Source: Nocardia fluminea (GTDB taxonomy: Bacteria > Actinomycetota > Actinomycetes > Mycobacteriales > Mycobacteriaceae). From it: a stretch of DNA of 64,000 bases. Shown here one piece after another: positions 1-64,000 of this stretch; position 1 is the first letter of the stretch; every line of letters starts with the position of its first letter. Location: positions 1,054,001 through 1,118,000 of the forward strand of contig NZ_PJMW01000001.1 of the NCBI RefSeq assembly GCF_002846365.1. The letters run 5' to 3'. The notes beneath the pieces were generated by a model, which saw nothing but the letters and a program-made list of their open reading frames with translations, was not told the DNA's origin and made no database searches. The translations under genes and the position numbers were made by a program.

Positions 1-1
1 G

Positions 2-1156
2 AAGAAGCGCCGGTTGGGGATACCGACGACAGCGGACCGTGTCGTTCAGGCCGCGCTGAAGTTGGTGCTCGAGCCGATCTTCGAGGCCGGATTCCAGCCC
101 AGCTCGTATGGGTTCCGTCCTCGTCGTCGTGCTCAGGACGCGATCGCCGAGATCCATCTGTTCGGCTCCCGGGGTTATCGCTGGGTGCTCGAAGCTGATA
201 TCGAGGCGTGTTTCGACCGGATCGACCACACCGCTCTGATGGAGCGGGTGCGACACCGGATCGGGGACAAACGGGTCTTAGCCCTGGTGAAAGCCTTCCT
301 GAAAGCCGGTGTCCTCACCGAGGAAGGACTGAACCGGGACTCCCAAACAGGAACTCCCCAGGGCGGGATTCTTTCGCCATTGCTGGCGAATATCGCCCTG
401 TCGGTACTGGATGACCACTATCAAGACAAGTGGGATGTCGCGAGTGGTAGCGGATTGCTTGCCGATCCTGGCTCGCGACGAAAGTATCTACATTCCAAGG
501 GAGAAGCGACCTATCGATGCGTTCGCTACGCGGACGATTTCGTGATCCTGGTCCATGGCGGGCAACATCACGCCGAACAGGCCAGGATCGAGGTCGCTGA
601 GGTTCTGCGGCCGATGGGGTTGACCCTGTCGCCGGAGAAGACTCGTGTATTGCACATCGATGAAGGGTTCGACTTCCTCGGTTGGCGTATCCAGCGCCGG
701 GCCAAGCGAGGTACGAATCGGAAGAAGATGATCGTCTATACCTATCCGTCGAAGAAGTCTCTGGCTTCGATCGTCGCGAAGGTCAGGCGCATCACCAGCA
801 GAGCAATGACCTATAAGTCGCTGGAAAAGGTGCTCAAATACCTGAACCTGGTGGTTCGGGGATGGTGTATGTATTTCCGGCACGGTGTTTCCTCTGACAC
901 ATTCAGCTACCTCGGTCACTACATGTGGCGCGAAGTTGCGCACTGGATGAGCATGAAACACCGTCGTGTTCGCTGGCGAGACCTCCGACGCCGATACTCC
1001 GATCCGAGGTATCCGGCCTGGCTGCCAGCAGAGAACGGGACCGTGCTCTATAACCCCGCGGAAATAGTCATCGAACGATACCGGTGGCGGGGTTACGCGA
1101 TCCCGACACCATGGAGCGCTTTGGCCGAACAACTCGACACACTCTCACGAGCATGA
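2..1156 (+). CDS. ltrA: Group II intron-encoded reverse transcriptase/maturase (5' partial)
   Basis: Intron-encoded protein that helps splice its group II intron and reverse-transcribes it during retrohoming. The frame is open from base 2 (K-K-R-R-L-G-I-P-T), so the N terminus lies outside the window. Reverse-transcriptase blocks are visible: SYGFRPRR, the LEADIEACFD palm motif, TPQGGILSPLLANI, and the catalytic YADD box in CVRYADDFVIL. The maturase (GIIM) region follows, with LGWRIQRR and NLVVRGWCMYFRHG. All catalytic residues that can be seen are intact. The C terminus ends just before the intron domain V RNA, the normal layout for a bacterial group II intron. No HNH endonuclease motif is visible after the maturase domain. 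Confidence 0.95.
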   Translation, partial: KKRRLGIPTTADRVVQAALKLVLEPIFEAGFQPSSYGFRPRRRAQDAIAEIHLFGSRGYRWVLEADIEACFDRIDHTALMERVRHRIGDKRVLALVKAFLKAGVLTEEGLNRDSQTGTPQGGILSPLLANIALSVLDDHYQDKWDVASGSGLLADPGSRRKYLHSKGEATYRCVRYADDFVILVHGGQHHAEQARIEVAEVLRPMGLTLSPEKTRVLHIDEGFDFLGWRIQRRAKRGTNRKKMIVYTYPSKKSLASIVAKVRRITSRAMTYKSLEKVLKYLNLVVRGWCMYFRHGVSSDTFSYLGHYMWREVAHWMSMKHRRVRWRDLRRRYSDPRYPAWLPAENGTVLYNPAEIVIERYRWRGYAIPTPWSALAEQLDTLSRA

Positions 1157-1166
1157 CGTCCATGGA

Positions 1167-1262
<96 letters not shown>

Positions 1263-1476
1263 CTGTTCCTACTGCCCTGACCTGTGCGAATCACGGGGCA
1301 ACTCCGACCAACTGAATGACCTTCGCGCCTGCCCCGGTGAGGACCTGAGACCCCCTCACCCGGCCCGGCCGCGCGAAGGCGGCCCCGGAATCGTTCCCAG
1401 GCGATACGCGATCTCCGGGGCCACCCAAACCTTCCGAACTTTCCGAAGCCACGCCCCCCAACGGAAGCGACCTCGC
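1263..1476. other. Downstream exon/flank of the group II intron
   Basis: Non-coding stretch between the intron 3' end and the next gene. No tRNA, terminator hairpin or convincing short gene was seen. It is the likely interrupted target region, but the matching 5' exon is outside the window. Confidence 0.4.
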
Positions 1477-2004
1477 ATGTATGCCACGTTCGAATCAACT
1501 CCACGCCAACCCCTTTGGGGCCGCTTTATGTGGACCGCAGTGACCGTGTTGTGCACGCTCGCCGCAGTAGCCACAACAGTGGCAGCGATCGCGGTGATGA
1601 CCTCCCCGCCCGCACACGCGACCGAGTTCGCGTGCCCCCACGAACGCAGCACCGGGGTGGTCACCGGGTCCGGCCCGGGAGACACCACCAGCGGCCCGGC
1701 CGCGATCCTGGGGTTCAATCACGCCTACTACGTGGACCGATCCGCCGAGCAGGCGCGCCGATTCCTGACTGCCGACTCCGTGATCGCCACAGGTGACCGG
1801 TTGCAGACCGGGATCGACGCCGCGCCTGCCGATACCCGCCACTGCGTGAGCATCTCACCGTTGACCACCGGCGGTGAGTCGGCGCGGTGGTCGGTGACCG
1901 TGGCCGAGTTTCGGCCCAGCACCGAGCCCTGGATCGCCCGGCAGACCGTGACCACCCGCACCGTCGACGAGGTGACTTTGATCAGCGAGATCACCCTCGC
2001 CTGA
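1477..2004 (+). CDS. Exported or membrane-anchored hypothetical protein
   Basis: A 175-residue protein. Residues about 18-45 form one strong hydrophobic segment ending at PPAHA, either a signal peptide or an N-terminal anchor. The rest, starting ATEFACPHE, would lie outside the membrane. The mature part carries GPAAILGFNHAYYVDRSAEQAR and a central DTRHCVSISP segment. This layout recalls small actinobacterial exported proteins of unknown function (possibly DUF8176), an assignment made from memory. The two cysteines could form one disulfide. An ATG at 1528, right before the hydrophobic stretch, is an alternative start. It stands alone between the intron and the DUF5753 gene. Function unknown. 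Confidence 0.65.
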   Translation: MYATFESTPRQPLWGRFMWTAVTVLCTLAAVATTVAAIAVMTSPPAHATEFACPHERSTGVVTGSGPGDTTSGPAAILGFNHAYYVDRSAEQARRFLTADSVIATGDRLQTGIDAAPADTRHCVSISPLTTGGESARWSVTVAEFRPSTEPWIARQTVTTRTVDEVTLISEITLA

Positions 2005-2210
2005 GTCAGGGCCGTTCACACAGACCACCTGAATACCTCGGACCGAATCCGGCGACCCCCCGAGCCGGTCGGGTCCGAGGGTGGGGAACGTTCCCGGAGG
2101 CCGACCAACCTCCCGGCCTCCGGGGACGCCTACCCGACCCACACGAACCACACCCGGTGGAACCCTCCACCGGATCTCAACCAACGGAATTACTTGGAGA
2201 GGTTAGAGAT

Positions 2211-2813
2211 ATGGCCAACACGAGCTGGCACGACATCACCGACGGCGGGCAGGACGTGTTGCAGCGCAGCCTGATCCTCCGCGAGTCCGACACCAACAAT
2301 CAGCGCTCCTACAACACCAAACTCCTCCCCGAACTGTTGCAGACCCACGACTACGCCCGTGCGTTCTTCGACAGATGCTCGGCCGTGCTGGCAATGACCG
2401 ACGACAGCGAGGAGCTTGCGCTCGCGCGTCTGCAACGCCAGACCGCTCTCGACATGCCCGGCTACGACTTCCACATGCTCATCGACGAGGCCGCGCTACG
2501 AATCACCGTCGGCAGCTCCGAGGTGATGACCACCCAGATCCGACACCTCATGAACATTTTGACCGCCCGCGCACACGTCCGCATCGGCATCATCGCGCTC
2601 AGCGCCGAATTCCTATCCCCAGCAGACAGTTTCGACTTCAGCTACGCCACCGACTCCGACGACAAGCGAATCACCGATCCGTGCGAGGACGCCGACGTCG
2701 TCGAGCTAGTCGAGCGAACTTTCGACCTGCTCGCCACCACGGCCGTCTATGGCGAGGAAGCCCACGCCATCCTCGTCCGCGCGCTGGCTAGCCACACCGA
2801 GTCCGGCATCTGA
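2211..2813 (+). CDS. DUF5753-domain protein without its usual HTH
   Basis: A 200-residue protein made almost entirely of the DUF5753 domain that normally forms the C-terminal part of actinomycete XRE regulators of the Scr1 type. Family features seen are LLPELLQTHDYARAFF near the start, LARLQRQTALD, a central FHMLIDEAALR, and late hydrophobic strands. The ATG at 2211 has a GGAGAGG ribosome-binding site. The usual 60-70 residue N-terminal helix-turn-helix is absent from this frame, and upstream in-frame sequence is not HTH-like. It is therefore a stand-alone sensor or partner domain, or a truncated regulator. It sits just upstream of a DUF574 methyltransferase, a common actinomycete pairing. 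Confidence 0.75.
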   Translation: MANTSWHDITDGGQDVLQRSLILRESDTNNQRSYNTKLLPELLQTHDYARAFFDRCSAVLAMTDDSEELALARLQRQTALDMPGYDFHMLIDEAALRITVGSSEVMTTQIRHLMNILTARAHVRIGIIALSAEFLSPADSFDFSYATDSDDKRITDPCEDADVVELVERTFDLLATTAVYGEEAHAILVRALASHTESGI

Positions 2814-2921
2814 TCTAACCGACCGCCCGCGAGACCCGAAACCACCCCGACGCCGTACCCCTCGTCACGGCGACAGGAGCTGTGTTCGGTGCCTCACGAC
2901 ACCCTCCGGCGAGGACAGGAC

Positions 2922-3719
2922 ATGACCGCCCCCAATCCGACAGTGCTGGACACCAGCCGACCCAACACCGCCCGCGTGTGCAACGCGCTGCTGGGCGGCA
3001 AAGACCACTACGAGCTTGATCATCTGATCGCCAAGCCCCTTTTGGACAGCCAGCTCGCGATCGCTATGGCCGAAGCTCGCCGCTTCGCGCGGCGCGCGGT
3101 CGAATACCTCAGCCACACGCATCAGGTGACCCAGGTGGTCGAACTCGGATGCGGGCTCCCGTTTTACCCCGACATCGGTGAGATCGCCAACCACGCAAGC
3201 GACGCCGCCCGGATCCTCTACATAGACAACGACCTCCTCGCCACCAACCACGCCCAGGCCCTGCTGACCGAACCGAACAACGTCGTCGCCAAGATCGACC
3301 TCACCGCCACCGCCGCCGTCCTCGCCGAGATCACCGCGGTCATGGACTCCACCGCACCTTTGGCGGTCTGCCTGTCCGGGACCGCTGAACTCCTCGCCGA
3401 CGCCCCCGCCGTCCTCGACGCCCTGACTCGCCAGCTCCGGCCCGGAACCTGGATCGTGTTCAGCCACATCACCGACGACATCGCCGGAGACGACATCAGC
3501 GGCGCCGTCGCGGCTCTGGGCAACGCGGGCATCGCCTTTCATCCGCGCGACCGCGACACGATCACCGCGATGCTGGCCCCCTACCGGCTCGTCGATCCCG
3601 GATTGCTCGCACCGCACCGTTGGCGGCCCCTCATGACCGACCGCGACATGCTCCGGCCGCAGCACCCCGACACCTGGGATTTGTGTGCCTACGCTGCCGT
3701 CGGCCAACTACCCCGCTAG
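2922..3719 (+). CDS. SAM-dependent methyltransferase, DUF574 family
   Basis: A 265-residue protein of the S-adenosyl methyltransferase family PF04672, abundant in actinomycetes and mostly without known substrates. The family opening PNTARVCNALLGGKDHYELD is present, followed by the SAM-binding loop VVELGCGLPF and an acidic strand-2 motif LYIDND. The start at 2922 follows GAGGACAGGA; an upstream in-frame ATG at 2889 has a poorer context. It follows the DUF5753 gene on the same strand, with 108 bases between them. This combination is usually part of small variable regulatory gene sets. Substrate unknown. Confidence 0.85.
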   Translation: MTAPNPTVLDTSRPNTARVCNALLGGKDHYELDHLIAKPLLDSQLAIAMAEARRFARRAVEYLSHTHQVTQVVELGCGLPFYPDIGEIANHASDAARILYIDNDLLATNHAQALLTEPNNVVAKIDLTATAAVLAEITAVMDSTAPLAVCLSGTAELLADAPAVLDALTRQLRPGTWIVFSHITDDIAGDDISGAVAALGNAGIAFHPRDRDTITAMLAPYRLVDPGLLAPHRWRPLMTDRDMLRPQHPDTWDLCAYAAVGQLPR

Positions 3720-3814
3720 ACACCTCGCGCGATCGGTGTGCGATCAGATCCATTGCCTGCTCGTTTTGGCCCGTGCGGAACTTGAACGCCCGCTGCGCCT
3801 GATCTTCCGGCCGC

Positions 3815-3820
3815 TACGCT
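3815..3820 (+). promoter_or_regulatory. -10 element of a probable leaderless promoter
   Basis: TACGCT fits the actinobacterial TANNNT -10 element and ends six bases before the GTG at 3827. No Shine-Dalgarno precedes that GTG. Both facts suggest a leaderless transcript for the asparaginase gene. No good -35 is visible. Confidence 0.45.
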
Positions 3821-3826
3821 AGGTCG

Positions 3827-4870
3827 GTGCCGGACAATATGAAGCCCCGCGTAGTCGTCTTCGGCCTGGGTGGCACGATCGCGATGTCGGCCACCAGCTC
3901 CGGCGGCGTGGCGCCCAAACTCACTGCCGAGGAACTCGTTTCCGCCGTACCTGGTCTGGCCGAGGCGGAAGTCGACGTGGAAGTCGTCCAGTTCCGCCAA
4001 TTGCCTGGTGCGTCACTGACATTGGGCGATATTGCTGCCCTCTGCGATGCGATTGAACTGCGCTCATCGTCGGCGGATGGGTTTGTCGTCACCCAGGGCA
4101 CCGACACCATCGAGGAGACCGCTTACCTCATCGATCTATTGCACCCTCTCGTCCAGCCCGTCGTAGTGACCGGTGCGATGCGTAACCCGACGATGGCAGG
4201 GGCGGACGGCCCGGCGAATCTGCTTGCCGCTGTCGTGCTCGCCGCCGATCCGGTAGCCCGCGGGCTGGGCTGTGTGGTCGTGATGAACGATCAGGTTCAC
4301 GCGGCAAGCCGAATACGCAAAGGGCACAGCACCAACACCGGTACCTTCGCGTCGCCGAACGGCGGACCGTTGGGATATATCGTCGAGGGCACCGCCCGTA
4401 TTCTGAACAGCGTCCGTCGACCCGGCTCTGTGCCTGCAGATCTCACTAAGCCGCCCCGAGTCCCGATTTATACGGCGGCGCTTGGGGACGACGACGAGAC
4501 CGTACGGGCGATCGCAGGCAAAGCAGATGGGCTCGTGGTGGCCGCGATGGGCGTAGGCCACGTACCGGCGCAGTTGGTAGACGCCCTTGCCGAAACGGCG
4601 ACCACAAGGCCGGTCGTTCTGGCCTCGCGGACCGGTTCGGGCCCAGTCCTGAGTTCCACCTACGGCTTCCCCGGTTCCGAGCGCGATCTGCTCGCGCGCG
4701 GGCTGATATCCGCAGGACTGCTCGACCCGCTCAAAGCCAGAATCTTGCTGGCAGCCGCCATCAGCGCCGGAGGGGACATACGTACCATGCGCCGCGCGTT
4801 CGCAGTTGCTGGTGGCCTATCGAACGATGAATCATGGCCGTGGAAACCAGATTCGGAGAAGATCAACTGA
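3827..4870 (+). CDS. L-asparaginase-fold amidohydrolase
   Basis: A 347-residue member of the asparaginase/glutaminase family, which hydrolyses the side-chain amide of Asn (or related amides) using two threonines. The N-terminal motif GLGGTIAMS holds the first catalytic Thr, and VVTQGTDTIEETAYL (about residue 85) holds the second Thr-Asp pair. VTGAMRNPTMAGADGPANL is also typical. No signal peptide is seen, so it is cytoplasmic. It starts a plus-strand operon with the PPC-domain protein (1-base overlap) and the XRE regulator. This operon converges on the radical SAM/PqqD gene run, so it may act on an amide of that product instead of on free asparagine; that is inference. GTG 3827 is preferred, with ATG 3839 possible. 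Confidence 0.85.
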   Translation: MPDNMKPRVVVFGLGGTIAMSATSSGGVAPKLTAEELVSAVPGLAEAEVDVEVVQFRQLPGASLTLGDIAALCDAIELRSSSADGFVVTQGTDTIEETAYLIDLLHPLVQPVVVTGAMRNPTMAGADGPANLLAAVVLAADPVARGLGCVVVMNDQVHAASRIRKGHSTNTGTFASPNGGPLGYIVEGTARILNSVRRPGSVPADLTKPPRVPIYTAALGDDDETVRAIAGKADGLVVAAMGVGHVPAQLVDALAETATTRPVVLASRTGSGPVLSSTYGFPGSERDLLARGLISAGLLDPLKARILLAAAISAGGDIRTMRRAFAVAGGLSNDESWPWKPDSEKIN

Positions 4871-5328
4871 TGCGCGCACAAGAGGTGACCCTCGGCCGGA
4901 CGTTCGTTGTCGTCTTCGACCATGGCGACGACTTCTACACCGCCCTCAGCCAGTTCTGTCAGCAGAACAATCTGCGGGCTGGCTACATCCCGTCGTTCAT
5001 CGCCGGGTTCGCCGAGGTCGACCTCGTTGGAACCTGCGATCGACTCGACGACCCCCAAGCGCCCGTGTGGTCAAAGGTCCACCTGCGCAACGTGGAAGCC
5101 TTCGGCGCCGGCACGCTCGCCTGGGATCCGGAGACAGCGCAAGTAAAGCCCCATATTCATGTCGCCGTGGGCGTGAAGGAGCAGTCCGCGACCGGCTACA
5201 CCAGTCACCTGTTGGGCGCGAAGGTGCAGTTCCTGACAGAGATGGTCGTTGTGGAAGTAGTCGAGCCGGAGCTGCTCCGCATCCAGAACGCGGAGTTGTA
5301 CGACGTACCGCTGCTTCGGTTCCGGTAG
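4870..5328 (+). CDS. PPC (DUF296) domain protein
   Basis: A 152-residue single-domain protein of the plants-and-prokaryotes-conserved (PPC/DUF296) fold. Members form trimers and often bind a metal through His residues. Typical segments are FDHGDDFYTALSQFCQQNNLRAGYIPSFIAGFAEV at the start, then KPHIHVAVG with two histidines and TGYTSHLLGAKV. The chosen ATG (4870) overlaps the asparaginase stop as TGATG and has GGAGA ten bases upstream. An in-frame ATG at 4834 would overlap more. Bacterial PPC proteins have no clear common enzyme function. Coupling to the asparaginase gene suggests joint action. Confidence 0.8.
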   Translation: MRAQEVTLGRTFVVVFDHGDDFYTALSQFCQQNNLRAGYIPSFIAGFAEVDLVGTCDRLDDPQAPVWSKVHLRNVEAFGAGTLAWDPETAQVKPHIHVAVGVKEQSATGYTSHLLGAKVQFLTEMVVVEVVEPELLRIQNAELYDVPLLRFR

Positions 5329-5370
5329 ATGGTGGGCTATTCCCCGCTCAGTAGCGGATAATCGGAGGCC

Positions 5371-6780
5371 GTGGCACAGACACCGAAGGTGCTCGACCCC
5401 TCACTCTCGCCAGCGGCGCGTTTCGGCGCCGAATTGCGGCGGTACCGCACCGAGCGCCGCTTGTCGCTGGCTGGTCTGGGCAGGTCGGTCCACGTCAGCG
5501 GTGATCTGTTGGGACGAATCGAGAAGGCCGAGCGCAGCGCGAGCCCCGAGCTGGTCGCCAGCCTCGACGCGACCCTCAGCGCGAACGGCGCCCTTCTTCA
5601 ATTGGCCGCGGCTGTGCGGGCTCCCTCGCCGACCGAGGTTCAGTCGGCTGTCACGGGCGTGAAGTGGGCACGAGAGCAGAACACGGCGTCCGGTGAGATC
5701 AGGATCGAAACGCCCGCCGGTCAATATTTCCGCGGAAGCAGCCGAGACGCGCTTCTCGTCCCCGGGCATCACAACAATGGCGTGATCGAGTTGGACCTGG
5801 GAGACCGTCACCGCGCGTTCGCGGCTCGGAGGCGCACACAGTCGTTGATCGTTGCGGCTGTCGAGCAGATTGATCGAATGAGCCACTACGCGTCGTCCAC
5901 CGGCCGGGTCACCGATACCGAGCTGTCGCGGCTGCCTACCGCCTACGAGCTCGACGACCTAACGCTCGGGTTGCTGTGGGCGGTGACCAATCTCGATGAC
6001 GATCTGCTCGATGACGACGCCAATCTGTACGACTTCGTTTCCTCGGACGCGGACAGCGAGCGCATCTCCGAGGTCGCCGTGACTCTTTCGGCGACGTCGA
6101 TGATGTGGCTCGGCTCGGCCTACTGCGCGCGCCATATCCTCGACAACGCCGACGTCCTGACTACGACCCCACAATATTGGACCGCCGAGCACAGCGGCGA
6201 AGCAGCCAGCGGTTGGCTGCTGTTTCGACACAAGCTGGACTACCTCCGTCGCACCGCCAACCTGACGACCGGTTCGTCCCAACCTGGCCGAACGTTCTGC
6301 CTCCCACCAGCTGCGGTCACCGGGCTCGCTCAGCCCGACCGGATCTTGTTGTTCCTCGCAGTGGCGTTGATGGAATCGTTCGGCATCCGGGTCGCCCTCA
6401 CGTCCTCGACTGATTACGCGGACGTACCAGGCTTCGTCATTGACCAGGACGGGACCGCCATTATCGCGAATTGGATTGGCGGCGAGGGAGTCTGGCAGAT
6501 CGACGTCTGTCGTGATCGCCCGAGGTTCAGCGAATTCAGTGGGGCGGTCCGACAGAGTGCGCAAGCGAACCTTTTGACTTCCGCCAGCCCGCACGCTCGA
6601 TTGCGCACGTTGAGTGAGTATTTGGCGATCGACTGGGTGTGGACGGTCGAGCGCTGTGCGGCCATCGCCTCTACCGGTTTGGCCGGGCTGATCCGGCCGC
6701 GCAGTCGGTTGTTGTCGCTGGCGGGTATCGAGCGAGCGTGCGCGTTCCTGGCCGCGCGCCCGCTCGACCAGGCCTACTGA
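5371..6780 (+). CDS. XRE-family helix-turn-helix regulator with large C-terminal domain
   Basis: A 469-residue protein. Residues about 15-70 are an XRE/Cro-type HTH: FGAELRRYRTERRLSLAGLG, then VSGDLLGRIEKAERS. The remaining 400 residues have no obvious enzyme motif and resemble the long sensor regions of actinomycete cluster-situated XRE proteins. The GTG at 5371 is preceded by CGGAGG. It is the last gene of the asparaginase operon and ends inside the 3' end of the histidyl-tRNA synthetase gene (stops overlap at 6774-6780). It is the best candidate for the local regulator of the peptide-modification genes; its target is not known. Confidence 0.8.
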   Translation: MAQTPKVLDPSLSPAARFGAELRRYRTERRLSLAGLGRSVHVSGDLLGRIEKAERSASPELVASLDATLSANGALLQLAAAVRAPSPTEVQSAVTGVKWAREQNTASGEIRIETPAGQYFRGSSRDALLVPGHHNNGVIELDLGDRHRAFAARRRTQSLIVAAVEQIDRMSHYASSTGRVTDTELSRLPTAYELDDLTLGLLWAVTNLDDDLLDDDANLYDFVSSDADSERISEVAVTLSATSMMWLGSAYCARHILDNADVLTTTPQYWTAEHSGEAASGWLLFRHKLDYLRRTANLTTGSSQPGRTFCLPPAAVTGLAQPDRILLFLAVALMESFGIRVALTSSTDYADVPGFVIDQDGTAIIANWIGGEGVWQIDVCRDRPRFSEFSGAVRQSAQANLLTSASPHARLRTLSEYLAIDWVWTVERCAAIASTGLAGLIRPRSRLLSLAGIERACAFLAARPLDQAY

Positions 6781-8060
6781 GACGGGGTGCTTCGAAGTTC
6801 GCGAATGTCGTCGGTGACTGTATTGTCGCCTTCCCTGCGGACGACGACGACCGACCCAAAGTTGGCCGCTTCCAGGCGCTTCAGCTGAGCAGCCATTTTG
6901 CCGCTGCGGGGGATGATCTCGGTGTTACGTCCTTCCGCGCGCAGATCTCGCGCGACCGCCAGCGCGTCGGCGATAGGAACGTCGGCCTCCATCAGAACAG
7001 CAACACCGTCCTTGGCCACGAGGTTGCCAACGAGGTCGATGATGCGCTCGAACCCGATCGAGAATCCGCACGCGGGGACATCACGCCCCAAGGTACGACC
7101 GATCAACTTGTCGTACCGGCCGCCACCAGCGACAGAACTCGAAACGCCGGCATAGGCGACTTCGAAGATCTGGCCGGTGTAGTAGCCCATCCCCCGGACC
7201 AGGGTCGGATCGAACTGCCACGCCACCGCGCGATCCCGGCCGAGCGCATCCAGGCATCCAGTCGTGACAGACAAATCGGCAAGCACGTTCTCCGCGAGAT
7301 CAGGAAGCGCGTTCGCAAGGACGTCCACCAGCTTCTCGGCCCCCACACTCTGGAGCTGGCCGATGACATCCAGCGCGTTCTCGACAGCCGCGGCGGGCAT
7401 CGCGAGTGCGTCCAATTCTTTGCGGACACCATCCCAGCCGACCTTGTCGAGCTTATCCAGGGCGATGAAGAACCGATCCCAGCTCTGCTGCGGCAGCCCG
7501 GCCGACGAAGCCAGCGCCGACAAGAACCGGCGATCCGATAGCCGAACAGTCATATCGTTCAAGCCGACCGCGGCAAGGGCGGTGGTGGTCGCCTCGATCA
7601 GTTCCGCTTCCGCGAGAACACTGCCCTCGCCGATCAGATCGATGTCGCACTGGTAGAACTGGCGGTATCGACCTTTCTGTGGCCGCTCGGCTCGCCACAC
7701 CGGGCCGATTTGCAGCGACCGGAAGGGCGTAGGTAGCTGTGCGGCGTTGTTGCCGTAGAACCTGGTCAGCGGCACCGTCAGGTCGAATCGCAGGCCGAGG
7801 TCGACCAGTTCGGCTAGCGTTGTATCCGGTGCCATCTCGTCGGGCAGCCCACGCCGCAGCACTTGGTAGAGCAGTTTCTCGTTCTCACCGCCTTGGCCAC
7901 CGGTGAGCCGAGCGATGCTCTCCAGCGCGGGAGTTTCGATTCGCCGGTAACCGAATCGGCCATAAATGTCAGTGATCGTGGACAGGACATGATCACGGGT
8001 GACGACCTCGTCCGGCAGCAAATCGCGCATTCCACGGGCTGGACTGTTGTCGGCCTTCAC
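6774..8060 (-). CDS. hisS: Histidyl-tRNA synthetase, eukaryote-like accessory paralogue
   Basis: Class II synthetase attaching histidine to tRNA-His, about 428 residues. All signatures are present: ARGMRDLLPDE at the N terminus, motif 2 GPVWRAERPQKGRYRQFYQCDID, the histidine-specific LVRGMGYYTGQIFEV, motif 3 CGFSIGFERI, and a C-terminal HGTP-type anticodon domain. The segment ALDKLDKVGWDGVRKEL and the phrase FYQCDID are close to eukaryotic HisRS and unlike standard bacterial enzymes. The preferred start is GTG 8060 (GAGGA five bases upstream); ATG 8081 is in frame without a good ribosome site. It lies at the 3' end of the radical SAM gene run and probably has its own promoter (TACGAT, 8106-8111). 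Possible roles are self-resistance or supply of charged tRNA. Presence of another hisS elsewhere is assumed, not seen. Confidence 0.88.
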   Translation of the reverse strand: MKADNSPARGMRDLLPDEVVTRDHVLSTITDIYGRFGYRRIETPALESIARLTGGQGGENEKLLYQVLRRGLPDEMAPDTTLAELVDLGLRFDLTVPLTRFYGNNAAQLPTPFRSLQIGPVWRAERPQKGRYRQFYQCDIDLIGEGSVLAEAELIEATTTALAAVGLNDMTVRLSDRRFLSALASSAGLPQQSWDRFFIALDKLDKVGWDGVRKELDALAMPAAAVENALDVIGQLQSVGAEKLVDVLANALPDLAENVLADLSVTTGCLDALGRDRAVAWQFDPTLVRGMGYYTGQIFEVAYAGVSSSVAGGGRYDKLIGRTLGRDVPACGFSIGFERIIDLVGNLVAKDGVAVLMEADVPIADALAVARDLRAEGRNTEIIPRSGKMAAQLKRLEAANFGSVVVVRREGDNTVTDDIRELRSTPSQ

Positions 8061-8150
8061 GAGTGTCCTCACTGGGGTCATAGGGTTGGCATCGGTTGCG
8101 CGACCATCGTAGAAGATCGCAGGTCGATGTTGCGGGGTGCTCCGGCGCGG

Positions 8151-9038
8151 TCAGAAGACCTGGTAGGCGTCGAGCGCGCGCCTCGCCTCTGCGAAATCTT
8201 TCGCGGCTTGGGTGCTGTCGACCCACTCTTCGCCGTATATGAGGTCGAGTTGGTCGGGGATGACGCCGTACACGTCGCCGGGGCGGGTGCGGGCGCCGAA
8301 GTCACCCAGTAGTCGACGACGGCGTGGTGTTTGACGCGCGAGAATCGCAGGTTCGGGCGTCGTCCAGTAGTCGACGGGGCGACAGAACAATTGGCCGAAG
8401 CGAAGTACCACGCTGACGCGGGTGGTCTCGGTGTCATTGGGCGCGACGCCGTGCCCGAGAGCGAGCGGAAAGACGACGACGTCGCCCGCGTGAGCGCGGA
8501 TTTGCACCGGTCGATCGACGTCGCGGTAGTCGATCTTGCCGGGAAAAGTCTGCAGGTGCGAGCCGGGCACGACAGCGAAGTTGCCGCTGTTTTCGGTGGC
8601 TACGTCGGTGAGGAAGAACTGTGCCTTGAGTTGCACGCTAGGCCCGGCGGCGCCGTTTCGCAGAGAGGGTCCTTGGTCTGTGTGGAATGCGACGAGCGGT
8701 TCGACGCTTGGGTAGCGAAAGAAGATCTCCGAGCCGAGAAGTTGCAGGTAGGGGCCCAGCAAACCAACAATTTTGCCGAATACGTTCGGATGGTCGACCA
8801 ACCTGTCGAGCTCTGGGCACCATTTCAAGCCGTTCGTGATGCTCAGGTCGCGGTCATTGCCCGCGTCGAACACGTCCGCCCAGCCATGGTGGTCGCCACT
8901 GGTGAAATCGTGCTCAACCGCGGCGAGTGCCTCCCGAGTCCGGATGACGTCGTCGTCGTTGAGGGCCTTACGCAGATGCAGGTACCCGAGGCTCGCCCAC
9001 TGGCGACGCTCAGCCTCTGTGAGCAGATCCTGGGTCAT
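8151..9038 (-). CDS. Phytanoyl-CoA dioxygenase-family Fe(II)/2-oxoglutarate oxygenase
   Basis: A 295-residue PhyH-family oxygenase. The first two iron ligands are in AFHTDQGPS (H-x-D, about residue 118). The distal histidine is in LGHGVAPNDT (about residue 198), followed by the arginine in TTRVSVVLRFG that should bind 2-oxoglutarate. The substrate-facing region contains SEIFFRYPSVEP. PhyH enzymes hydroxylate or otherwise oxidise unactivated carbons and are common in natural-product clusters. The gene starts three bases after the stop of the second oxygenase gene, so both are co-translated. The likely substrate is the modified peptide or its excised product (inference). Confidence 0.88.
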   Translation of the reverse strand: MTQDLLTEAERRQWASLGYLHLRKALNDDDVIRTREALAAVEHDFTSGDHHGWADVFDAGNDRDLSITNGLKWCPELDRLVDHPNVFGKIVGLLGPYLQLLGSEIFFRYPSVEPLVAFHTDQGPSLRNGAAGPSVQLKAQFFLTDVATENSGNFAVVPGSHLQTFPGKIDYRDVDRPVQIRAHAGDVVVFPLALGHGVAPNDTETTRVSVVLRFGQLFCRPVDYWTTPEPAILARQTPRRRRLLGDFGARTRPGDVYGVIPDQLDLIYGEEWVDSTQAAKDFAEARRALDAYQVF

Positions 9039-9041
9039 CGT

Positions 9042-9749
9042 TCAGCCCACCGTTCCGTACAGAGTGGTAATCGAATATCGGGGCCCCTGAGTCACTGGCA
9101 GCACCTCGTGGACGCGAGCCGGCGAAAGCGGCAACAGTAGAGCGGAATTGAACTGAGGTACGAAGCTCCGGCGCTGCGTTCCCATCGTCCACACCTTCCT
9201 CGGGAAGTACCACTCGGGATCATCGAACTCCGCGACATGTCCCACCGTCCCTACGGACGTCTCGCCGCCGTGCGCGGGTCGCCACCATTGAGTCAGGTTG
9301 AACGTGACCGACAGCCGGAACTCCGGCGCCGGGCAGTCATCATGCGGCCGCACGTAGTCGCCCGCGTCCATTCGATAGGGGCTCGGTGGCCGTAGCACCT
9401 CCAACGGGGCATCGAACCACCGACTGAGCTGCTCGAGCCACCACTGCCCAGTGAATAGTGCGAGCGCGCTACTAGCGTCCGGAAGAGGCGGGCGCCTGGT
9501 CACAATGGGGCTGTCGGGCAACTCGCCCTGACGTACTGCGCGACTAACCCGCTTCGTGTCACCGATCTGCTCGCGAGCGTAGACAAGTTCCTCGGCGAGA
9601 TGATGGGAAAGGGCCTGTGCGTGGCCAGCGGACAGGACATCACAAACACGGACGGCCGCGAGCTCACCGTCGAGCCGAGCAACGTCACCGACCACGCATT
9701 CGCCGACCTCGACCGGCGACGCGGTGAGGTCGAATTCGGCTAACCGCAT
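9042..9749 (-). CDS. 2-oxoglutarate/Fe(II) oxygenase (prolyl-4-hydroxylase-like fold)
   Basis: A 235-residue oxygenase. The facial triad is visible as VRPHDDCP (H-x-D, about residue 136) and VHEVLPV (distal His, about residue 215), followed after a short gap by the cosubstrate arginine in GPRYSITTLYG. The segment SVTFNLTQWWRPAHGGET matches the central strands of the SM-20/P4H family. Two unrelated Fe/2OG oxygenases side by side suggest two successive oxidations. The gene follows the Gfo/Idh oxidoreductase after 18 bases and is nearly contiguous with the PhyH gene. Confidence 0.82.
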   Translation of the reverse strand: MRLAEFDLTASPVEVGECVVGDVARLDGELAAVRVCDVLSAGHAQALSHHLAEELVYAREQIGDTKRVSRAVRQGELPDSPIVTRRPPLPDASSALALFTGQWWLEQLSRWFDAPLEVLRPPSPYRMDAGDYVRPHDDCPAPEFRLSVTFNLTQWWRPAHGGETSVGTVGHVAEFDDPEWYFPRKVWTMGTQRRSFVPQFNSALLLPLSPARVHEVLPVTQGPRYSITTLYGTVG

Positions 9750-9767
9750 GCGATTTCACCCTTCGAT

Positions 9768-10787
9768 TCAGCAGGATCCGTTGAGACGGCCGAGCGCTTT
9801 GCCGCGCGGCCGCTGCCACCGACGCACACGCGGCTGGTCGTAGTCGTAGGCCGCGATGACCGCCGCACTGATCGCGGACGCCGCGCGCAAGCTCGCGCCG
9901 GTCGGCATCTCAGAATCCGCGAGCCTCCACAGGTCCGTGGCCGGACGCGGCATTCCGAACGCTTTCAGGACGGTTGTCCGCGCCGTCGATTCGATGACGG
10001 TGTAATTGGGGTCGACTGTGGCAGTCCCAGCGCCACCGACAACGGTCATGTGCCAGCCGCCGCAATCGGGATGCCCCGGCTGATCAGTGAAGCTCAATTC
10101 GATTTCCACACCACCGATGTGGAACCGCAGTTCCGCCTCGACCTCGGCGCCGCGCACGTTGCGCTCCGTGAGTGACTTCATCCCGGTCGCGACACCAGGG
10201 GTGAACGTCCAGGACGGGATGAACATGGCTACTAGATCGAGAGCGTGGCTGCCGCTGTCGACGAGGACGCCGCAGCGCTGACCGGCCGTACCACGATAGG
10301 TCGGTACATCGGCCGCGTATCGCGCTCGGTATGGCCCCACCCACTTGCCTACGATCCGACGAACTTGCCCGATCTCGCCATCAGCGACCACGTCGGCGCC
10401 TTCACGAACATGCACCTGGTATCGCCGATTGAAGGGCGCGACCATCAGCGGATGTGACAAAGCCAGCGACTGGAGACGGATCAATTCCCGAGGGTTGGTC
10501 GCAATCGGCTTCTCGACAAGGCACGGGATCCTCGGTGGTACAAGTTCAGCGATGCCGAGAACGGCCGATGGTGGCACCGCCACCACCACCGCGTCCAGGC
10601 GTGCCTCCGCCAGCATCTGCGCTGCGCTGTTGAAGGTCCTGCCGCCGAAGGTCTCGGCCAACGCGTTCGCCGAGTTCCCGTTCCGCGAAGCGACCGCGAC
10701 CAATTCAAGGCGCGGATCAGTCACGATATCGAGGGCGTGTGACGCCCCGGCGATTCCAGCGCCGACCAGGCCCACCCGAAGGCTCAT
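9768..10787 (-). CDS. Gfo/Idh/MocA-family NAD(P)-dependent oxidoreductase
   Basis: A 339-residue oxidoreductase. The N-terminal Rossmann motif VGLVGAGIAGASHA starts at residue 5, and the family EKP motif appears in CLVEKPIATNPREL (about residue 93). The C-terminal domain shows GVLVDSGSHALDLV, in the position of the catalytic D/H region of the family. These enzymes oxidise alcohols or amines, or reduce carbonyls and imines, using NAD(P). The start overlaps the stop of the preceding radical SAM gene (ATGA at 10784-10787), indicating translational coupling. In this context it may act on an oxidised side chain from the radical SAM or oxygenase steps. Confidence 0.85.
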   Translation of the reverse strand: MSLRVGLVGAGIAGASHALDIVTDPRLELVAVASRNGNSANALAETFGGRTFNSAAQMLAEARLDAVVVAVPPSAVLGIAELVPPRIPCLVEKPIATNPRELIRLQSLALSHPLMVAPFNRRYQVHVREGADVVADGEIGQVRRIVGKWVGPYRARYAADVPTYRGTAGQRCGVLVDSGSHALDLVAMFIPSWTFTPGVATGMKSLTERNVRGAEVEAELRFHIGGVEIELSFTDQPGHPDCGGWHMTVVGGAGTATVDPNYTVIESTARTTVLKAFGMPRPATDLWRLADSEMPTGASLRAASAISAAVIAAYDYDQPRVRRWQRPRGKALGRLNGSC

Positions 10788-12178
10788 GAGGCGGTCCTGA
10801 TCAGTGGCAGGTGGCGCTGAACGTTCTCGGCGGCTTGGTCCCATTGCTCGCGGATCGGGGTGAGCCGTTCGAGGTGTTCCGCGGACCGGAAGTCCGGGGT
10901 GCAGAATTCGTCGTAGCACCGGCTGACCCAGTCGCGAATCTGGAGTGCCGACATCTCGCCGGTGTGGCAAACGGGCATCTCCAACCAGGTGGTCTTTTCG
11001 TACCAGTACGGGTCGGGGATTGTTATCCCGTATTTGCTCGGGTTGGCGAACACGTCGGTGCCAGGGCGCGGCTCCATCACGTTGAATGTCGCGACTGTCG
11101 GGTTGACGAGCCGTACGAAATCCATTGTGGCCAAGAGTGTTTCAGGGGTATCTCCTGGGGCGCCGACGATGAACGACGCATGCAGTTCCAGCCCAGCGTC
11201 CATGATCCGGGCGGCGGTTTTGTAGAGCCTGGCCGGTGAGGTGCCTTTCCTTACCAGCCTCAACGTTTGTTCCTGAATGGATTCAAAGCCCACGAAGACC
11301 CGGTAGGCGCCGGCGCTCAGCATCGCGTCGAGGACCTGCGGACGTGCGTCCTGGGCCCGCATGTTGCTGGTCCATGGGATCGACACCCCGCGCCGTTGGA
11401 TCTCCTCGCAGATCGCGACGGCACGACGCGGATCGCCGGAGAACGTATCGTCGCCGAAGAAGATCGACGAAAAGCCCAGTTCAGCGACGAGTGCCATTTC
11501 CTCGACGACGTGCTCGGGGCTGTTCCATCGCGCGGTCCTGCCCGCGATGGTCGTCGAACAGAACGTGCAGCGGCTCGGACAACCGCGGGCCGTCATCACG
11601 ACAGTCTCGTAGTCATAATCCAGGTAGTTCCGCATATCGAAGATGTCGCGGTCCGGCAGCCCATACCGGTCCAGTCGCATCTCGGGCGGCGCCGGTGCGG
11701 TGGCTCGTATCCCGTCGCCGTCACGAAAGACCAAGCCCGCCACCTTCGCGAGCCCGGCGGTTCCGCTGCGTTCGGTCAGAGCGTCGGCGAGTTCGACGAT
11801 GCTGTCCTCAGCGTCGAACAGCAGAACGTAGTCGACACAGTCGTGCCGAGTGAGGCACTCCGTGGCGATGAACGACACGTGCGGGCCGCCGAACACCACC
11901 GGGACACTCGGGTTCCACTGGCGGACTGTGTGAGCGATTTCCAGTGCGTGGAAATAGCTCTGCGCGACCGACGTCACCCCGACGAGGTCGGGGCGCAGGT
12001 CATCGAGCCGACGCGCAAGCGCGGCGACGTCGTTTCCTTCGAACGGGAGATCAATGTGGACGACCTCGTGCCCGGCGAGTTTCAACGTGCGTGCCATGTA
12101 CGCGTAGCCCAGAGGCGGGTGCAGCAGCAGCGTGTGCGGGTCGTGGGTGTAGTGCGGGTTGACGAACGCGATTCTCAT
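10784..12178 (-). CDS. B12-binding-domain radical SAM enzyme
   Basis: A 464-residue class-B-like radical SAM protein. Residues 1 to about 150 form a cobalamin-binding-type Rossmann domain (PPLGYAYMARTLKLAGHEV, then PDLVGVTSVAQSYFHA and VVFGGPHVSF). The radical SAM cluster motif is GCPSRCTFCS (C-x3-C-x2-C, about residue 200). The glycine-rich strand IFFGDDTF and GFESIQEQT belong to the TIM-barrel core. No DxHxxG lower-ligand motif is seen, as in many members of this class. Such enzymes often methylate unactivated carbons or rearrange rings. The ATG overlaps the stop of the SPASM gene by one base (TAATG). Confidence 0.87.
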   Translation of the reverse strand: MRIAFVNPHYTHDPHTLLLHPPLGYAYMARTLKLAGHEVVHIDLPFEGNDVAALARRLDDLRPDLVGVTSVAQSYFHALEIAHTVRQWNPSVPVVFGGPHVSFIATECLTRHDCVDYVLLFDAEDSIVELADALTERSGTAGLAKVAGLVFRDGDGIRATAPAPPEMRLDRYGLPDRDIFDMRNYLDYDYETVVMTARGCPSRCTFCSTTIAGRTARWNSPEHVVEEMALVAELGFSSIFFGDDTFSGDPRRAVAICEEIQRRGVSIPWTSNMRAQDARPQVLDAMLSAGAYRVFVGFESIQEQTLRLVRKGTSPARLYKTAARIMDAGLELHASFIVGAPGDTPETLLATMDFVRLVNPTVATFNVMEPRPGTDVFANPSKYGITIPDPYWYEKTTWLEMPVCHTGEMSALQIRDWVSRCYDEFCTPDFRSAEHLERLTPIREQWDQAAENVQRHLPLIRTAS

Positions 12179-13344
12179 TACGGTGCTCCCGTCCGCAACC
12201 GTGGCAAGCCGACGAAAACACCTGGCGCACGTGACGGCTCGGGCGCAGGAATGCCGCGCTCCGCGGTGCCGACCGCGTGCGGAGTGGCGTCGGGGAAGCG
12301 TTGAGCGCCGCATCGCTCGTCGTATTTGCCGTTGTAGTGGAACGCTTTGCAACCGCCCAGACAGCCATCCAGGGCAGAGCAGGATCCGCAAGGTCCTGAC
12401 GGCGGATCCGTGCGGTCGGAGTACCGGGCAACCAGGCGATCCCAGATGTCGGCGAAGGGTTCGTCGCGGACGTTGCCGATGGACTCTTCGATGAAGTTGC
12501 ACCCCGATACGTTGCCGACAGGATCAATCGACACCATGCTGGTTCCGACGTTGCACAAGTTCGACCCGATGAACGCTTCGCGGTTAGCCCGGTCACCCAT
12601 GCGGTCGTCGAGCAAGGTCAGCATGAACGGATCATGTGTATAGATGTCGAGTGTGCCTTGGTATTCCAGGGTCAACTCGTACAGGTCGCGACAGACGTCG
12701 CGGTAGCGCGGCCACAGTCCCCGGTCGAAGACCCCCTGCAGGTTGTAGCGGTTTTGCATAAAGCTGACGGCGTCTACTCCGAGCGCTAGTGCGAAGTCCA
12801 CGATCTGGGCAACGTGCTCGTAGTTGTGGGTGTCGATCGTGGTCGAGAATCCCACCGTCGGCATCCCGGCATCCTTCAGCAACCGCAAAGCCCGCTGGGC
12901 GACGTCGAACGCGCCGACTTTGCCCCTGACCTTGTCGTGGATTGCCGGGTCGATGCTGTCGATCGAGACCATCGCGCGGTTGATCCCGGCATCGACGAGC
13001 CGCTGGGCGTCGTTGGCGGTGCGTACGTAGAAGCCGTTGAGCATCAGCGTCTGATAGAAGTCGAGGTCTCGGAAGGTTGCCGCGGCGTCGTGGAAATCGC
13101 GGCGAATCATGTTCTCGCCGTGGGAGTAGACCAGACTCGCGCTGCCCGCCCGATACAGGTCGTTGGCAAGCGACTCGATCTCAGGCAGGCTGAATTCATC
13201 ACGGCTTCGCCGATATAGCGCATAGCAGTGGCTGCACTTCAGGTTGCAGCGGTATGTGAGACCGAGCTGAACCAGCAGCGGAATGGGGTGCTCGGGAAGC
13301 TGAAACTCACTGGGCTGCACAAGTATCGCGTCGTATTGGGTCAT
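12178..13344 (-). CDS. SPASM-domain radical SAM peptide maturase (PqqE-like)
   Basis: A 388-residue radical SAM protein. The SAM cluster motif is TYRCNLKCSHCYA (C-x3-C-x2-C, residues 33-40). The C terminus has a complete SPASM pattern: C-x12-G-x4-C in NLCNVG...SGCNF, then C-x2-C-x5-C-x3-C in GPCGSCSALDGCLGGCK, and a last Cys in DERCGA. SPASM enzymes such as PqqE and AlbA crosslink or oxidise residues in ribosomal peptides. Its ATG overlaps the PqqD-like stop (ATGA, 13341-13344), so chaperone and enzyme are made together. This is the strongest sign that the locus modifies a ribosomally made peptide. It ends with a basic tail of about 40 residues after the SPASM domain. Confidence 0.9.
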   Translation of the reverse strand: MTQYDAILVQPSEFQLPEHPIPLLVQLGLTYRCNLKCSHCYALYRRSRDEFSLPEIESLANDLYRAGSASLVYSHGENMIRRDFHDAAATFRDLDFYQTLMLNGFYVRTANDAQRLVDAGINRAMVSIDSIDPAIHDKVRGKVGAFDVAQRALRLLKDAGMPTVGFSTTIDTHNYEHVAQIVDFALALGVDAVSFMQNRYNLQGVFDRGLWPRYRDVCRDLYELTLEYQGTLDIYTHDPFMLTLLDDRMGDRANREAFIGSNLCNVGTSMVSIDPVGNVSGCNFIEESIGNVRDEPFADIWDRLVARYSDRTDPPSGPCGSCSALDGCLGGCKAFHYNGKYDERCGAQRFPDATPHAVGTAERGIPAPEPSRAPGVFVGLPRLRTGAP

Positions 13345-13640
13345 GGTGCATCGACCGTCAGCAGGCCCGCCGTCGCGAACTCATCGATGAATGCCTGAAT
13401 ATCGGCGGCGATTTCTTCTTGCGGACCGTCGAACTCTGAGTACAAGGCGTCGATGATGTCTTGAAGCGATCGAGGCTCCTGCGCGAGAAGTCCCACGACA
13501 GTCGACGCGGACTCGTTGAGTTCGTACATCACGCCTTTAGCGCGGTCGAAAAGCATCGTCAGCCCAGCGTTGGTCACGCGGGCAACAGCGTGGGGTCGCA
13601 ACGCGACCACGGCGGTCAGGTTTTCGGTCAAGGCGGACAT
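13341..13640 (-). CDS. PqqD-like peptide chaperone (RiPP recognition element)
   Basis: A 99-residue PqqD-family protein, the stand-alone RiPP recognition element that delivers a precursor peptide to its radical SAM partner. It shows the winged-helix pattern of the family: RPHAVARVTNAG, then LFDRAKGVMYELNESAS and a helical C-terminal half with LQDIIDALYSEFDG. The ATG at 13640 has GAGGT six bases upstream. The frame stays open further upstream to 13760, but that extension looks unlike PqqD and overlaps the short peptide ORF, so it is excluded. It overlaps the SPASM gene by four bases. Confidence 0.88.
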   Translation of the reverse strand: MSALTENLTAVVALRPHAVARVTNAGLTMLFDRAKGVMYELNESASTVVGLLAQEPRSLQDIIDALYSEFDGPQEEIAADIQAFIDEFATAGLLTVDAP

Positions 13641-13726
13641 GGATGACCTCGTCTCGGCAGAAGCAGTTTGAATAGCGATGCCCACCCCCAACCCCTGCGG
13701 CGAAGGTGGACACCAGTGGTTGACAC

Positions 13727-13795
13727 TCAGCAGTGCGTGCGAACGTTGCGCGCACGCCATTGCGGGCGACGCCAGGGGCGCTTCACCTCGGACAT
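13727..13795 (-). CDS. 22-residue peptide ORF: candidate precursor
   Basis: A very short ORF beginning MSEVKRPW, with core RRPQWRARN and ending VRTHC. It has AAGGAGGT seven bases before its ATG, the strongest ribosome site noticed in the window, which argues for real and abundant translation. The peptide is very basic (six Arg, one Lys, one Glu), has two tryptophans at 8 and 13 in a PWR/PQWR near-repeat, and ends His-Cys. It is the first gene of the run, 86 bases before the PqqD-like gene. PqqA is similarly small (22-24 residues), encoded just before the PQQ genes. The alternative is a regulatory leader peptide. Precursor function is inference. Confidence 0.6.
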   Translation of the reverse strand: MSEVKRPWRRPQWRARNVRTHC

Positions 13796-13802
13796 AGGTA
13801 AC

Positions 13803-13810
13803 ACCTCCTT
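13803..13810 (-). promoter_or_regulatory. Shine-Dalgarno of the 22-residue ORF
   Basis: AAGGAGGT on the minus strand, fully complementary to the 16S 3' end seen at 46646-46655, with an ideal seven-base gap to the ATG. It fixes the start of the short ORF. Confidence 0.8.
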
Positions 13811-13893
13811 CCGGTGCGACAGATCCGAAAGTTCCTGAACTGGAACCAGATTCAGCTTCTCTCCCACGAGCGATGGGATCAATATGCGCGGAC

Positions 13894-13923
13894 CTGTCCG
13901 ATGCGGACAGTCAGGATGTCCGC
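13894..13923. promoter_or_regulatory. Clustered inverted repeats, candidate operator
   Basis: Two overlapping perfect palindromes share an arm: CTGTCCG-ATG-CGGACAG at 13894-13910 and GCGGACA-N7-TGTCCGC at 13903-13923. They give three TGTCCG half-sites in alternating orientation, about 100 bases upstream of the peptide ORF. This looks like a binding site for a dimeric regulator, for example the XRE protein at 5371-6780 (inference). Confidence 0.5.
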
Positions 13924-14343
13924 ATGCTCAGAGGCCCGCATGGGTTAGCCCCGATCCGCCGACAATTGACACCGAGGTCCGCAGGCGCCATCGGCGTACG
14001 GGGTAATGGCTCCGGTTGGCCACTATCGGCCACGTGGTAGATCTGTCGGCGAGCCGTCCTTCGTAACAGACTTTTCGAGCCGAAGTGGGAGCGGCATGGC
14101 GCAGATGATTTGGGCCTGTGCCGATGCCAGCAGTCGGCCAACCATCGCTTAGTGGTCCATGTCGGGCGCGAAGCGGCTGCTGTCTCGCCGCGTCCTCAAC
14201 GCCGAGCGAGAGCTTCCACTCCGAACAGACCCTGCTGTTCAGCCACTCCACCGCGTAGCTCTGTCACGCGCCCAGATATGTGACGATCGTGAGGGCCGGT
14301 TCGGCGACTAGGCTGATCTGCTGGGGTTCGGGTGCGACCAAGA

Positions 14344-14381
14344 CTTGGGCTGCGACTCGTGTCTGCGAGTCACAGCCCAAG
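14344..14381 (-). terminator. Hairpin after the second TyrRS gene
   Basis: Arms CTTGGGCTG-C-GACTCG and CGAGTC-A-CAGCCCAAG form a 15-bp stem with one mismatch and a six-base loop, 13 bases past the TyrRS stop. There is no U-run, as is common in actinobacteria. Confidence 0.75.
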
Positions 14382-14394
14382 CCTGATCTTTCTG

Positions 14395-15669
14395 TCAGCC
14401 GACTTCGACCACGGCAAGCGATTTACGGCCTCGCCGAAGCAGGATCCATCGGTTGTGCAGCAAATCCGTTGTGTCCACTACCGCCTCGGCGGTGTCGACT
14501 TTGAGGTTGTTGACGTAGGCGCCGCCCTCGGTCACCGCACGGCGGGCTGCGGATTTGCTGTCGACTAGACCGGTTGCGGCGAAAAGGTCTACGACGCTGT
14601 GGGTTCCGCTCGCGATTGATGCGGAGGGTAGTTCGCGCACCGCATCGCTGAGCGTGGATGCGTCCAGCGTTGTCAGGTCGCCGCTGCCGAACAGTGCTTG
14701 GCTGGCGGCGCGCACTCGGTGCATCGTTTCCTCACTGTGGACCAGGGTGGTGATGTCCTCGGCGAGTGCGCGCTGGGCCTCTCGTTGCGCGGGTCGTTCC
14801 TTGGCGGCTTCCTCGAGCGCCGTGATTTCGTCTTGGCTGCGGAAGGTGAAGATCTTGAGGTAGTCGCCGACTTTGGAGTCCTCGGCGTTGAGCCAGAATT
14901 GGTAGAAGGCATAGGGCGAGGTCATCTCCGGGTCGAGCCAGATCGCGCCACCTTCGGTTTTGCCGAACTTGGTGCCGTCGGCTTTGGTGATCAGCGGTGT
15001 AGCCAGGGCGTGCAGGCTGATTCCCTCGATGCGGTGAGTCAGATCCGCGCCTGCGGTGAGGTTTCCCCATTGATCGGATCCGCCGGTCTGCAACGTGCAG
15101 CCATACCTGCGGTAGAGCTGGTAGAAGTCCATGCCCTGCAGCAACTGGTAGGAGAACTCGGTGAAACTGATCCCGGCCTCACTGTTGAGCCGCGCGGACA
15201 CCGATTCCTTGGCGAGCATCCGATTCACACGGAAGTTTTTGCCGACCTCGCGAAGGAAGTCGAGCGCCGACATCGGTGAGGTCCAGTCCAAGTTGTTCAC
15301 GACCACGGCCGCGTTGTCGCCGTCGAAAGACAGGAATCGCTGAACCTGGTCGCGAATCCGGTCAACCCAGGCCGCCACGGTTTCGTGGTCGTTGAGCACT
15401 CGCTCACCCGACATGCGTGGATCGCCGATGAGACCGGTCGCGCCGCCGACCAGCGCGATCGGTTTGTGCCCGAAGTCCTGCAAGCGACGCATCGTCAGCA
15501 GCTGCACGAGATTTCCCATGTGCAAGCTCGGCGCAGTCGGATCGAAGCCGCAATAGTAGGTCACCGGGCCGGCCGCCAGGGAAGCACGCAGCGCGTCCTC
15601 GTCGGTGGACAGCGCGACAAGCCCGCGCCAGGAGAGCTCGTCAAGGGCATTGGCCCGGATCTGGGTCAC
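14395..15669 (-). CDS. tyrS: Tyrosyl-tRNA synthetase, second copy
   Basis: Class I synthetase charging tRNA-Tyr, 424 residues. The HIGH-type motif is PSLHMGN (about residue 50), preceded by the tyrosine pocket motif YYCGFDPT; the KMSKS-type motif is KFGKT (about residue 232). The tyrosine-contacting pattern Y-x3-Q-x2-D...Q is kept in FSYQLLQGMDF and [11 protein letters not shown], and an S4 RNA-binding domain ends the protein. It differs clearly from the housekeeping TyrRS at 48650-49936 (HAGH, KFGKS, LLQANDY). The GTG start at 15669 has GAGAGGA eleven bases upstream. It is intact, so it should be active. A second TyrRS next to a peptide-modification locus suggests resistance or a dedicated role; alternatively it is a passenger of the island. 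Confidence 0.9.
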   Translation of the reverse strand: MTQIRANALDELSWRGLVALSTDEDALRASLAAGPVTYYCGFDPTAPSLHMGNLVQLLTMRRLQDFGHKPIALVGGATGLIGDPRMSGERVLNDHETVAAWVDRIRDQVQRFLSFDGDNAAVVVNNLDWTSPMSALDFLREVGKNFRVNRMLAKESVSARLNSEAGISFTEFSYQLLQGMDFYQLYRRYGCTLQTGGSDQWGNLTAGADLTHRIEGISLHALATPLITKADGTKFGKTEGGAIWLDPEMTSPYAFYQFWLNAEDSKVGDYLKIFTFRSQDEITALEEAAKERPAQREAQRALAEDITTLVHSEETMHRVRAASQALFGSGDLTTLDASTLSDAVRELPSASIASGTHSVVDLFAATGLVDSKSAARRAVTEGGAYVNNLKVDTAEAVVDTTDLLHNRWILLRRGRKSLAVVEVG

Positions 15670-16068
15670 GACTGCGAAAGTCCTCTCGGTAACTGGACCG
15701 CGGTGAGCGGGCCTCTGCGACTGGCTCGCCCCGATCTCGAGGTCGGCCCAGGGCAAGTCTGAGATTTGGAGCAACCACAGAAGCCAGCGATCGGATCGGT
15801 TGCCATGCCGATACGAGTCCAATAATCACTGACCGCCCCGACATGTTCGCGGGGGACGTGCCTCTGACGGAAGGTAGCAACCCGTAGCGCCGACGTCCCG
15901 CTACGGTCGTTCACCTACGTGGATCATCTACGAGGAAACTCCGTAGCCTTGAGAGCACGGACTGACACGGAAAGGGCCCGGACGAACCCGCCGTGCGCCC
16001 ATACTTCAGGGCACGGGATATGTCCGGGGCCTTCCGTTTTCGATCTCGCTACGCCGCGCTGGAGCGCG
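15670..16068. other. Intergenic region upstream of the second TyrRS gene
   Basis: About 400 bases without a supported gene. It contains the hairpin at 15969-16035. No T-box (specifier stem plus anti-terminator with the conserved T-box sequence) was recognised upstream of the TyrRS start. Confidence 0.4.
15969..16035 (-). terminator. Long hairpin downstream of the 16070-16660 gene
   Basis: Near-complementary arms GGAAAGGGCCCGGAC and GTCCGGGGCCTTCC enclose a smaller stem (GTGCGCCC with AGGGCAC). It lies 35 bases past the stop of the minus-strand gene at 16070. On the plus strand the hairpin is followed by a short T-run, so it could end transcription both ways. Confidence 0.6.
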
Positions 16069-16069
16069 A

Positions 16070-16660
16070 TCAGTCGGCGAACCCAACCACCGTCGCCTTA
16101 CGGAGCTGGCCATGGAATCGGTCGCCGACCTCGTAGTCGACTCGAACCCCCGCGTGGATCGCCGACAGGTCCCCGACGAACTCGTGTTCGGAGAACCACA
16201 CATCACCAGCCGGATCAGCGATCACACCGACGAACCAATAACCCAGCCACCACCGGACCACCGCGTCCAGTGAACTGTCCGGTCGGTGGGCCGCGCTCGC
16301 CTGACCGTACGGGACCACCACACCCGGCTCACTCTCGCGGTACCACCCGGCATCGCCTGGAACCAGCGGCTGGTCTCCCCGCCCCTGATCTTCGGGCCAG
16401 ATCATCCCTGTCTTGGACAGGATGTCGTCCTGAATGTGGCTGGCCAACTGGCAAGCCACCGACTCCGGCGCAACCCCGGCAGCGGGGCGGTATCCCATCT
16501 CGATCCCCAGCTCGGGAACCCGGATACCGATCGAACTCGTAGTGGTTTCGCCGCCTAGCCGGTCATCGGTCTTGGCATCGATCTGCACCTCATAGCCCAG
16601 TGCGTTCGCTATGTCGTCGGCCAAAAGTCGCGCCCCGACAACAGCGTTGGACTCAGTCAT
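16070..16660 (-). CDS. Hypothetical protein, 196 residues
   Basis: A soluble, acidic 196-residue protein with no recognised family. The N-terminal part has an alpha/beta look (VVGARLLADDIANALGYEVQ). The C-terminal part is rich in aromatic residues (VVRWWLGYWFVGVIADPAGDVWFSEHEF) and ends in a strand-rich segment that could be a small beta barrel. The ATG at 16660 follows the upstream gene's stop by 22 bases, and that gene's stop codon overlaps a TAGGAGG sequence that could serve as ribosome site. It is probably co-transcribed with the exported protein upstream. Function unknown. Confidence 0.65.
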   Translation of the reverse strand: MTESNAVVGARLLADDIANALGYEVQIDAKTDDRLGGETTTSSIGIRVPELGIEMGYRPAAGVAPESVACQLASHIQDDILSKTGMIWPEDQGRGDQPLVPGDAGWYRESEPGVVVPYGQASAAHRPDSSLDAVVRWWLGYWFVGVIADPAGDVWFSEHEFVGDLSAIHAGVRVDYEVGDRFHGQLRKATVVGFAD

Positions 16661-16682
16661 CTCCACGATTCTTCCACACCTC

Positions 16683-17123
16683 CTACGGTATTCGGCATCT
16701 GTTGAGCGGGGTGACATACAGGTTCTTGCCCGCCGCGTGGGCGGCCTCGACGTGGAACACATCGCCGGACCTGTACCGGTCGGCTCCGTCGCGGTAGCGG
16801 CGGAAAGCCGAGTGCAAGTTGTCGTCCTTGACGTTCCACTGCGGGCCTTCCGGCGCGGTGCCGTTGATGAACACCGTCCAGTCATAGCGACCTGGAACAT
16901 CGGCCTGAATGTTGATGAACCACGCCCAGCTGATGACCCCGATGGGGTCGCCGTCGTTCGACCGCCTCGTGTCCACGGTCAACTTGCCCCACTGGGCGTT
17001 GACCACATAGTTCTGACAGGTCGGAAGACTTTGCGCTCGCGCCAAACCCGGCTCGACCAACCCCGTTGCGAGAATCCCGAGAAGCAATGCACAGGCCCGA
17101 ACGGGCCGACTGTTCCGAATCAT
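16683..17123 (-). CDS. Small exported protein
   Basis: A 146-residue protein with a clear N-terminal signal peptide (MIRNSRPVRACALLLGILATG, with likely cleavage after GLARA-Q). The mature protein of about 115 residues has two cysteines, one near each end (LPTCQNY and NRCRIP), able to form a disulfide, and many Trp and Tyr residues (AQWGKLTVDT, ISWAWFINI). This resembles small beta-sandwich secreted proteins of Nocardia and Mycobacterium without known role. The ATG at 17123 is chosen because it directly precedes the signal sequence. It is likely in an operon with the next gene downstream. Confidence 0.7.
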   Translation of the reverse strand: MIRNSRPVRACALLLGILATGLVEPGLARAQSLPTCQNYVVNAQWGKLTVDTRRSNDGDPIGVISWAWFINIQADVPGRYDWTVFINGTAPEGPQWNVKDDNLHSAFRRYRDGADRYRSGDVFHVEAAHAAGKNLYVTPLNRCRIP

Positions 17124-17286
17124 GCTGTACCCCCATGACTTTCGGACACATCGAGAGTTTCGATGTGTCGCATGATCTGACGGGACACGCCCGAGACCGG
17201 TTCCCTTTAAAGACAGTGACCTACAACACAATCGGTCGCTGGCGGAGACGTGCGATCAGGCGCTCACCATCGCATCCCAGATCCGT

Positions 17287-17755
17287 TCAACCTGTACGGT
17301 CTACCTTCCGCCGCCCGACTACCCCTGGACCCGCCGATCCCAGGCCGAGATCGCCGCCGCCGCAGTCATGGACGGGTGGGATCGTCTCGTTGGGCAAGAG
17401 GCGAACGGGGTCGGCGTCCTCGACCCACTCGGCGGTCTCGGGCACACCCCACTCGATCACAACCAATGCGTCGACCACCACTCCCCATAGATCGTTCAGG
17501 TCCTGGCGATCCGGCCATGCGCTCGGCGAATGTCGCCGTCGACAAGCCCTTCCAGGTCAAGTGCGTTGTCGCCGGCCTATGCACGAGCGCGCCTACGATC
17601 GCTTCGTCGAACTGTTTGTTCGGGGTCACCACCAAAATTGGTCCACCAGGCTGATCGAGCAGCCACTTCACCGCGCGGACGCTCTGCTTCTCTCGGGCGT
17701 CGGGCATTCTGAGTTGGGAGACAGCTACCGGGTAGTCGTGCGGGGTCGATGACAT
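17287..17755 (-). pseudogene. Frameshifted hypothetical gene
   Basis: Two minus-strand frames look like one gene broken by a +1 shift near 17500. The first part starts at ATG 17755 (MSSTPHDYPVAVSQLRMPDA) and stays protein-like through ATFAERMAGSP, then becomes Arg/Gly nonsense. The second frame continues sensibly as DLNDLWGVVVDALVVIEWGVPE and ends at 17287. Removing one base in the CCAGGAC region would give a protein of about 155 residues. The N-terminal half shows ILVVTPNKQFDEAIVGAL, a strand-helix pattern without a known motif. It may be a true pseudogene, a sequencing error or a programmed shift; no slippery site is evident. Confidence 0.55.
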
Positions 17756-17851
17756 CGAGCGCTCCTTTCACGAGGTGTACCTCACGGCGGAACCTAATCG
17801 AGGGGTGTGACAACCGGTCCCAGGGCTCCCGGCAAGCCGTCTGAGCATCGT

Positions 17852-18256
17852 CTATTTCCGGTTCATCACGTCGAGGATGACAACGAGGATCCATACCGGT
17901 GCCCACATCCCGCAGGTGATCAGCGTCAACACCAGGTGCAGTCCGTGGTTGGGACCACGGCGCACCGCGACGTACCCCCCACCCATGTTGTTCTGCGTGA
18001 CGTTCACTACCGGAACCGACTGGGGCACAGGCTGATACATCGGCTGCGGCGGGTAACCGGGGTGTGCGTATCCCGGTGCCGCAGACGGGTAGGGCTGAAC
18101 GTGGCGCGGTTCGCCGTAGGGCAGAGTCGGGTGCTGGTTCGCGTCGAGCGGTGCGAAGCCGGTCGTGCTCGGCGGGGGCGCCTGGGGCATCGGGTCGGGG
18201 TGCGGCGGCATTTCGCGGTGGGCGGGCAGTTTTTCGGGCTCGTACGGATCAGTCAT
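17852..18256 (-). CDS. Pro-rich protein with C-terminal membrane segment
   Basis: A 134-residue protein. Residues 1 to about 90 are disordered and rich in Pro, Gln, Tyr and Gly (PHPDPMPQAPPP, GYAHPGYPPQPMYQ). A short linker leads to a hydrophobic C terminus (GLHLVLTLITCGMWAPVWILVVILDVM) that should form one or two membrane helices, ending in a basic NRK. This layout occurs often in actinobacterial phage-like and plasmid-like elements and in small membrane proteins of unknown role. The ATG at 18256 has GGAG nine bases upstream. It follows the coiled-coil gene after only 39 bases and is likely co-transcribed with it. Confidence 0.7.
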   Translation of the reverse strand: MTDPYEPEKLPAHREMPPHPDPMPQAPPPSTTGFAPLDANQHPTLPYGEPRHVQPYPSAAPGYAHPGYPPQPMYQPVPQSVPVVNVTQNNMGGGYVAVRRGPNHGLHLVLTLITCGMWAPVWILVVILDVMNRK

Positions 18257-18295
18257 GGCTAACTCCTGAAAAGGGAAACCTGGGAAGGGGGCTGC

Positions 18296-19702
18296 TTAGG
18301 CGACGTCGGTGCTGACCACAGCCAAAGGCATTGGCCCGGCGCTGATCGTGAGGGCGGTGACCGCTTCGGCGAGCACCAACTCGACCTCGGTCGCGAAATC
18401 GGTCACGGTTTTGTCGATCTTGGTGGCCTCACGCCGGATTACGTCCGCCGATTTCTTTGCGGTAGTGAGCTTTTCGAGCTTGGACAGTGCGCTCTGCACC
18501 TTCTCCGCAGCAGTCGCCAACTGTTCGCCGCCGCCGCGCGCAACCACCGTCACGCTCGCCGTGCGCATCAGCAACACACACGCGCGCAACAGATCCGGCT
18601 CGTCGGTCTCAGGATCGAAGGCAAGCACCACCCGGCGCGGGCCGAGCACCCGCAACGTTTCGCCGCCGTTCTGTTCCGGCAACCGCACGATGCCCAGCGA
18701 CGCCGCGGCCTGCCGGTTGCGTTCGGCTTCGACGAGGTAGTCGCTCCAGCCTGGCCGCTGGGAGTCCGTCATCTCGATCACCACGCGCGCCCCCTCGGCG
18801 GTGGTCAGCAGACCATCACCCTTCTTGCAGCGCGGCAGCACCCCGACCATCGCGCCCGTGTCGTAGTACTCATCGCCGAGACCGGCCGCGATGGGTTCCA
18901 TGAACCGATGGATTCCCGCAGCGAATGACTCGCCCTTTCGCGGAGTCATCGAGATGAGGGCCGCCTTCGCCTCCCTCACCTTCAGCGCGGCCGTCATCTC
19001 CTCGAACCGCTTGGCCAGGTCGGCGTGGTTGGCCATCAGTAGATCGCTCATCTGAAGCTGGCGAGCGTCGAGCGCAGCCGTGTGTTTGGCGATCGGTGAG
19101 GTCGGGTCGTTGAGGTCGAACTGCTTGGTCGCGGTCGCGATCAGTTCCTGAGTTCCGGTGGCGGCCTTCATTGTCAGTTCGGCGCTGAACTGCTTGAGTA
19201 CCGGTTCCAGGCGAGCGACCAACTCCGGGTCCGACCCACCAAAGAGCCGATTGACCTGATCGGTGATGTTGGTGGTGGCCGCGGTGAGGGTCGTCGCCAT
19301 CTCCTTGCGGTAGTTCGCATCAGCCTCAGCCAAGGCCTTCTTTGCGGAATCGACCGTCTTGATCATCACCGCAGAGGCATCCTTCGCGGCCTGACCTGTC
19401 AACTCCGCCGCCCTGGCCGCCGAGGCGGCCGCCTTCTCACCCACCTCGGCGACCATCCGTTCCAATTCCTTGGCATCGCTGGCCTGGCCGGTAGCGGCGA
19501 GGGCGACGGCTCCGCATTTGACCACCTCGGTGACGAACGCCGACAAGTCCGCGTCGGCGAGGGTGTCGGTGTCGTCAACGATGGGACCACGATGCCCGCT
19601 CGTCCAACGCTGGGCTTCGCGCAGGACGTCTCGATCACGCAGGGTCAACTGCGCAATGGCCAGGGCGGTGTTGTTGTCGGTGAAGTGCGCGTTGTGGTAC
19701 AT
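18296..19702 (-). CDS. Coiled-coil protein with possible degenerate nuclease-like domain
   Basis: A 468-residue protein. Residues about 60-240 are Ala/Lys/Glu-rich helices, strongly coiled-coil (AKELERMVAEVGEKAAASAARAAE). The middle has a compact domain, YYDTGAMVGVLPRCKKGDGLL followed by RVVIEMTDS and WSDYLVEAERNRQAAASLG. This order resembles RmuC/DUF2130 restriction-fold domains, where GD...E-x-K makes the active site; here the last residue would be Thr (E-M-T), so activity is doubtful. The C terminus is again helical. The ATG at 19702 has GAGGAG five bases upstream. It is central to an undescribed minus-strand cluster. Function unknown; the nuclease comparison is from motif reading only. 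Confidence 0.65.
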   Translation of the reverse strand: MYHNAHFTDNNTALAIAQLTLRDRDVLREAQRWTSGHRGPIVDDTDTLADADLSAFVTEVVKCGAVALAATGQASDAKELERMVAEVGEKAAASAARAAELTGQAAKDASAVMIKTVDSAKKALAEADANYRKEMATTLTAATTNITDQVNRLFGGSDPELVARLEPVLKQFSAELTMKAATGTQELIATATKQFDLNDPTSPIAKHTAALDARQLQMSDLLMANHADLAKRFEEMTAALKVREAKAALISMTPRKGESFAAGIHRFMEPIAAGLGDEYYDTGAMVGVLPRCKKGDGLLTTAEGARVVIEMTDSQRPGWSDYLVEAERNRQAAASLGIVRLPEQNGGETLRVLGPRRVVLAFDPETDEPDLLRACVLLMRTASVTVVARGGGEQLATAAEKVQSALSKLEKLTTAKKSADVIRREATKIDKTVTDFATEVELVLAEAVTALTISAGPMPLAVVSTDVA

Positions 19703-19809
19703 AGCTCTCCTCAAGAGGGCGTGGTTGACAGCGGCGCGACCGGTTGTCGCTCCGCGTGGTGATAAGTGGGCTTCTCGATCCGAGACCTGGTCGAAAGCGA
19801 ATGTTGTTC

Positions 19810-20118
19810 TTAGACCGGATATTCCGTTGCTGCCCGACCATGTCGGTCCTGGCTGGTCAGATGCCAGCCCTGACACAGTGGGCACGGATAGACCCGCTGT
19901 TCGCGCCTGTTCGGGTTCGACGTGTCGATCCCGGCGAGCGCGAGGTCGGCGTCGGCAAAGTTGAAGTACTTCAACTTCCCCGACCCACACCGAGCGATGC
20001 GAACCAGCGGTGGCAGCTGTGCCACATCCGCGCCGGTGTGGAGGTCAAGCTTTCGGCGGACCGCAGCCAAACGGGGCGGGTACTGCCGACAGGGACCGTG
20101 GGTGCGATGTCCGCTCAT
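19810..20118 (-). CDS. Small protein with zinc-knuckle-like C-x2-C motif
   Basis: A 102-residue basic protein. The C-terminal part has YPCPLCQGWHLTSQ, a Cys-x2-Cys-x3-His pattern like the 'CPxCGGWHLT' zinc-binding knuckle of many phage- and plasmid-borne small proteins. Another two cysteines lie at GPCRQY and IARCGSGK. The ATG at 20118 is preceded by GAGGAGGT. It is the first gene of the minus-strand cluster that runs down to 16 kb and is divergent from the restriction-modification block. Probably nucleic-acid-associated; function unknown. Confidence 0.65.
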   Translation of the reverse strand: MSGHRTHGPCRQYPPRLAAVRRKLDLHTGADVAQLPPLVRIARCGSGKLKYFNFADADLALAGIDTSNPNRREQRVYPCPLCQGWHLTSQDRHGRAATEYPV

Positions 20119-20168
20119 GGTGACCTCCTCGCTCGGTGTGCGGTGTGAGATCACGATGAGCCTAAACA

Positions 20169-20209
20169 CGACAATTGTCGATGCGAATTGCTGATAACCC
20201 CTATTATCA
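20169..20209. promoter_or_regulatory. Two palindromes in the divergent control region
   Basis: CGACAATTGTCG (20169-20180) is a perfect 12-base palindrome, and TGATAA-CCCCTA-TTATCA (20192-20209) has perfect six-base arms. The second overlaps TATTAT, a possible -10 for the plus-strand defence genes. Position between divergent transcription units suggests operators; the binding protein is not known. The HTH-like start of the 20306 gene product is one candidate (inference). Confidence 0.45.
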
Positions 20210-20305
20210 AGAGTTCTGACGTGAGCATTTGGGCGTGCGCGATAGAGTCCGAGTTAGCGATCGACTGAGAAGCCAAACTCAATGACGGGAAGGGCGTGAG
20301 CCGAG

Positions 20306-22426
20306 ATGCCTGCAGAGCACGCTGCCGCTCCCCGGCTGTCGGACAACGAATCCCAGCTGGTCTCCTATGCAGAGATCGCGACAATGGCCCAGGTAAAACG
20401 CCCCGTCCCCACGACCTGGGCGCGTCGGCACAGTAACTTTCCCGCACCTCTAGACCACGAGGGCACCAGCCCGCTCTTCGACGGCGCGGCCGTAGTCGAC
20501 TGGCTAGTGGCCACTGGCCACGGCAACACGGATGCCCGCCAACTGCGCGCCGAATTGGCACTGCACACGCTGTCTGGATGGTGCCGACAAGTACCTGCCC
20601 GGATCCTGTTGGATGCCCTGACCTCGCTGATCTGCCTGCGTCAGCAGCTGGAGGCACCCGTGAGCGGCAGTGCAGGCTGGTCGGCCCTCGTCGAGCGCGC
20701 CGAGGGCCTCGACCCGGATGACACTTTCCTGCTGAGCGAGCTACGCGCCGTGCCAGATGCGGATCGTATCGGCCCGGCGCTCGCCACGCTCGCTGATGAG
20801 CTGACCGAGGCCGCCTACGCCCCGGCCGAAGCCTTCGACTGGGTGCTTGATTCCCGCCGACGACTCGGCTCCGACGCCCACGTCGCAGACGAGTGCGCCC
20901 CGGCCGTCGCCCGCACTCTTGCCCGCCTCGCTCTCACGGCAGAACTCGCGGAGGATGCCGTCATCGCTGTGCCCTACGCCCGCTCAGGAGACCTCCTCTC
21001 GATACTGCACGCAGAGAACTCCTCCGACACTGAGCACCTTTATGTCGCCGCTGATCCAGATCCGGCCCTGGTTCGGCTGGTGCGCCGCCGCATGCTCGTG
21101 CGCGGGGTGTACGAGTTCCACCTCGATGTAGTGGAAGGCGTCGAGCCTGACACTGACGAATGGGGTGACCCGCATGCTCTGGTCTGTGCACTCCCGTACG
21201 AGGCGGCCGAAACCCGCACCGCGCTGTCCGTCCTTGAGCACATCCAGAACCTGGCCGATCTTCTGTCGGCCAACCGCATTGCAGTGATCCTGGGTCCGGC
21301 CGATGCTCTCGTCCACGCGCTGCCAGCCCTCGGCGAAGCTGATCGCCTGAGGAGCTGGTTCCTCGCTGAGGGCCTACTCAAAGCCGTGATCGGCCTGCCC
21401 GACGGGGTTTACCCCGGCCGCCCCGCCTACCGCACCGCGATCTGGGTCCTGTCCCGTACGCCGAAGCTAGATCGCCACGGTCTCGTGCTGATGTCCGACC
21501 TCACCGCGGAACCGATCACTACCTCCACCCTTGACACCATCGTCGAGGAGACCCACGTTTTCCACGCCGCAGGCTGGCGCGCAGACCACCGACATGAACC
21601 TCGCCATGCGGTGCTCGTTCCGGTCCTTCACCTCGAGCCCGGCACAGCACTGACACCTCAGCACCGATCGAATGCGAACCGCTACACCCAGAAGGTCGAA
21701 GAGCGCCCGGCGCGCATCTTCGAACTGGAGCTCGCCATCGAGCAGTTGCGTGAGCAAGACCGTGTAGATCAGAGCAACCCGATCCGAACCCACGCGGTGC
21801 TCCGCCCGGAAAATCAGCCAGTACGCCGCACCACCGTCGCACACCTCCTCAAAGAGCGCCGCCTGCGCCGCCTGCCCGGCCACCGCATCGCAGCCGAGCA
21901 CATGACAACCGATGGTCATTACCCCGTACTCACCTCCGCCGAGGTCATCGGGGTTGTACCCGTCGGCGGCCGACGTATCGACCGCGCAATACTGCTCACG
22001 GTCTACCAACACGCCGAGTTCACCGAGCCTGGCGACATCGTGGTGACCGCCAACCCCTCCTTCGGCGCGTACGTCGACGAAGAAGGTCTGTCCGTGGTCG
22101 CCTACCCGGCACGCGTTCTGCGCGCACGGCATGACCGTGATCCTGAACGCCGGGTACATCCTCGGGTCTTGGCCGCACTGCTGCGCGCCGCTGCAGCGGA
22201 ACACGGCCGAGCCAGCGGAGCCGTGCGCGCAGCCCGCCCCATTGAAGACCTGCTCATCCCCGACCTCGAACCAGTCGAGGCAGAACATTACGACGCCATG
22301 CTCGCCGAGATCAGCCGACGGACCGCCCTGCTACGCCAGCAGACCGCGGCCCTGGACGACCTTGTCCGCCTCACCGCCGCAGGCCTCACCGACGGCACGC
22401 TCACTCTCAACACAGCGTCACCCTGA
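20306..22426 (+). CDS. HTH / degenerate N6-methylase / HsdS-like fusion protein
   Basis: A 706-residue protein. Residues about 18-70 look like a MerR-type winged helix (VSYAEIATMAQVKRPVPTTWARRHSNFP). Residues about 190-450 follow an HsdM-type N6-adenine methylase core, but the FxGxG-type SAM loop is not recognisable and the catalytic NPPF/NPPY tetrad is replaced by ALPYE (CALPYEAAE). The downstream segment AVIGLPDGVYPGR and IWVLSRT match the methylase C-terminal part. The last 220 residues resemble an HsdS half-subunit (EPGDIVVTANPSFGAYVDEEGLSVV, then a coiled-coil end). It precedes hsdM by 41 bases and is likely part of the same operon. Possible roles are regulator of the system or inactive specificity partner. 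Confidence 0.7.
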   Translation: MPAEHAAAPRLSDNESQLVSYAEIATMAQVKRPVPTTWARRHSNFPAPLDHEGTSPLFDGAAVVDWLVATGHGNTDARQLRAELALHTLSGWCRQVPARILLDALTSLICLRQQLEAPVSGSAGWSALVERAEGLDPDDTFLLSELRAVPDADRIGPALATLADELTEAAYAPAEAFDWVLDSRRRLGSDAHVADECAPAVARTLARLALTAELAEDAVIAVPYARSGDLLSILHAENSSDTEHLYVAADPDPALVRLVRRRMLVRGVYEFHLDVVEGVEPDTDEWGDPHALVCALPYEAAETRTALSVLEHIQNLADLLSANRIAVILGPADALVHALPALGEADRLRSWFLAEGLLKAVIGLPDGVYPGRPAYRTAIWVLSRTPKLDRHGLVLMSDLTAEPITTSTLDTIVEETHVFHAAGWRADHRHEPRHAVLVPVLHLEPGTALTPQHRSNANRYTQKVEERPARIFELELAIEQLREQDRVDQSNPIRTHAVLRPENQPVRRTTVAHLLKERRLRRLPGHRIAAEHMTTDGHYPVLTSAEVIGVVPVGGRRIDRAILLTVYQHAEFTEPGDIVVTANPSFGAYVDEEGLSVVAYPARVLRARHDRDPERRVHPRVLAALLRAAAAEHGRASGAVRAARPIEDLLIPDLEPVEAEHYDAMLAEISRRTALLRQQTAALDDLVRLTAAGLTDGTLTLNTASP

Positions 22427-22467
22427 CCCGCGCCAACCCGAGCACTTGAAGGAGACGAAAAACCGTC

Positions 22468-24090
22468 ATGCCCCCCGTCAAGAAGAAGCCCGCCGCACAG
22501 GCGGAGCTGTTCGCCACTTCCACGCCCAAGGAAATCCAGGACATCCTCTGGAAGGCCGCCGACAAGCTGCGCGGCTCCATGGATGCCGCGCAGTACAAGG
22601 AGTTCGTCCTCGGACTGATCTTCCTCAAATACATCTCGGATGCCTTCGGTGAGCGCCGCGAACAGCTCGCCAAGGAGCTCGCCGAGGAAGGTATCGAGGA
22701 AGAACGCTGGGCCGAACTACTGGAGGACAAGGACGAATATACTGGCGAACACGTCTTCTGGGTCCCCGAGACCGCCCGCTGGTCTTGGATCGCGGCGAAC
22801 GCTAAGGCTAAGGGAGTCGGCCTGCTCCTCAACGAGGCCATGGACACGATCATGCGCGAGAACGCCGCGCTAACCGGCGTCCTCCCCAAGATCTTCAACA
22901 GTGACAGCGTCGACCAGAAGCGCCTGGGAGCACTCGTCGACCTCATCAGCGATGCTCGCTTCGGCGGCTCCGGAGACAAGCCTGCCCAGGATGTGTTGGG
23001 GGAGGTATACGAGTACTTTCTCGGCAACTTCGCCCGCGCGGAGGGGAAGCTGGCTGGGGAGTTCTACACTCCGCGGACTGTGGTCCAGCTCCTGGTGGAG
23101 GTTCTGGAACCGTATGAGGGACGGGTGTACGACCCGGCATGCGGCTCGGGCGGAATGTTTGTCCAAGCCGGCAAGTTCATCGAGGCGCATCGAGGTCGCG
23201 GCCACAAGTCCGACATCTCGGTGTACGGCCAGGAGAATATCGAACGCACTTGGCGCCTGGCCAAGATGAACCTCGCAATCCATGGGATCGACGGCAACCT
23301 GGCCGCACGCTGGGGCGACACCTTCGACGACGACAAACACCCAGACCTCAAGGCCGACTTCGTGATGGCCAACCCGCCGTTCAACATGAAGGACTGGGCT
23401 CGGAACGAGTCCGACCCGCGCTGGAAATACGGCGTCCCGCCGAAGAACAACGCCAACTATGCGTGGTTGCAGCACATTGTGAGCAAACTCGGCGGGCGGG
23501 GTACAGCCGGTGTCGTCCTCGCGAACGGATCAATGAGCGCCCAGTCGAGCGGTGAGGGCGAAGTCCGCAAGGCATTGGTTGAGGCGGATCTGGTGGCATG
23601 CATGATCGCCCTTCCGGCCCAGCTGTTCCGCACGACGCAGATCCCGGCCTGTCTATGGTTCCTATCCAAGGACAAGTCTCCGCAGGGGGCGCGCCGGTTG
23701 AATGACCGCCGGGACGAGATCCTCTTCATCGACGCCCAAGGCATGGGCGAGATGGTCGACCGGACGGAGCGCGTCCTCACGCAGACCGACCTAGCGAAGA
23801 TTGCGGGCACGTACCACGCGTGGCGGGGCACCAAGTCGGCGCGGGATGAGGAGCTTTCATACGAGGACGAGGCGGGCTTCTGCTTCACAGCCGATTTGAA
23901 GAAGGTCCGGGAGCACGGATACGTGCTGACGCCGGGACGATACGTGGGCGCAGTCGAGGCAGAGGAAGAGGACGCGGAAGCGATTTCGGAGAAGATTGCG
24001 CGGCTGACGGGCGATCTCTACGAGCTCTTCGATAAGAGTGACGAGCTGGCGGAGACGGTTCGGGACCAGTTGGGGGCACTCAATGGCTGA
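22468..24090 (+). CDS. hsdM: Type I restriction-modification methyltransferase subunit HsdM
   Basis: A 540-residue N6-adenine methylase that with HsdS methylates the host recognition site. It has the N-terminal HsdM domain ([35 protein letters not shown]), the SAM motif [18 protein letters not shown], and the catalytic motif [15 protein letters not shown] (NPPF). [18 protein letters not shown] precedes the SAM loop as usual. All catalytic residues are present. The ATG at 22468 follows GGAG. Its end overlaps hsdS by eight bases (ATGGCTGA), so the two subunits are coupled. Confidence 0.97.
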
Positions 24091-25237
24091 AGAACGCACA
24101 ACCAGCACCTTTCAGGATCTTTTGGACCGAGGGGTACTGGAAATCGGAGACGGATACCGCGCCAAGAACTCAGAACTCGGCGGGTCCGGTCACGTATTCA
24201 TGCGAGCGGGACGGCTGAGTTCTCAAGGTTGGGATTGGGAAGGAGCTGACCGGTTCCATACTTACCTGGAAGAAAAAATCAAGGGAAAAATGTCCTGCCC
24301 TGGAGACACGGTCATTACAACAAAAGGGAACAGTACTGGGCGCACTGGATACGTCTCGGAAGAGATGCAGTCATTTGTCTATTCTCCGCATCTTAGCTAC
24401 TGGCGTTCTCGCGATGTGATGCAGCTGGATGCTCGGTACTTGCGCTACTGGGCTCTCAGTCCGGAGTTCATTGGACAGTTGAAATCAATGGCTCACGGCA
24501 CGGATATGGCTCCATACTTGAGCCTTGGTGACCAAAAACGTTTGAACGCCACTCTTCCCGGCATTTCCGAGCAGCGAGCAATCGGTGCGGCGCTAGGCGC
24601 GCTGGACGACAAGATCGCCGTCAACGAGCGCATCGCGGCCACCACACTAGGTTTGGCGCGCGCTCTATTTCAGCAGTCGAATCTGTCGACCGAAAGTGCC
24701 GTCCCTATGGGTGACTTGATTGAACTAAAATACGGTAAATCTCTTCCGGCAACACGCCGTATCGCAGGAGACTACAGCGTATTCGGGAGTGGCGGCGTCA
24801 GCGGCACTCACAATGAGTTTCTGGTAAAGGGCCCTGGCATCATTGTGGGACGCAAGGGGACTGTCGGGTCGGTGTACTGGTCGGAGGAGAGCTTCTTCCC
24901 GATCGATACCACGTTCTACGCCGTCTGCAGAGACGGCAACGTATCGCTGGAGTATGCCTACTTCGCGCTCCAGAGTCTAGGGCTCGAGCACATGAACTCA
25001 GACTCTGCAGTTCCTGGCCTCAATCGTGACAGGGCCTACTCCGCACCCATGACGATTCCCTCCCCCGAGGCTGTTCGCAAATTCACGTCGGAAGCCCGTG
25101 CCCTATTTGCATTACAACGGAGTCGTGAGCAGGAGTCTCATACTCTCGCCATCCTTCGGGACACCCTCCTTCCCCACCTGATGTCCGGCCGCCTCCGCGT
25201 CAAGGACGTCGAGAAGATTATCGAGGACCACGCATGA
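24083..25237 (+). CDS. hsdS: Type I restriction-modification specificity subunit HsdS
   Basis: A 384-residue specificity subunit with two target-recognition domains. The first ends with the conserved [26 protein letters not shown] helix, and the second with a shorter [32 protein letters not shown] helix. TRD entry motifs are visible as [15 protein letters not shown] and [17 protein letters not shown]. The base composition of the first TRD (about 24100-24600) is visibly more A/T-rich than hsdM and hsdR, as expected for a cassette exchanged between lineages. ATG 24083 is chosen over the in-frame 24038 because it gives the short overlap with hsdM. Confidence 0.95.
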
Positions 25238-28200
25238 CGGACGACTCCGGCTCCGCCGACAGGAACGCGGCCGAGAGCATCGCACGCTCCAACTACCGCC
25301 CCCTGGAAATCGATTGGGAGCACCTCGCTCTCGATGAGCTCGACAGTCTGACGTGGTGCAAGAACGAGGGCAACGAACTCGCCCCCAACTCCGGCCACCG
25401 CGCCTCCTGGGACGACCTGATCCTCTACTCCGACCTGCGCGAGGCCATCGAGCGGCTCAACCCGGACCTGCCTCCAGACGCGGTCCGTGACGCCCTCGCT
25501 ACCGCTTCGACCCCTACCTCGCGGGACCCGTATGAGGAGAACCGGACCGCCCACAGCTATCTGACAGACGGGATACGCTCGGTCACGTATACCGACGAGT
25601 TTGGTGCCGAGCACAACCCGACCGTCCATATCGTAAACCTGGCCGACCATGACAGGAACACCTATCGGGCTGTCCGTCAGGTCACCGTCATCGACGGCGA
25701 GAAGAACCGCCGCTTCGATCTCGTCCTGTACGTCAACGGCCTCCCCTTGGCCGTCATCGAGCTGAAGCGTGCCGGTGACGAGGATGTCAAGCTCGAAGAC
25801 GCGCACGCGCAGATCAGCTGGTACGTGGAGGAGTTCCCGACTGCCTTCCGCTACAACGCGATTGTGTTGCTCTCTGACGGCATCACCGCGAAGTACGGCA
25901 CACCTTTCACCCCATACGAGCACTTCGCCCCGTGGAACACGGACAACACGGGCAGACGCATAAACCCCCTGGAGGCCGACGGCCTGACCCAGTCGGGCCA
26001 GAACCTCGCCCTACACGGCCTGTTCTACCAGCCCCGGTTCCTCAGCCTCGTCCAGTCCTTCATCAACTTCGTACCGTCGAAGCGGATGAAGAGGATCGCC
26101 AAGCCGCACCAGTACTTCGCCGTCACCCGCGCCGCAGAGGCCGTGCGCAAGGCGGCGGAGACTGACGGCAAGGCCGGCGTGGTCTGGCACACCCAGGGTT
26201 CGGGTAAGTCCGAGGAGATGGTGCTCACCACCAACCTCGTCGGCCGCGACCCGGTGCTGCACAACCCCACGGTTGTCGTCATCACCGACCGCAACGACCT
26301 CGACGACCAGCTGTACGTCACCTTCCTGGAGAGCGAAATCCTCCCGGAAAAGCCCCGCCAGGTCCTGACCCGTGCCGAACTACGCGAGGAGCTAGCCGCC
26401 AAGCGCACCGGTGGCATCCTGTTCACCACCCTGCAGAAGTTCGGCCGTACCAAGGAGGAGAAGGAGTCGGGCATCGACCACCCGCTGCTTTCCGACCGGC
26501 GCAACATCATTGTCGTAGTTGACGAAGCCCACCGCAGCCACTACGACAACCTTGACGGCTATGCCCGCCATTTGCGGGATGCCCTCCCACACGCCACCCT
26601 CCTCGCCTTCACCGGCACCCCGATCTCCGAGGCTGACCGCAACACCCGAGAAGTCTTCGGTCCCGACATTGACGTCTACGACCTCAAGCGGGCCGCCGAC
26701 GACGGCGCGACCGTGAAGGTCTACCACGAGAGCCGCGTCGTCCAACTCGTCCTGGACCACGACGTCGACCCCACCACCATCGACGAGGAAGCCGACCGGA
26801 TCACCGACGGCCTCGACGACACCGAACGCCGCCGCATCGAGCAGGCCGTCGCCACCATGAACGCCATGTACGGCGCACCGGCCCGGATACGCGACCTGAC
26901 CCGCGACCTGGTCGAGCACTGGGAGGCGAGGCAGGCACGGATGCAGCCGTTCGTCGGCGTATCCGAGAAGCCGAACGGCGCGACCGGCAAGGCGATGATC
27001 GTGTGCGCCACCCGTGACATCTGTGTGCGGGTATACGACGCGCTGCGTGAACTGCGCCCGGAGTGGCACAGCGACGAGATCGACAAGGGAGCGATGAAGA
27101 TCGTGTTCTCCTCGGACTCCCGCAAAGACGCGGCGCACCTGCGTGCCCATGCCCTGCGGGACTCGCAGCGTAAGGCCGTGATCAACCGCGCCACGGACCC
27201 CGACGACGAGCTCGAACTCCTCATCGTCAACAACATGCTCCTAACCGGCTTCGACGCTCCGCCGGTCCACACCATGTACTTGGACCGTCCCCTCAAGGGT
27301 GCCAACCTGATGCAGGCCCTCGCCCGCGTCAACCGGCGCTTCCGCGGCAAGGAGGACGGTCTTCTCGTCGGCTACGCACCACTGACCGAGAATCTGCAGA
27401 AGGCGATCGCCGAATACTCGGATACGGACCAGCAGGACCGCACCCTGGGCCAGGATATCGACCGCGCCCTGGACGAGCTCCGCAACGAGTACGACATCCT
27501 CGACGACATCCTTCGTGGCTGGGACTGGCGTCAGCGGCTCGCCCTACCCAACCGCACGGCATTCATCGACGCGGCGCTGCGCACCGCGAATTACCTTCGC
27601 AACCCGGCAACTCCCGGCAACAACCCCGAGAACCTCGACAACCCCAATGACACCCTCAGCCGCCGATTCCGCGACCACGCCCACCGGTTGGAGCGCTTCC
27701 ACGCGCTCGCTGGTTCCTCGGCTGACATCTCCTCTCGCTTCCCGGACCAGCCGAAGTGGAAGAGGGACATTCAGTTTCTCGTAGAGGTCCGCGCGTACAT
27801 GGCAAAGCTCGACGCAATGGACAGGGAAGCCCGCGGCCTGCCCATCGCCCGCGATGTCGAGCTGTACCTGTCCCAGCTCACCTCGGCCGTAGTTGAGACC
27901 GGCGGTGTGACAGACCTGTTCGCCGAAGCTGGCCTCGCGACAGCCGACCTCACCCACCTCACCGACGCTGTTGTCTTCCGGCTCCAGAACAGCGAAACAC
28001 CGCACCTGGTCGCCGAGGCGTTGCGTCGGCTCGTCGAGCAGAAGATGCGCGAGGTTACCCGGCACAACATCGTGCGTCAGACGACCTTCTCGGAGCGTCT
28101 CCAAGATCTCATGGTCAAGTACATGCGCCAGCAGCTCACCAGTGCGGAGATTATCGCGAAGCTGGTCGAGATGGCGAAGGAAGTCAGGAACGACGCCGAA

Positions 28201-28530
28201 CGTGGCAACCAGTTCGATCCCACTCTGAACAGCGACGAACTCGCCTTCTACGACGCCGTGGCCGACCTCGGCAGCGCGCGTGAGGTCATGGGGGATGAGG
28301 TCCTGGCGGGCATCGCCCGCGAACTGGTCGCGGAGGTCCGCAAGCAGATCAAGAAGGACTGGGTCTCCCGCGAACCGGTCCGCGCGAAGCTCCGCTCCAC
28401 AATCAGGCGCCTTCTGGCCCGCCGGGGATATCCGCCCGAGCAAGCACCCAAGGCAATCGAGTTGGTGCTGAAACAGATGGAGCACTTCGCAAATGATTGG
28501 TCGCGAGACGGAGGAATAGCGGAAGCTTGA
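25234..28530 (+). CDS. hsdR: Type I restriction-modification motor/nuclease subunit HsdR
   Basis: A 1098-residue restriction subunit that translocates and cuts unmethylated DNA. The N-terminal nuclease site is RRFDLVLYVNGLPLAVIELKR (D...E-x-K). The helicase motor has Walker A in VVWHTQGSGKSEEM, Walker B/DEAH in VVDEAHRSHYDN, motif III in LLAFTGTPISEAD and later motifs LIVNNMLLTGFDAP and ALARVNRRF. The C-terminal 250 residues are helical, as needed for docking to HsdM/HsdS. It overlaps hsdS by four bases (ATGA). Nothing suggests inactivation. With hsdM and hsdS it forms a complete type I system. Confidence 0.97.
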   Translation: MTDDSGSADRNAAESIARSNYRPLEIDWEHLALDELDSLTWCKNEGNELAPNSGHRASWDDLILYSDLREAIERLNPDLPPDAVRDALATASTPTSRDPYEENRTAHSYLTDGIRSVTYTDEFGAEHNPTVHIVNLADHDRNTYRAVRQVTVIDGEKNRRFDLVLYVNGLPLAVIELKRAGDEDVKLEDAHAQISWYVEEFPTAFRYNAIVLLSDGITAKYGTPFTPYEHFAPWNTDNTGRRINPLEADGLTQSGQNLALHGLFYQPRFLSLVQSFINFVPSKRMKRIAKPHQYFAVTRAAEAVRKAAETDGKAGVVWHTQGSGKSEEMVLTTNLVGRDPVLHNPTVVVITDRNDLDDQLYVTFLESEILPEKPRQVLTRAELREELAAKRTGGILFTTLQKFGRTKEEKESGIDHPLLSDRRNIIVVVDEAHRSHYDNLDGYARHLRDALPHATLLAFTGTPISEADRNTREVFGPDIDVYDLKRAADDGATVKVYHESRVVQLVLDHDVDPTTIDEEADRITDGLDDTERRRIEQAVATMNAMYGAPARIRDLTRDLVEHWEARQARMQPFVGVSEKPNGATGKAMIVCATRDICVRVYDALRELRPEWHSDEIDKGAMKIVFSSDSRKDAAHLRAHALRDSQRKAVINRATDPDDELELLIVNNMLLTGFDAPPVHTMYLDRPLKGANLMQALARVNRRFRGKEDGLLVGYAPLTENLQKAIAEYSDTDQQDRTLGQDIDRALDELRNEYDILDDILRGWDWRQRLALPNRTAFIDAALRTANYLRNPATPGNNPENLDNPNDTLSRRFRDHAHRLERFHALAGSSADISSRFPDQPKWKRDIQFLVEVRAYMAKLDAMDREARGLPIARDVELYLSQLTSAVVETGGVTDLFAEAGLATADLTHLTDAVVFRLQNSETPHLVAEALRRLVEQKMREVTRHNIVRQTTFSERLQDLMVKYMRQQLTSAEIIAKLVEMAKEVRNDAERGNQFDPTLNSDELAFYDAVADLGSAREVMGDEVLAGIARELVAEVRKQIKKDWVSREPVRAKLRSTIRRLLARRGYPPEQAPKAIELVLKQMEHFANDWSRDGGIAEA

Positions 28531-28953
28531 TCCAACATCAGTCGAGGGATGGACAGCACCAGGCCACGATCCACTCGCGATCGACCCGCACGGACGGCGG
28601 CACTCTGCGGACGGTGTGCTCGAATAAGCATCACCGCTGTTCATGGCTGACAGGAAGAAACTGCTCCACGGATAGGTGACAGCCTGACCTGACCTGACCT
28701 GCCGTACCAGTTGATGGACCAGTCCCCGACCACTACCCAGCCAAGGTTGGTTCGACATCAGTCAGGCCTCGTGGCCCGACCTGAAGAGCGCTAGCACCGC
28801 ACGACATGGGTGGCAGTGCAATACGCACACGAGCACAGGCTAACAGAGGCCGAGTTCAGTTTTGCTGAGCGCGCGCGAAAGCAGTGCTAGCCAGCTATTC
28901 TCGAAGAAAGAAGCAGGCGCAGCGGGGCGCGCAGGGGGTAAAAGGAGGCAGGG
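28531..28953. other. Intergenic region after hsdR
   Basis: About 420 bases without a supported gene. It contains a short tandem repeat of CCTGA at 28683-28703 and ends in a purine-rich leader with AAAGGAGG before the next gene. No clear terminator hairpin was found after hsdR. Confidence 0.4.
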
Positions 28954-29940
28954 GTGGCCCGTAAGTGGTCGTACTGGACGAAAAACAAACTTCAAATCCT
29001 TGAGGACTACGTGCCCGCGTTCAATCGCGCGTCGGAGCGCTCGAAGGAGCGGATATATCTGGACCTGATGGCCGGTCAGCCAGAGAATGAGGAACGCTTT
29101 ACCGGCGCCAAGATCGCTGGGTCACCGCGGCGTGTTCTGTCTTCGCAGCCAGGATTCACGCGGCATCTCTTCTTTGAGTTACCGAGGAACGCTGAGAGGC
29201 TGCAAACCGTACTCACAGCTGACTTCCCGGGCAAGCTGTTTGAAGTAATCGCTGGCGACAGTAACGTCGAGATCGACGCCGCCCTCGCGTCTCTGAGCCC
29301 GTTCCGGTGGGCGCCGACCTTCGCGTTCATCGACCAGCAGGCTGCTGAGGTGTGGTGGGAGACGCTGGCGAAAATTTCACGTTTCAAAGGCCCACAGGCG
29401 AAGACCAAGCCGGAATTGTGGTTGCTGATGTCACCGACAATGGTTGCAAAAGGGGTATCTATCCGGGGCACGAACAGTAGCGAATTCAGAGAACGTGTGA
29501 CTCGACTATATGGTACTCGTAACTGGCTGAACTGCCAGGACGCGCGAGAGGGTGGCACGATTACTGCCGATCGATACCGGGATGAGATGACGAATCTAAT
29601 GCGGTTTCGCCTTGAGAAGGATCTCGGCTATGAGTTCACCCAGCGGATCCCCATGAAGATGGAGAACGGAACCACTATCTACGACATGATTTTCGCCAGC
29701 GACCATTATGTCGGCGAAAAAATCATGTCCCATCTTTACAAGAATGCAGCCGAACGCGAACCTGCAATGCAACGCGAAGCGCGCAGGCTTGCGAAGATAC
29801 AACGCGAAGAAAAGACCGGGACGGAAGGCTTATTCCCGATACCCGCCGAGTCCGAACCTGACGTCAGCGGCGCGATTCTCTGGCAGCCCCAGCCCTGCTG
29901 GAATCCCACCCAGGCGACCTGGTGGACCGATCGTGACTGA
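28954..29940 (+). CDS. tcmP: Three-Cys-motif partner protein TcmP
   Basis: A 328-residue protein matching the TcmP family (TIGR04474), known for standing next to a three-Cys-motif protein; its function is not established. The family opening KNKLQILEDYVPAFNRASERSKERIYLDLMAG and ending IYDMIFASDHYVGEKIMSHLYKNAAER are both recognisable. The IYLDLMAGQ strand resembles a nucleotide- or SAM-binding edge (the family usually reads DLFAG). The GTG at 28954 has AAAGGAGG upstream. It is tail-to-tail with its presumed partner (29981-30724), 40 bases apart. Base composition is more A/T-rich than its neighbours, a sign of transfer together with the adjoining restriction genes. Confidence 0.85.
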   Translation: MARKWSYWTKNKLQILEDYVPAFNRASERSKERIYLDLMAGQPENEERFTGAKIAGSPRRVLSSQPGFTRHLFFELPRNAERLQTVLTADFPGKLFEVIAGDSNVEIDAALASLSPFRWAPTFAFIDQQAAEVWWETLAKISRFKGPQAKTKPELWLLMSPTMVAKGVSIRGTNSSEFRERVTRLYGTRNWLNCQDAREGGTITADRYRDEMTNLMRFRLEKDLGYEFTQRIPMKMENGTTIYDMIFASDHYVGEKIMSHLYKNAAEREPAMQREARRLAKIQREEKTGTEGLFPIPAESEPDVSGAILWQPQPCWNPTQATWWTDRD

Positions 29941-29980
29941 GCGCCCGAACCCGGGCGATGAATCTTGGCGCGCCTGCCGA

Positions 29981-30724
29981 TCACGCTATGAGCGCAGGCA
30001 TTCCGTCCCAAAGTCGGCCGTCGAGCTCACGTCCCAGCGCTTTCGGAGTTCGACCACCCCATTGTTTGAAGAAGAACGGTACGTTTTCGACGTTGCACGT
30101 ATCGCGAATCTCGCGCACCCATTCCGGATCAAGTCGCCGGTGTCCCGGCCCGGACTCACCGCCAGCGATAACCCAGCCGATGCCATCGAGGTTCATCCCG
30201 TGCAACGGGCCCAGCAGGGGCTCGCATGATAAAAATCGCACTGTGGCGGGTACCTGTCGAAGCTGATCGACACGATCCAGATTTGCCATGTTTTCCACCG
30301 AGACACCCATCCACACGTTAGAAGGCCAGTCCAAGCGGTCAGCAAGTCGAGTCAGGCGCAGCGCCCGCTTTGTCAGCACCTGATAGGTGTGCTGCGGGGT
30401 GTCACGCATCACGTCGAACACATCTTTGATAAAGTCCACCGGCACCTTCGCGTGGAACAGGTCCGACATCGAGTTCACGAACACCACACGAGGCGCACGC
30501 CACCGCCGCGGAACATCGAGGGCGTCTGGGTGGATTGTGACACCGAAACCCGGGCCCGAGGTACGTGGATCCCCGTCACGCTGGTATTTCTGCGCACCCA
30601 TCGACTTCAGCCGCTTCGCCAACACCATCGCGTAGCAATGGTCACAGCCCGCTGAGACGCGATCGCAGCCGGTAACCGGGTTCCACGTCGCCTCGGTCCA
30701 CTCGATACCCGATTTGTCCGACAC
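29981..30724 (-). CDS. Three-Cys-motif protein, DUF5131 (phage Gp37/Gp68 family)
   Basis: A 247-residue protein with N-terminal WNPVTGCDRVSAGCDHCYA, the Cys-x6-Cys-x2-Cys signature of the Gp37/Gp68 (DUF5131) family, which is distantly related to radical SAM proteins and probably binds an iron-sulfur cluster. Further family segments are VVFVNSMSDLFH, TYQVLTKRALRL, NVWMGVSVEN and WVIAGGESGPGHR, and it closes with FFFKQWGGRTPKALGRELDGR. The start is GTG 30724 with GGGAGG upstream. It is the expected partner of TcmP, here transcribed convergently. The pair occurs in phages and mobile islands; its biochemical role is unknown. Confidence 0.88.
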   Translation of the reverse strand: MSDKSGIEWTEATWNPVTGCDRVSAGCDHCYAMVLAKRLKSMGAQKYQRDGDPRTSGPGFGVTIHPDALDVPRRWRAPRVVFVNSMSDLFHAKVPVDFIKDVFDVMRDTPQHTYQVLTKRALRLTRLADRLDWPSNVWMGVSVENMANLDRVDQLRQVPATVRFLSCEPLLGPLHGMNLDGIGWVIAGGESGPGHRRLDPEWVREIRDTCNVENVPFFFKQWGGRTPKALGRELDGRLWDGMPALIA

Positions 30725-31414
30725 GACTCCCGCCTCCCAATTCCAGAATTACACCGCTGTCATTCGACCCTACTGGTCGTCGTGGCTCAAGAAGCAACTC
30801 TTCCAGTTTCTCTCGGCCATGGAGCGCGACCGCCCTTAGCCACAGAAGCCGCCTGTAGCGCCGTCGGCGGGCGATCCAGAAGGGATCGTGCGATCTCCGA
30901 TCACTGTCAGCCAGGTGGCCGCCTACACCCTGGCCCGGACGATCTCGCGACCGTTGCGGTCCTGCGCGGCGCGGTCGGAGACCATGCCGCCACACAACGC
31001 CCACCCGACTGACACCGTGCCCCCCACCGGGGCGGTACGGGCTGAGACCACCGCCCCACCGAGCCACAGGTTTCGCGACCACGCGGGGCGGTTTCACGTC
31101 CGGTGGGGTTGCTGGCGGACCGTCACCACTTGTCATTAATGCTGCCATTTAATGCCTGACGTCGGCCAACGACGCTCGCACACGCCAACGCGGGTAATTG
31201 ATGTCACACACGACCAACGGTGAGATTACGTCGTATCCACTGGTCAGTCGGTCATAGTGTCAATCGATTCCAACGTTGTCAGCTCTTGACAAGACAACCA
31301 ACGGCAAGCTACAGAAATGTGAGTACATGGAGTTACCCATGTTCTTAGGTGATCAGTCGTTACGCCGGAGCACAGGCGCGGGATCTCGTGTTGGCGAGGT
31401 GGTGAGGTTCTCAG
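30725..31414. other. Non-coding junction between island and core genome
   Basis: About 690 bases with no supported gene. It contains one clear hairpin (GGGGCGGT ... ACCGCCCC, 31029-31057). This is where pyrG would be expected after mctB in related genomes, so it probably holds the island boundary. No tRNA fragment or obvious att repeat was recognised. Confidence 0.45.
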
Positions 31415-32356
31415 TCAGCGGGGCATGGCTACCAGGGTCAGTGACGTTGCTGTCGGGCCTGTTCCGTAGCGGCCCGCGCCGCCGGTGAGTTGTTCGGTGA
31501 GGGCGAGTGTTGTTGTCACTCGGCCTGTTTCGCGGTCGATGTTGTCGACTGTGGTGACCGTTGTCGCGAGGGGGGCTTGTGCTCGGACGGTGGCTATCGG
31601 GGCGTTGCCCTCGGCGGCGCCGGGGCGGCCCGCGAGGACTGTGCCAGCGGCGCGGGCGCGCAGGGCGGCGGTGAAGCGGGCGATAGTCGCGCCCTGGCCG
31701 GTGTCGGATTCGACACCGTTGCCGGTGATGACCACGGCCAGTTGCGCGGGTCTCGTCGGCGGGTCGGCGTAGGTGAGGAAGTCGCCGCCTCGCAGGGTTT
31801 CGAGGATCAGGGACAGTTCCTCGGGGGTGCTGCGGGGGTTGTTGGTCGCGGGGTCCTGGAGCAGGGCCAGGCCGAGGAGGTCGCCGGCGAGGCTGCCCTG
31901 GTCCACGGCGCCGGTGTTCAGCTGGCCGCCGGCGGGGACGATATTGGTCAGGGTCGAGCGCATGCGGTCGCCCTCCCCCGCGTCGACGAAGGACTCCGTC
32001 AGGGCGATGCGGCCGGTCAGGGTGGCACCCGCGGTGCGCAGGGCATTGCTCACCCCGTCGATGTCGGCGGGGTCGGCGTCCGGGGTGGTGAGGACCACGA
32101 CGCTGCGATCGACCAGAGTGCCGTTCAAGATGCGCGCCGCCGAGCCCGCGATGAACCGGTCGGCGGATTCGAGTTGCTCGGTGAGTCGGTCGTTCCGCGC
32201 GGTCAGTTCGTCCACCTGGTTGTTCAAGTCGGATTTATCCGACCGAAGGCCAGAGATCATCTCGCCCGCGAGGGTGTGTGAACCGAGCACCACACCGACC
32301 GCCAAGGCGAGGAAGATCGCCGCGATCGAGACGGCGTGTTGACGCAGTGAGATCAC
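31415..32356 (-). CDS. mctB: Copper transporter MctB family protein
   Basis: A 313-residue protein of the Rv1698/MctB family, an envelope protein linked to copper efflux and tolerance in mycobacteria. It starts VISLRQHAVSIAAIFLALAVGVVLGS, one N-terminal membrane helix typical of the family. A coiled-coil (LNNQVDELTARNDRLTEQLESAD) and a long alpha/beta extracytoplasmic domain follow. GTG 32356 overlaps the steA stop as GTGA and matches the family N terminus; an upstream in-frame GTG at 32374 is less likely. It is the last conserved gene before the accessory region. Confidence 0.9.
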   Translation of the reverse strand: MISLRQHAVSIAAIFLALAVGVVLGSHTLAGEMISGLRSDKSDLNNQVDELTARNDRLTEQLESADRFIAGSAARILNGTLVDRSVVVLTTPDADPADIDGVSNALRTAGATLTGRIALTESFVDAGEGDRMRSTLTNIVPAGGQLNTGAVDQGSLAGDLLGLALLQDPATNNPRSTPEELSLILETLRGGDFLTYADPPTRPAQLAVVITGNGVESDTGQGATIARFTAALRARAAGTVLAGRPGAAEGNAPIATVRAQAPLATTVTTVDNIDRETGRVTTTLALTEQLTGGAGRYGTGPTATSLTLVAMPR

Positions 32357-33552
32357 AGCAGACCACGCACCCACAGGACGAAACGGTTCCAGTACTCGAT
32401 CGCCCAGTCCAGCACCTCGGAACCGTTGTGCGAGGCCAGGATCACCACCACGATCGCCACCAGCGCGGCCAGCACCACCAGCGCCACCGCGGCGCCCGCG
32501 GAACGATGCCGGTACAGCGTCGACACCGCGTTCGCGTCGACCAGCTTCGCGCCGACCTTCAGCCGGGTCAGGAAGGTGGCCGGGTTGCTGTCGCGGCGGC
32601 CACGATCGAAGAAGTCCTCGAGCGAAGCGGGGGCGCCCGCCAGCACGATCAGCGACGCGCCGTGGTGGTCGGCCAGCATCAACGCGAGATCGGTCGGCGA
32701 ACCCGACGACGGGAACGTCGTGGCGCCGATGCCGAGGTCCTGGATGCGCTCGAGGCCCTTGGCATGACCGTCGGTATCGGCGGGCAGGATCATCTCGGCG
32801 CCGGATTTCAATGTCTCGGTACTGATCTCGTCGGGATCACCGACAATCAGATCAGGGGTGTACTTGAGCTTGCGCAAGGTATCGGCGCCGCTGCCCACCC
32901 CGATCAGAATCGGCGCGTACTCCTTGATGAACGGCTTGAGCCGCTGCAATTCCATGAGATGGCCCGACCCGTCGGCGATGACGACCACGTGCCGGTTGCG
33001 CATGTCCAGCTCGATATCGGGCACGCCGACACCATCGATCAGCAGCGCGCTCTCGGTGCGCACGAATTCGGTGGTGTTGCCCGCGAACGCGTCGAGGTGA
33101 TCGGCGAGACCGTTGCGTGCCTCGATCATCCGGTCGGCGATGGTCGACTCGTCGAACTCGATGCCCTCGACCAGGACCTCCGGTTCCTTCTTGGTCAGCC
33201 GGTCGGCGTAGACGATGCCGCCGTCGATGCGAACCTTGGACCCGTCCTTGATCTTGCCGAACGCGTCGGAGGACACCGTGTCCATCAACACGATCCCATT
33301 GGCCACCAGCACCTCCGGTCCCAGATTGGGATACCGGCCGGAAATCGATGGTGAGGTGTTGATCACCGCGAGCACGCCGGCCTCGACCAGCCGATCGGCG
33401 GTGTGACGGTCCAGATCGGTCTCGTCGAGGACGACCACGTCCCCGGGACCGACCCGGCGCAGTAATCGTCCGGTATCGCGATCCACCCGGGCGATCCCGG
33501 CGACACCGGGCAGCGTTTCCGTATTCCGTGACAACAGCGCCGGCATCCTCAT
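32353..33552 (-). CDS. steA: Septation-associated membrane protein SteA
   Basis: A 399-residue protein orthologous to Rv1697/SteA of corynebacteria and mycobacteria, which acts with SteB in cell separation at the septum. The middle part has a thiamin-pyrophosphokinase-like core: PILIGVGSGADTLRKLKYTPDLIVGDPDEIS and FPSSGSPTDLALMLADHHGA. The C terminus has one strong membrane helix (AAVALVVLAALVAIVVVILAS). The ATG at 33552 is preferred; a second ATG lies two codons in. It is the gene before mctB, with a four-base overlap, and is divergent from the SRPBCC gene. Confidence 0.93.
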   Translation of the reverse strand: MRMPALLSRNTETLPGVAGIARVDRDTGRLLRRVGPGDVVVLDETDLDRHTADRLVEAGVLAVINTSPSISGRYPNLGPEVLVANGIVLMDTVSSDAFGKIKDGSKVRIDGGIVYADRLTKKEPEVLVEGIEFDESTIADRMIEARNGLADHLDAFAGNTTEFVRTESALLIDGVGVPDIELDMRNRHVVVIADGSGHLMELQRLKPFIKEYAPILIGVGSGADTLRKLKYTPDLIVGDPDEISTETLKSGAEMILPADTDGHAKGLERIQDLGIGATTFPSSGSPTDLALMLADHHGASLIVLAGAPASLEDFFDRGRRDSNPATFLTRLKVGAKLVDANAVSTLYRHRSAGAAVALVVLAALVAIVVVILASHNGSEVLDWAIEYWNRFVLWVRGLL

Positions 33553-33667
33553 GAGGCCGATGATGAAGCCAAACCCTCAACCTTTGGTGGAGGCGCGCCG
33601 GTCGGCGGGCACAGGACGACTACCCGTATGCTCCGGGTCACAGACATTTCGGACAGGAGACACATCC

Positions 33668-34087
33668 ATGCCACGTAGCACCGTCGAAACGGTCTTCGAC
33701 GCACCTCGCGACATCGTCTACCGCCTCTTCACCGAGCGCGAAAGCGTCAGCCCGTACCTGCCGATCCAGGTCAAGCTCGTCAAGGCAGGCGACCCGGCCA
33801 CCGGCGTCGGCGCCCAGCACCTGCTCGGTTTCGGCAAGGTGGGTGTCACCGAGGAGATCACCGCACTGACCCCTGGCGAGCTGATGGAATACAAGATCAT
33901 CAAGGGCGCTCCGGTCAAGCGCCACGTCGGCACCATCACCTTCGCCGATACGAGTGAGGGCGGTACTCGGGTGGTCTACACGATGGAGTCGGAGCCGTCG
34001 CTGCCCGTGCCCGCGCCGGCGCTGGAGTTCGGGTTGCGTCAGCTGACCAATCAGCTGATCGGTGGGGTGCGTAAAGCGCTGCGCTGA
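33668..34087 (+). CDS. SRPBCC-fold protein
   Basis: A 139-residue protein of the START/SRPBCC (polyketide cyclase/Bet v 1-like) superfamily, which binds hydrophobic ligands in a deep cavity. The start STVETVFDAPRDIVYRLFTERES and the C-terminal long helix ALEFGLRQLTNQLIGGVRKAL are typical. It contains no cysteine. The ATG follows AGGAGA. It is inserted between steA and recN in the opposite direction to the core operon; the ligand is unknown. Confidence 0.82.
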   Translation: MPRSTVETVFDAPRDIVYRLFTERESVSPYLPIQVKLVKAGDPATGVGAQHLLGFGKVGVTEEITALTPGELMEYKIIKGAPVKRHVGTITFADTSEGGTRVVYTMESEPSLPVPAPALEFGLRQLTNQLIGGVRKALR

Positions 34088-34455
34088 GGTTGGTGGGGCT
34101 CGGGACTCGGTGATCGGTAGTCCTGGAGGCACTGGCTGTGTTTGTTGGCGCGCTGGCGCGCGCGCGTCCGCGGCCCTGATTGGCCCGCCGGTCAGGCACC
34201 GGGGCTTGCTCCTTCGTCGCCTACGCCCCGGCGCCTGACCGGCGGGCCGGCCGCGGACCGGCCACTTCGTGGCCGTCCCTCCCTAGGGGTCGGGAGTGCG
34301 GTGGCTGGATTGGGTGGGGTGTTGAAGACGGGGACGCGCTGGGTGGGGTCGGTGGGTTGTTGAAGACGGGGACGGGCTGGGTGTGCGGGGTAGTTGAAAG
34401 TGCGGTCGGTCGACTTCGGGTGTGGTGACCGACCGTTTTAGGGGTGGTGATCGCT
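34088..34455. other. Convergent intergenic region with hairpin and direct repeat
   Basis: About 370 bases between the 3' ends of the SRPBCC and recN genes, without a gene. It holds the very stable hairpin at 34182-34248 and a 26-base direct repeat (34320-34345 and 34358-34383; one mismatch, both beginning TGTTGAAGACGGGGACG). A third, partial copy (GTAGTTGAAAG) follows. Confidence 0.6.
34182..34248. terminator. Very stable convergent hairpin
   Basis: Arms GGCCCGCCGGTCAGGC-A-CCGGGGC (34182-34205) and its complement (34225-34248) form a stem of about 23 bp with one mismatch and a 19-base loop. No T-run follows on either side. Its position between convergent genes suggests a bidirectional terminator. 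Confidence 0.75.
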
Positions 34456-36225
34456 TCAGGCGGGTAAGCGCTCGGCTCGGGCGGTTTCGAGGAGTTCTTC
34501 CGCGTGGGCGCGGCCGGTCTCCGTGTCGTCCAGGCCTGCGAGCATGCGGGCCAGTTCCACCACTCGTTCTTCGTCGGTGAGGGTGCGAACGCCGCTGTCC
34601 ACCTTGCCTTTTCCGTCGTCGGACTTGTTCACCACCAGGTGGGTGTCGGCGAAGGCCGCTACCTGGGGCAGGTGGGTGACGACGATGACCTGATGGGTGC
34701 GGGCCAGGCGGGCCAGGCGTTTGCCGATCTCCACCGCGGCGCGGCCGCCGACACCGGCGTCGACTTCGTCGAACACCATGGTCGCGCCGTGATCGGAGCC
34801 GGCCAGCACCACTTCCAGCGCCAGCATCACCCGCGAGAGCTCGCCGCCGGACGCGCTCTTGCTGAGCGGCAGCGACTGGGCGCCCGAATGCGCCGAGAGC
34901 CGGAACTCCACTTCGTCACAGCCGTTCGAACCGGCGTGCAACAGCGCGCCGTCGATCTCCAGCGGCGCGGAATCCTGGGCACTGGCCTGCAGTGGGCGGA
35001 CCTGGACTTCCAAGCGCGCCTTCCCCATCGCCAGCCCACTGAGTTCGGTGCTCACCGCGCTCGCAAGCTTGCCCGCCGACTTGGCGCGCGCGGCGCTGAG
35101 TTTGCGAGCCGCCTCGCGTACCTTGCCCGCGGCCGTCTCGACCTCACCGGCCAGCTTGGCCAGCGCGTCCTCGGACACATCGAGGAAGTCCAGGCGTGCA
35201 CGCGACTCGTCGGCCCACGCGATCACCCCATCGATGTCGGGTGCGTATTTGCGGGTCAGGGATTTGAGCTCGGCCTGACGGTTGAGCATCGTGTCCAGCG
35301 CGCTGGGATCGGACGGCAATTCCGACAGATAGCTGCTGAGTTCGGTGGTCACGTCGACCACCACCGCGATCGCCTCGCCCAGACGCGGGGCCAGCGCGGC
35401 CAGCGCCGGGTCGTCGGCGGAATCCAGGCGCGCGCGGGCGCCACCGAGCAGATCGAGGACACCACCACCGTCGGCCGGTGCGTCGGTGGGGCCCGACAGC
35501 GCCTCGTGCGCGGCGACGCCGGCCTCGCGCAGCGAATCGAGGTCGCTGAGCCTGCGGATCTCGGCGACCAGGCGGGTGTCCTCACCGGGCTCGGGCGCGA
35601 TGCCGTCGATTTCGGTGAGCGAATGCTTGAGCCGGTCGGCTTCCAGCGCCAATTCCCTACTGCGCGCGGTGCGTTCGAGCAGCTCGGTGCGCGCGTCCAG
35701 CCAGGACCGGCGATGCACCTGGTACTTGCGCAGCAGTCCGGCGACGCCGTCACCGGCGAACTGGTCCAGCGCCGACAGTTGTTGTTCGGGCCGCTGCAAC
35801 CGCAGTTGGTCGTTCTGGCCGTGCACGGTCAGCAGCCGGGAGGTGAACTCACCCAGTACCGCGGCGGGCACCCCGCGCCCACCGAGATGCGCGCGCGAAC
35901 GTCCGTCGCTGTTGACCGTGCGGACCGCGATCACGCTGCCGTCCTCGTCGGCCTCGGCACCCGCCGATTCCAGGACCTCCCCGACCGCCGTGCGTGCCGC
36001 CTCGTTCACGTCGTCGACGACGAAGCGGCCCTCCACCACGGCTTTCGCCGCACCGAGGCGTACCCGTCCGGCATCGGCGCGCGCACCGCTGAGCAAGTGC
36101 AGGCTGGTGACCACCATGGTCTTGCCCGCACCGGTCTCACCGGTGAGCACGGTCAGACCGGCATGGAACTGCGCGGTGGCCGTCGAGATGACACCGAGTC
36201 CGTCAATCCTGATCTCTGTCAGCAT
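34456..36225 (-). CDS. recN: DNA repair protein RecN
   Basis: A 589-residue SMC-like ATPase that acts in double-strand-break repair. Walker A is GETGAGKTMVV near residue 30; the long middle part is coiled-coil; the ABC signature is in PLSKSASGGELSRVMLALE, and Walker B is ATMVFDEVDAGVGGRA. The start [13 protein letters not shown] matches the family, and the ATG overlaps the NAD kinase stop by one base. The order tlyA, NAD kinase, recN, steA is that of mycobacteria. Confidence 0.97.
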   Translation of the reverse strand: MLTEIRIDGLGVISTATAQFHAGLTVLTGETGAGKTMVVTSLHLLSGARADAGRVRLGAAKAVVEGRFVVDDVNEAARTAVGEVLESAGAEADEDGSVIAVRTVNSDGRSRAHLGGRGVPAAVLGEFTSRLLTVHGQNDQLRLQRPEQQLSALDQFAGDGVAGLLRKYQVHRRSWLDARTELLERTARSRELALEADRLKHSLTEIDGIAPEPGEDTRLVAEIRRLSDLDSLREAGVAAHEALSGPTDAPADGGGVLDLLGGARARLDSADDPALAALAPRLGEAIAVVVDVTTELSSYLSELPSDPSALDTMLNRQAELKSLTRKYAPDIDGVIAWADESRARLDFLDVSEDALAKLAGEVETAAGKVREAARKLSAARAKSAGKLASAVSTELSGLAMGKARLEVQVRPLQASAQDSAPLEIDGALLHAGSNGCDEVEFRLSAHSGAQSLPLSKSASGGELSRVMLALEVVLAGSDHGATMVFDEVDAGVGGRAAVEIGKRLARLARTHQVIVVTHLPQVAAFADTHLVVNKSDDGKGKVDSGVRTLTDEERVVELARMLAGLDDTETGRAHAEELLETARAERLPA

Positions 36226-37154
36226 CAGTGCTCTTCCGTTCGCTGTCTGCCCCGCCAGCCGGTGACCGGCAGTTGGAACTTGCGCACCATCCGGTCGGCG
36301 AAGGGTGCCGAATCCAGCCGCACCCAACGCACCGGACGTTCGCCGCGCACCACTTCGGCGCGGCCGCCACGCGGCAACGCGAGAGTGCGCCTGCCGTCGA
36401 GGAAAACGATCGCATCGTGCCCGGTCGCCACGGTTTCCACCGCGATGCGCGAATCCGGACTCGTCACCAGTGGCCGTGCGAACAACGCGTGTGCATTGCT
36501 CGGAATCACCAGCATCGCCTCGACTTCGGGCCACACCACCGGCCCACCCGCCGAGAACGCGTAGGCGGTCGACCCGGTGGGGGTGGAGATGAGGATGCCG
36601 TCGCAGCCGAATGCCGAGACCGGCCGCCCGTCCACCTCGAGCACCACTTCGAGCACACCCATCCGCTGGGCGTTCTCGAGGCTGGCCTCGTTGAGCGCCC
36701 AGCCACGTTCGACGATCGTGTCGTCCACGCGCACGGTGACGTCGATGGTCATCCGGTTCTCCACCTGGTAGTCGCGATCGACCACCTGAGAGAGCGCCTC
36801 GTCGAGATTCTCGGCCTCGGCTTCGGTGAGAAAACCGATGCGACCCAGATTGATTCCGAGTACCGGCACACCCGTCGGCCTGCCCAGTTCGGCCGCACGC
36901 AAGAACGTGCCGTCGCCGCCGAGGGCGAGCACCATCTCACAGCCCTGCGCCGCGGACGGGCTGTGCGGCACCACCCGGACCGGGTATCCGGCTTCGTCTT
37001 CGAATCGTGTGCTGTCGGCCTCGTCGGCCAGCACCCGCAGGCAGATGCCCGCTTCGGCGAAGATCTTCGCCACCCGGTGCGCGGTTTCGATGATCTCCGC
37101 GCGACCGGGATGGGCGACGAGCAGGATCTCCCTGCCGCCGGCATGCGTACTCAC
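36225..37154 (-). CDS. nadK: NAD kinase
   Basis: A 309-residue ATP-NAD kinase making NADP from NAD (also named ppnK). It has the phosphate-binding GGDG motif ([15 protein letters not shown]), the NE motif in [11 protein letters not shown], and the glycine-rich [22 protein letters not shown] that carries the conserved GSTAY. The GTG start at 37154 overlaps the tlyA stop (GTGA) and precedes [17 protein letters not shown], the family's first strand. It lies in the tlyA-nadK-recN operon with overlapping ends. Confidence 0.96.
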
Positions 37155-37972
37155 TGCGGACCCTCCTCGACAGCCTGTGCGACCAGCGCCCGCACCTGTT
37201 CGGCGTCGTAGTCGAACGGGCCGACCTTGCGCAACCACAGGAAGTACTCGACATTGCCCGAAGGACCGGGCAGCGGGCTGGCGACCACGCCCAACGTGCG
37301 CAGCCCGAGCGCGGCGGCCGCGTCGGCCACATCGCACACCACCTCGGTCCGCAACGCCGGATCACGCACCACCCCACCGGAGCCGACCCGATCCTTGCCG
37401 ACCTCGAACTGTGGTTTCACCATCGGCAGCAGATCGGCACCGTCACCCGCACAGGCAGCCAGGGCAGGCAGCACCAGCCCGAGTGAAATGAACGACAGAT
37501 CACCGACGACGATTTCGACTGTGCCACCGATGGATTCGGGGGTGATGTTGCGCACGTTGGTACGGTCGAACACCCGGACGCGGTCGTCGTTCTGCAGGCG
37601 CCAGATCAGCTGGCCGTAGCCGACGTCGACCGCGACCACCTCGCGCGCGCCCTTGTCGAGCAGCACATCGGTGAACCCGCCGGTGGACGCACCCGCGTCC
37701 AGGCAGCGCTTCCCGTCGAGGCTGAGCCCCTCGGATTCGAACGCCTCGAGCGCGCCGAGCAGTTTGTGCGCGCCACGCGAAGCCCACGACACCTCGTCGG
37801 GTTCTTCCCGCACGATCAGCGGGGTCCCTGTCTCCACGGCCGTCGCCGGTTTCACAGCGACGGTTCCGGCAATCAGGACGCGACCCGCGCTGATCAGTTC
37901 GGTCGCGTGTTCTCGCGATCGCGCCAATCCGCGGCGAACCAGTTCGGCATCCACCCGCGCTCGTCTGGCCAC
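37151..37972 (-). CDS. tlyA: rRNA 2'-O-methyltransferase TlyA
   Basis: A 273-residue TlyA-family enzyme that methylates ribose 2'-OH of 16S and 23S rRNA in mycobacteria; loss of it causes capreomycin resistance there. An S4 RNA-binding domain occupies residues 1-60 ([27 protein letters not shown]). The FtsJ-type SAM domain follows with [31 protein letters not shown] and GDLSFISL. The GTG at 37972 follows the previous stop by one base. It stands in the conserved operon with nadK and recN. Confidence 0.95.
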
Positions 37973-37973
37973 C

Positions 37974-38258
37974 TCAGATCTTGTCCACTGTCGCCAGCGC
38001 GTCCACCAGCACGTCGTGCGCCTGCTCGAGGATGCGCGCACGGCGGGTGATGTCCGCACCGGCCTCGGTGTTCTCCGCCGGGCCCGCGACCGGACGCGGA
38101 CCGAGTTCGGCGAGCAGTGCGTCGACCTCGGTCTTGATCCGGTGCGGATCCGCCGGTTCCGGATGCGCAGGTGCGCCGGGCAGGTGAGCGCCCGGCACGG
38201 GAATCCCGGGCCGCAGTGGCTGTGACGCGCCGTTCGGCGGTGAACTCGCAGTACTCAT
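37974..38258 (-). CDS. Small hypothetical protein upstream of tlyA (Rv1693 position)
   Basis: A 94-residue protein. The first half is Pro/Ala/Gly-rich and disordered (GIPVPGAHLPGAPAHPEP); the second half is one or two helices (IKTEVDALLAELG, then ITRRARILEQAHDVLVDALATVDK). It occupies the position of Rv1693 in M. tuberculosis, between the HAD phosphatase and tlyA, and ends one base before tlyA. No enzymatic motif is seen. Confidence 0.8.
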   Translation of the reverse strand: MSTASSPPNGASQPLRPGIPVPGAHLPGAPAHPEPADPHRIKTEVDALLAELGPRPVAGPAENTEAGADITRRARILEQAHDVLVDALATVDKI

Positions 38259-38271
38259 CGTGACGTCAACG

Positions 38272-39162
38272 CTATCGGATTTCCGAATCGGCCGCGCGCA
38301 CCCGTACCGCCCTGCCGGGATACTGCCGCAACAGTTCCGCGATGTCCGCCGGTGCGGCCTCGGCCACCGTGGCGTCGTTGAGTGCGTCGAGGCTCGCGGC
38401 GATATAGGTCGGGATCCGGGCGGCGGGCGCGCCGATCACCTCCTTGAGCGTGCTCACTCCGGTCAGCACCAGCAGCGAGTCGAGCCCGAGACCGTTGGCG
38501 CCTTCGATATCGGTGTCGAGCCGGTCGCCGACGACCAGGGCGCGGCGGGTGCCCGCTCGCTCGATCGCGTCCTCCATCAACGGCGCGTAGGGCTTGCCGG
38601 CGACGAGCGGCTCACGATCGGAGGCGGTCGCCAGGGCCGCGACCATCGAGCCGTTGCCGGGGGCGAGGCCGCGCTCGTTGGGCAGGGTCCGGTCGGCGTT
38701 GGCCGCGATCCACAGCGCGCCCGCGCGCAGGGCGTAGGCGGCTTCGGCAAGGTCGGGCCAGGCGGTCGTCGGCGAGTGCCCTTGCACGACCGCCGCGGGC
38801 GGCGTCTCGCCGAACCGGCGGATGGGCTCGAGGCCGACCGCCTTGACCTCGGCGGCCAGATCGTCGGTGCCGACGACGAGCACCCTGTCCCCGGGGTGCA
38901 GCCGTTCGGACAGCATGCGAGCGGCGGCTTGCGCACTGGTCACCACATCGGCGGCGGTCGCCGGGTAGCCGAGTTCGTCCAGATGGTGCGCCACGGCGCC
39001 GGGACCCCGCGCGGCGTTGTTGGTGACGTAGACGAGACGCTGCGCCGAATCACCATCCGGTACAAGCGCTTTGGGCGCGCCGTCGATGACCGCGGGCCCG
39101 CGGTACAGCGTGCCGTCCAGGTCGAGCAGCAAAGCCTCGTATTGATCGCGCAGCCGGTCCAT
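38272..39162 (-). CDS. HAD-superfamily phosphatase, class IIA
   Basis: A 296-residue HAD-IIA hydrolase (the group of NagD and of glycerol-3-phosphate phosphatase). The nucleophile motif is ALLLDLDGTLYRG; motif II is in VYVTNNAARGP; the later LVVGDRLDTDIEGANGLGLDSLLVLTGVS holds motifs III/IV. It is in the position of Rv1692 of M. tuberculosis, reported to dephosphorylate glycerol 3-phosphate. The ATG is at 39162 with GAGGG upstream. It opens the operon running to mctB. Confidence 0.92.
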   Translation of the reverse strand: MDRLRDQYEALLLDLDGTLYRGPAVIDGAPKALVPDGDSAQRLVYVTNNAARGPGAVAHHLDELGYPATAADVVTSAQAAARMLSERLHPGDRVLVVGTDDLAAEVKAVGLEPIRRFGETPPAAVVQGHSPTTAWPDLAEAAYALRAGALWIAANADRTLPNERGLAPGNGSMVAALATASDREPLVAGKPYAPLMEDAIERAGTRRALVVGDRLDTDIEGANGLGLDSLLVLTGVSTLKEVIGAPAARIPTYIAASLDALNDATVAEAAPADIAELLRQYPGRAVRVRAADSEIR

Positions 39163-39700
39163 CCACCCTCACTTCGTCGTTTCCTGCCGGGTCGGATACA
39201 ACCGCGACCCTAGGCGAAGGCACCGACAGCTTCGGTTCCCCTCGGCTGTCGAATAGCACTCGCACCCTTAATGATCGAGCATGTGCCCAGTGTTCGTGCG
39301 CGATGTCCCCAGTTATGGACTTCTTCCCAGCGCGTCGCGGGCGCACTTCGGTGAACAGGAAACCGGTTCCGTTGCCGACCCGAAGTAGGGCCCTGGTTCG
39401 CCCAGCGTGCTCGATTGCCGCTTCGCGGGAGGCCCTGTCAGCCGCGTGAGAAGCCCGGCCGCATACGGATCGAAGTCTCCTCGCCTTACAGTGACCGCGC
39501 ACCGCGCCTACCAGGAACGCGAACGCGCGATCCACGACGCAGCATCAGCAGCCTCGACCCGGCATGGGCGACGGTCGTCTACGCCACACCCGAGCTGGCG
39601 TTGCCCGTCGGCGCCATCCAGGAGATACCGCTAGGTGTCCGACACACGAAAGGCCGCAGGACGGGAACCTGTGTGGTCCCGGCCTGCGGCCTTCGTTCGA
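39163..39700. other. 538-base intergenic region
   Basis: No supported gene on either strand. It includes the terminator of the TPR gene at its right end and presumably the promoter of the HAD-tlyA-recN operon at its left end; TAGGGT on the minus strand is a possible -10 but no -35 could be matched. Confidence 0.4.
39648..39694 (-). terminator. Terminator of the TPR/RGG gene
   Basis: GAAAGGCCGCAGG and CCTGCGGCCTTC form a 12-bp stem just past the stop codon at 39701. It fits an intrinsic-type hairpin without a strong U-run. Confidence 0.7.
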
Positions 39701-42700
39701 CTACTGTGCGTCGCCGGTGAGCTCGGTTGCCCGCTCCTCGGCGTCGGTCTCGTCGTCGAGGTCGGCGGCAGCGGCATTGAGGAACCACTGCAGTCCGTCG
39801 TCGGTGCGGCCTGCCGCCACCAGCGCGTCGGCGTAGGCGTAGAACAGGCGCGCGGCGGCGGAGCCGGTGCGCGACGGGTCCAGATCGGAGGCTTGCAGGG
39901 TCACGACGGCCTGGTCGAATTGGCCCAGATCCATCCGGGCGCCCGCGACGACCATCCGCAGCTCGGCGGCTTCGTCACCGGTGAGCGTCTGCGCTTCCTC
40001 GCTGCGACCGAGCTCGATGGCCCGTTCCGGCCTGCCGAGACCGCGCTCGCAGTCCGCCATCACCGCGAGCAGCCCGGCGCCGCCCGACATCCGTCGTGCG
40101 GTCCGCAGCTCCGACAGCGCCTCGGCCCATTCCTCGGCGTGGTAGGCCACCACACCGGCGGTCTCACGCACCACCGCGATGCGGCCGGCACGCTGACGCG
40201 CGGCTCGAGCATGCGCCAGTGCCAGGCGCGGGTCGTCCTCGAGCAGTTCGACGGCCATCACCATGTGCCGGGCCACCGAATCGGCGTTGTTCTTGTCCAG
40301 GCTCAGCAGGTCGCGGCGCACGGCCGGATCCAGATCGGATGCCTGCACATCCTCGGGCAGATCGGGCTCCTCCGGACGAGCCGCACGGCGATCATCGGGC
40401 CGCCCACCCGCCGCACGAGCACCTTCGCCGCCACGACGACGGTCATCGCCGGCATCGCCCGAACGCGACGCCGAACCACCGCGCGAGCGGTCGTCACGGT
40501 CCGAGCGGACACCACGATCCGCGAATCCGCGCCGCTCGCCACGATCGGCGTCACCGCGGGCCGAATCATCACGATCCGAACCGCTGGAACGGCCGACCCC
40601 ACGCGAGCGGTCGCCGGCATCCGAGTCACCGCGGGCAAGGTTGTCACGATCGGAGCCACGCGGGCTCTCATCGAGCCCAGAATTGTCACTGGCGACGTCA
40701 CCATGATCGGCGCCACGCGGGCTCTCGCCGAACCCGGAATCGTCACCGGCACCACGGCCGCCGCCACGCGGGCTCTCGCCGAGCCCGGAATCGTCACCGG
40801 CACCGGCACCACGGCCTGCGCCACGCGGGCTCTCGCCGAACCCGGAATCGTCACCGGCAGCGTCGCCACGATCGGAGCCACGATCGGAGCCGCGATCAGC
40901 AGCATCGGACCGGCCACCGCGATCCGAGTCGCTCCGCGAGCTGTCGGTCTCGAACTCGTCGCCGGAGCGGTCAGCGTCCCGAGGACGGTCACCTTCTGCG
41001 TCGGTCGCGCTCGCGTTGTCCACCGTGTCGGCTACCTGTGCCGCGGCCGAGCTCGTGTTGTCTTCGGACTGCTCAGTGGACGCTGCCGATTCATCGGTCG
41101 TGAACTTGTCGCTCGCCGCCGCAGAGGCGCTGTCCGACGCTGCGGCCGAGGCCGTGCTGTCGTCGCCGGTGATCGTCTCGTCGACATCGGAGGCAGCGGC
41201 CGCCGAGACAACGCCGAGCACATCGCTGTCGCGCTCACGACGCTTCTCGCGGTAGGTGCCGTCGAGCGGCTTGCCGTCCTCGCCGACGAACTTGCCCTGG
41301 CTGCCGCCGGAGCGCGCGTCACGCTTGAAGCCGCCGCGACCACGGTCGTCGTCGCGCCTGGGCCCACGATCATTGTCGTCGCGCCGCTGGTAGCCGCCCT
41401 TGCCGCTGTCGTCGCGACGCGGGTAACCACCCTTGTCGTCGCGCTTCTGGTAACCGCCACGATCGGAGCCGCCGCGCGAACGGTCATCGCTGTCGCTGCG
41501 ACGGAAGCCGCCACCCGGACGGTCGCTGCCGCCCTCGTTGCGACGGAAGCCACCGCGATCGGAGCTGCCACCACGATCACTACCGCGATCGGAGCCGCCG
41601 CGCGAACGGTCGTCACCTTCGTTACGCCGGAAGCCGCCACCCGAGCCCCCACGAGGACGGTCGTCGTTGTTGCCGCGGTAGCCGCCACGGTCGCCACCGC
41701 GATCGAAACCACCTGTGGGACGGTCACTTCCGCCTTCATTGCGCTTGAAACCACCACGATCGCCGGAGCCGCCGCGACCGGCGTCGTCACGGCGCTGGTA
41801 GCCACCGCGGTCGCCACTGTCGCCGCGCTTGAATCCACCGCGATCGTTGTCGTCACGCTTGGGGTAACCGCCACGATCGTCGTCGCGGCGCTGGTAACCG
41901 CCACGGCCGGCGTCATCACGCTTGGGGTAACCGCTCTTGTTGTCGTCGCGACGCTGGTAGCCGCCACGATCCGACGAACCGCCGCGATCCGAACCACCAC
42001 GGTAGCCGCCACGGTCCCCGCCGCGATCGAAACCACCTGCGGGACGGTCACTTCCGCCTTCATTACGCTTGAAACCACCACGATCGCCGGAGCCACCGCG
42101 ACCGGCATCGTCACGGCGCTGGTAGCCACCGCGGTCGCCACTGTCGCCGCGCTTGAATCCACCGCGATCGTTGTCGTCACGCTTCTGATAGCCGCCACGA
42201 TCGCTGTCATCGCGGCGCTGGTAACCACCGCGGCCTGCGTCGTCGCGCTTCGGGTAACCGGTCTTGTTGTCGTCGCGACGCTGGTAGCCACCACGATCAG
42301 CTGAGCCGCCTCGATCGGAACCACCACGGGGACGGTCGTCGTTGCCACGGTATCCACCACGATCACCGGAGCCGCCGCGCCCGGCGTCATCACGGCGCTG
42401 GTAGCCCCCACGGTCGCCACTATCACTGCGCTTGAAACCGCCACGGTCGGAGCTGCCGCCGCGGTCCTCACGGTTGTAACCACCCCGCTGGCCCTCGGGA
42501 CGACCGGCGCCACGATTGTCGTCATCGCGACGGAATCCACCCCGATCGGAGCTGCCACGATCGGAGGCACCACGGCCTGCGCTGCTGCCTCGGCCTGCGT
42601 CGTCACGGCGGAAACCGCCGCCTTCGCCACGGCCGGAGCCGCGATTGTCACCGTGTCCGCCGCGGGGGCGATCGGTCGGTTCGCCTCGCCGGCCGAAACC

Positions 42701-42754
42701 GGGGGCGTCTCCGTCCCGGCGGAAAGGCTTCCGTCCGTCGTTGTGTTCCGACAC
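39701..42754 (-). CDS. TPR protein with very long Arg/Gly/Asp repeat region
   Basis: A 1017-residue protein. Residues about 795-1017 form a helical tetratricopeptide-like domain (DLDPAVRRDLLSLDKNNADSVARHMVMAVELLEDDP...), equal in size and position to Rv1691 of M. tuberculosis, which is only about 250 residues. In front is a huge disordered region. Residues 1-500 are repeats such as DRGGYQRRDDAGRGG, DRGGFKRGDSG and SDRGGFRRNEGG, very rich in Arg, Gly and Asp with RGG motifs and regular Tyr/Phe. Residues about 505-605 are acidic Ala/Ser/Asp-rich, then a second Arg/Asp/Ser repeat region follows. RGG regions often bind RNA and can form condensates. The start is GTG 42754 (AGAGAGGG upstream). It lies directly downstream of the rRNA operon. 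Confidence 0.85.
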   Translation of the reverse strand: MSEHNDGRKPFRRDGDAPGFGRRGEPTDRPRGGHGDNRGSGRGEGGGFRRDDAGRGSSAGRGASDRGSSDRGGFRRDDDNRGAGRPEGQRGGYNREDRGGSSDRGGFKRSDSGDRGGYQRRDDAGRGGSGDRGGYRGNDDRPRGGSDRGGSADRGGYQRRDDNKTGYPKRDDAGRGGYQRRDDSDRGGYQKRDDNDRGGFKRGDSGDRGGYQRRDDAGRGGSGDRGGFKRNEGGSDRPAGGFDRGGDRGGYRGGSDRGGSSDRGGYQRRDDNKSGYPKRDDAGRGGYQRRDDDRGGYPKRDDNDRGGFKRGDSGDRGGYQRRDDAGRGGSGDRGGFKRNEGGSDRPTGGFDRGGDRGGYRGNNDDRPRGGSGGGFRRNEGDDRSRGGSDRGSDRGGSSDRGGFRRNEGGSDRPGGGFRRSDSDDRSRGGSDRGGYQKRDDKGGYPRRDDSGKGGYQRRDDNDRGPRRDDDRGRGGFKRDARSGGSQGKFVGEDGKPLDGTYREKRRERDSDVLGVVSAAAASDVDETITGDDSTASAAASDSASAAASDKFTTDESAASTEQSEDNTSSAAAQVADTVDNASATDAEGDRPRDADRSGDEFETDSSRSDSDRGGRSDAADRGSDRGSDRGDAAGDDSGFGESPRGAGRGAGAGDDSGLGESPRGGGRGAGDDSGFGESPRGADHGDVASDNSGLDESPRGSDRDNLARGDSDAGDRSRGVGRSSGSDRDDSARGDADRGERRGFADRGVRSDRDDRSRGGSASRSGDAGDDRRRGGEGARAAGGRPDDRRAARPEEPDLPEDVQASDLDPAVRRDLLSLDKNNADSVARHMVMAVELLEDDPRLALAHARAARQRAGRIAVVRETAGVVAYHAEEWAEALSELRTARRMSGGAGLLAVMADCERGLGRPERAIELGRSEEAQTLTGDEAAELRMVVAGARMDLGQFDQAVVTLQASDLDPSRTGSAAARLFYAYADALVAAGRTDDGLQWFLNAAAADLDDETDAEERATELTGDAQ
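41676..42298. repeat. Tandem 300-base duplication inside the RGG-coding region
   Basis: Two long, nearly identical direct copies, 41676-41971 and 42000-42298, differ by scattered bases and one codon. Each encodes about 99 residues of the YQRRDD/YPKRDD/FKRGDSG repeat pattern. Shorter 27-45 base units repeat across the whole 40500-42650 stretch. Recent internal duplication is the simplest reading; copy number is probably variable between strains. Confidence 0.85.
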
Positions 42755-42887
42755 GGCGATCCCTCTCTAGGTTCCCCGGCCTCCGGGGAGTGTTGTCAAT
42801 GGCCCCGCCACTAAGAATTCAACCACGGACGAAGGACGGGGCATCGTCCGCCTGGCGTACCGAGCTCGCATCGAGCCCACAAACGCC

Positions 42888-42917
42888 GATAGGGGACCCA
42901 AATAAGGGTCCCCTATC
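42888..42917 (-). terminator. rRNA operon terminator
   Basis: A perfect 12-bp stem, GATAGGGGACCC and GGGTCCCCTATC, with a six-base A/T loop lies 11 bases after the 5S 3' end. It ends the minus-strand rRNA transcript. Confidence 0.85.
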
Positions 42918-42928
42918 GCGAAGGATGT

Positions 42929-43045
42929 TCCGGCAGTGTCCTACTCTCCCACACCCTGTCGAGTGCAGTACCATCGGCGCAGGTGGCCTTAGCTTCCGGG
43001 TTCGGAATGGGACCGGGCGTTTCCCCACCGCTATAACTACCGTAA
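42929..43045 (-). rRNA. rrf: 5S ribosomal RNA
   Basis: About 117 bases. On the minus strand it opens with TTACGGTAGTTATAGCGGTG and contains the universal GAAACGCCCGGTCCCATTCC and GAACCCGGAAGCTAAG segments, ending GGACACTGCCGG. The 3' boundary is accurate to a few bases. Last gene of the rRNA operon. Confidence 0.93.
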
Positions 43046-43171
43046 CTCTATGAAACTGTCACACAAAGAGCCACAAACCCCAACCAACCCCCCAAAAGGG
43101 ACCAGTCGAGACCTGTTGTCTCGTGATCTGTGTGTTGTTTCAGAAACCGCACAGTGGACGCGTAACACCTT

Positions 43172-48165
<4,994 letters not shown>

Positions 48166-48306
48166 GACTCTCGAAAACACCCGAAGGTGCAATCAAAACT
48201 ATCTAACTAGAGTCCGAAAACCTAGCAAATGCGAACACCAGCAAAAAGATTCGCTGTTGTTCAAATGTCCAACCTCCATGACCGGGGGGTACATGAAAGG
48301 TTGGAA

Positions 48307-48323
48307 CCAATAATTATTATTGG
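48307..48323. promoter_or_regulatory. A/T-rich palindrome in the rRNA leader
   Basis: CCAATAAT-T-ATTATTGG is a perfect inverted repeat in the 5' leader of the rRNA transcript. Just upstream on the transcript, TTCTTTGAGAACTCAATAGTG (about 48343-48363) is the conserved actinobacterial leader motif tied to processing or antitermination. Confidence 0.55.
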
Positions 48324-48417
48324 CACTGACATTCATCGACACACTATTGAGTTCTCAAAGAACACACGCACCAGCAGTCACTGAATCGCTTCAGATCTTC
48401 CGTTGGGCAACTGTTCC

Positions 48418-48446
48418 AGCCTAACCTTGCTCCCAGGCGATGTCAA
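48418..48446 (-). promoter_or_regulatory. rRNA operon promoter
   Basis: On the minus strand a consensus TTGACA (-35, 48441-48446) is followed by exactly 17 bases and TAGGCT (-10, 48418-48423), fitting the actinobacterial rrn promoter. It lies about 250 bases upstream of the 16S gene. A second, weaker promoter further upstream could not be fixed. Confidence 0.85.
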
Positions 48447-48607
48447 TCTCTCGCTTGTTCACTTGATCTTGGCCCGTCAGGCGCTCTCCGGTTTGTGTCC
48501 GTGTCGCTCTGACTTCCAATAAGTTACGCGCCGGATAACGCCGCGTCAAATCGCCTGGACAACACCGGATCTCCGCAGGTCACGGCAGTGCGCTCAGCCG
48601 CTGCGCC

Positions 48608-48637
48608 GGCCTGAATCACACGCATGTGACTCAGGCC
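48608..48637 (-). terminator. Terminator of housekeeping tyrS
   Basis: GGCCTGA-A-TCAC and GTGA-C-TCAGGCC pair with one A/C mismatch around a six-base loop, 13 bases after the tyrS stop. It separates tyrS from the rRNA promoter. Confidence 0.75.
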
Positions 48638-48649
48638 TCCGCAACGACC

Positions 48650-49936
<1,287 letters not shown>

Positions 49937-49964
49937 GCTGACCCATCTTTCCGCATGCGGTTCG

Positions 49965-50813
49965 TCAGTCGCGTGCGCGGGTGAGCCAGGCGAGCAGATC
50001 GGCTTCGACCTCGTCGCGGTTGGTTTCGTTGAGGACTTCGTGGCGGGCGTCCGCGTAGACCCGATAGGTGAGGTCGGCCAGGCCCGCGTCGCGGTAGCGC
50101 TGGACGAGCAGGTCGGACAGGCGCAGCTTGCTGTTGAGCGGATCCTTGTCACCGACCATCACGTAGATGGGCAGGTCGGCGCGCACGGAACTCGGATCGG
50201 ACAGTCGCGTCACGGCGTTGGCGGCGAGCAGGCCCATGTTGGCCTCGTCGATGGCGAAACCGCACCAGGGGTCGGCGTTGTAGGCGTCGACCTGGGCTTC
50301 GTCGCGACTGATCCAGTCGGCGTCGGTGCGGGTGGGCTGGAACTCGGCGTTGAAGAAGCCGATCAGGTCACCACCGGCGGCCGCGATCTCGCCGAACAGG
50401 CCGTCGACCGCGGTGGTGCCGCTCAGGACCACCTCGTCCACGAGGCCGGAATGGTCGAGCAGGTACTGCTGCACGGCGAAGGAGCCGAGGCTGTGGCCGA
50501 TCAGGGTGACGGGCAGCCCGGGATGACGTTCGCGCAGGATGCCGGTGAGCGCGACCTCGTCGGCGACGAGCAGGTTCCACCCGTCGGGACCGAGGTCACC
50601 CGGCACGGGACCCATGCTGAGACCGTGCCCGCGGTGATCGTCGGCGTAGACGGCGAACCCGAGCCCGGCCAGCCGTTCGGCGAGGTGCCCGTAGCGGTCG
50701 GAATGTTCGCCCATGCCGTGCGCGATCTGCACGACCCCGCGAGGCTCCGTTTCCGTGGGGAGCCAGCTCCGCACGTGGATCGTGGTGCCGTCGCTGCTGG
50801 GGAAAGTGAACAC
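49965..50813 (-). CDS. Alpha/beta hydrolase, monoacylglycerol-lipase-like
   Basis: A 282-residue serine hydrolase of the Hydrolase_4/monoglyceride lipase group. The oxyanion region is [20 protein letters not shown], then [10 protein letters not shown]; the nucleophile elbow is [10 protein letters not shown]; the acid lies in [11 protein letters not shown] and the histidine in [11 protein letters not shown]. Such enzymes release glycerol and fatty acid from monoacylglycerols. No signal peptide is seen. It follows the DoxX gene on the same strand and ends 28 bases before tyrS. Confidence 0.9.
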
Positions 50814-50933
50814 GGGCGCTCCTGCTCGTACGGTGTTCTCGACGTGGTCCTCGATCGTCGCACCTGCGGTGGCTTCGCCCTATTGGGTTCCGCGACGAAA
50901 TCGGGAGCGCGAGATCGGCTCCGCAGCCGAAGG

Positions 50934-50991
50934 CTCGGCACGCCGATAATCGCCGGACCCCGACGGCTCCGGCGATTATCAGCGTGCCGAG
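50934..50991. terminator. Long hairpin after the DoxX gene
   Basis: CTCGGCACGC-C-GATAATCGCCGGA and its complement make a stem of about 24 bp with one mismatch and a 10-base loop. It begins eight bases past the DoxX stop at 50999. Confidence 0.75.
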
Positions 50992-50998
50992 TGGCAAC

Positions 50999-51424
50999 TC
51001 ATCGCACCAGCGCGGTGATGGTGGCGCGGCGTTCGTAGGCGATCCAGGCGAAGATCGCGGCCAGCACCAGCGGGAAGATTGCCATCGCGGGCTTGTCGGC
51101 GATGAAAGCCTGTGTCGCCGCGGCGAGCACGGTGAGCACGGACAGACCGGCGGCGGCCAGGCCGGACAGGCGCGGCACCATCAGGCCGATACCGCCCGCC
51201 ACCTCGACGACTCCGATGAAGATCAGCAGCGCGAAGGGGATGGTCAGGTTCTCGGGGGCGTTGTCCATCAAGGTGTTCGGGATGACGAGCTTCGGGCCGC
51301 CCGAGGCGATGAGGAAGAACAGGCCGAGCACGATCTGCAGGGTCCACAGAACGCGGTTGCGGATCTTGCCGGGGCGGTAATCGGCGGCGTCGGAGAAGTT
51401 CGCGGCGGGGGTCGCAGTGGTCAT
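50999..51424 (-). CDS. DoxX-family membrane protein
   Basis: A 141-residue membrane protein with four hydrophobic segments: VLWTLQIVLGLFFLIASGGPKLV, FALLIFIGVVEVAGGIGLMV, GLAAAGLSVLTVLAAATQAF and AIFPLVLAAIFAWIAYERRA. The pattern (IASGGPKL ending helix 1, EVAGGIGL in helix 2) fits the DoxX/DoxX-like family, linked to redox and thiol stress in mycobacteria. The ATG at 51424 is preceded by the AGGACGAGACC region. Precise role unknown. Confidence 0.85.
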   Translation of the reverse strand: MTTATPAANFSDAADYRPGKIRNRVLWTLQIVLGLFFLIASGGPKLVIPNTLMDNAPENLTIPFALLIFIGVVEVAGGIGLMVPRLSGLAAAGLSVLTVLAAATQAFIADKPAMAIFPLVLAAIFAWIAYERRATITALVR

Positions 51425-51531
51425 GGTCTCGTCCTTCGAGTCGGTCGCGCCGGTTGGTAGCGCGTTCAACAGATAGGACGGACCGTCGCCGGAAAACTCA
51501 TCGCTGCCGGCGAAGTCTGTCGAAATCGCCG

Positions 51532-52152
51532 CTAGGGCAGCGGGGCCGCGCGAGGGCTACGGCGGTAGACCGAGACAGCCGGGGAGGCCGGTAGCCAGAA
51601 CCGCCACGGGATCTCGGCGGCCACGCTCACACCTACCCGCGGGCCTGCGGCGATATCGGAAGCCGGCACAGGTGATTCCAGTTCGAGGCGCAACGCGGAG
51701 AACGGGTCGAACAGCTCGGTGCCGTAGTCGGCCAAGCTGATGCCCAGTGCGCTGCCGACATTGCCCGGCCCCCGTGCCAGATCCGTGTCCCTGCGGGCGG
51801 CGGGCCTGCGTTCGCGGGCGACCTCGATGCCCTCGACCACCTCCGCCGCCCGCACCAGGACCGCGCCGGCCTCACCGTCGTAGCCACCGGTCACGTTCAC
51901 ACACAGGTGAATTCCGTACGAGCGATACACATAGAGTCGCCCGGCCGGGCCGAACATCACCGCGTTGCGGGCCGTTGGCCCCGGCCAGGAGTGCGCGGCC
52001 GGATCGGGCCACGGTCCGCCGGGGTCGCTGCCGTAGGCCTCGACTTCCACGATGCGCAGCGCCACCGGATCCGACCACAGGATCGCGCCGAGCAACCTGC
52101 GGGCGGCGGTGGGGGGATCGACGGCCAGTTCCTGGGCAGACACGACAGCCAT
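51532..52152 (-). CDS. mpg: 3-methyladenine DNA glycosylase (AAG/MPG family)
   Basis: A 206-residue base-excision-repair enzyme that removes alkylated purines. It carries the catalytic region RIVEVEAYGSDPGGPWPDPAAHSW, with the glutamate of the EAY motif, then TARNAVMFGPAGRLYVYRSYGIHLCVNVT, the base-flipping Tyr segment, and the later LARGPGNVGSALGIS. Its place next to tyrS matches Rv1688. The start is ATG 52152; a GTG two codons upstream is also possible. Confidence 0.94.
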   Translation of the reverse strand: MAVVSAQELAVDPPTAARRLLGAILWSDPVALRIVEVEAYGSDPGGPWPDPAAHSWPGPTARNAVMFGPAGRLYVYRSYGIHLCVNVTGGYDGEAGAVLVRAAEVVEGIEVARERRPAARRDTDLARGPGNVGSALGISLADYGTELFDPFSALRLELESPVPASDIAAGPRVGVSVAAEIPWRFWLPASPAVSVYRRSPRAAPLP

Positions 52153-52282
52153 TGTCACCTAGTCGGGCACCCACCCGCGACATTCCTCTGCCGCGCGTGG
52201 CCGCCGGTACGCCGAGGCCAGCGGCTTTCACATGACGGCGCTGCGCTGTCGGCCGCGCGGGACGCGCCGGTCGCGGCGCCCG

Positions 52283-53173
52283 TCATCCCAGCAGCTCCGT
52301 TCCCTGGTAGAGCCCGGCCAGCTTGCCGGGGTTGACCTGGAAGCGCAGGTTCTGAATCCGGCCGTCGACGAGGTCGAAAGTGAAAGCTGCGCCGGGGTTT
52401 CCGGCGAAGCAGGCCAGGGCGCCGAGCTCGCCGTTGATGTCGGCCGCGGTGAGTTCGAAGCCTGTGGACTGCGGTTTCGCGAGGACGCCCAGGATCCAGC
52501 GGGCGACGTGGTCGGGACCGTGCAGAGGGCGGCGGGCGGCGGTGACCACGCCGCCGCCGTCGGACCAGCAGGTGACATCGGGGGCGAGCAGGTCCATGAG
52601 GGCGTTGAGGTCGCCGCCCGCGCAGGCGGCCATGAACTGCGCGGTGACCTGCGCGCGAGCGGCCTTGTCGGTATCGAACCGTGGACGGCGCGAGTGGACG
52701 TGGTTCTTCGCGCGGTGCGCGATCTGGCGCACGCTCGCCTCGGATCGGTCGAGGGCTTCGGCGATCTCGGCGTGCGAGTAGCCGAACACTTCGCGCAGCA
52801 GGAACACCGCGCGTTCGACGGGGGTGAGGGTTTCCAGCACGACGAGCATGGCGGTGGAGACGGTGTCGGCCAATTCGGTGTCCTCGGCGATATCGGGCGA
52901 TGTCAGGACGGGCTCGGGAAGCCAGGGGCCGACATAGCTTTCGCGGGTCGCACGGGCGGAGGTGAGCCGGTTGAGCGACAGATTGGTGACCGTGCGGACC
53001 AGGTAGGCCTTGGGATGGGTGACCGTGGCCTGGTCGATGTCGTGCCACTTCAGCCAGGTGTCCTGCAGGACGTCCTCGGCGTCGGTGACGGTACCGAGCA
53101 TCCGGTAGGCGGTCGCGAACAGCAGGCGGCGATGTTCGAGGAACGGATCCTGATCGGACATACGATCTACCAT
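52283..53173 (-). CDS. ECF sigma factor, SigJ/ECF41 type with SnoaL-like C-terminal domain
   Basis: A 296-residue extracytoplasmic-function sigma factor. Sigma-2 is FLEHRRLLFATAYRMLGTVTDAEDVLQDTWLKW (residues 11-43) and sigma-4 is LETLTPVERAVFLLREVFGYSHAEIAEALDRSEASVRQIAHRAK. The last 110 residues form a SnoaL/NTF2-like domain (MAACAGGDLNALMDLLAPDVTCWSDGGG) that in ECF41 proteins controls activity in place of a separate anti-sigma factor. ATG 53173 has GGAG upstream. ECF41 genes are usually next to a carboxymuconolactone decarboxylase, oxidoreductase or epimerase; here the FAD oxidoreductase at 53243-54421 is upstream in the same direction. Confidence 0.93.
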   Translation of the reverse strand: MVDRMSDQDPFLEHRRLLFATAYRMLGTVTDAEDVLQDTWLKWHDIDQATVTHPKAYLVRTVTNLSLNRLTSARATRESYVGPWLPEPVLTSPDIAEDTELADTVSTAMLVVLETLTPVERAVFLLREVFGYSHAEIAEALDRSEASVRQIAHRAKNHVHSRRPRFDTDKAARAQVTAQFMAACAGGDLNALMDLLAPDVTCWSDGGGVVTAARRPLHGPDHVARWILGVLAKPQSTGFELTAADINGELGALACFAGNPGAAFTFDLVDGRIQNLRFQVNPGKLAGLYQGTELLG

Positions 53174-53242
53174 GTCGCACGCTCCGTCACTGTGGCGAAT
53201 CGGTGCGCGCCGAGCAGGAATCGGCGCCGGTGCGGGGGGTGT

Positions 53243-54421
53243 TCACGCGTAGGCGCGAGTCGCTTTGCCACCCTTGGACAATTGCACACTCATGGTCATC
53301 TTCTTGCTGGCCTTGAACGTCGGAACGGGGCTGCTGCTGACCATCTCCTTGTAGGTGCGCGCGGCCCAGCCGGTGAGGTAGAGGCGGCGCGGGGTGTCGT
53401 CGGCGTTGGTGAACTGGATGACCGCGTCGCGCCGGCCCAGGCTGACCGGCTGGTGGAAATACCCGAAGCGGAACGGCCGCACCGTCTTGCCGCGCAGTTC
53501 GGCGGCGATCAGGTCAGCGGTGTAGGCGGCGGTGGGCAGGCCGCTCTGACAGGTGCCGTGCACCTGCCCCCACCCCTGGCGGACGGCGGCCGCGTCGCCG
53601 ATGGCGTGAATCATGGGGTGCGACAACGACTTCAGTGTCGGGTCCACGACGATGAGGCCTCGCGCGTCGGTCTCGATCCCCGCCTCGGCGGCCAGCGGCG
53701 AAACCCGTACGCCGGTGGTCCACAGCGTCAGGTCGGCGCCGATCACGGTGCCGTCGGCGAGTTCGACCGCGTCGGGCCGCACAGTGGTGACGCGCACGCC
53801 GATCTCGCGGATGATGCCGAGCCGGTCCAGCGCTTTGTTCAGGTGGGCGCGGGCTCTGCCGCCCATCATGGCGCCCGGCTCGCCCGAGCTGATCAGAGTG
53901 ACGCGCAGGCCGGGGTGGCTTTCCGCGATCTCGGTCGCAGCCTCGATACCGGTGAGTCCACCACCGCACACCGCGACGGAGGCTTCCTGAGCCGCGAGGG
54001 TGGCCAGTTCGCTCGCGAATTCGCGGGCGAGACGCGGATCGTCGAGGGTGAAGGCGTGGTCGGCGACGCCGGGCACCAGGGTCGTCTCGGCGGTGCTGCC
54101 GAGGGCGTAGATCAACTCGTCGTAGCCGAGTTCGCCGGCACCGTCGACGTGGACGCGCTGCGCGGTGGCGTCTATCGCGGTCACCCGGCCCTGAACGAAT
54201 TCCACTCCGGTGCCGTCTAGGATTTCCGGGATGTCGTGGTGCGCGAGTTCCTGACCGGCGGCGATCTGATGCATCCGCAGCCGCTCGGTGAACCGGGCCG
54301 ACGGGTTGACCAGGGTGATCGCCACGTCCATTTTCCTGGTGCGCCGGGCCAGGCGGATCGCGGCCAGCATGCCGGTGTAGCCGGCGCCGAGGACGACGAT
54401 GCGGTGCGTGGTGGTGGTCAT
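53243..54421 (-). CDS. NAD(P)/FAD-dependent oxidoreductase (NDH-2-like)
   Basis: A 392-residue pyridine-nucleotide-disulfide-type flavoprotein. The FAD-binding motif is RIVVLGAGYTGMLAAIRLARR at the start, the NAD(P)-binding motif is ASVAVCGGGLTGIEAATEIAE in the middle, and the second FAD motif is PMIHAIGDAAAV. It resembles type II NADH dehydrogenases and the oxidoreductases coupled to ECF41 sigma factors. No redox-active Cys pair is evident. The ATG at 54421 has AGGAGA upstream. It probably forms an operon with the sigma factor gene downstream and is likely transcribed from the ECF41-type promoter at 54454-54480. Confidence 0.9.
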   Translation of the reverse strand: MTTTTHRIVVLGAGYTGMLAAIRLARRTRKMDVAITLVNPSARFTERLRMHQIAAGQELAHHDIPEILDGTGVEFVQGRVTAIDATAQRVHVDGAGELGYDELIYALGSTAETTLVPGVADHAFTLDDPRLAREFASELATLAAQEASVAVCGGGLTGIEAATEIAESHPGLRVTLISSGEPGAMMGGRARAHLNKALDRLGIIREIGVRVTTVRPDAVELADGTVIGADLTLWTTGVRVSPLAAEAGIETDARGLIVVDPTLKSLSHPMIHAIGDAAAVRQGWGQVHGTCQSGLPTAAYTADLIAAELRGKTVRPFRFGYFHQPVSLGRRDAVIQFTNADDTPRRLYLTGWAARTYKEMVSSSPVPTFKASKKMTMSVQLSKGGKATRAYA

Positions 54422-54453
54422 TGCGGTTCTCCTTGTCGGTGGGATGTTCATGG

Positions 54454-54480
54454 GACAAAGCAACCCGCCCCAACGTGACA
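54454..54480 (-). promoter_or_regulatory. Candidate ECF41-dependent promoter
   Basis: On the minus strand TGTCACG is followed by 16 bases and TGTC, about 30 bases before the oxidoreductase start. The published ECF41 consensus, from memory, is TGTCACA with CGTC after about 16 bases, so this fits with two mismatches. It would make the locus autoregulated. Confidence 0.55.
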
Positions 54481-54496
54481 ACCACATGGCGTGATC

Positions 54497-54518
54497 CAGG
54501 TCACATCATTGTGACCTG
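54497..54518. promoter_or_regulatory. Inverted repeat between divergent redox genes
   Basis: CAGGTCAC-ATCATT-GTGACCTG is a perfect palindrome with eight-base arms. It lies between the oxidoreductase and multicopper oxidase genes, a possible operator for a dimeric regulator not encoded nearby. Confidence 0.5.
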
Positions 54519-54597
54519 CGGGAACCCTGACCATCACGGGCAGGAATCAGGGACGAACCGGGGACGCACCCCGATGTGGCGCAGCGTTCGCGCCCCT

Positions 54598-54603
54598 ACC
54601 GTC
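54598..54603 (+). promoter_or_regulatory. -10 element of the multicopper oxidase gene
   Basis: TACCGT fits TANNNT and ends five bases before the ATG at 54609. No Shine-Dalgarno is present, so a leaderless mRNA is likely. Confidence 0.45.
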
Positions 54604-54608
54604 GATGC

Positions 54609-56123
54609 ATGGCTTCTCCCCCACGTCGGCTGCGCCGCGTCCTGCTCGGCGCGTGCGCCCTCGTCGTCGCCGTGGTCACCGCGATCGCCGCAGGGGTGAC
54701 GTGGACCTGGAACTCCGCCGACATCTCGACGGTCGGCACCACCGAGTTCACTCGGCCACTGCGCATTCCACCGCTGGCCGACTCGACCGTCGATTCCACC
54801 GGCACACGGGTGTTCGCGCTCGAAATGCGCACCGGGACAACCATGTTCGAGCCCGGCCGAGCCACCGACACGTGGGGGTTCAACGGCAGCTACCTCGGTC
54901 CCACCTTGCGCGCGGCCCGGGGCGAACGCGTGCGGGTCCAGGTGCGCAACCAGCTGCCCGAGGCATCGACAGTCCACTGGCACGGCATGCATCTGCCTGC
55001 CGCCATGGACGGCGGCCCGCACCAGATGGTCGACCCCGGTGGCTCATGGACGCCGGAATGGACTGTGGACCAACCGGCTTCGACCCTCTGGTATCACCCG
55101 CACCCACACGGCGCGACCGAGGATCACGTGCGCCGCGGCCTGGCCGGCATGTTCCTGATCGATGACGCACCGAGTGCGCGACTGCCCCTGCCGGACACCT
55201 ATGGCGTGGACGACATCCCGGTGATCGTGCAGGACATGCGCCTGCGCGGCACCCGGCTCGACGGAGCGCACGCGATCTTCCGCGACATCGGCTTTCTCGG
55301 CGACCGCACCATCGTCAACGGCACCCTGTCCCCCTATCAGGAAGTCGGGGACGAACTGGTGCGGCTGCGCCTGCTCAACGCCTCGACAGCGCGGATCTAC
55401 ACCTTCGGTTTCGACGACGCCCGCTCGTTCGCGATGATCGCCTCCGACGGCGGCCTGCTCGACCGGCCGGCCACCCTCGATCGCCTCCGTCTCTCACCCG
55501 GTGAACGCGCGGAGATCGTGGTGCGGGTGCGGCCCGGCGAGCGCACCGTGCTGCGCAGCGAGAAGCTCGCGGCGGGCCTCGACTTCTGGTCGAATCGGTT
55601 CTCGGGCGGTGACGACACGTTCGATGTGCTCGAACTGCGCGCCGCGTCGACCTTGCGCCCCTCCCATGATTTGCCGGAAGCCCTTGTGCCGCCGTCGATT
55701 CCCGATGGCGCGGACTCGGTCACGCAACGGCGCTTCGACCTGACCCTGTCCGGCATCAACGGCGAGCGCATGGACATGAACCGCATCGACACGACCGTCA
55801 CCCGGGGCACCACCGAGACGTGGATGGTGCGCAACGTCGACGGCATGCCGCACAACTTTCACGTCCACGACGTGCAGTTCCGGGTACTCGATTACGACGG
55901 CGGCCCGCCCCCGCCCGAGCTGGCCGGCGCCAAGGACACCATCTTCCTGCCACCGGATACAGCGACGACGCTGGTCCTGCGCTTCGACGGGCCCGCCGAT
56001 CCGACGACGCCGTACATGTATCACTGCCACCTGCTGTGGCACGAAGATGTCGGGATGATGGGCCAGTTCACCGTCGTCGAACCAGGTCAGCAGGCCGCGA
56101 CATCGCCGGGACACGCCCACTGA
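54609..56123 (+). CDS. Multicopper oxidase, membrane-anchored or exported
   Basis: A 504-residue three-domain laccase/CueO-like oxidase. All four copper-binding motifs are intact: HWHGMH (about residue 122), WYHPHPHG (about 160), HNFHVHD (about 414) and YHCHLLWHEDVGMM (about 470), the last holding the type 1 copper Cys and Met. The N terminus has RRLRR followed by a hydrophobic helix (LLGACALVVAVVTAIAAGV), so the enzyme sits outside the membrane; no strict twin-arginine motif is seen. Enzymes of this type oxidise Cu(I) or phenolic compounds. It ends in a His-containing SPGHAH tail. It is divergent from the FAD oxidoreductase. Confidence 0.95.
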   Translation: MASPPRRLRRVLLGACALVVAVVTAIAAGVTWTWNSADISTVGTTEFTRPLRIPPLADSTVDSTGTRVFALEMRTGTTMFEPGRATDTWGFNGSYLGPTLRAARGERVRVQVRNQLPEASTVHWHGMHLPAAMDGGPHQMVDPGGSWTPEWTVDQPASTLWYHPHPHGATEDHVRRGLAGMFLIDDAPSARLPLPDTYGVDDIPVIVQDMRLRGTRLDGAHAIFRDIGFLGDRTIVNGTLSPYQEVGDELVRLRLLNASTARIYTFGFDDARSFAMIASDGGLLDRPATLDRLRLSPGERAEIVVRVRPGERTVLRSEKLAAGLDFWSNRFSGGDDTFDVLELRAASTLRPSHDLPEALVPPSIPDGADSVTQRRFDLTLSGINGERMDMNRIDTTVTRGTTETWMVRNVDGMPHNFHVHDVQFRVLDYDGGPPPPELAGAKDTIFLPPDTATTLVLRFDGPADPTTPYMYHCHLLWHEDVGMMGQFTVVEPGQQAATSPGHAH

Positions 56124-56150
56124 CCTTGCCACCTCGACACCGTCGCGCTA

Positions 56151-56186
56151 AATTCATCACGTAGTGAATTCAACACACGATGAATT
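56151..56186. promoter_or_regulatory. Duplicated, overlapping TetR-type operator
   Basis: Two copies of the same imperfect palindrome (AATTCATC, five bases, then GTGAATTC or TTGAATTC) lie at 56151-56171 and, inverted, at 56166-56186, sharing the GAATTC arm. They end ten bases before the ABC ATPase start, ideal to block transcription. The TetR gene at the end of the operon is the likely owner. Confidence 0.7.
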
Positions 56187-56195
56187 GAGGCGACC

Positions 56196-56930
56196 ATGTC
56201 GCGCACCACACCGCCACCGATCGCCGTCCAGGTCGCGGACCTGACCGTCAAGCGCGGAAAACGCCCCGTCCTGCACGGCCTCACCCTGGACATCCCGCGC
56301 GGCTCGATCACCGGCCTGCTCGGGCCGTCGGGTTGCGGGAAGACCACCCTGCTGCGCAGCATCGTGGGAACACAGCTCGTGGAATCGGGCACCGTCACCG
56401 TGCTCGGTGAGCCCGCGGGCAGCGCCGGGCTGCGCCGCCGGGTCGGCTACGTCACCCAGGCGCCGAGCATCTACGCCGACATCAGCGTCCGCGACAATGT
56501 GGCCTATTACGCCGCGCTCTACGGCCGCGACCGCGACGACACCGAATCCGCGCTCGTGGCGGTCGGTCTGGCCGATCACGCGGATCAGCTCGGCGATCAG
56601 CTCTCGGGCGGCCAGAAGACCAGGGCGTCGCTGGCGTGCGCGCTCGTCGGCAAGCCCGAACTGCTGGTACTCGACGAACCGACGGTCGGGCTCGATCCGG
56701 TCTTGCGGGTGGAGTTGTGGAAGCAGTTCCGCGAGTTGGCCGCGGCGGGAACGACTCTGCTGGTGTCGAGCCACGTGATGGACGAGGCCGAGCACTGCGA
56801 CAAACTGCTGCTGATGCGCGAGGGCGAACTGCTCGCCCAGCTCAGTCCCGACGAACTGCGCGAGCGCACCGGCGAACAGAACCTCGAGGCCGCTTTCCTG
56901 ACCTTGATCACGATGGGAGAGCACGCATGA
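56196..56930 (+). CDS. ABC transporter ATP-binding protein
   Basis: A 244-residue ATPase of the drug/antibiotic exporter (DrrA-like) group. Walker A is GPSGCGKTTLL, the Q-loop is GYVTQAPS, the signature is DQLSGGQKTRASLACAL, Walker B is LLVLDEPTVGLD and the switch His is in LLVSSHVMDEAE. It is coupled to its permease by an ATGA overlap at 56927-56930. The operon is preceded by the duplicated operator and followed by the TetR gene, so it looks like an inducible exporter. Confidence 0.95.
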   Translation: MSRTTPPPIAVQVADLTVKRGKRPVLHGLTLDIPRGSITGLLGPSGCGKTTLLRSIVGTQLVESGTVTVLGEPAGSAGLRRRVGYVTQAPSIYADISVRDNVAYYAALYGRDRDDTESALVAVGLADHADQLGDQLSGGQKTRASLACALVGKPELLVLDEPTVGLDPVLRVELWKQFRELAAAGTTLLVSSHVMDEAEHCDKLLLMREGELLAQLSPDELRERTGEQNLEAAFLTLITMGEHA

Positions 56931-57688
56931 CCACCCTGCGCCCCTACACCGCTACGACCGCCCGGATCCTGCGGCAACTGCGCAACGATCACCGCACCGT
57001 CGCGATGATCCTGGTGGTGCCCGCCCTGCTGATGACGCTGCTGTACTTCATCTACCAGGACGCACCGCGCCCGCCGCACGCCCCGCTGACGATGTTCGAC
57101 CGCGTCGGCATCACCATGCTCGGAATCCTACCGTTCATCGTGATGTTCCTGATCACCGCGATCGCGATGCAGCGCGAACGCACATCGGGAACCCTCGAAC
57201 GGCTGCTCACCACGCCGCTGAGCAAGCTCGACCTGCTCGCAGGCTACGGCAGCGCGTTCTCCCTCGCCGCCGCCGCGCAGGCCGCGGTCGCCTGCGTGGT
57301 CGCGTTCTGGCTGCTCGGGTTGACCGCCGCGGGCAGTCCGGGCTGGGTCATGCTGATCGCGATGGTCGACGCGGTGTGCGGCGTCGGCCTCGGCCTCCTG
57401 GCGAGCGCTTTCGCGCGTACCGAGTTCCAGGCCGTGCAGTTCATGCCGGTGATCGTCGCACCGCAGATCTTCCTGTGTGGGCTGCTGGTACCGCGTGACC
57501 GGCTGCCCGAGTGGCTGGAGGCGATCAGCAATGTGATGCCGTTGAGCTACGCGGTGGACGCGCTCCAGCAGGTGTCGGTCCACGCGCAGCCGACAGCGGC
57601 GATGTGGCGCGATATCGCCGTCGTCGCCGGGTTCGCGGTGGTGGCACTCGGCCTCGCCGCGGCTACGCTGCGTCGACGCACCCCGTAG
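56927..57688 (+). CDS. ABC-2 type transporter permease
   Basis: A 253-residue membrane protein with six hydrophobic segments: AMILVVPALLMTLLYFIY, MLGILPFIVMFLITAIAM, AAAAQAAVACVVAFWLLGL, VMLIAMVDAVCGVGLGLLA, FMPVIVAPQIFLCGLLV and IAVVAGFAVVALGLAAATL. The REREGT-like RERTSGTLERLLTTPLS segment after helix 2 and the late LPEWLEAISNVMPLSYAVDALQ are hallmarks of DrrB-like exporters. It pairs with the ATPase gene; substrate unknown. Confidence 0.94.
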   Translation: MTTLRPYTATTARILRQLRNDHRTVAMILVVPALLMTLLYFIYQDAPRPPHAPLTMFDRVGITMLGILPFIVMFLITAIAMQRERTSGTLERLLTTPLSKLDLLAGYGSAFSLAAAAQAAVACVVAFWLLGLTAAGSPGWVMLIAMVDAVCGVGLGLLASAFARTEFQAVQFMPVIVAPQIFLCGLLVPRDRLPEWLEAISNVMPLSYAVDALQQVSVHAQPTAAMWRDIAVVAGFAVVALGLAAATLRRRTP

Positions 57689-57716
57689 CGAGCAGGGACC
57701 GACGAGAGGATCGAAG

Positions 57717-58352
57717 ATGAGTGACGGCGAAACCGGTTCCGGCACAGCGAAATCCGGGCGCACCGGACGCAGGCCGGGCAACGCCGACACCAAGCTGGCG
57801 ATCCTCGACGCGGCCCGGGTCCGGTTCGCCGGTGCCGGGTTCGACAAGACCTCGATCCGCGCGATCGCGGCCGATGCCGATGTCGACCCGGCGCTGGTGC
57901 ACCACTACTTCGGCAACAAACAGCAGCTCTTCGCCGCCGCGGTGGACTTCCCGGTCGACCCGGACACCACGCTCAGCGCCGTGGACGCCGCACCGATCGA
58001 CGAACTCGGCGCGACGATCGTGCGCGCGGTCGTCACGGTGTGGGACTCCCCCGCCGGTCCCGGTGTCGTTGCCATGGTCCGCAGCATCTTCGCGGGCGGC
58101 GATCAGAATCTCGCGCGCTCGTTTCTGCTCCAGGTGGTGCTGGAACGGGTCCGGGTGCGCATCGCCACCGCGGACGACGACGGTCGCGCCCGGGTCTCGC
58201 TGGCCGCGTCCCAGATGGTCGGGATCCTGACCGCCCGCAAGATCATCGCGCTGGAACCGCTGGCGTCGATGCCGATCGACGCCGTGGTCGATGCCGTCGG
58301 CCCGGTGGTCCAGCGCTACCTGACCGGCGAGATCGATACCGGTAGTTGGTGA
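57717..58352 (+). CDS. TetR-family regulator of the adjacent ABC exporter
   Basis: A 211-residue regulator. The N-terminal HTH is clear: AILDAARVRFAGAGFDKTSIRAIAADADVDPALVHHYFGNKQQLFAAAVDFP. The C-terminal ligand domain is of the type common in actinobacterial exporter repressors. The ATG at 57717 has GAGAGGA upstream, 28 bases after the permease gene, so the operon is probably self-regulated through the operators at 56151-56186. Confidence 0.93.
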   Translation: MSDGETGSGTAKSGRTGRRPGNADTKLAILDAARVRFAGAGFDKTSIRAIAADADVDPALVHHYFGNKQQLFAAAVDFPVDPDTTLSAVDAAPIDELGATIVRAVVTVWDSPAGPGVVAMVRSIFAGGDQNLARSFLLQVVLERVRVRIATADDDGRARVSLAASQMVGILTARKIIALEPLASMPIDAVVDAVGPVVQRYLTGEIDTGSW

Positions 58353-58397
58353 TTCAGCGCGACCTCACCGGCACCATGTCCGGCGGCACATCGCCGA

Positions 58398-58622
58398 TCA
58401 GGACTCGGCGACGAAGAACTCGTGCTCGGCGGCGGTGACGTCGCGGGCCTCGTCGATCAGCAGCACCGGGATGCCGTTGTCGATCAGGTAGGCGCGACGC
58501 AGCCGCGGGTTGTAGAGCACGCTCACATCGGCTTCGGTGCGCACCAGCTGCAGTGGGCCCTTGTCCTGGGGGCAGGCGAGCAGGGCGAGCAGGGTTGCGT
58601 CGATGGTGGATTCGTGCGCCAT
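58398..58622 (-). CDS. Trm112-like small protein
   Basis: A 74-residue protein of the Trm112/UPF0434 family. It begins with LLALLACPQDKGPLQ and ends with a strand-rich part (RRAYLIDNGIPVLLIDEA). Eukaryotic and archaeal Trm112 activate methyltransferases; bacterial members are less understood. Only one Cys (ACPQD) is present, so a zinc site is unlikely. It follows GtrA in the same direction, with nine bases between. Confidence 0.88.
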   Translation of the reverse strand: MAHESTIDATLLALLACPQDKGPLQLVRTEADVSVLYNPRLRRAYLIDNGIPVLLIDEARDVTAAEHEFFVAES

Positions 58623-58631
58623 GTGCCTAAC

Positions 58632-59069
58632 CTACCGCGCCCGGCGGAACGAGATGTAGCGGTGTCCGAAGAAGCTCAGCACCGCCACCAGACCCATGAC
58701 GATCACCGATGCGGGAGCGGCGGGGAACCCGAGGCCGGTGACCGCCAGCTCCACCAGGATCACGTTCAGCACCAGCCCACCCGCGTTCACCCCGCAGAAG
58801 GCCAGGAAGTCGCGCGTGAGGTGGCCGTGCACGCGAAACACCAGCGTGCGGTGCAGGACGAAGGCCACGATCGTGCTCACCGCGTACGCGGCGACGACGG
58901 CCAGACCCGGCCTGCCGTCGCCGAGCACATGCAGCCAGAACACGACGAGCGCCATGCCGAGCAGGGTGTTGAAACCGCCGACGATCGCGAACGCCAGCTC
59001 CTGGCGTTTCACGATCCGCAGCAGCGGGCCCGGTGTCTCGAGCACGCCGCCCGCCGCCTCGGCGGTCAT
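58632..59069 (-). CDS. GtrA-family membrane protein
   Basis: A 145-residue GtrA-like protein with four membrane helices, beginning FAIVGGFNTLLGMALVVFWL, then VVAAYAVSTIVAFVLHRTLVFRV (the conserved HRTLVF segment), and ending SVIVMGLVAVLSFFGHRYISFRR. GtrA proteins take part in moving lipid-linked sugars across the membrane, often with a GtrB-like glycosyltransferase; a matching GT2 lies at 61451. Its ATG overlaps the end of the large membrane protein gene (ATGA). Confidence 0.92.
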   Translation of the reverse strand: MTAEAAGGVLETPGPLLRIVKRQELAFAIVGGFNTLLGMALVVFWLHVLGDGRPGLAVVAAYAVSTIVAFVLHRTLVFRVHGHLTRDFLAFCGVNAGGLVLNVILVELAVTGLGFPAAPASVIVMGLVAVLSFFGHRYISFRRAR

Positions 59070-61312
59070 CGCAGCGCGTCCGCGAGCGCGGTGTCGTCGT
59101 CGCCGATCGACTCCGCCGCCGGGGCGTCCTGTTCCTGCTCGTCGTCGGGCTTGCGGCCACGCACATACAGCCACTGGAACACCGCGAGTCCGAGCAGCCC
59201 GAGGGCGATCGCGGCGCCGCCGATCTTCCAGCCCGGCGGACGCCAGGTCAGCTCGAGATCACCGTTCTTCGTCCCGGCCGGGATGTCGACCGCGACGAAA
59301 CTCTTCGCGACGACCTTGAACGGGATGTCCTTGCCGTCGAGGCTCACCCGGTAACCCGGCCAGCCGAGGCGCGCGAACACCACGCTGCCACCGGTCTCGG
59401 AACTCACGGTGACCCGGCTCGTCGTATCGCTCTCGGAGGTCGAGACCGCGGTGGCGTTCTGGACCGCCGAGATCCGGCCGTTGCGGGTGGAGATCAGCCC
59501 GTCCTCGCGTTCGAGGACCGAGATGAAGTTCTCGTGGCCGGTGTAGTCGACCCACTTCCAGCCCGTGGGGGCGGGCTCGGTCCGGGCGGCCGGGTACAGG
59601 GCGCGTTGCAACACCACGCGGTCGATGTTCATCAGGTCGACGATGGTCTTGCCCGTCGACGGCTCGACCGCGAACGCGCGGCGGTAGGCATCAGGGCACA
59701 CGCTGGTGTCCCAGCGCATGCAGAGCATGTCGCCGAACCAGAAGTGACCGTTCGGGGTGTACCCGCTGACGTAGGTGCGCTCGATGTCCTTGGCGTAGTT
59801 GCCGAACACCAGCGAACCGTAGGCGCCGTCGAGGGTGCGCTCCCCCGGCTGGATCAGCGCGCGATCCCCGAGCTGCAGCGTGGTGCCGGCGAATTCCGGG
59901 AACGCCGCGCGCGCCGCCGCCCGGTCGCTGGGCAGATTCCAGCTCATCGGCGTCGGCTGTGCCCGCTCCACCTGCGCATAGGCGATCGGGGACACCGCGA
60001 TGATCGCCAGCGCGACCGCCGCCGAGGTTCCCTTGTTCACCGCCAGCCACACCAGCGCGGCCCCGAGCGCGGCGACGGCCAGCGCGGCGATCACGTGCGC
60101 GATCCAATTGTGCGGGTCGGCGGAGAACGACCGCACCCACAGCAAACCGATCAGCACGGCGGCCGCGATCCCCCTGGCCCGCCAATCCTTGAAGGTCGCG
60201 AACCGCCCCAGCAGCACACACACCAGCAGCAACAGACCCAGCGCCACCATCGGCAGCACGCGGGCCGGCCAGCGCAGCGGGCCGATCGTGCCGGGACCGG
60301 CCGTCCACATCAGCGCCGCGATCGCGAACAGGCCGACGCCGCTGAGCTCGCGCCAGGCGGCGCGCGCCTTGCCCCAGTCGATGAACGCCAGCGCCGGAAT
60401 CAGGAACCAGGCGATGTAGACCACCGGCAGCGGCTGCACATATCCCCACCACGAGGTGAACGCGGGCAGGGTCGAGGGCAAACTCGCGTTCAGCGATTCC
60501 GACCACGGCACGGTGAGGAACTGGTCGTTGTTGATCTGGGCGGTGCCACGCCAGGTGACCTTGGCCGACAGCATGCTCGGCAGGTAGGTCGCCGCGCCGG
60601 CCAGCGCCGCCAACCCCGCCACCATCAGCAGTTTCAGCGACGGGCGCCAGGTCCGCTGGTAGATCAGCTCACCGACCGCGACCGCGCCGATCATCAGCCC
60701 GGCTTCCACCGCCGGGAAGATGTACTGCACCGAAATCGCCAGGTAGAGATACACGAACACGGGGATCGGCCCGCCGCGCCCACGCGAGTAGCGCACACCC
60801 GACGCCCACGCGTGCACCATCCACGCGGTGCCGGTGAAGGCGGTCATCCAGCTGGCCTCGTCGAAGAACAGCAGCCAGCCGGTGAACGGGATCGACACGC
60901 CTGCCAGCGCCGCCCACTGCACCCGCGATCCGTAGGCCAGGCAGATCCGGTAGACGCCGAGGCCGAGGATGATCGCGAAGATCAGTTTCACCACGGTCGC
61001 GTACAGCACCAGGTTGTCCACCGAGGGCGCGATCAGATCGATCAGCAGCTGCGGCGGATTCAGCAGCCCGGCTTCCTCGATCGAGTAGTTTCCGGCCATC
61101 CAGTGCTCCGGCACCATCACCGGCAGCTGACCCTCGCGCAACCGGTTGCCGAGCATCACCCACAGCGGGACGTACTGGGACTCGGTGTCGTCGGTGTAGA
61201 AGTGCCGAACATTGGCCAGGAGAACCGCACCATAGCCCGCGATCACTCCGAGGGAGGTGATCAAGCCCCAGATATAGACGGACCGACGGGACGGGGTTCT
61301 ACTTTCCACCAC
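59066..61312 (-). CDS. Large multi-spanning membrane protein (GT-C/YfhO-like)
   Basis: A 748-residue protein with about twelve membrane helices in residues 1-450, then a long extracytoplasmic domain (GISTR..., SVVFARLGWPGYRVSLDGK, the beta-sandwich that YfhO-type proteins share) and a last helix (AIALGLLGLAVFQWLYV). The first loop has YTDDTESQYVPLW, an acidic motif like those of GT-C glycosyltransferases. The fold suggests a lipid-sugar-dependent transferase for envelope glycans. The start is GTG 61312 (or the next codon). It lies head-to-head with the GT2 gene. Confidence 0.85.
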   Translation of the reverse strand: MVESRTPSRRSVYIWGLITSLGVIAGYGAVLLANVRHFYTDDTESQYVPLWVMLGNRLREGQLPVMVPEHWMAGNYSIEEAGLLNPPQLLIDLIAPSVDNLVLYATVVKLIFAIILGLGVYRICLAYGSRVQWAALAGVSIPFTGWLLFFDEASWMTAFTGTAWMVHAWASGVRYSRGRGGPIPVFVYLYLAISVQYIFPAVEAGLMIGAVAVGELIYQRTWRPSLKLLMVAGLAALAGAATYLPSMLSAKVTWRGTAQINNDQFLTVPWSESLNASLPSTLPAFTSWWGYVQPLPVVYIAWFLIPALAFIDWGKARAAWRELSGVGLFAIAALMWTAGPGTIGPLRWPARVLPMVALGLLLLVCVLLGRFATFKDWRARGIAAAVLIGLLWVRSFSADPHNWIAHVIAALAVAALGAALVWLAVNKGTSAAVALAIIAVSPIAYAQVERAQPTPMSWNLPSDRAAARAAFPEFAGTTLQLGDRALIQPGERTLDGAYGSLVFGNYAKDIERTYVSGYTPNGHFWFGDMLCMRWDTSVCPDAYRRAFAVEPSTGKTIVDLMNIDRVVLQRALYPAARTEPAPTGWKWVDYTGHENFISVLEREDGLISTRNGRISAVQNATAVSTSESDTTSRVTVSSETGGSVVFARLGWPGYRVSLDGKDIPFKVVAKSFVAVDIPAGTKNGDLELTWRPPGWKIGGAAIALGLLGLAVFQWLYVRGRKPDDEQEQDAPAAESIGDDDTALADALR

Positions 61313-61450
61313 GAGGACCAGACCCTACAGGCACACGCGCGAACAAGCACCGGCGCACAGCGGGATCGGCTACCACCGACGTGTCACGCCCCGGTGTTAA
61401 AGTGCGCACACTGTTGGATCAATTCCTCCGAAACACCGAAAGTGTCCGCG

Positions 61451-62578
61451 ATGCCGATTCCGTCCGCACCTCTGTCCAGGCCCGGCACCGTCGTGCGTGC
61501 GGGCGCGCCCGCGCCCGATCGCAACGGGTCGAGCCCGGTGCATTCGGTGTCGGTGGTCGTTCCGGTGTACCGCGGTGAGGAAACGATCGCGGCGCTCGTC
61601 GCCGAACTCGATCGGCTGACGGGCCCGAGCACAACCGCGGCGGGCGCCCGGTACGCGGTCGAGGAGATCATCCTCGTCCACGACAACGGTCCCGACCGCT
61701 CCGATGTCGTCCTGCAGGAATTGGAAGGCTCCTTCCCGCAGGTGCGCGCGGTGTGGTTGAGCCGCAACTTCGGTCAGGACGCGGCGACGATCGCCGGTAT
61801 GGCGGCGGCGCAGGGCGACTGGATCGTCACGATGGACGAGGACGGCCAGCACGACCCCGCGTTCATCGCCGACTTCCTCGACGCAGCGCTGGCCTCGCGC
61901 GCGGACCTGGTCTATTCGAAACCGTCCAATACCCGCCCGCACGGTTTCCTGCGCAATCTCACCTCACGCGGCGCCAAGATCGTGCTCGCGACGGTGTTCG
62001 CCTTCCCCGATTCGACCCGCTTCGAGAGCTTCCGGCTGATCCGCGGTGACATCGGCCGCCAGCTCGCCGAGGTCGCGGCCAACGGCGTGTACCTGGACGT
62101 GGCACTGACCTGGGTGGTCGGCAACGCGGTGTCGGTGCCGGTGGTGCTGCGCGCCGAGGGCCGCGAGGAATCCGGCTACAACTATCGCCGCCTGTTCTCA
62201 CTGTTCTGGAAGATGGTGCTGTGCAGCGGCACTCGCGGCCTGCGCCTGGTGAGCCTACTCGGGGTCACCCTCGCGCTGGCCGGGGTGATCATGGCCGCGG
62301 TGGTGATCGTGCAGGCGCTCACGCAGGACAACCATGATCCCGAGGGCTGGGCGTCGATCATCGTCGTGATGCTGCTGTGCTCGGGCGCGATGCTGTTCTC
62401 GCTCGGCCTGATCGCCGAGTATCTCGGTGTCGCACTGCACATCCTGGTCGGCAAGCCGCTCTACCTCACCGTGCAGAGCCCGACACCGCGCCCGGATACG
62501 ATGCATGCGCCGGCCGTGAACCATCGAGTCGACGCCGCGGTACCGGCAGCCGCGACGGAGAAGGGTCTTCGCGCGTGA
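61451..62578 (+). CDS. GT2 glycosyltransferase, GtrB/dolichol-phosphate-sugar type
   Basis: A 375-residue family-2 glycosyltransferase. The GT-A core has SVVVPVYRGEETIAALVAEL at the start, WIVTMDEDGQHDP as the metal-binding acidic motif, and RFESFRLIRGDI in the acceptor area. Two C-terminal membrane helices follow (LVSLLGVTLALAGVIMAAVVIV and IIVVMLLCSGAMLFSLGLIAEYLGVAL), as in GtrB and DPM synthases that load a sugar onto polyprenyl phosphate. The ATG at 61451 is the probable start. It overlaps the aminotransferase gene by GTGA. Confidence 0.93.
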   Translation: MPIPSAPLSRPGTVVRAGAPAPDRNGSSPVHSVSVVVPVYRGEETIAALVAELDRLTGPSTTAAGARYAVEEIILVHDNGPDRSDVVLQELEGSFPQVRAVWLSRNFGQDAATIAGMAAAQGDWIVTMDEDGQHDPAFIADFLDAALASRADLVYSKPSNTRPHGFLRNLTSRGAKIVLATVFAFPDSTRFESFRLIRGDIGRQLAEVAANGVYLDVALTWVVGNAVSVPVVLRAEGREESGYNYRRLFSLFWKMVLCSGTRGLRLVSLLGVTLALAGVIMAAVVIVQALTQDNHDPEGWASIIVVMLLCSGAMLFSLGLIAEYLGVALHILVGKPLYLTVQSPTPRPDTMHAPAVNHRVDAAVPAAATEKGLRA

Positions 62579-63711
62579 GCGACCGCATCATTTTCAGCAG
62601 GCCGTTCCGGGCTGCCGCTGAACGCCCCAATCTGATGACCGTGCTCGATTCCGATCACAGTCACGGCGACGGTCAGTTCACCAAATCGGCGACGGCGAAG
62701 ATCAAAGCCATCACCGGCGCCGATCACGCGCTGCTCACCACCTCGTGCACGCACGCACTCGAATTGGGCGCGCTGCTACTCGAACTCGGTCCCGACGACG
62801 AGGTGATCGTCCCGAGCTTCGCGTTCACCTCCGCGGCCACGTCGATGGCCCTGCGCGGTTCCACCTGCGTGTTCGTCGACATCGACGAGTCCACCGGCAA
62901 CATCGACCCCGTCGCCGCGGCCGCCGCGATCACCGACCGCACCAAGGCCATCGTGGTGATGCACTACGGCGGTGTCGCCGCCGACATGGAGCCGCTGCTC
63001 GATCTCGCGGCACAGCACGGTGTGGCGATCATCGAGGACAACGCGCACGGACTCGGCGGCACCTGGCGTGGCAGGCAGCTCGGCACGATCGGCACCCTCG
63101 GCACGCAGAGTTTCCACGACACCAAGAACGTGCACTGCGGCGAGGGCGGCGCACTGCTGCTCTCGGACGAGATCCTGATGGGTCGTGCCGAGATCATGCG
63201 GGAGAAGGGCACCGACCGCGCGCGCTTCCTGCGCGGCCAGGTCGACAAGTACTCCTGGCAGGACATCGGGTCGAGCTACCTGCCCAGCGAACTCAACGCC
63301 GCCGTGCTCGACGCGCAACTGGCCGAGTTCGACACCATCCAGGCCAACCGCCACCGCGTGTGGGACACCTACGCGGCCGCGCTGCCCGACTGGGCGGCAC
63401 GCAACGACGTGCGTCCGATGACGGTGCCCGCCGACGCGGGCCACACCGCGCACCTGTTCTATCTGCGCATGCCCAGCGAGGACAGCCGCGACGGCATCAT
63501 CGCCCATCTCGCCGAACGCGGCATCGTCGCGCCGTTCCACTACATTCCGCTGGATTCGAGCCCCGCGGGTCTCAAGTACGGCCGTACTCCGGTGCCGTGC
63601 ACGCGGTCGGCGAACTTCTCGGCGACGATCGTGCGGCTGCCGTTGTGGCCGTTGCTCAGCGAGGCTCAGCTCGGTCGGGTCGTCGACGCGGTCACCGAAT
63701 ACCGGGTGTAA
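62575..63711 (+). CDS. dTDP-4-amino-4,6-dideoxygalactose transaminase (WecE/RffA type)
   Basis: A 378-residue PLP-dependent DegT/AryC1/StrS aminotransferase. It matches the E. coli WecE layout: TTSCTHALELGALLLELGPDDEVIVPSFAFTSAA, the aspartate in VAIIEDNAHGLGG, the PLP lysine in SFHDTKNVHCGEGGALL, and then AEIMREKGTDRARFLRGQVDKYSWQDIGSSYLPSELNAA. It makes dTDP-Fuc4N (4-amino-4,6-dideoxygalactose) from the 4-keto sugar with glutamate. GTG 62575 overlaps the GT2 stop. An aminosugar enzyme next to GtrA and GtrB points to a modified envelope glycan. Confidence 0.92.
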   Translation: MSDRIIFSRPFRAAAERPNLMTVLDSDHSHGDGQFTKSATAKIKAITGADHALLTTSCTHALELGALLLELGPDDEVIVPSFAFTSAATSMALRGSTCVFVDIDESTGNIDPVAAAAAITDRTKAIVVMHYGGVAADMEPLLDLAAQHGVAIIEDNAHGLGGTWRGRQLGTIGTLGTQSFHDTKNVHCGEGGALLLSDEILMGRAEIMREKGTDRARFLRGQVDKYSWQDIGSSYLPSELNAAVLDAQLAEFDTIQANRHRVWDTYAAALPDWAARNDVRPMTVPADAGHTAHLFYLRMPSEDSRDGIIAHLAERGIVAPFHYIPLDSSPAGLKYGRTPVPCTRSANFSATIVRLPLWPLLSEAQLGRVVDAVTEYRV

Positions 63712-63736
63712 CCGCGCGAGAATTTCGGCTACGGCA

Positions 63737-63764
63737 ACGGCCGCCCGGTTTCCCGGGCGGCCGT
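63737..63764. terminator. Terminator between convergent genes
   Basis: ACGGCCGCCCGG, a four-base loop, and CCGGGCGGCCGT form a perfect 12-bp hairpin shortly after the aminotransferase stop; it can serve both directions. Confidence 0.85.
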
Positions 63765-63789
63765 GTCGTGCGACGAGTCCGCCGCTGTG

Positions 63790-64000
63790 TCAGTTGCCGC
63801 CGAACAGCACCGCGGCTGCCGCGTCGGTGAGCACCTCGTAGGTCTCGGTTTCCCGGTCGTAGATCCAGGTGCCAGGGCCCGCCTTGGGCAGACCCGCGGC
63901 CTGGATCGCCGACGCCGAGGGCCGGAAGCTGGAACTGCGCGGGATCTCGTCGACCACATAGACCAGGTCGGGGCGCTGCCCGCGTTCCAGTCCGCGCATC
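63790..64000 (-). CDS. C-terminal end of an unidentified protein (partial)
   Basis: Minus-strand frame open to the window edge; the last 69 residues or so are seen. They read VYVVDEIPRSSSFRPSASAIQAAGLPKAGPGTWIYDRETETYEVLTDAAAAVLFGGN. The composition is protein-like and the stop is followed by the convergent terminator. Whether the ATG at 63999 is the start or an internal methionine cannot be decided. No family is recognised. Confidence 0.55.
   Translation of the reverse strand, partial: MRGLERGQRPDLVYVVDEIPRSSSFRPSASAIQAAGLPKAGPGTWIYDRETETYEVLTDAAAAVLFGGN

What the first reader, a model, noticed from the sequence alone, without database searches (positions are those of the whole stretch)
8151..13795. 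Undescribed peptide-modification cluster with PQQ-like logic
Seen: a minus-strand run with short or overlapping junctions containing a 22-codon ORF, PqqD-like protein, SPASM radical SAM, B12-type radical SAM, Gfo/Idh/MocA oxidoreductase and two Fe/2OG-type oxygenases. Known: PqqD plus a SPASM enzyme act on ribosomal peptides, and PQQ is cut out of a 22-24 residue PqqA. Inference: this locus turns a tiny peptide into a small, heavily oxidised and possibly C-methylated product. The combination does not match any RiPP class I can name (no PqqB/C, no lanthipeptide enzymes, no cyclodehydratase, no transporter or dedicated peptidase).
Basis: partly seen in the sequence, partly recalled or inferred. 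Interest (0 to 1): 0.92.

Follow-up and report, generated by a model that had tools for sequence, protein, structure and literature searches.

The report
Peptide pathway with spare histidyl-tRNA synthetase
A rare gene cluster in Nocardia and a few unrelated bacteria encodes a tiny, almost unchanging peptide, looks set up to modify it heavily, and carries a spare copy of the enzyme that loads histidine for protein synthesis, which suggests that the unknown product poisons that enzyme.

Summary
The 22-codon ORF has a good ribosome-binding site and recurs in 12 of 12 homologous loci (8 Nocardia, Nonomuraea, Saccharothrix, Lentzea, Mucilaginibacter). Its N-terminus varies; its last 15 residues, W-R-[RK]-P-[QL]-[WS]-R-A-R-N-[VI]-R-T-H-C, are nearly fixed, with mostly synonymous codon change. 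PqqD, SPASM, B12-radical SAM and Gfo/Idh/MocA genes lie beside it in all 12.

Two things were missed. First, the next gene (6774-8081) is a second, full-length histidyl-tRNA synthetase. It is tied to the cluster: of 148 Nocardia genomes, all 8 with the SPASM gene have it, and the one extra carrier holds a decayed cluster. In different hosts it comes from different HisRS lineages (three by the tree), each unlike the host's other copy. Self-resistance genes look like this, so the product may well be a HisRS inhibitor. Second, the Gfo/Idh/MocA protein ends in a disordered, precursor-like tail (mostly WxRPRxKALGRLNG[SA]C), the most conserved 16-residue stretch of the aligned proteins.

Best reading: an undescribed RiPP family making a HisRS-directed product, possibly with two peptide substrates. 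Chemistry and activity are inference. Ten searches of an open-access library found no description.

The parts
13727..13795 (-). Precursor peptide gene, 22 aa, MSEVKRPWRRPQWRARNVRTHC
   Evidence: Conserved C-terminal 15-mer in 12 of 12 loci; synonymous codon drift; only full-length match in the genome
13803..13810 (-). Shine-Dalgarno sequence AAGGAGGT of the precursor gene
   Evidence: Sequence
13341..13640 (-). PqqD-like peptide-binding (RRE) protein, 99 aa
   Evidence: PF05402 5e-15; model pLDDT 91, best PDB folds are lasso B1 proteins with bound leader peptides; invariant LxMLFDRxKGVMYELNExAS in 10 aligned homologues
12178..13344 (-). Radical SAM/SPASM protein, 388 aa
   Evidence: PF04055 + PF13186; CxxxCxxC and seven further invariant Cys in 11 of 11 aligned homologues
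10784..12178 (-). B12-binding radical SAM protein, 464 aa
   Evidence: PF02310 + PF04055; CPSRCTFC in 12 of 12 aligned homologues
9768..10787 (-). Gfo/Idh/MocA oxidoreductase, 339 aa
   Evidence: PF01408; K93, D177, H181 invariant in 11 aligned rows; fold of Gfo/Idh/MocA dehydrogenases
9768..9818 (-). Precursor-like C-terminal tail of the oxidoreductase, residues 324-339 WQRPRGKALGRLNGSC plus stop
   Evidence: A tail of this kind in 12 of 12 loci; under pLDDT 50 in the model; most conserved 16-residue stretch of the alignment of 11 rows; strict motif hits only precursors and these tails in 17 loci
9042..9749 (-). Fe(II)/2-oxoglutarate oxygenase (2OG-FeII_Oxy_3), 235 aa
   Evidence: PF13640; H136, D138, H214, R224 invariant in 11 of 11 aligned homologues
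8151..9038 (-). PhyH-type Fe(II)/2OG oxygenase, 295 aa; found only in the Nocardia loci among the 12
   Evidence: PF05721; H119, D121, H196, R207 invariant in 7 of 7 Nocardia homologues aligned
6774..8081 (-). Second histidyl-tRNA synthetase, 435 aa, proposed self-resistance gene
   Evidence: TIGR00442 hisS 305.9 bits, cut-off 286.75; the genome's other HisRS is at G000:C2:4596535; co-occurrence; tree
3827..6780 (+). Asparaginase-like, PCC-domain and HTH genes, shared by the window and 4 other Nocardia loci; accessory, role unknown

Best explanation
An undescribed RiPP pathway whose product probably inhibits histidyl-tRNA synthetase, with a built-in resistant HisRS. Shown by sequence: a short precursor with a nearly fixed C-terminal 15-mer; a PqqD/RRE protein; SPASM and B12 radical SAM proteins, a Gfo/Idh/MocA oxidoreductase and one or two Fe/2OG oxygenases, all with the expected catalytic motifs; a linked second full-length HisRS of a lineage unlike the host's other copy. 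Inferred: PqqD binds the W-x-x-P part of the precursor and presents the C-terminal R-N-V-R-T-H-C; the SPASM enzyme modifies or cross-links it around His-Cys; the B12 enzyme adds a methyl group; MocA and the oxygenases oxidise it; a host peptidase releases a small modified-histidine product. That product blocks the housekeeping HisRS, and the cluster's HisRS keeps the producer alive. The oxidoreductase carries a copy of the recognition motif and a C-terminal Cys, so it docks on PqqD or is itself modified.
For: Precursor in 12 of 12 loci over two phyla. PqqD, SPASM, B12-rSAM and MocA in all 12. HisRS in the fetched stretch of 11 of 12; the L005 contig is cut and that genome carries the gene on another contig. 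Of 148 Nocardia genomes SPASM is in 8 and the HisRS-like gene in 9, the 8 inside the 9 (chance 1.9e-12 ignoring kinship); the ninth keeps only the tail of a decayed cluster, HisRS included. Each of the 17 carrier handles has at least two HisRS genes (six Nocardia genomes stand there under two handles). In the tree the 12 cluster HisRS lie in three separate well-supported places: Nocardia on the 6nhi/human side (100/99), Nonomuraea/Saccharothrix/Lentzea with 1wu7 and 3hri (98/95), Mucilaginibacter with ordinary bacterial HisRS (100/100), while Mucilaginibacter's other HisRS groups with 6nhi. A specialised biosynthetic enzyme should follow its cluster; a resistant spare target need not. No aminoacyl-tRNA-using partner (PEARL, LanB, cyclodipeptide synthase) turned up among the genes scanned.
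Against: No product, activity or expression is known. The HisRS tree has long branches, and treekit's label count, which ignores the PDB rows and allows 'cluster' as the ancestral state, forces only two changes, not three. The HisRS pocket motif RGMGYY is shared by all 120 listed relatives of the Nocardia-type HisRS apart from small variants, so it is no resistance signature. Archaeal-type HisRS also stands without cluster genes in the stretches fetched from 3 of 333 Streptomyces. No conserved exporter or peptidase was seen. One of the 8 SPASM genes (L011/G042) is split in two frames.
Confidence: 0.6

Rival explanations
1. The HisRS paralogue is biosynthetic: it activates or transfers histidine (or an analogue), as adenylate or His-tRNA, onto the peptide or onto the C-terminal Cys of peptide and oxidoreductase, which act as carriers.
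For: HisRS sits between the oxygenase and a kinase gene in the Mucilaginibacter operon; both peptides end in an invariant Cys; tRNA-dependent peptide extension (PEARLs) exists (PMC11962472, start of the abstract seen in the listing).
Against: No known aminoacyl-tRNA ligase among the genes scanned; the carrier genomes already have another HisRS; different HisRS types fill the slot, which does not fit a specialised catalyst; His is already encoded in the precursor.
Confidence: 0.17
2. A peptide-derived redox cofactor in the manner of PQQ or mycofactocin, with the oxidoreductase as its user or as a protein that carries it; HisRS is a passenger.
For: PqqD plus SPASM; near-invariant precursor; oxidoreductase with a conserved tail.
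Against: Sporadic distribution (8 of 148 Nocardia; 1 of 396 sampled Actinomycetota, the window's own); the HisRS tie; variable tailoring genes (PhyH; carbamoyltransferase plus methyltransferase; two P-loop kinase-like proteins) are more like a natural product than a cofactor; PqqE and mycofactocin equivalog models below cut-off.
Confidence: 0.15
3. The short ORF is a regulatory upstream ORF (attenuator), not a precursor.
For: It lies upstream of the operon with an 86-base gap in the window.
Against: Amino acids kept while codons drift; only one His and one Cys codon; in Nonomuraea, Saccharothrix, Lentzea and Mucilaginibacter it precedes the oxygenase gene and not PqqD; the oxidoreductase carries a similar motif at its own C-terminus.
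Confidence: 0.03

Closest known systems
PQQ biosynthesis (PqqA/PqqD/PqqE)
   Same: Very short precursor, stand-alone PqqD-type RRE, SPASM radical SAM enzyme
   Different: No Glu or Tyr in the conserved part of the precursor, no PqqB/PqqC seen among genes scanned; adds B12-rSAM, MocA, 2OG oxygenases and HisRS; PqqE and PqqD equivalog scores below cut-off
Mycofactocin (MftA/B/C)
   Same: Short precursor with a conserved C-terminus, RRE plus SPASM, actinobacteria
   Different: C-terminus Thr-His-Cys, not the Val-Tyr of MftA (recalled); TIGR03962 105.7 bits against cut-off 265
Lasso peptide B1 RRE with leader peptide (PDB 5v1u, 5v1v, 6jx3)
   Same: Closest folds to the PqqD model; lasso leaders bind through a Y-x-x-P motif (recalled), much like W-x-x-P here
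   Different: No lasso cyclase or peptidase seen among genes scanned; radical SAM chemistry instead
Self-resistance by a second aminoacyl-tRNA synthetase (mupirocin, indolmycin and obafluorin clusters; recalled)
   Same: Linked, full-length synthetase of another lineage beside biosynthetic genes
   Different: None of these targets HisRS (recalled); here the active part would come from a ribosomal peptide
Histidinol, a known HisRS inhibitor (passage in PMC11336063)
   Same: Same proposed target; shows that a small histidine analogue can block HisRS
   Different: A simple metabolite of histidine synthesis (recalled), not a product of a dedicated peptide cluster with its own spare HisRS
Pearlins (3-thiaglutamate type; PEARL enzymes)
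   Same: Scaffold peptide whose C-terminal Cys matters (recalled); link between tRNA charging and RiPP chemistry
   Different: No PEARL/LanB-like ligase seen among genes scanned
Aminopyruvatide-type B12 radical SAM enzyme ApyD
   Same: Third-best NCBIfam model for the B12 enzyme, after BchE and HpnJ
   Different: 152 bits against cut-off 750

Membership tests
RiPP pathway | Genetically encoded precursor beside modifying enzymes, conserved as peptide | tested here: met
   12 of 12 loci; codon drift
RiPP pathway | RRE or equivalent leader-binding element | tested here: met
   PF05402; fold match to leader-bound lasso RREs
RiPP pathway | Modified, cleaved product | not testable with these tools
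   No mass spectrometry
PQQ biosynthesis | Glu and Tyr substrate pair in the precursor | tested here: not met
   No Tyr in any of the 12 precursors from the assigned start on; the conserved part WRRPQWRARNVRTHC has neither Glu nor Tyr
PQQ biosynthesis | PqqE and PqqD equivalogs | tested here: not met
   TIGR02109 88.3 against 381.35; TIGR03859 33.3 against 46
Mycofactocin | MftC equivalog | tested here: not met
   TIGR03962 105.7 against 265
aaRS-based self-resistance | Second full-length synthetase linked to the cluster | tested here: met
aaRS-based self-resistance | Copy differs in lineage from the host's other synthetase | tested here: met
   Tree; long branches noted
aaRS-based self-resistance | Product inhibits housekeeping but not cluster synthetase | not testable with these tools
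   Needs product and enzyme assay
ATP phosphoribosyltransferase regulatory subunit HisZ (alternative identity of the HisRS gene) | HisZ equivalog score over cut-off | tested here: not met
   TIGR00443 192.2 against 271.65; hisS TIGR00442 over cut-off

The most novel reading that the evidence does not exclude
A two-substrate RiPP system: the same PqqD/radical SAM machinery acts on a free tiny peptide ending in Thr-His-Cys and on the C-terminal tail of its own oxidoreductase ending in Gly-Ser/Ala-Cys. The enzyme would then be both tool and substrate, its modified C-terminal Cys acting as an installed cofactor or carrier arm, while the free peptide becomes the first dedicated natural-product inhibitor of histidyl-tRNA synthetase that I know of (the metabolite histidinol aside).
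Probability: 0.28. Interest if true: 0.92.

Novelty: new variant of a known kind. Interest (0 to 1): 0.8.

Why it matters
If right, it gives a genetically encoded lead with a predicted target. The only HisRS inhibitor met in my searches is histidinol (PMC11336063, passages); I recall no dedicated natural product against HisRS. The second HisRS makes the prediction directly testable with purified enzymes. The precursor-like tail on a dehydrogenase would be a new way to couple an enzyme to RiPP machinery, and the near-invariant 15-mer across two phyla gives a simple probe for finding further clusters that gene callers miss because the gene has only 20-30 codons in most of them.

Tried and rejected
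PQQ or mycofactocin membership: rejected on precursor sequence and equivalog scores. HisZ instead of HisRS: rejected. TyrS upstream (14395-15822) as a cluster member: rejected, its query gave no match over the 60 bits printed in L002-L011. A resistance signature in the HisRS pocket (RGMGYY): rejected, it is type-wide (my typed contig lists there held 119 of 120 entries for the archaeal type and some were out of order, so its cluster/other labels are not used). Contig-length matching of SPASM and HisRS hits: 15 of 119 and 7 of 120 typed lengths match; hand-typed, blind to hits collapsed at 90% identity, only supporting. Plasmid search: 253 records, none at 60% identity or more. Shuffle tests of the precursor/tail likeness are modest: 95 of 20000 shuffles reach the score for the window and 267 for L006, but 975 and 927 for Nonomuraea and Mucilaginibacter; the motif scan is the better evidence. 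(archaeal-type HisRS, 0 of 396) came with the tool's warning that an empty answer proves nothing without a known positive; the same query rang in 3 of 333 genomes.

Papers: 10 searches. Searches returned none; no title or abstract start in the listings names such a cluster (20 of 22, 2 of 2, 12 of 13 and 10 of 23 papers listed); one search gave one paper, on the kinase GCN2, whose passages call histidinol a HisRS inhibitor. PMC12257519 was opened for passages only; they were in its reference list and irrelevant.

Rows dropped: L012 (23% identity, Entotheonella) from all counts; L011 from the SPASM alignment because its gene is split in two frames, and its PqqD row was misframed and is ignored (left out of alignment A2); L057 is part of the same locus as L007 and is not counted; six Nocardia genomes appear under both L and G handles (recognised by identical contig coordinates) and are counted once, 8 Nocardia in all. 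L071 was fetched and not used.
Full report
What is there. The window lies in an 8.06 Mb genome. Genomes of its own genus have the same contig coordinates as the named Nocardia loci, so it is a Nocardia. On the minus strand eight genes run together: precursor 13727-13795, PqqD 13341-13640, SPASM 12178-13344, B12-rSAM 10784-12178, MocA 9768-10787, 2OG oxygenase 9042-9749, PhyH oxygenase 8151-9038, HisRS 6774-8081, with gaps of 86, -4, -1, -4, 18, 3 and 69 bases. Families are from Pfam and NCBIfam scans. Starts of PqqD, B12-rSAM and MocA were moved to the conserved methionines.

The short ORF is real. A genome scan with the SPASM protein gave 11 loci, one of them a distant stray (L012) that I dropped. 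The ten others plus the window and one more Nocardia stretch (L056) make 12 loci: 8 Nocardia, Nonomuraea, Saccharothrix, Lentzea and, in another phylum, Mucilaginibacter. All 12 encode a short ORF ending W-R-[RK]-P-[QL]-[WS]-R-A-R-N-[VI]-R-T-H-C-stop. The N-terminal part varies in length and sequence. In the 15 codons, pairwise differences are 459 synonymous and 44 non-synonymous, the latter confined to four positions. In the window's own genome the peptide has one full match (3.4e-11); the next of six matches has E 0.03. No NCBIfam model matches the three precursors tried.

The core set. PqqD, SPASM, B12-rSAM and MocA are in every locus; the 2OG oxygenase is missing only where the L005 contig ends. 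The expected catalytic motifs are kept: CxxxCxxC in both radical SAM proteins, seven further invariant Cys in the SPASM protein, an HxD...H plus Arg set in both oxygenases, Lys/Asp/His in MocA. Tailoring varies: PhyH in the Nocardia loci (7 of 8, the L005 contig being cut); two P-loop kinase-like proteins in the other four; DUF6687 in Nonomuraea and Mucilaginibacter; carbamoyltransferase plus methyltransferase in two Nocardia, L004 and L006. The PqqD model (pLDDT 91) is closest to lasso B1 proteins solved with leader peptides, then to PqqD.

The second HisRS belongs to it. The gene at 6774-8081 passes the hisS equivalog cut-off and fails hisZ, and the genome has one other HisRS. It is in the fetched stretch of 11 of 12 loci; the twelfth genome has it on another contig. 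Of 148 Nocardia genomes, 8 have the SPASM gene and 9 the HisRS-like gene, the 8 inside the 9. Around the ninth lie a shortened carbamoyltransferase match, the methyltransferase and the HisRS, but none of the core genes in the 28 kb read: a decayed cluster. Archaeal-type HisRS like that of the Nonomuraea cluster is in 0 of 396 sampled Actinomycetota and in 3 of 333 Streptomyces, where the fetched stretches show no cluster gene beside it.

Different lineages in one slot. By PDB sequence matches the Nocardia cluster HisRS is nearest 6nhi and the Nonomuraea one nearest 3hri and 1wu7. An IQ-TREE of 37 sequences puts the 12 cluster copies in three separate well-supported places: Nocardia on the 6nhi/human side, Nonomuraea/Saccharothrix/Lentzea with 1wu7 and 3hri, Mucilaginibacter with ordinary bacterial HisRS. 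Mucilaginibacter's other copy, which I take for the housekeeping one, is of the 6nhi type. The tool warns of long branches, and its own label count forces two changes rather than three, because it ignores the PDB rows and lets 'cluster' be ancestral; at least two replacements are therefore firm, three is my reading. The SPASM plus B12 tree separates the Nocardia loci from the other four with 98% support. So the core was kept while the HisRS changed, as expected of a target-type resistance gene and less so of a specialised biosynthetic enzyme. Hence the proposal that the product inhibits HisRS. That the conserved core of the precursor has a single His next to its C-terminal Cys makes a histidine-like active part plausible; this is inference. 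Histidinol shows that a small histidine analogue can inhibit HisRS (passage of PMC11336063).

The oxidoreductase tail. All 12 MocA proteins end in a tail like the precursor: WxRPRxKALGRLNG[SA]C in ten, WLRPRFKPWGRLNGSC in Nonomuraea, WIFPRAKVLAKRSGAC in Mucilaginibacter. The pattern W.[RK]P..[RK].{5,9}C-stop in six frames of 17 loci (12 cluster, 5 other) hits the 12 precursors and 11 MocA tails and nothing else; the looser W..P form adds the twelfth tail and one chance hit. The AlphaFold2 model is confident (pLDDT 89.5) except chiefly residues 320-339, all under 50, and residues 324-339 are the most conserved 16-residue stretch of the alignment of 11 rows (0.87 against 0.52 for the body). Folds in the PDB are ordinary Gfo/Idh/MocA dehydrogenases. 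A conserved but disordered tail is likely a binding or substrate peptide. Lasso leaders bind their RRE through Y-x-x-P (recalled), so W-x-x-P is the likely PqqD-binding element in both. Why both also end in an invariant Cys is not explained by docking alone and suggests that the tail may be modified too. Against: the residue-shuffle test is modest (95 of 20000 for the window, but 975 and 927 of 20000 for Nonomuraea and Mucilaginibacter).

Distribution. Rare and patchy: 8 of 148 Nocardia, 1 of 396 sampled Actinomycetota, the window's own, 2 of 346 in the family of the Saccharothrix genome, both already known, 1 of 206 in the family of the Mucilaginibacter genome, itself. SPASM relatives: 156 protein clusters with E up to 0.001 among the 7999 candidates scored, the best 120 listed, mostly from unnamed metagenome sources and also from named Kitasatospora, Carbonactinospora, Micromonospora and Terracoccus; their neighbourhoods were not seen.

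Literature. Ten full-text searches of the open-access library gave no paper on this cluster, on HisRS in RiPP clusters, or on these peptide letters. Most subscription journals and bioRxiv are outside that library, so a published description cannot be excluded.

Verdict. Observation confirmed; interpretation right in kind (a tiny-peptide modification pathway), too narrow in extent and not PQQ-like in detail. Most likely an undescribed RiPP family with a HisRS-directed product and HisRS self-resistance (0.6 for the whole, about 0.9 for the RiPP part alone).

Noticed in passing
window 14395-15822 and 48650-50152 (both minus): Two tyrosyl-tRNA synthetase genes in one window; the genome has three over the tyrS cut-off. 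The one beside the cluster is not shared by related clusters.
   Followed up: partly
L054/L055 (Saccharothrix genome G547, contig C45): Two further HisRS matches about 10 kb apart, in a neighbourhood that looks NRPS-like (judged from one long ORF's start only); possibly another HisRS-related cluster.
   Followed up: partly
L069 9162-12674 (Nocardia genome G141): Decayed cluster: shortened carbamoyltransferase, methyltransferase and HisRS remain, core genes gone.
   Followed up: yes
L079, L080, L081 (three Streptomyces): Archaeal-type HisRS without the peptide cluster in the stretches fetched; possibly resistance in non-producers, or unrelated.
   Followed up: partly
window 3827-6780 (plus): Asparaginase-like, PCC-domain and HTH genes travel with the cluster in the window and 4 other Nocardia loci, in differing positions.
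   Followed up: partly
L011 8649-9811: SPASM gene of the Nocardia beijingensis locus is split in two frames, by a sequencing error or decay.
   Followed up: no
window 1165-1263 (plus): Group II intron match, Rfam RF00029, 64 bits.
   Followed up: no
L007 15135-16130 and L009 12513-13505; kinases in L007-L010: DUF6687 protein (two loci) and two P-loop kinase-like proteins (four loci) belong to the non-Nocardia version of the cluster; roles unknown.
   Followed up: partly
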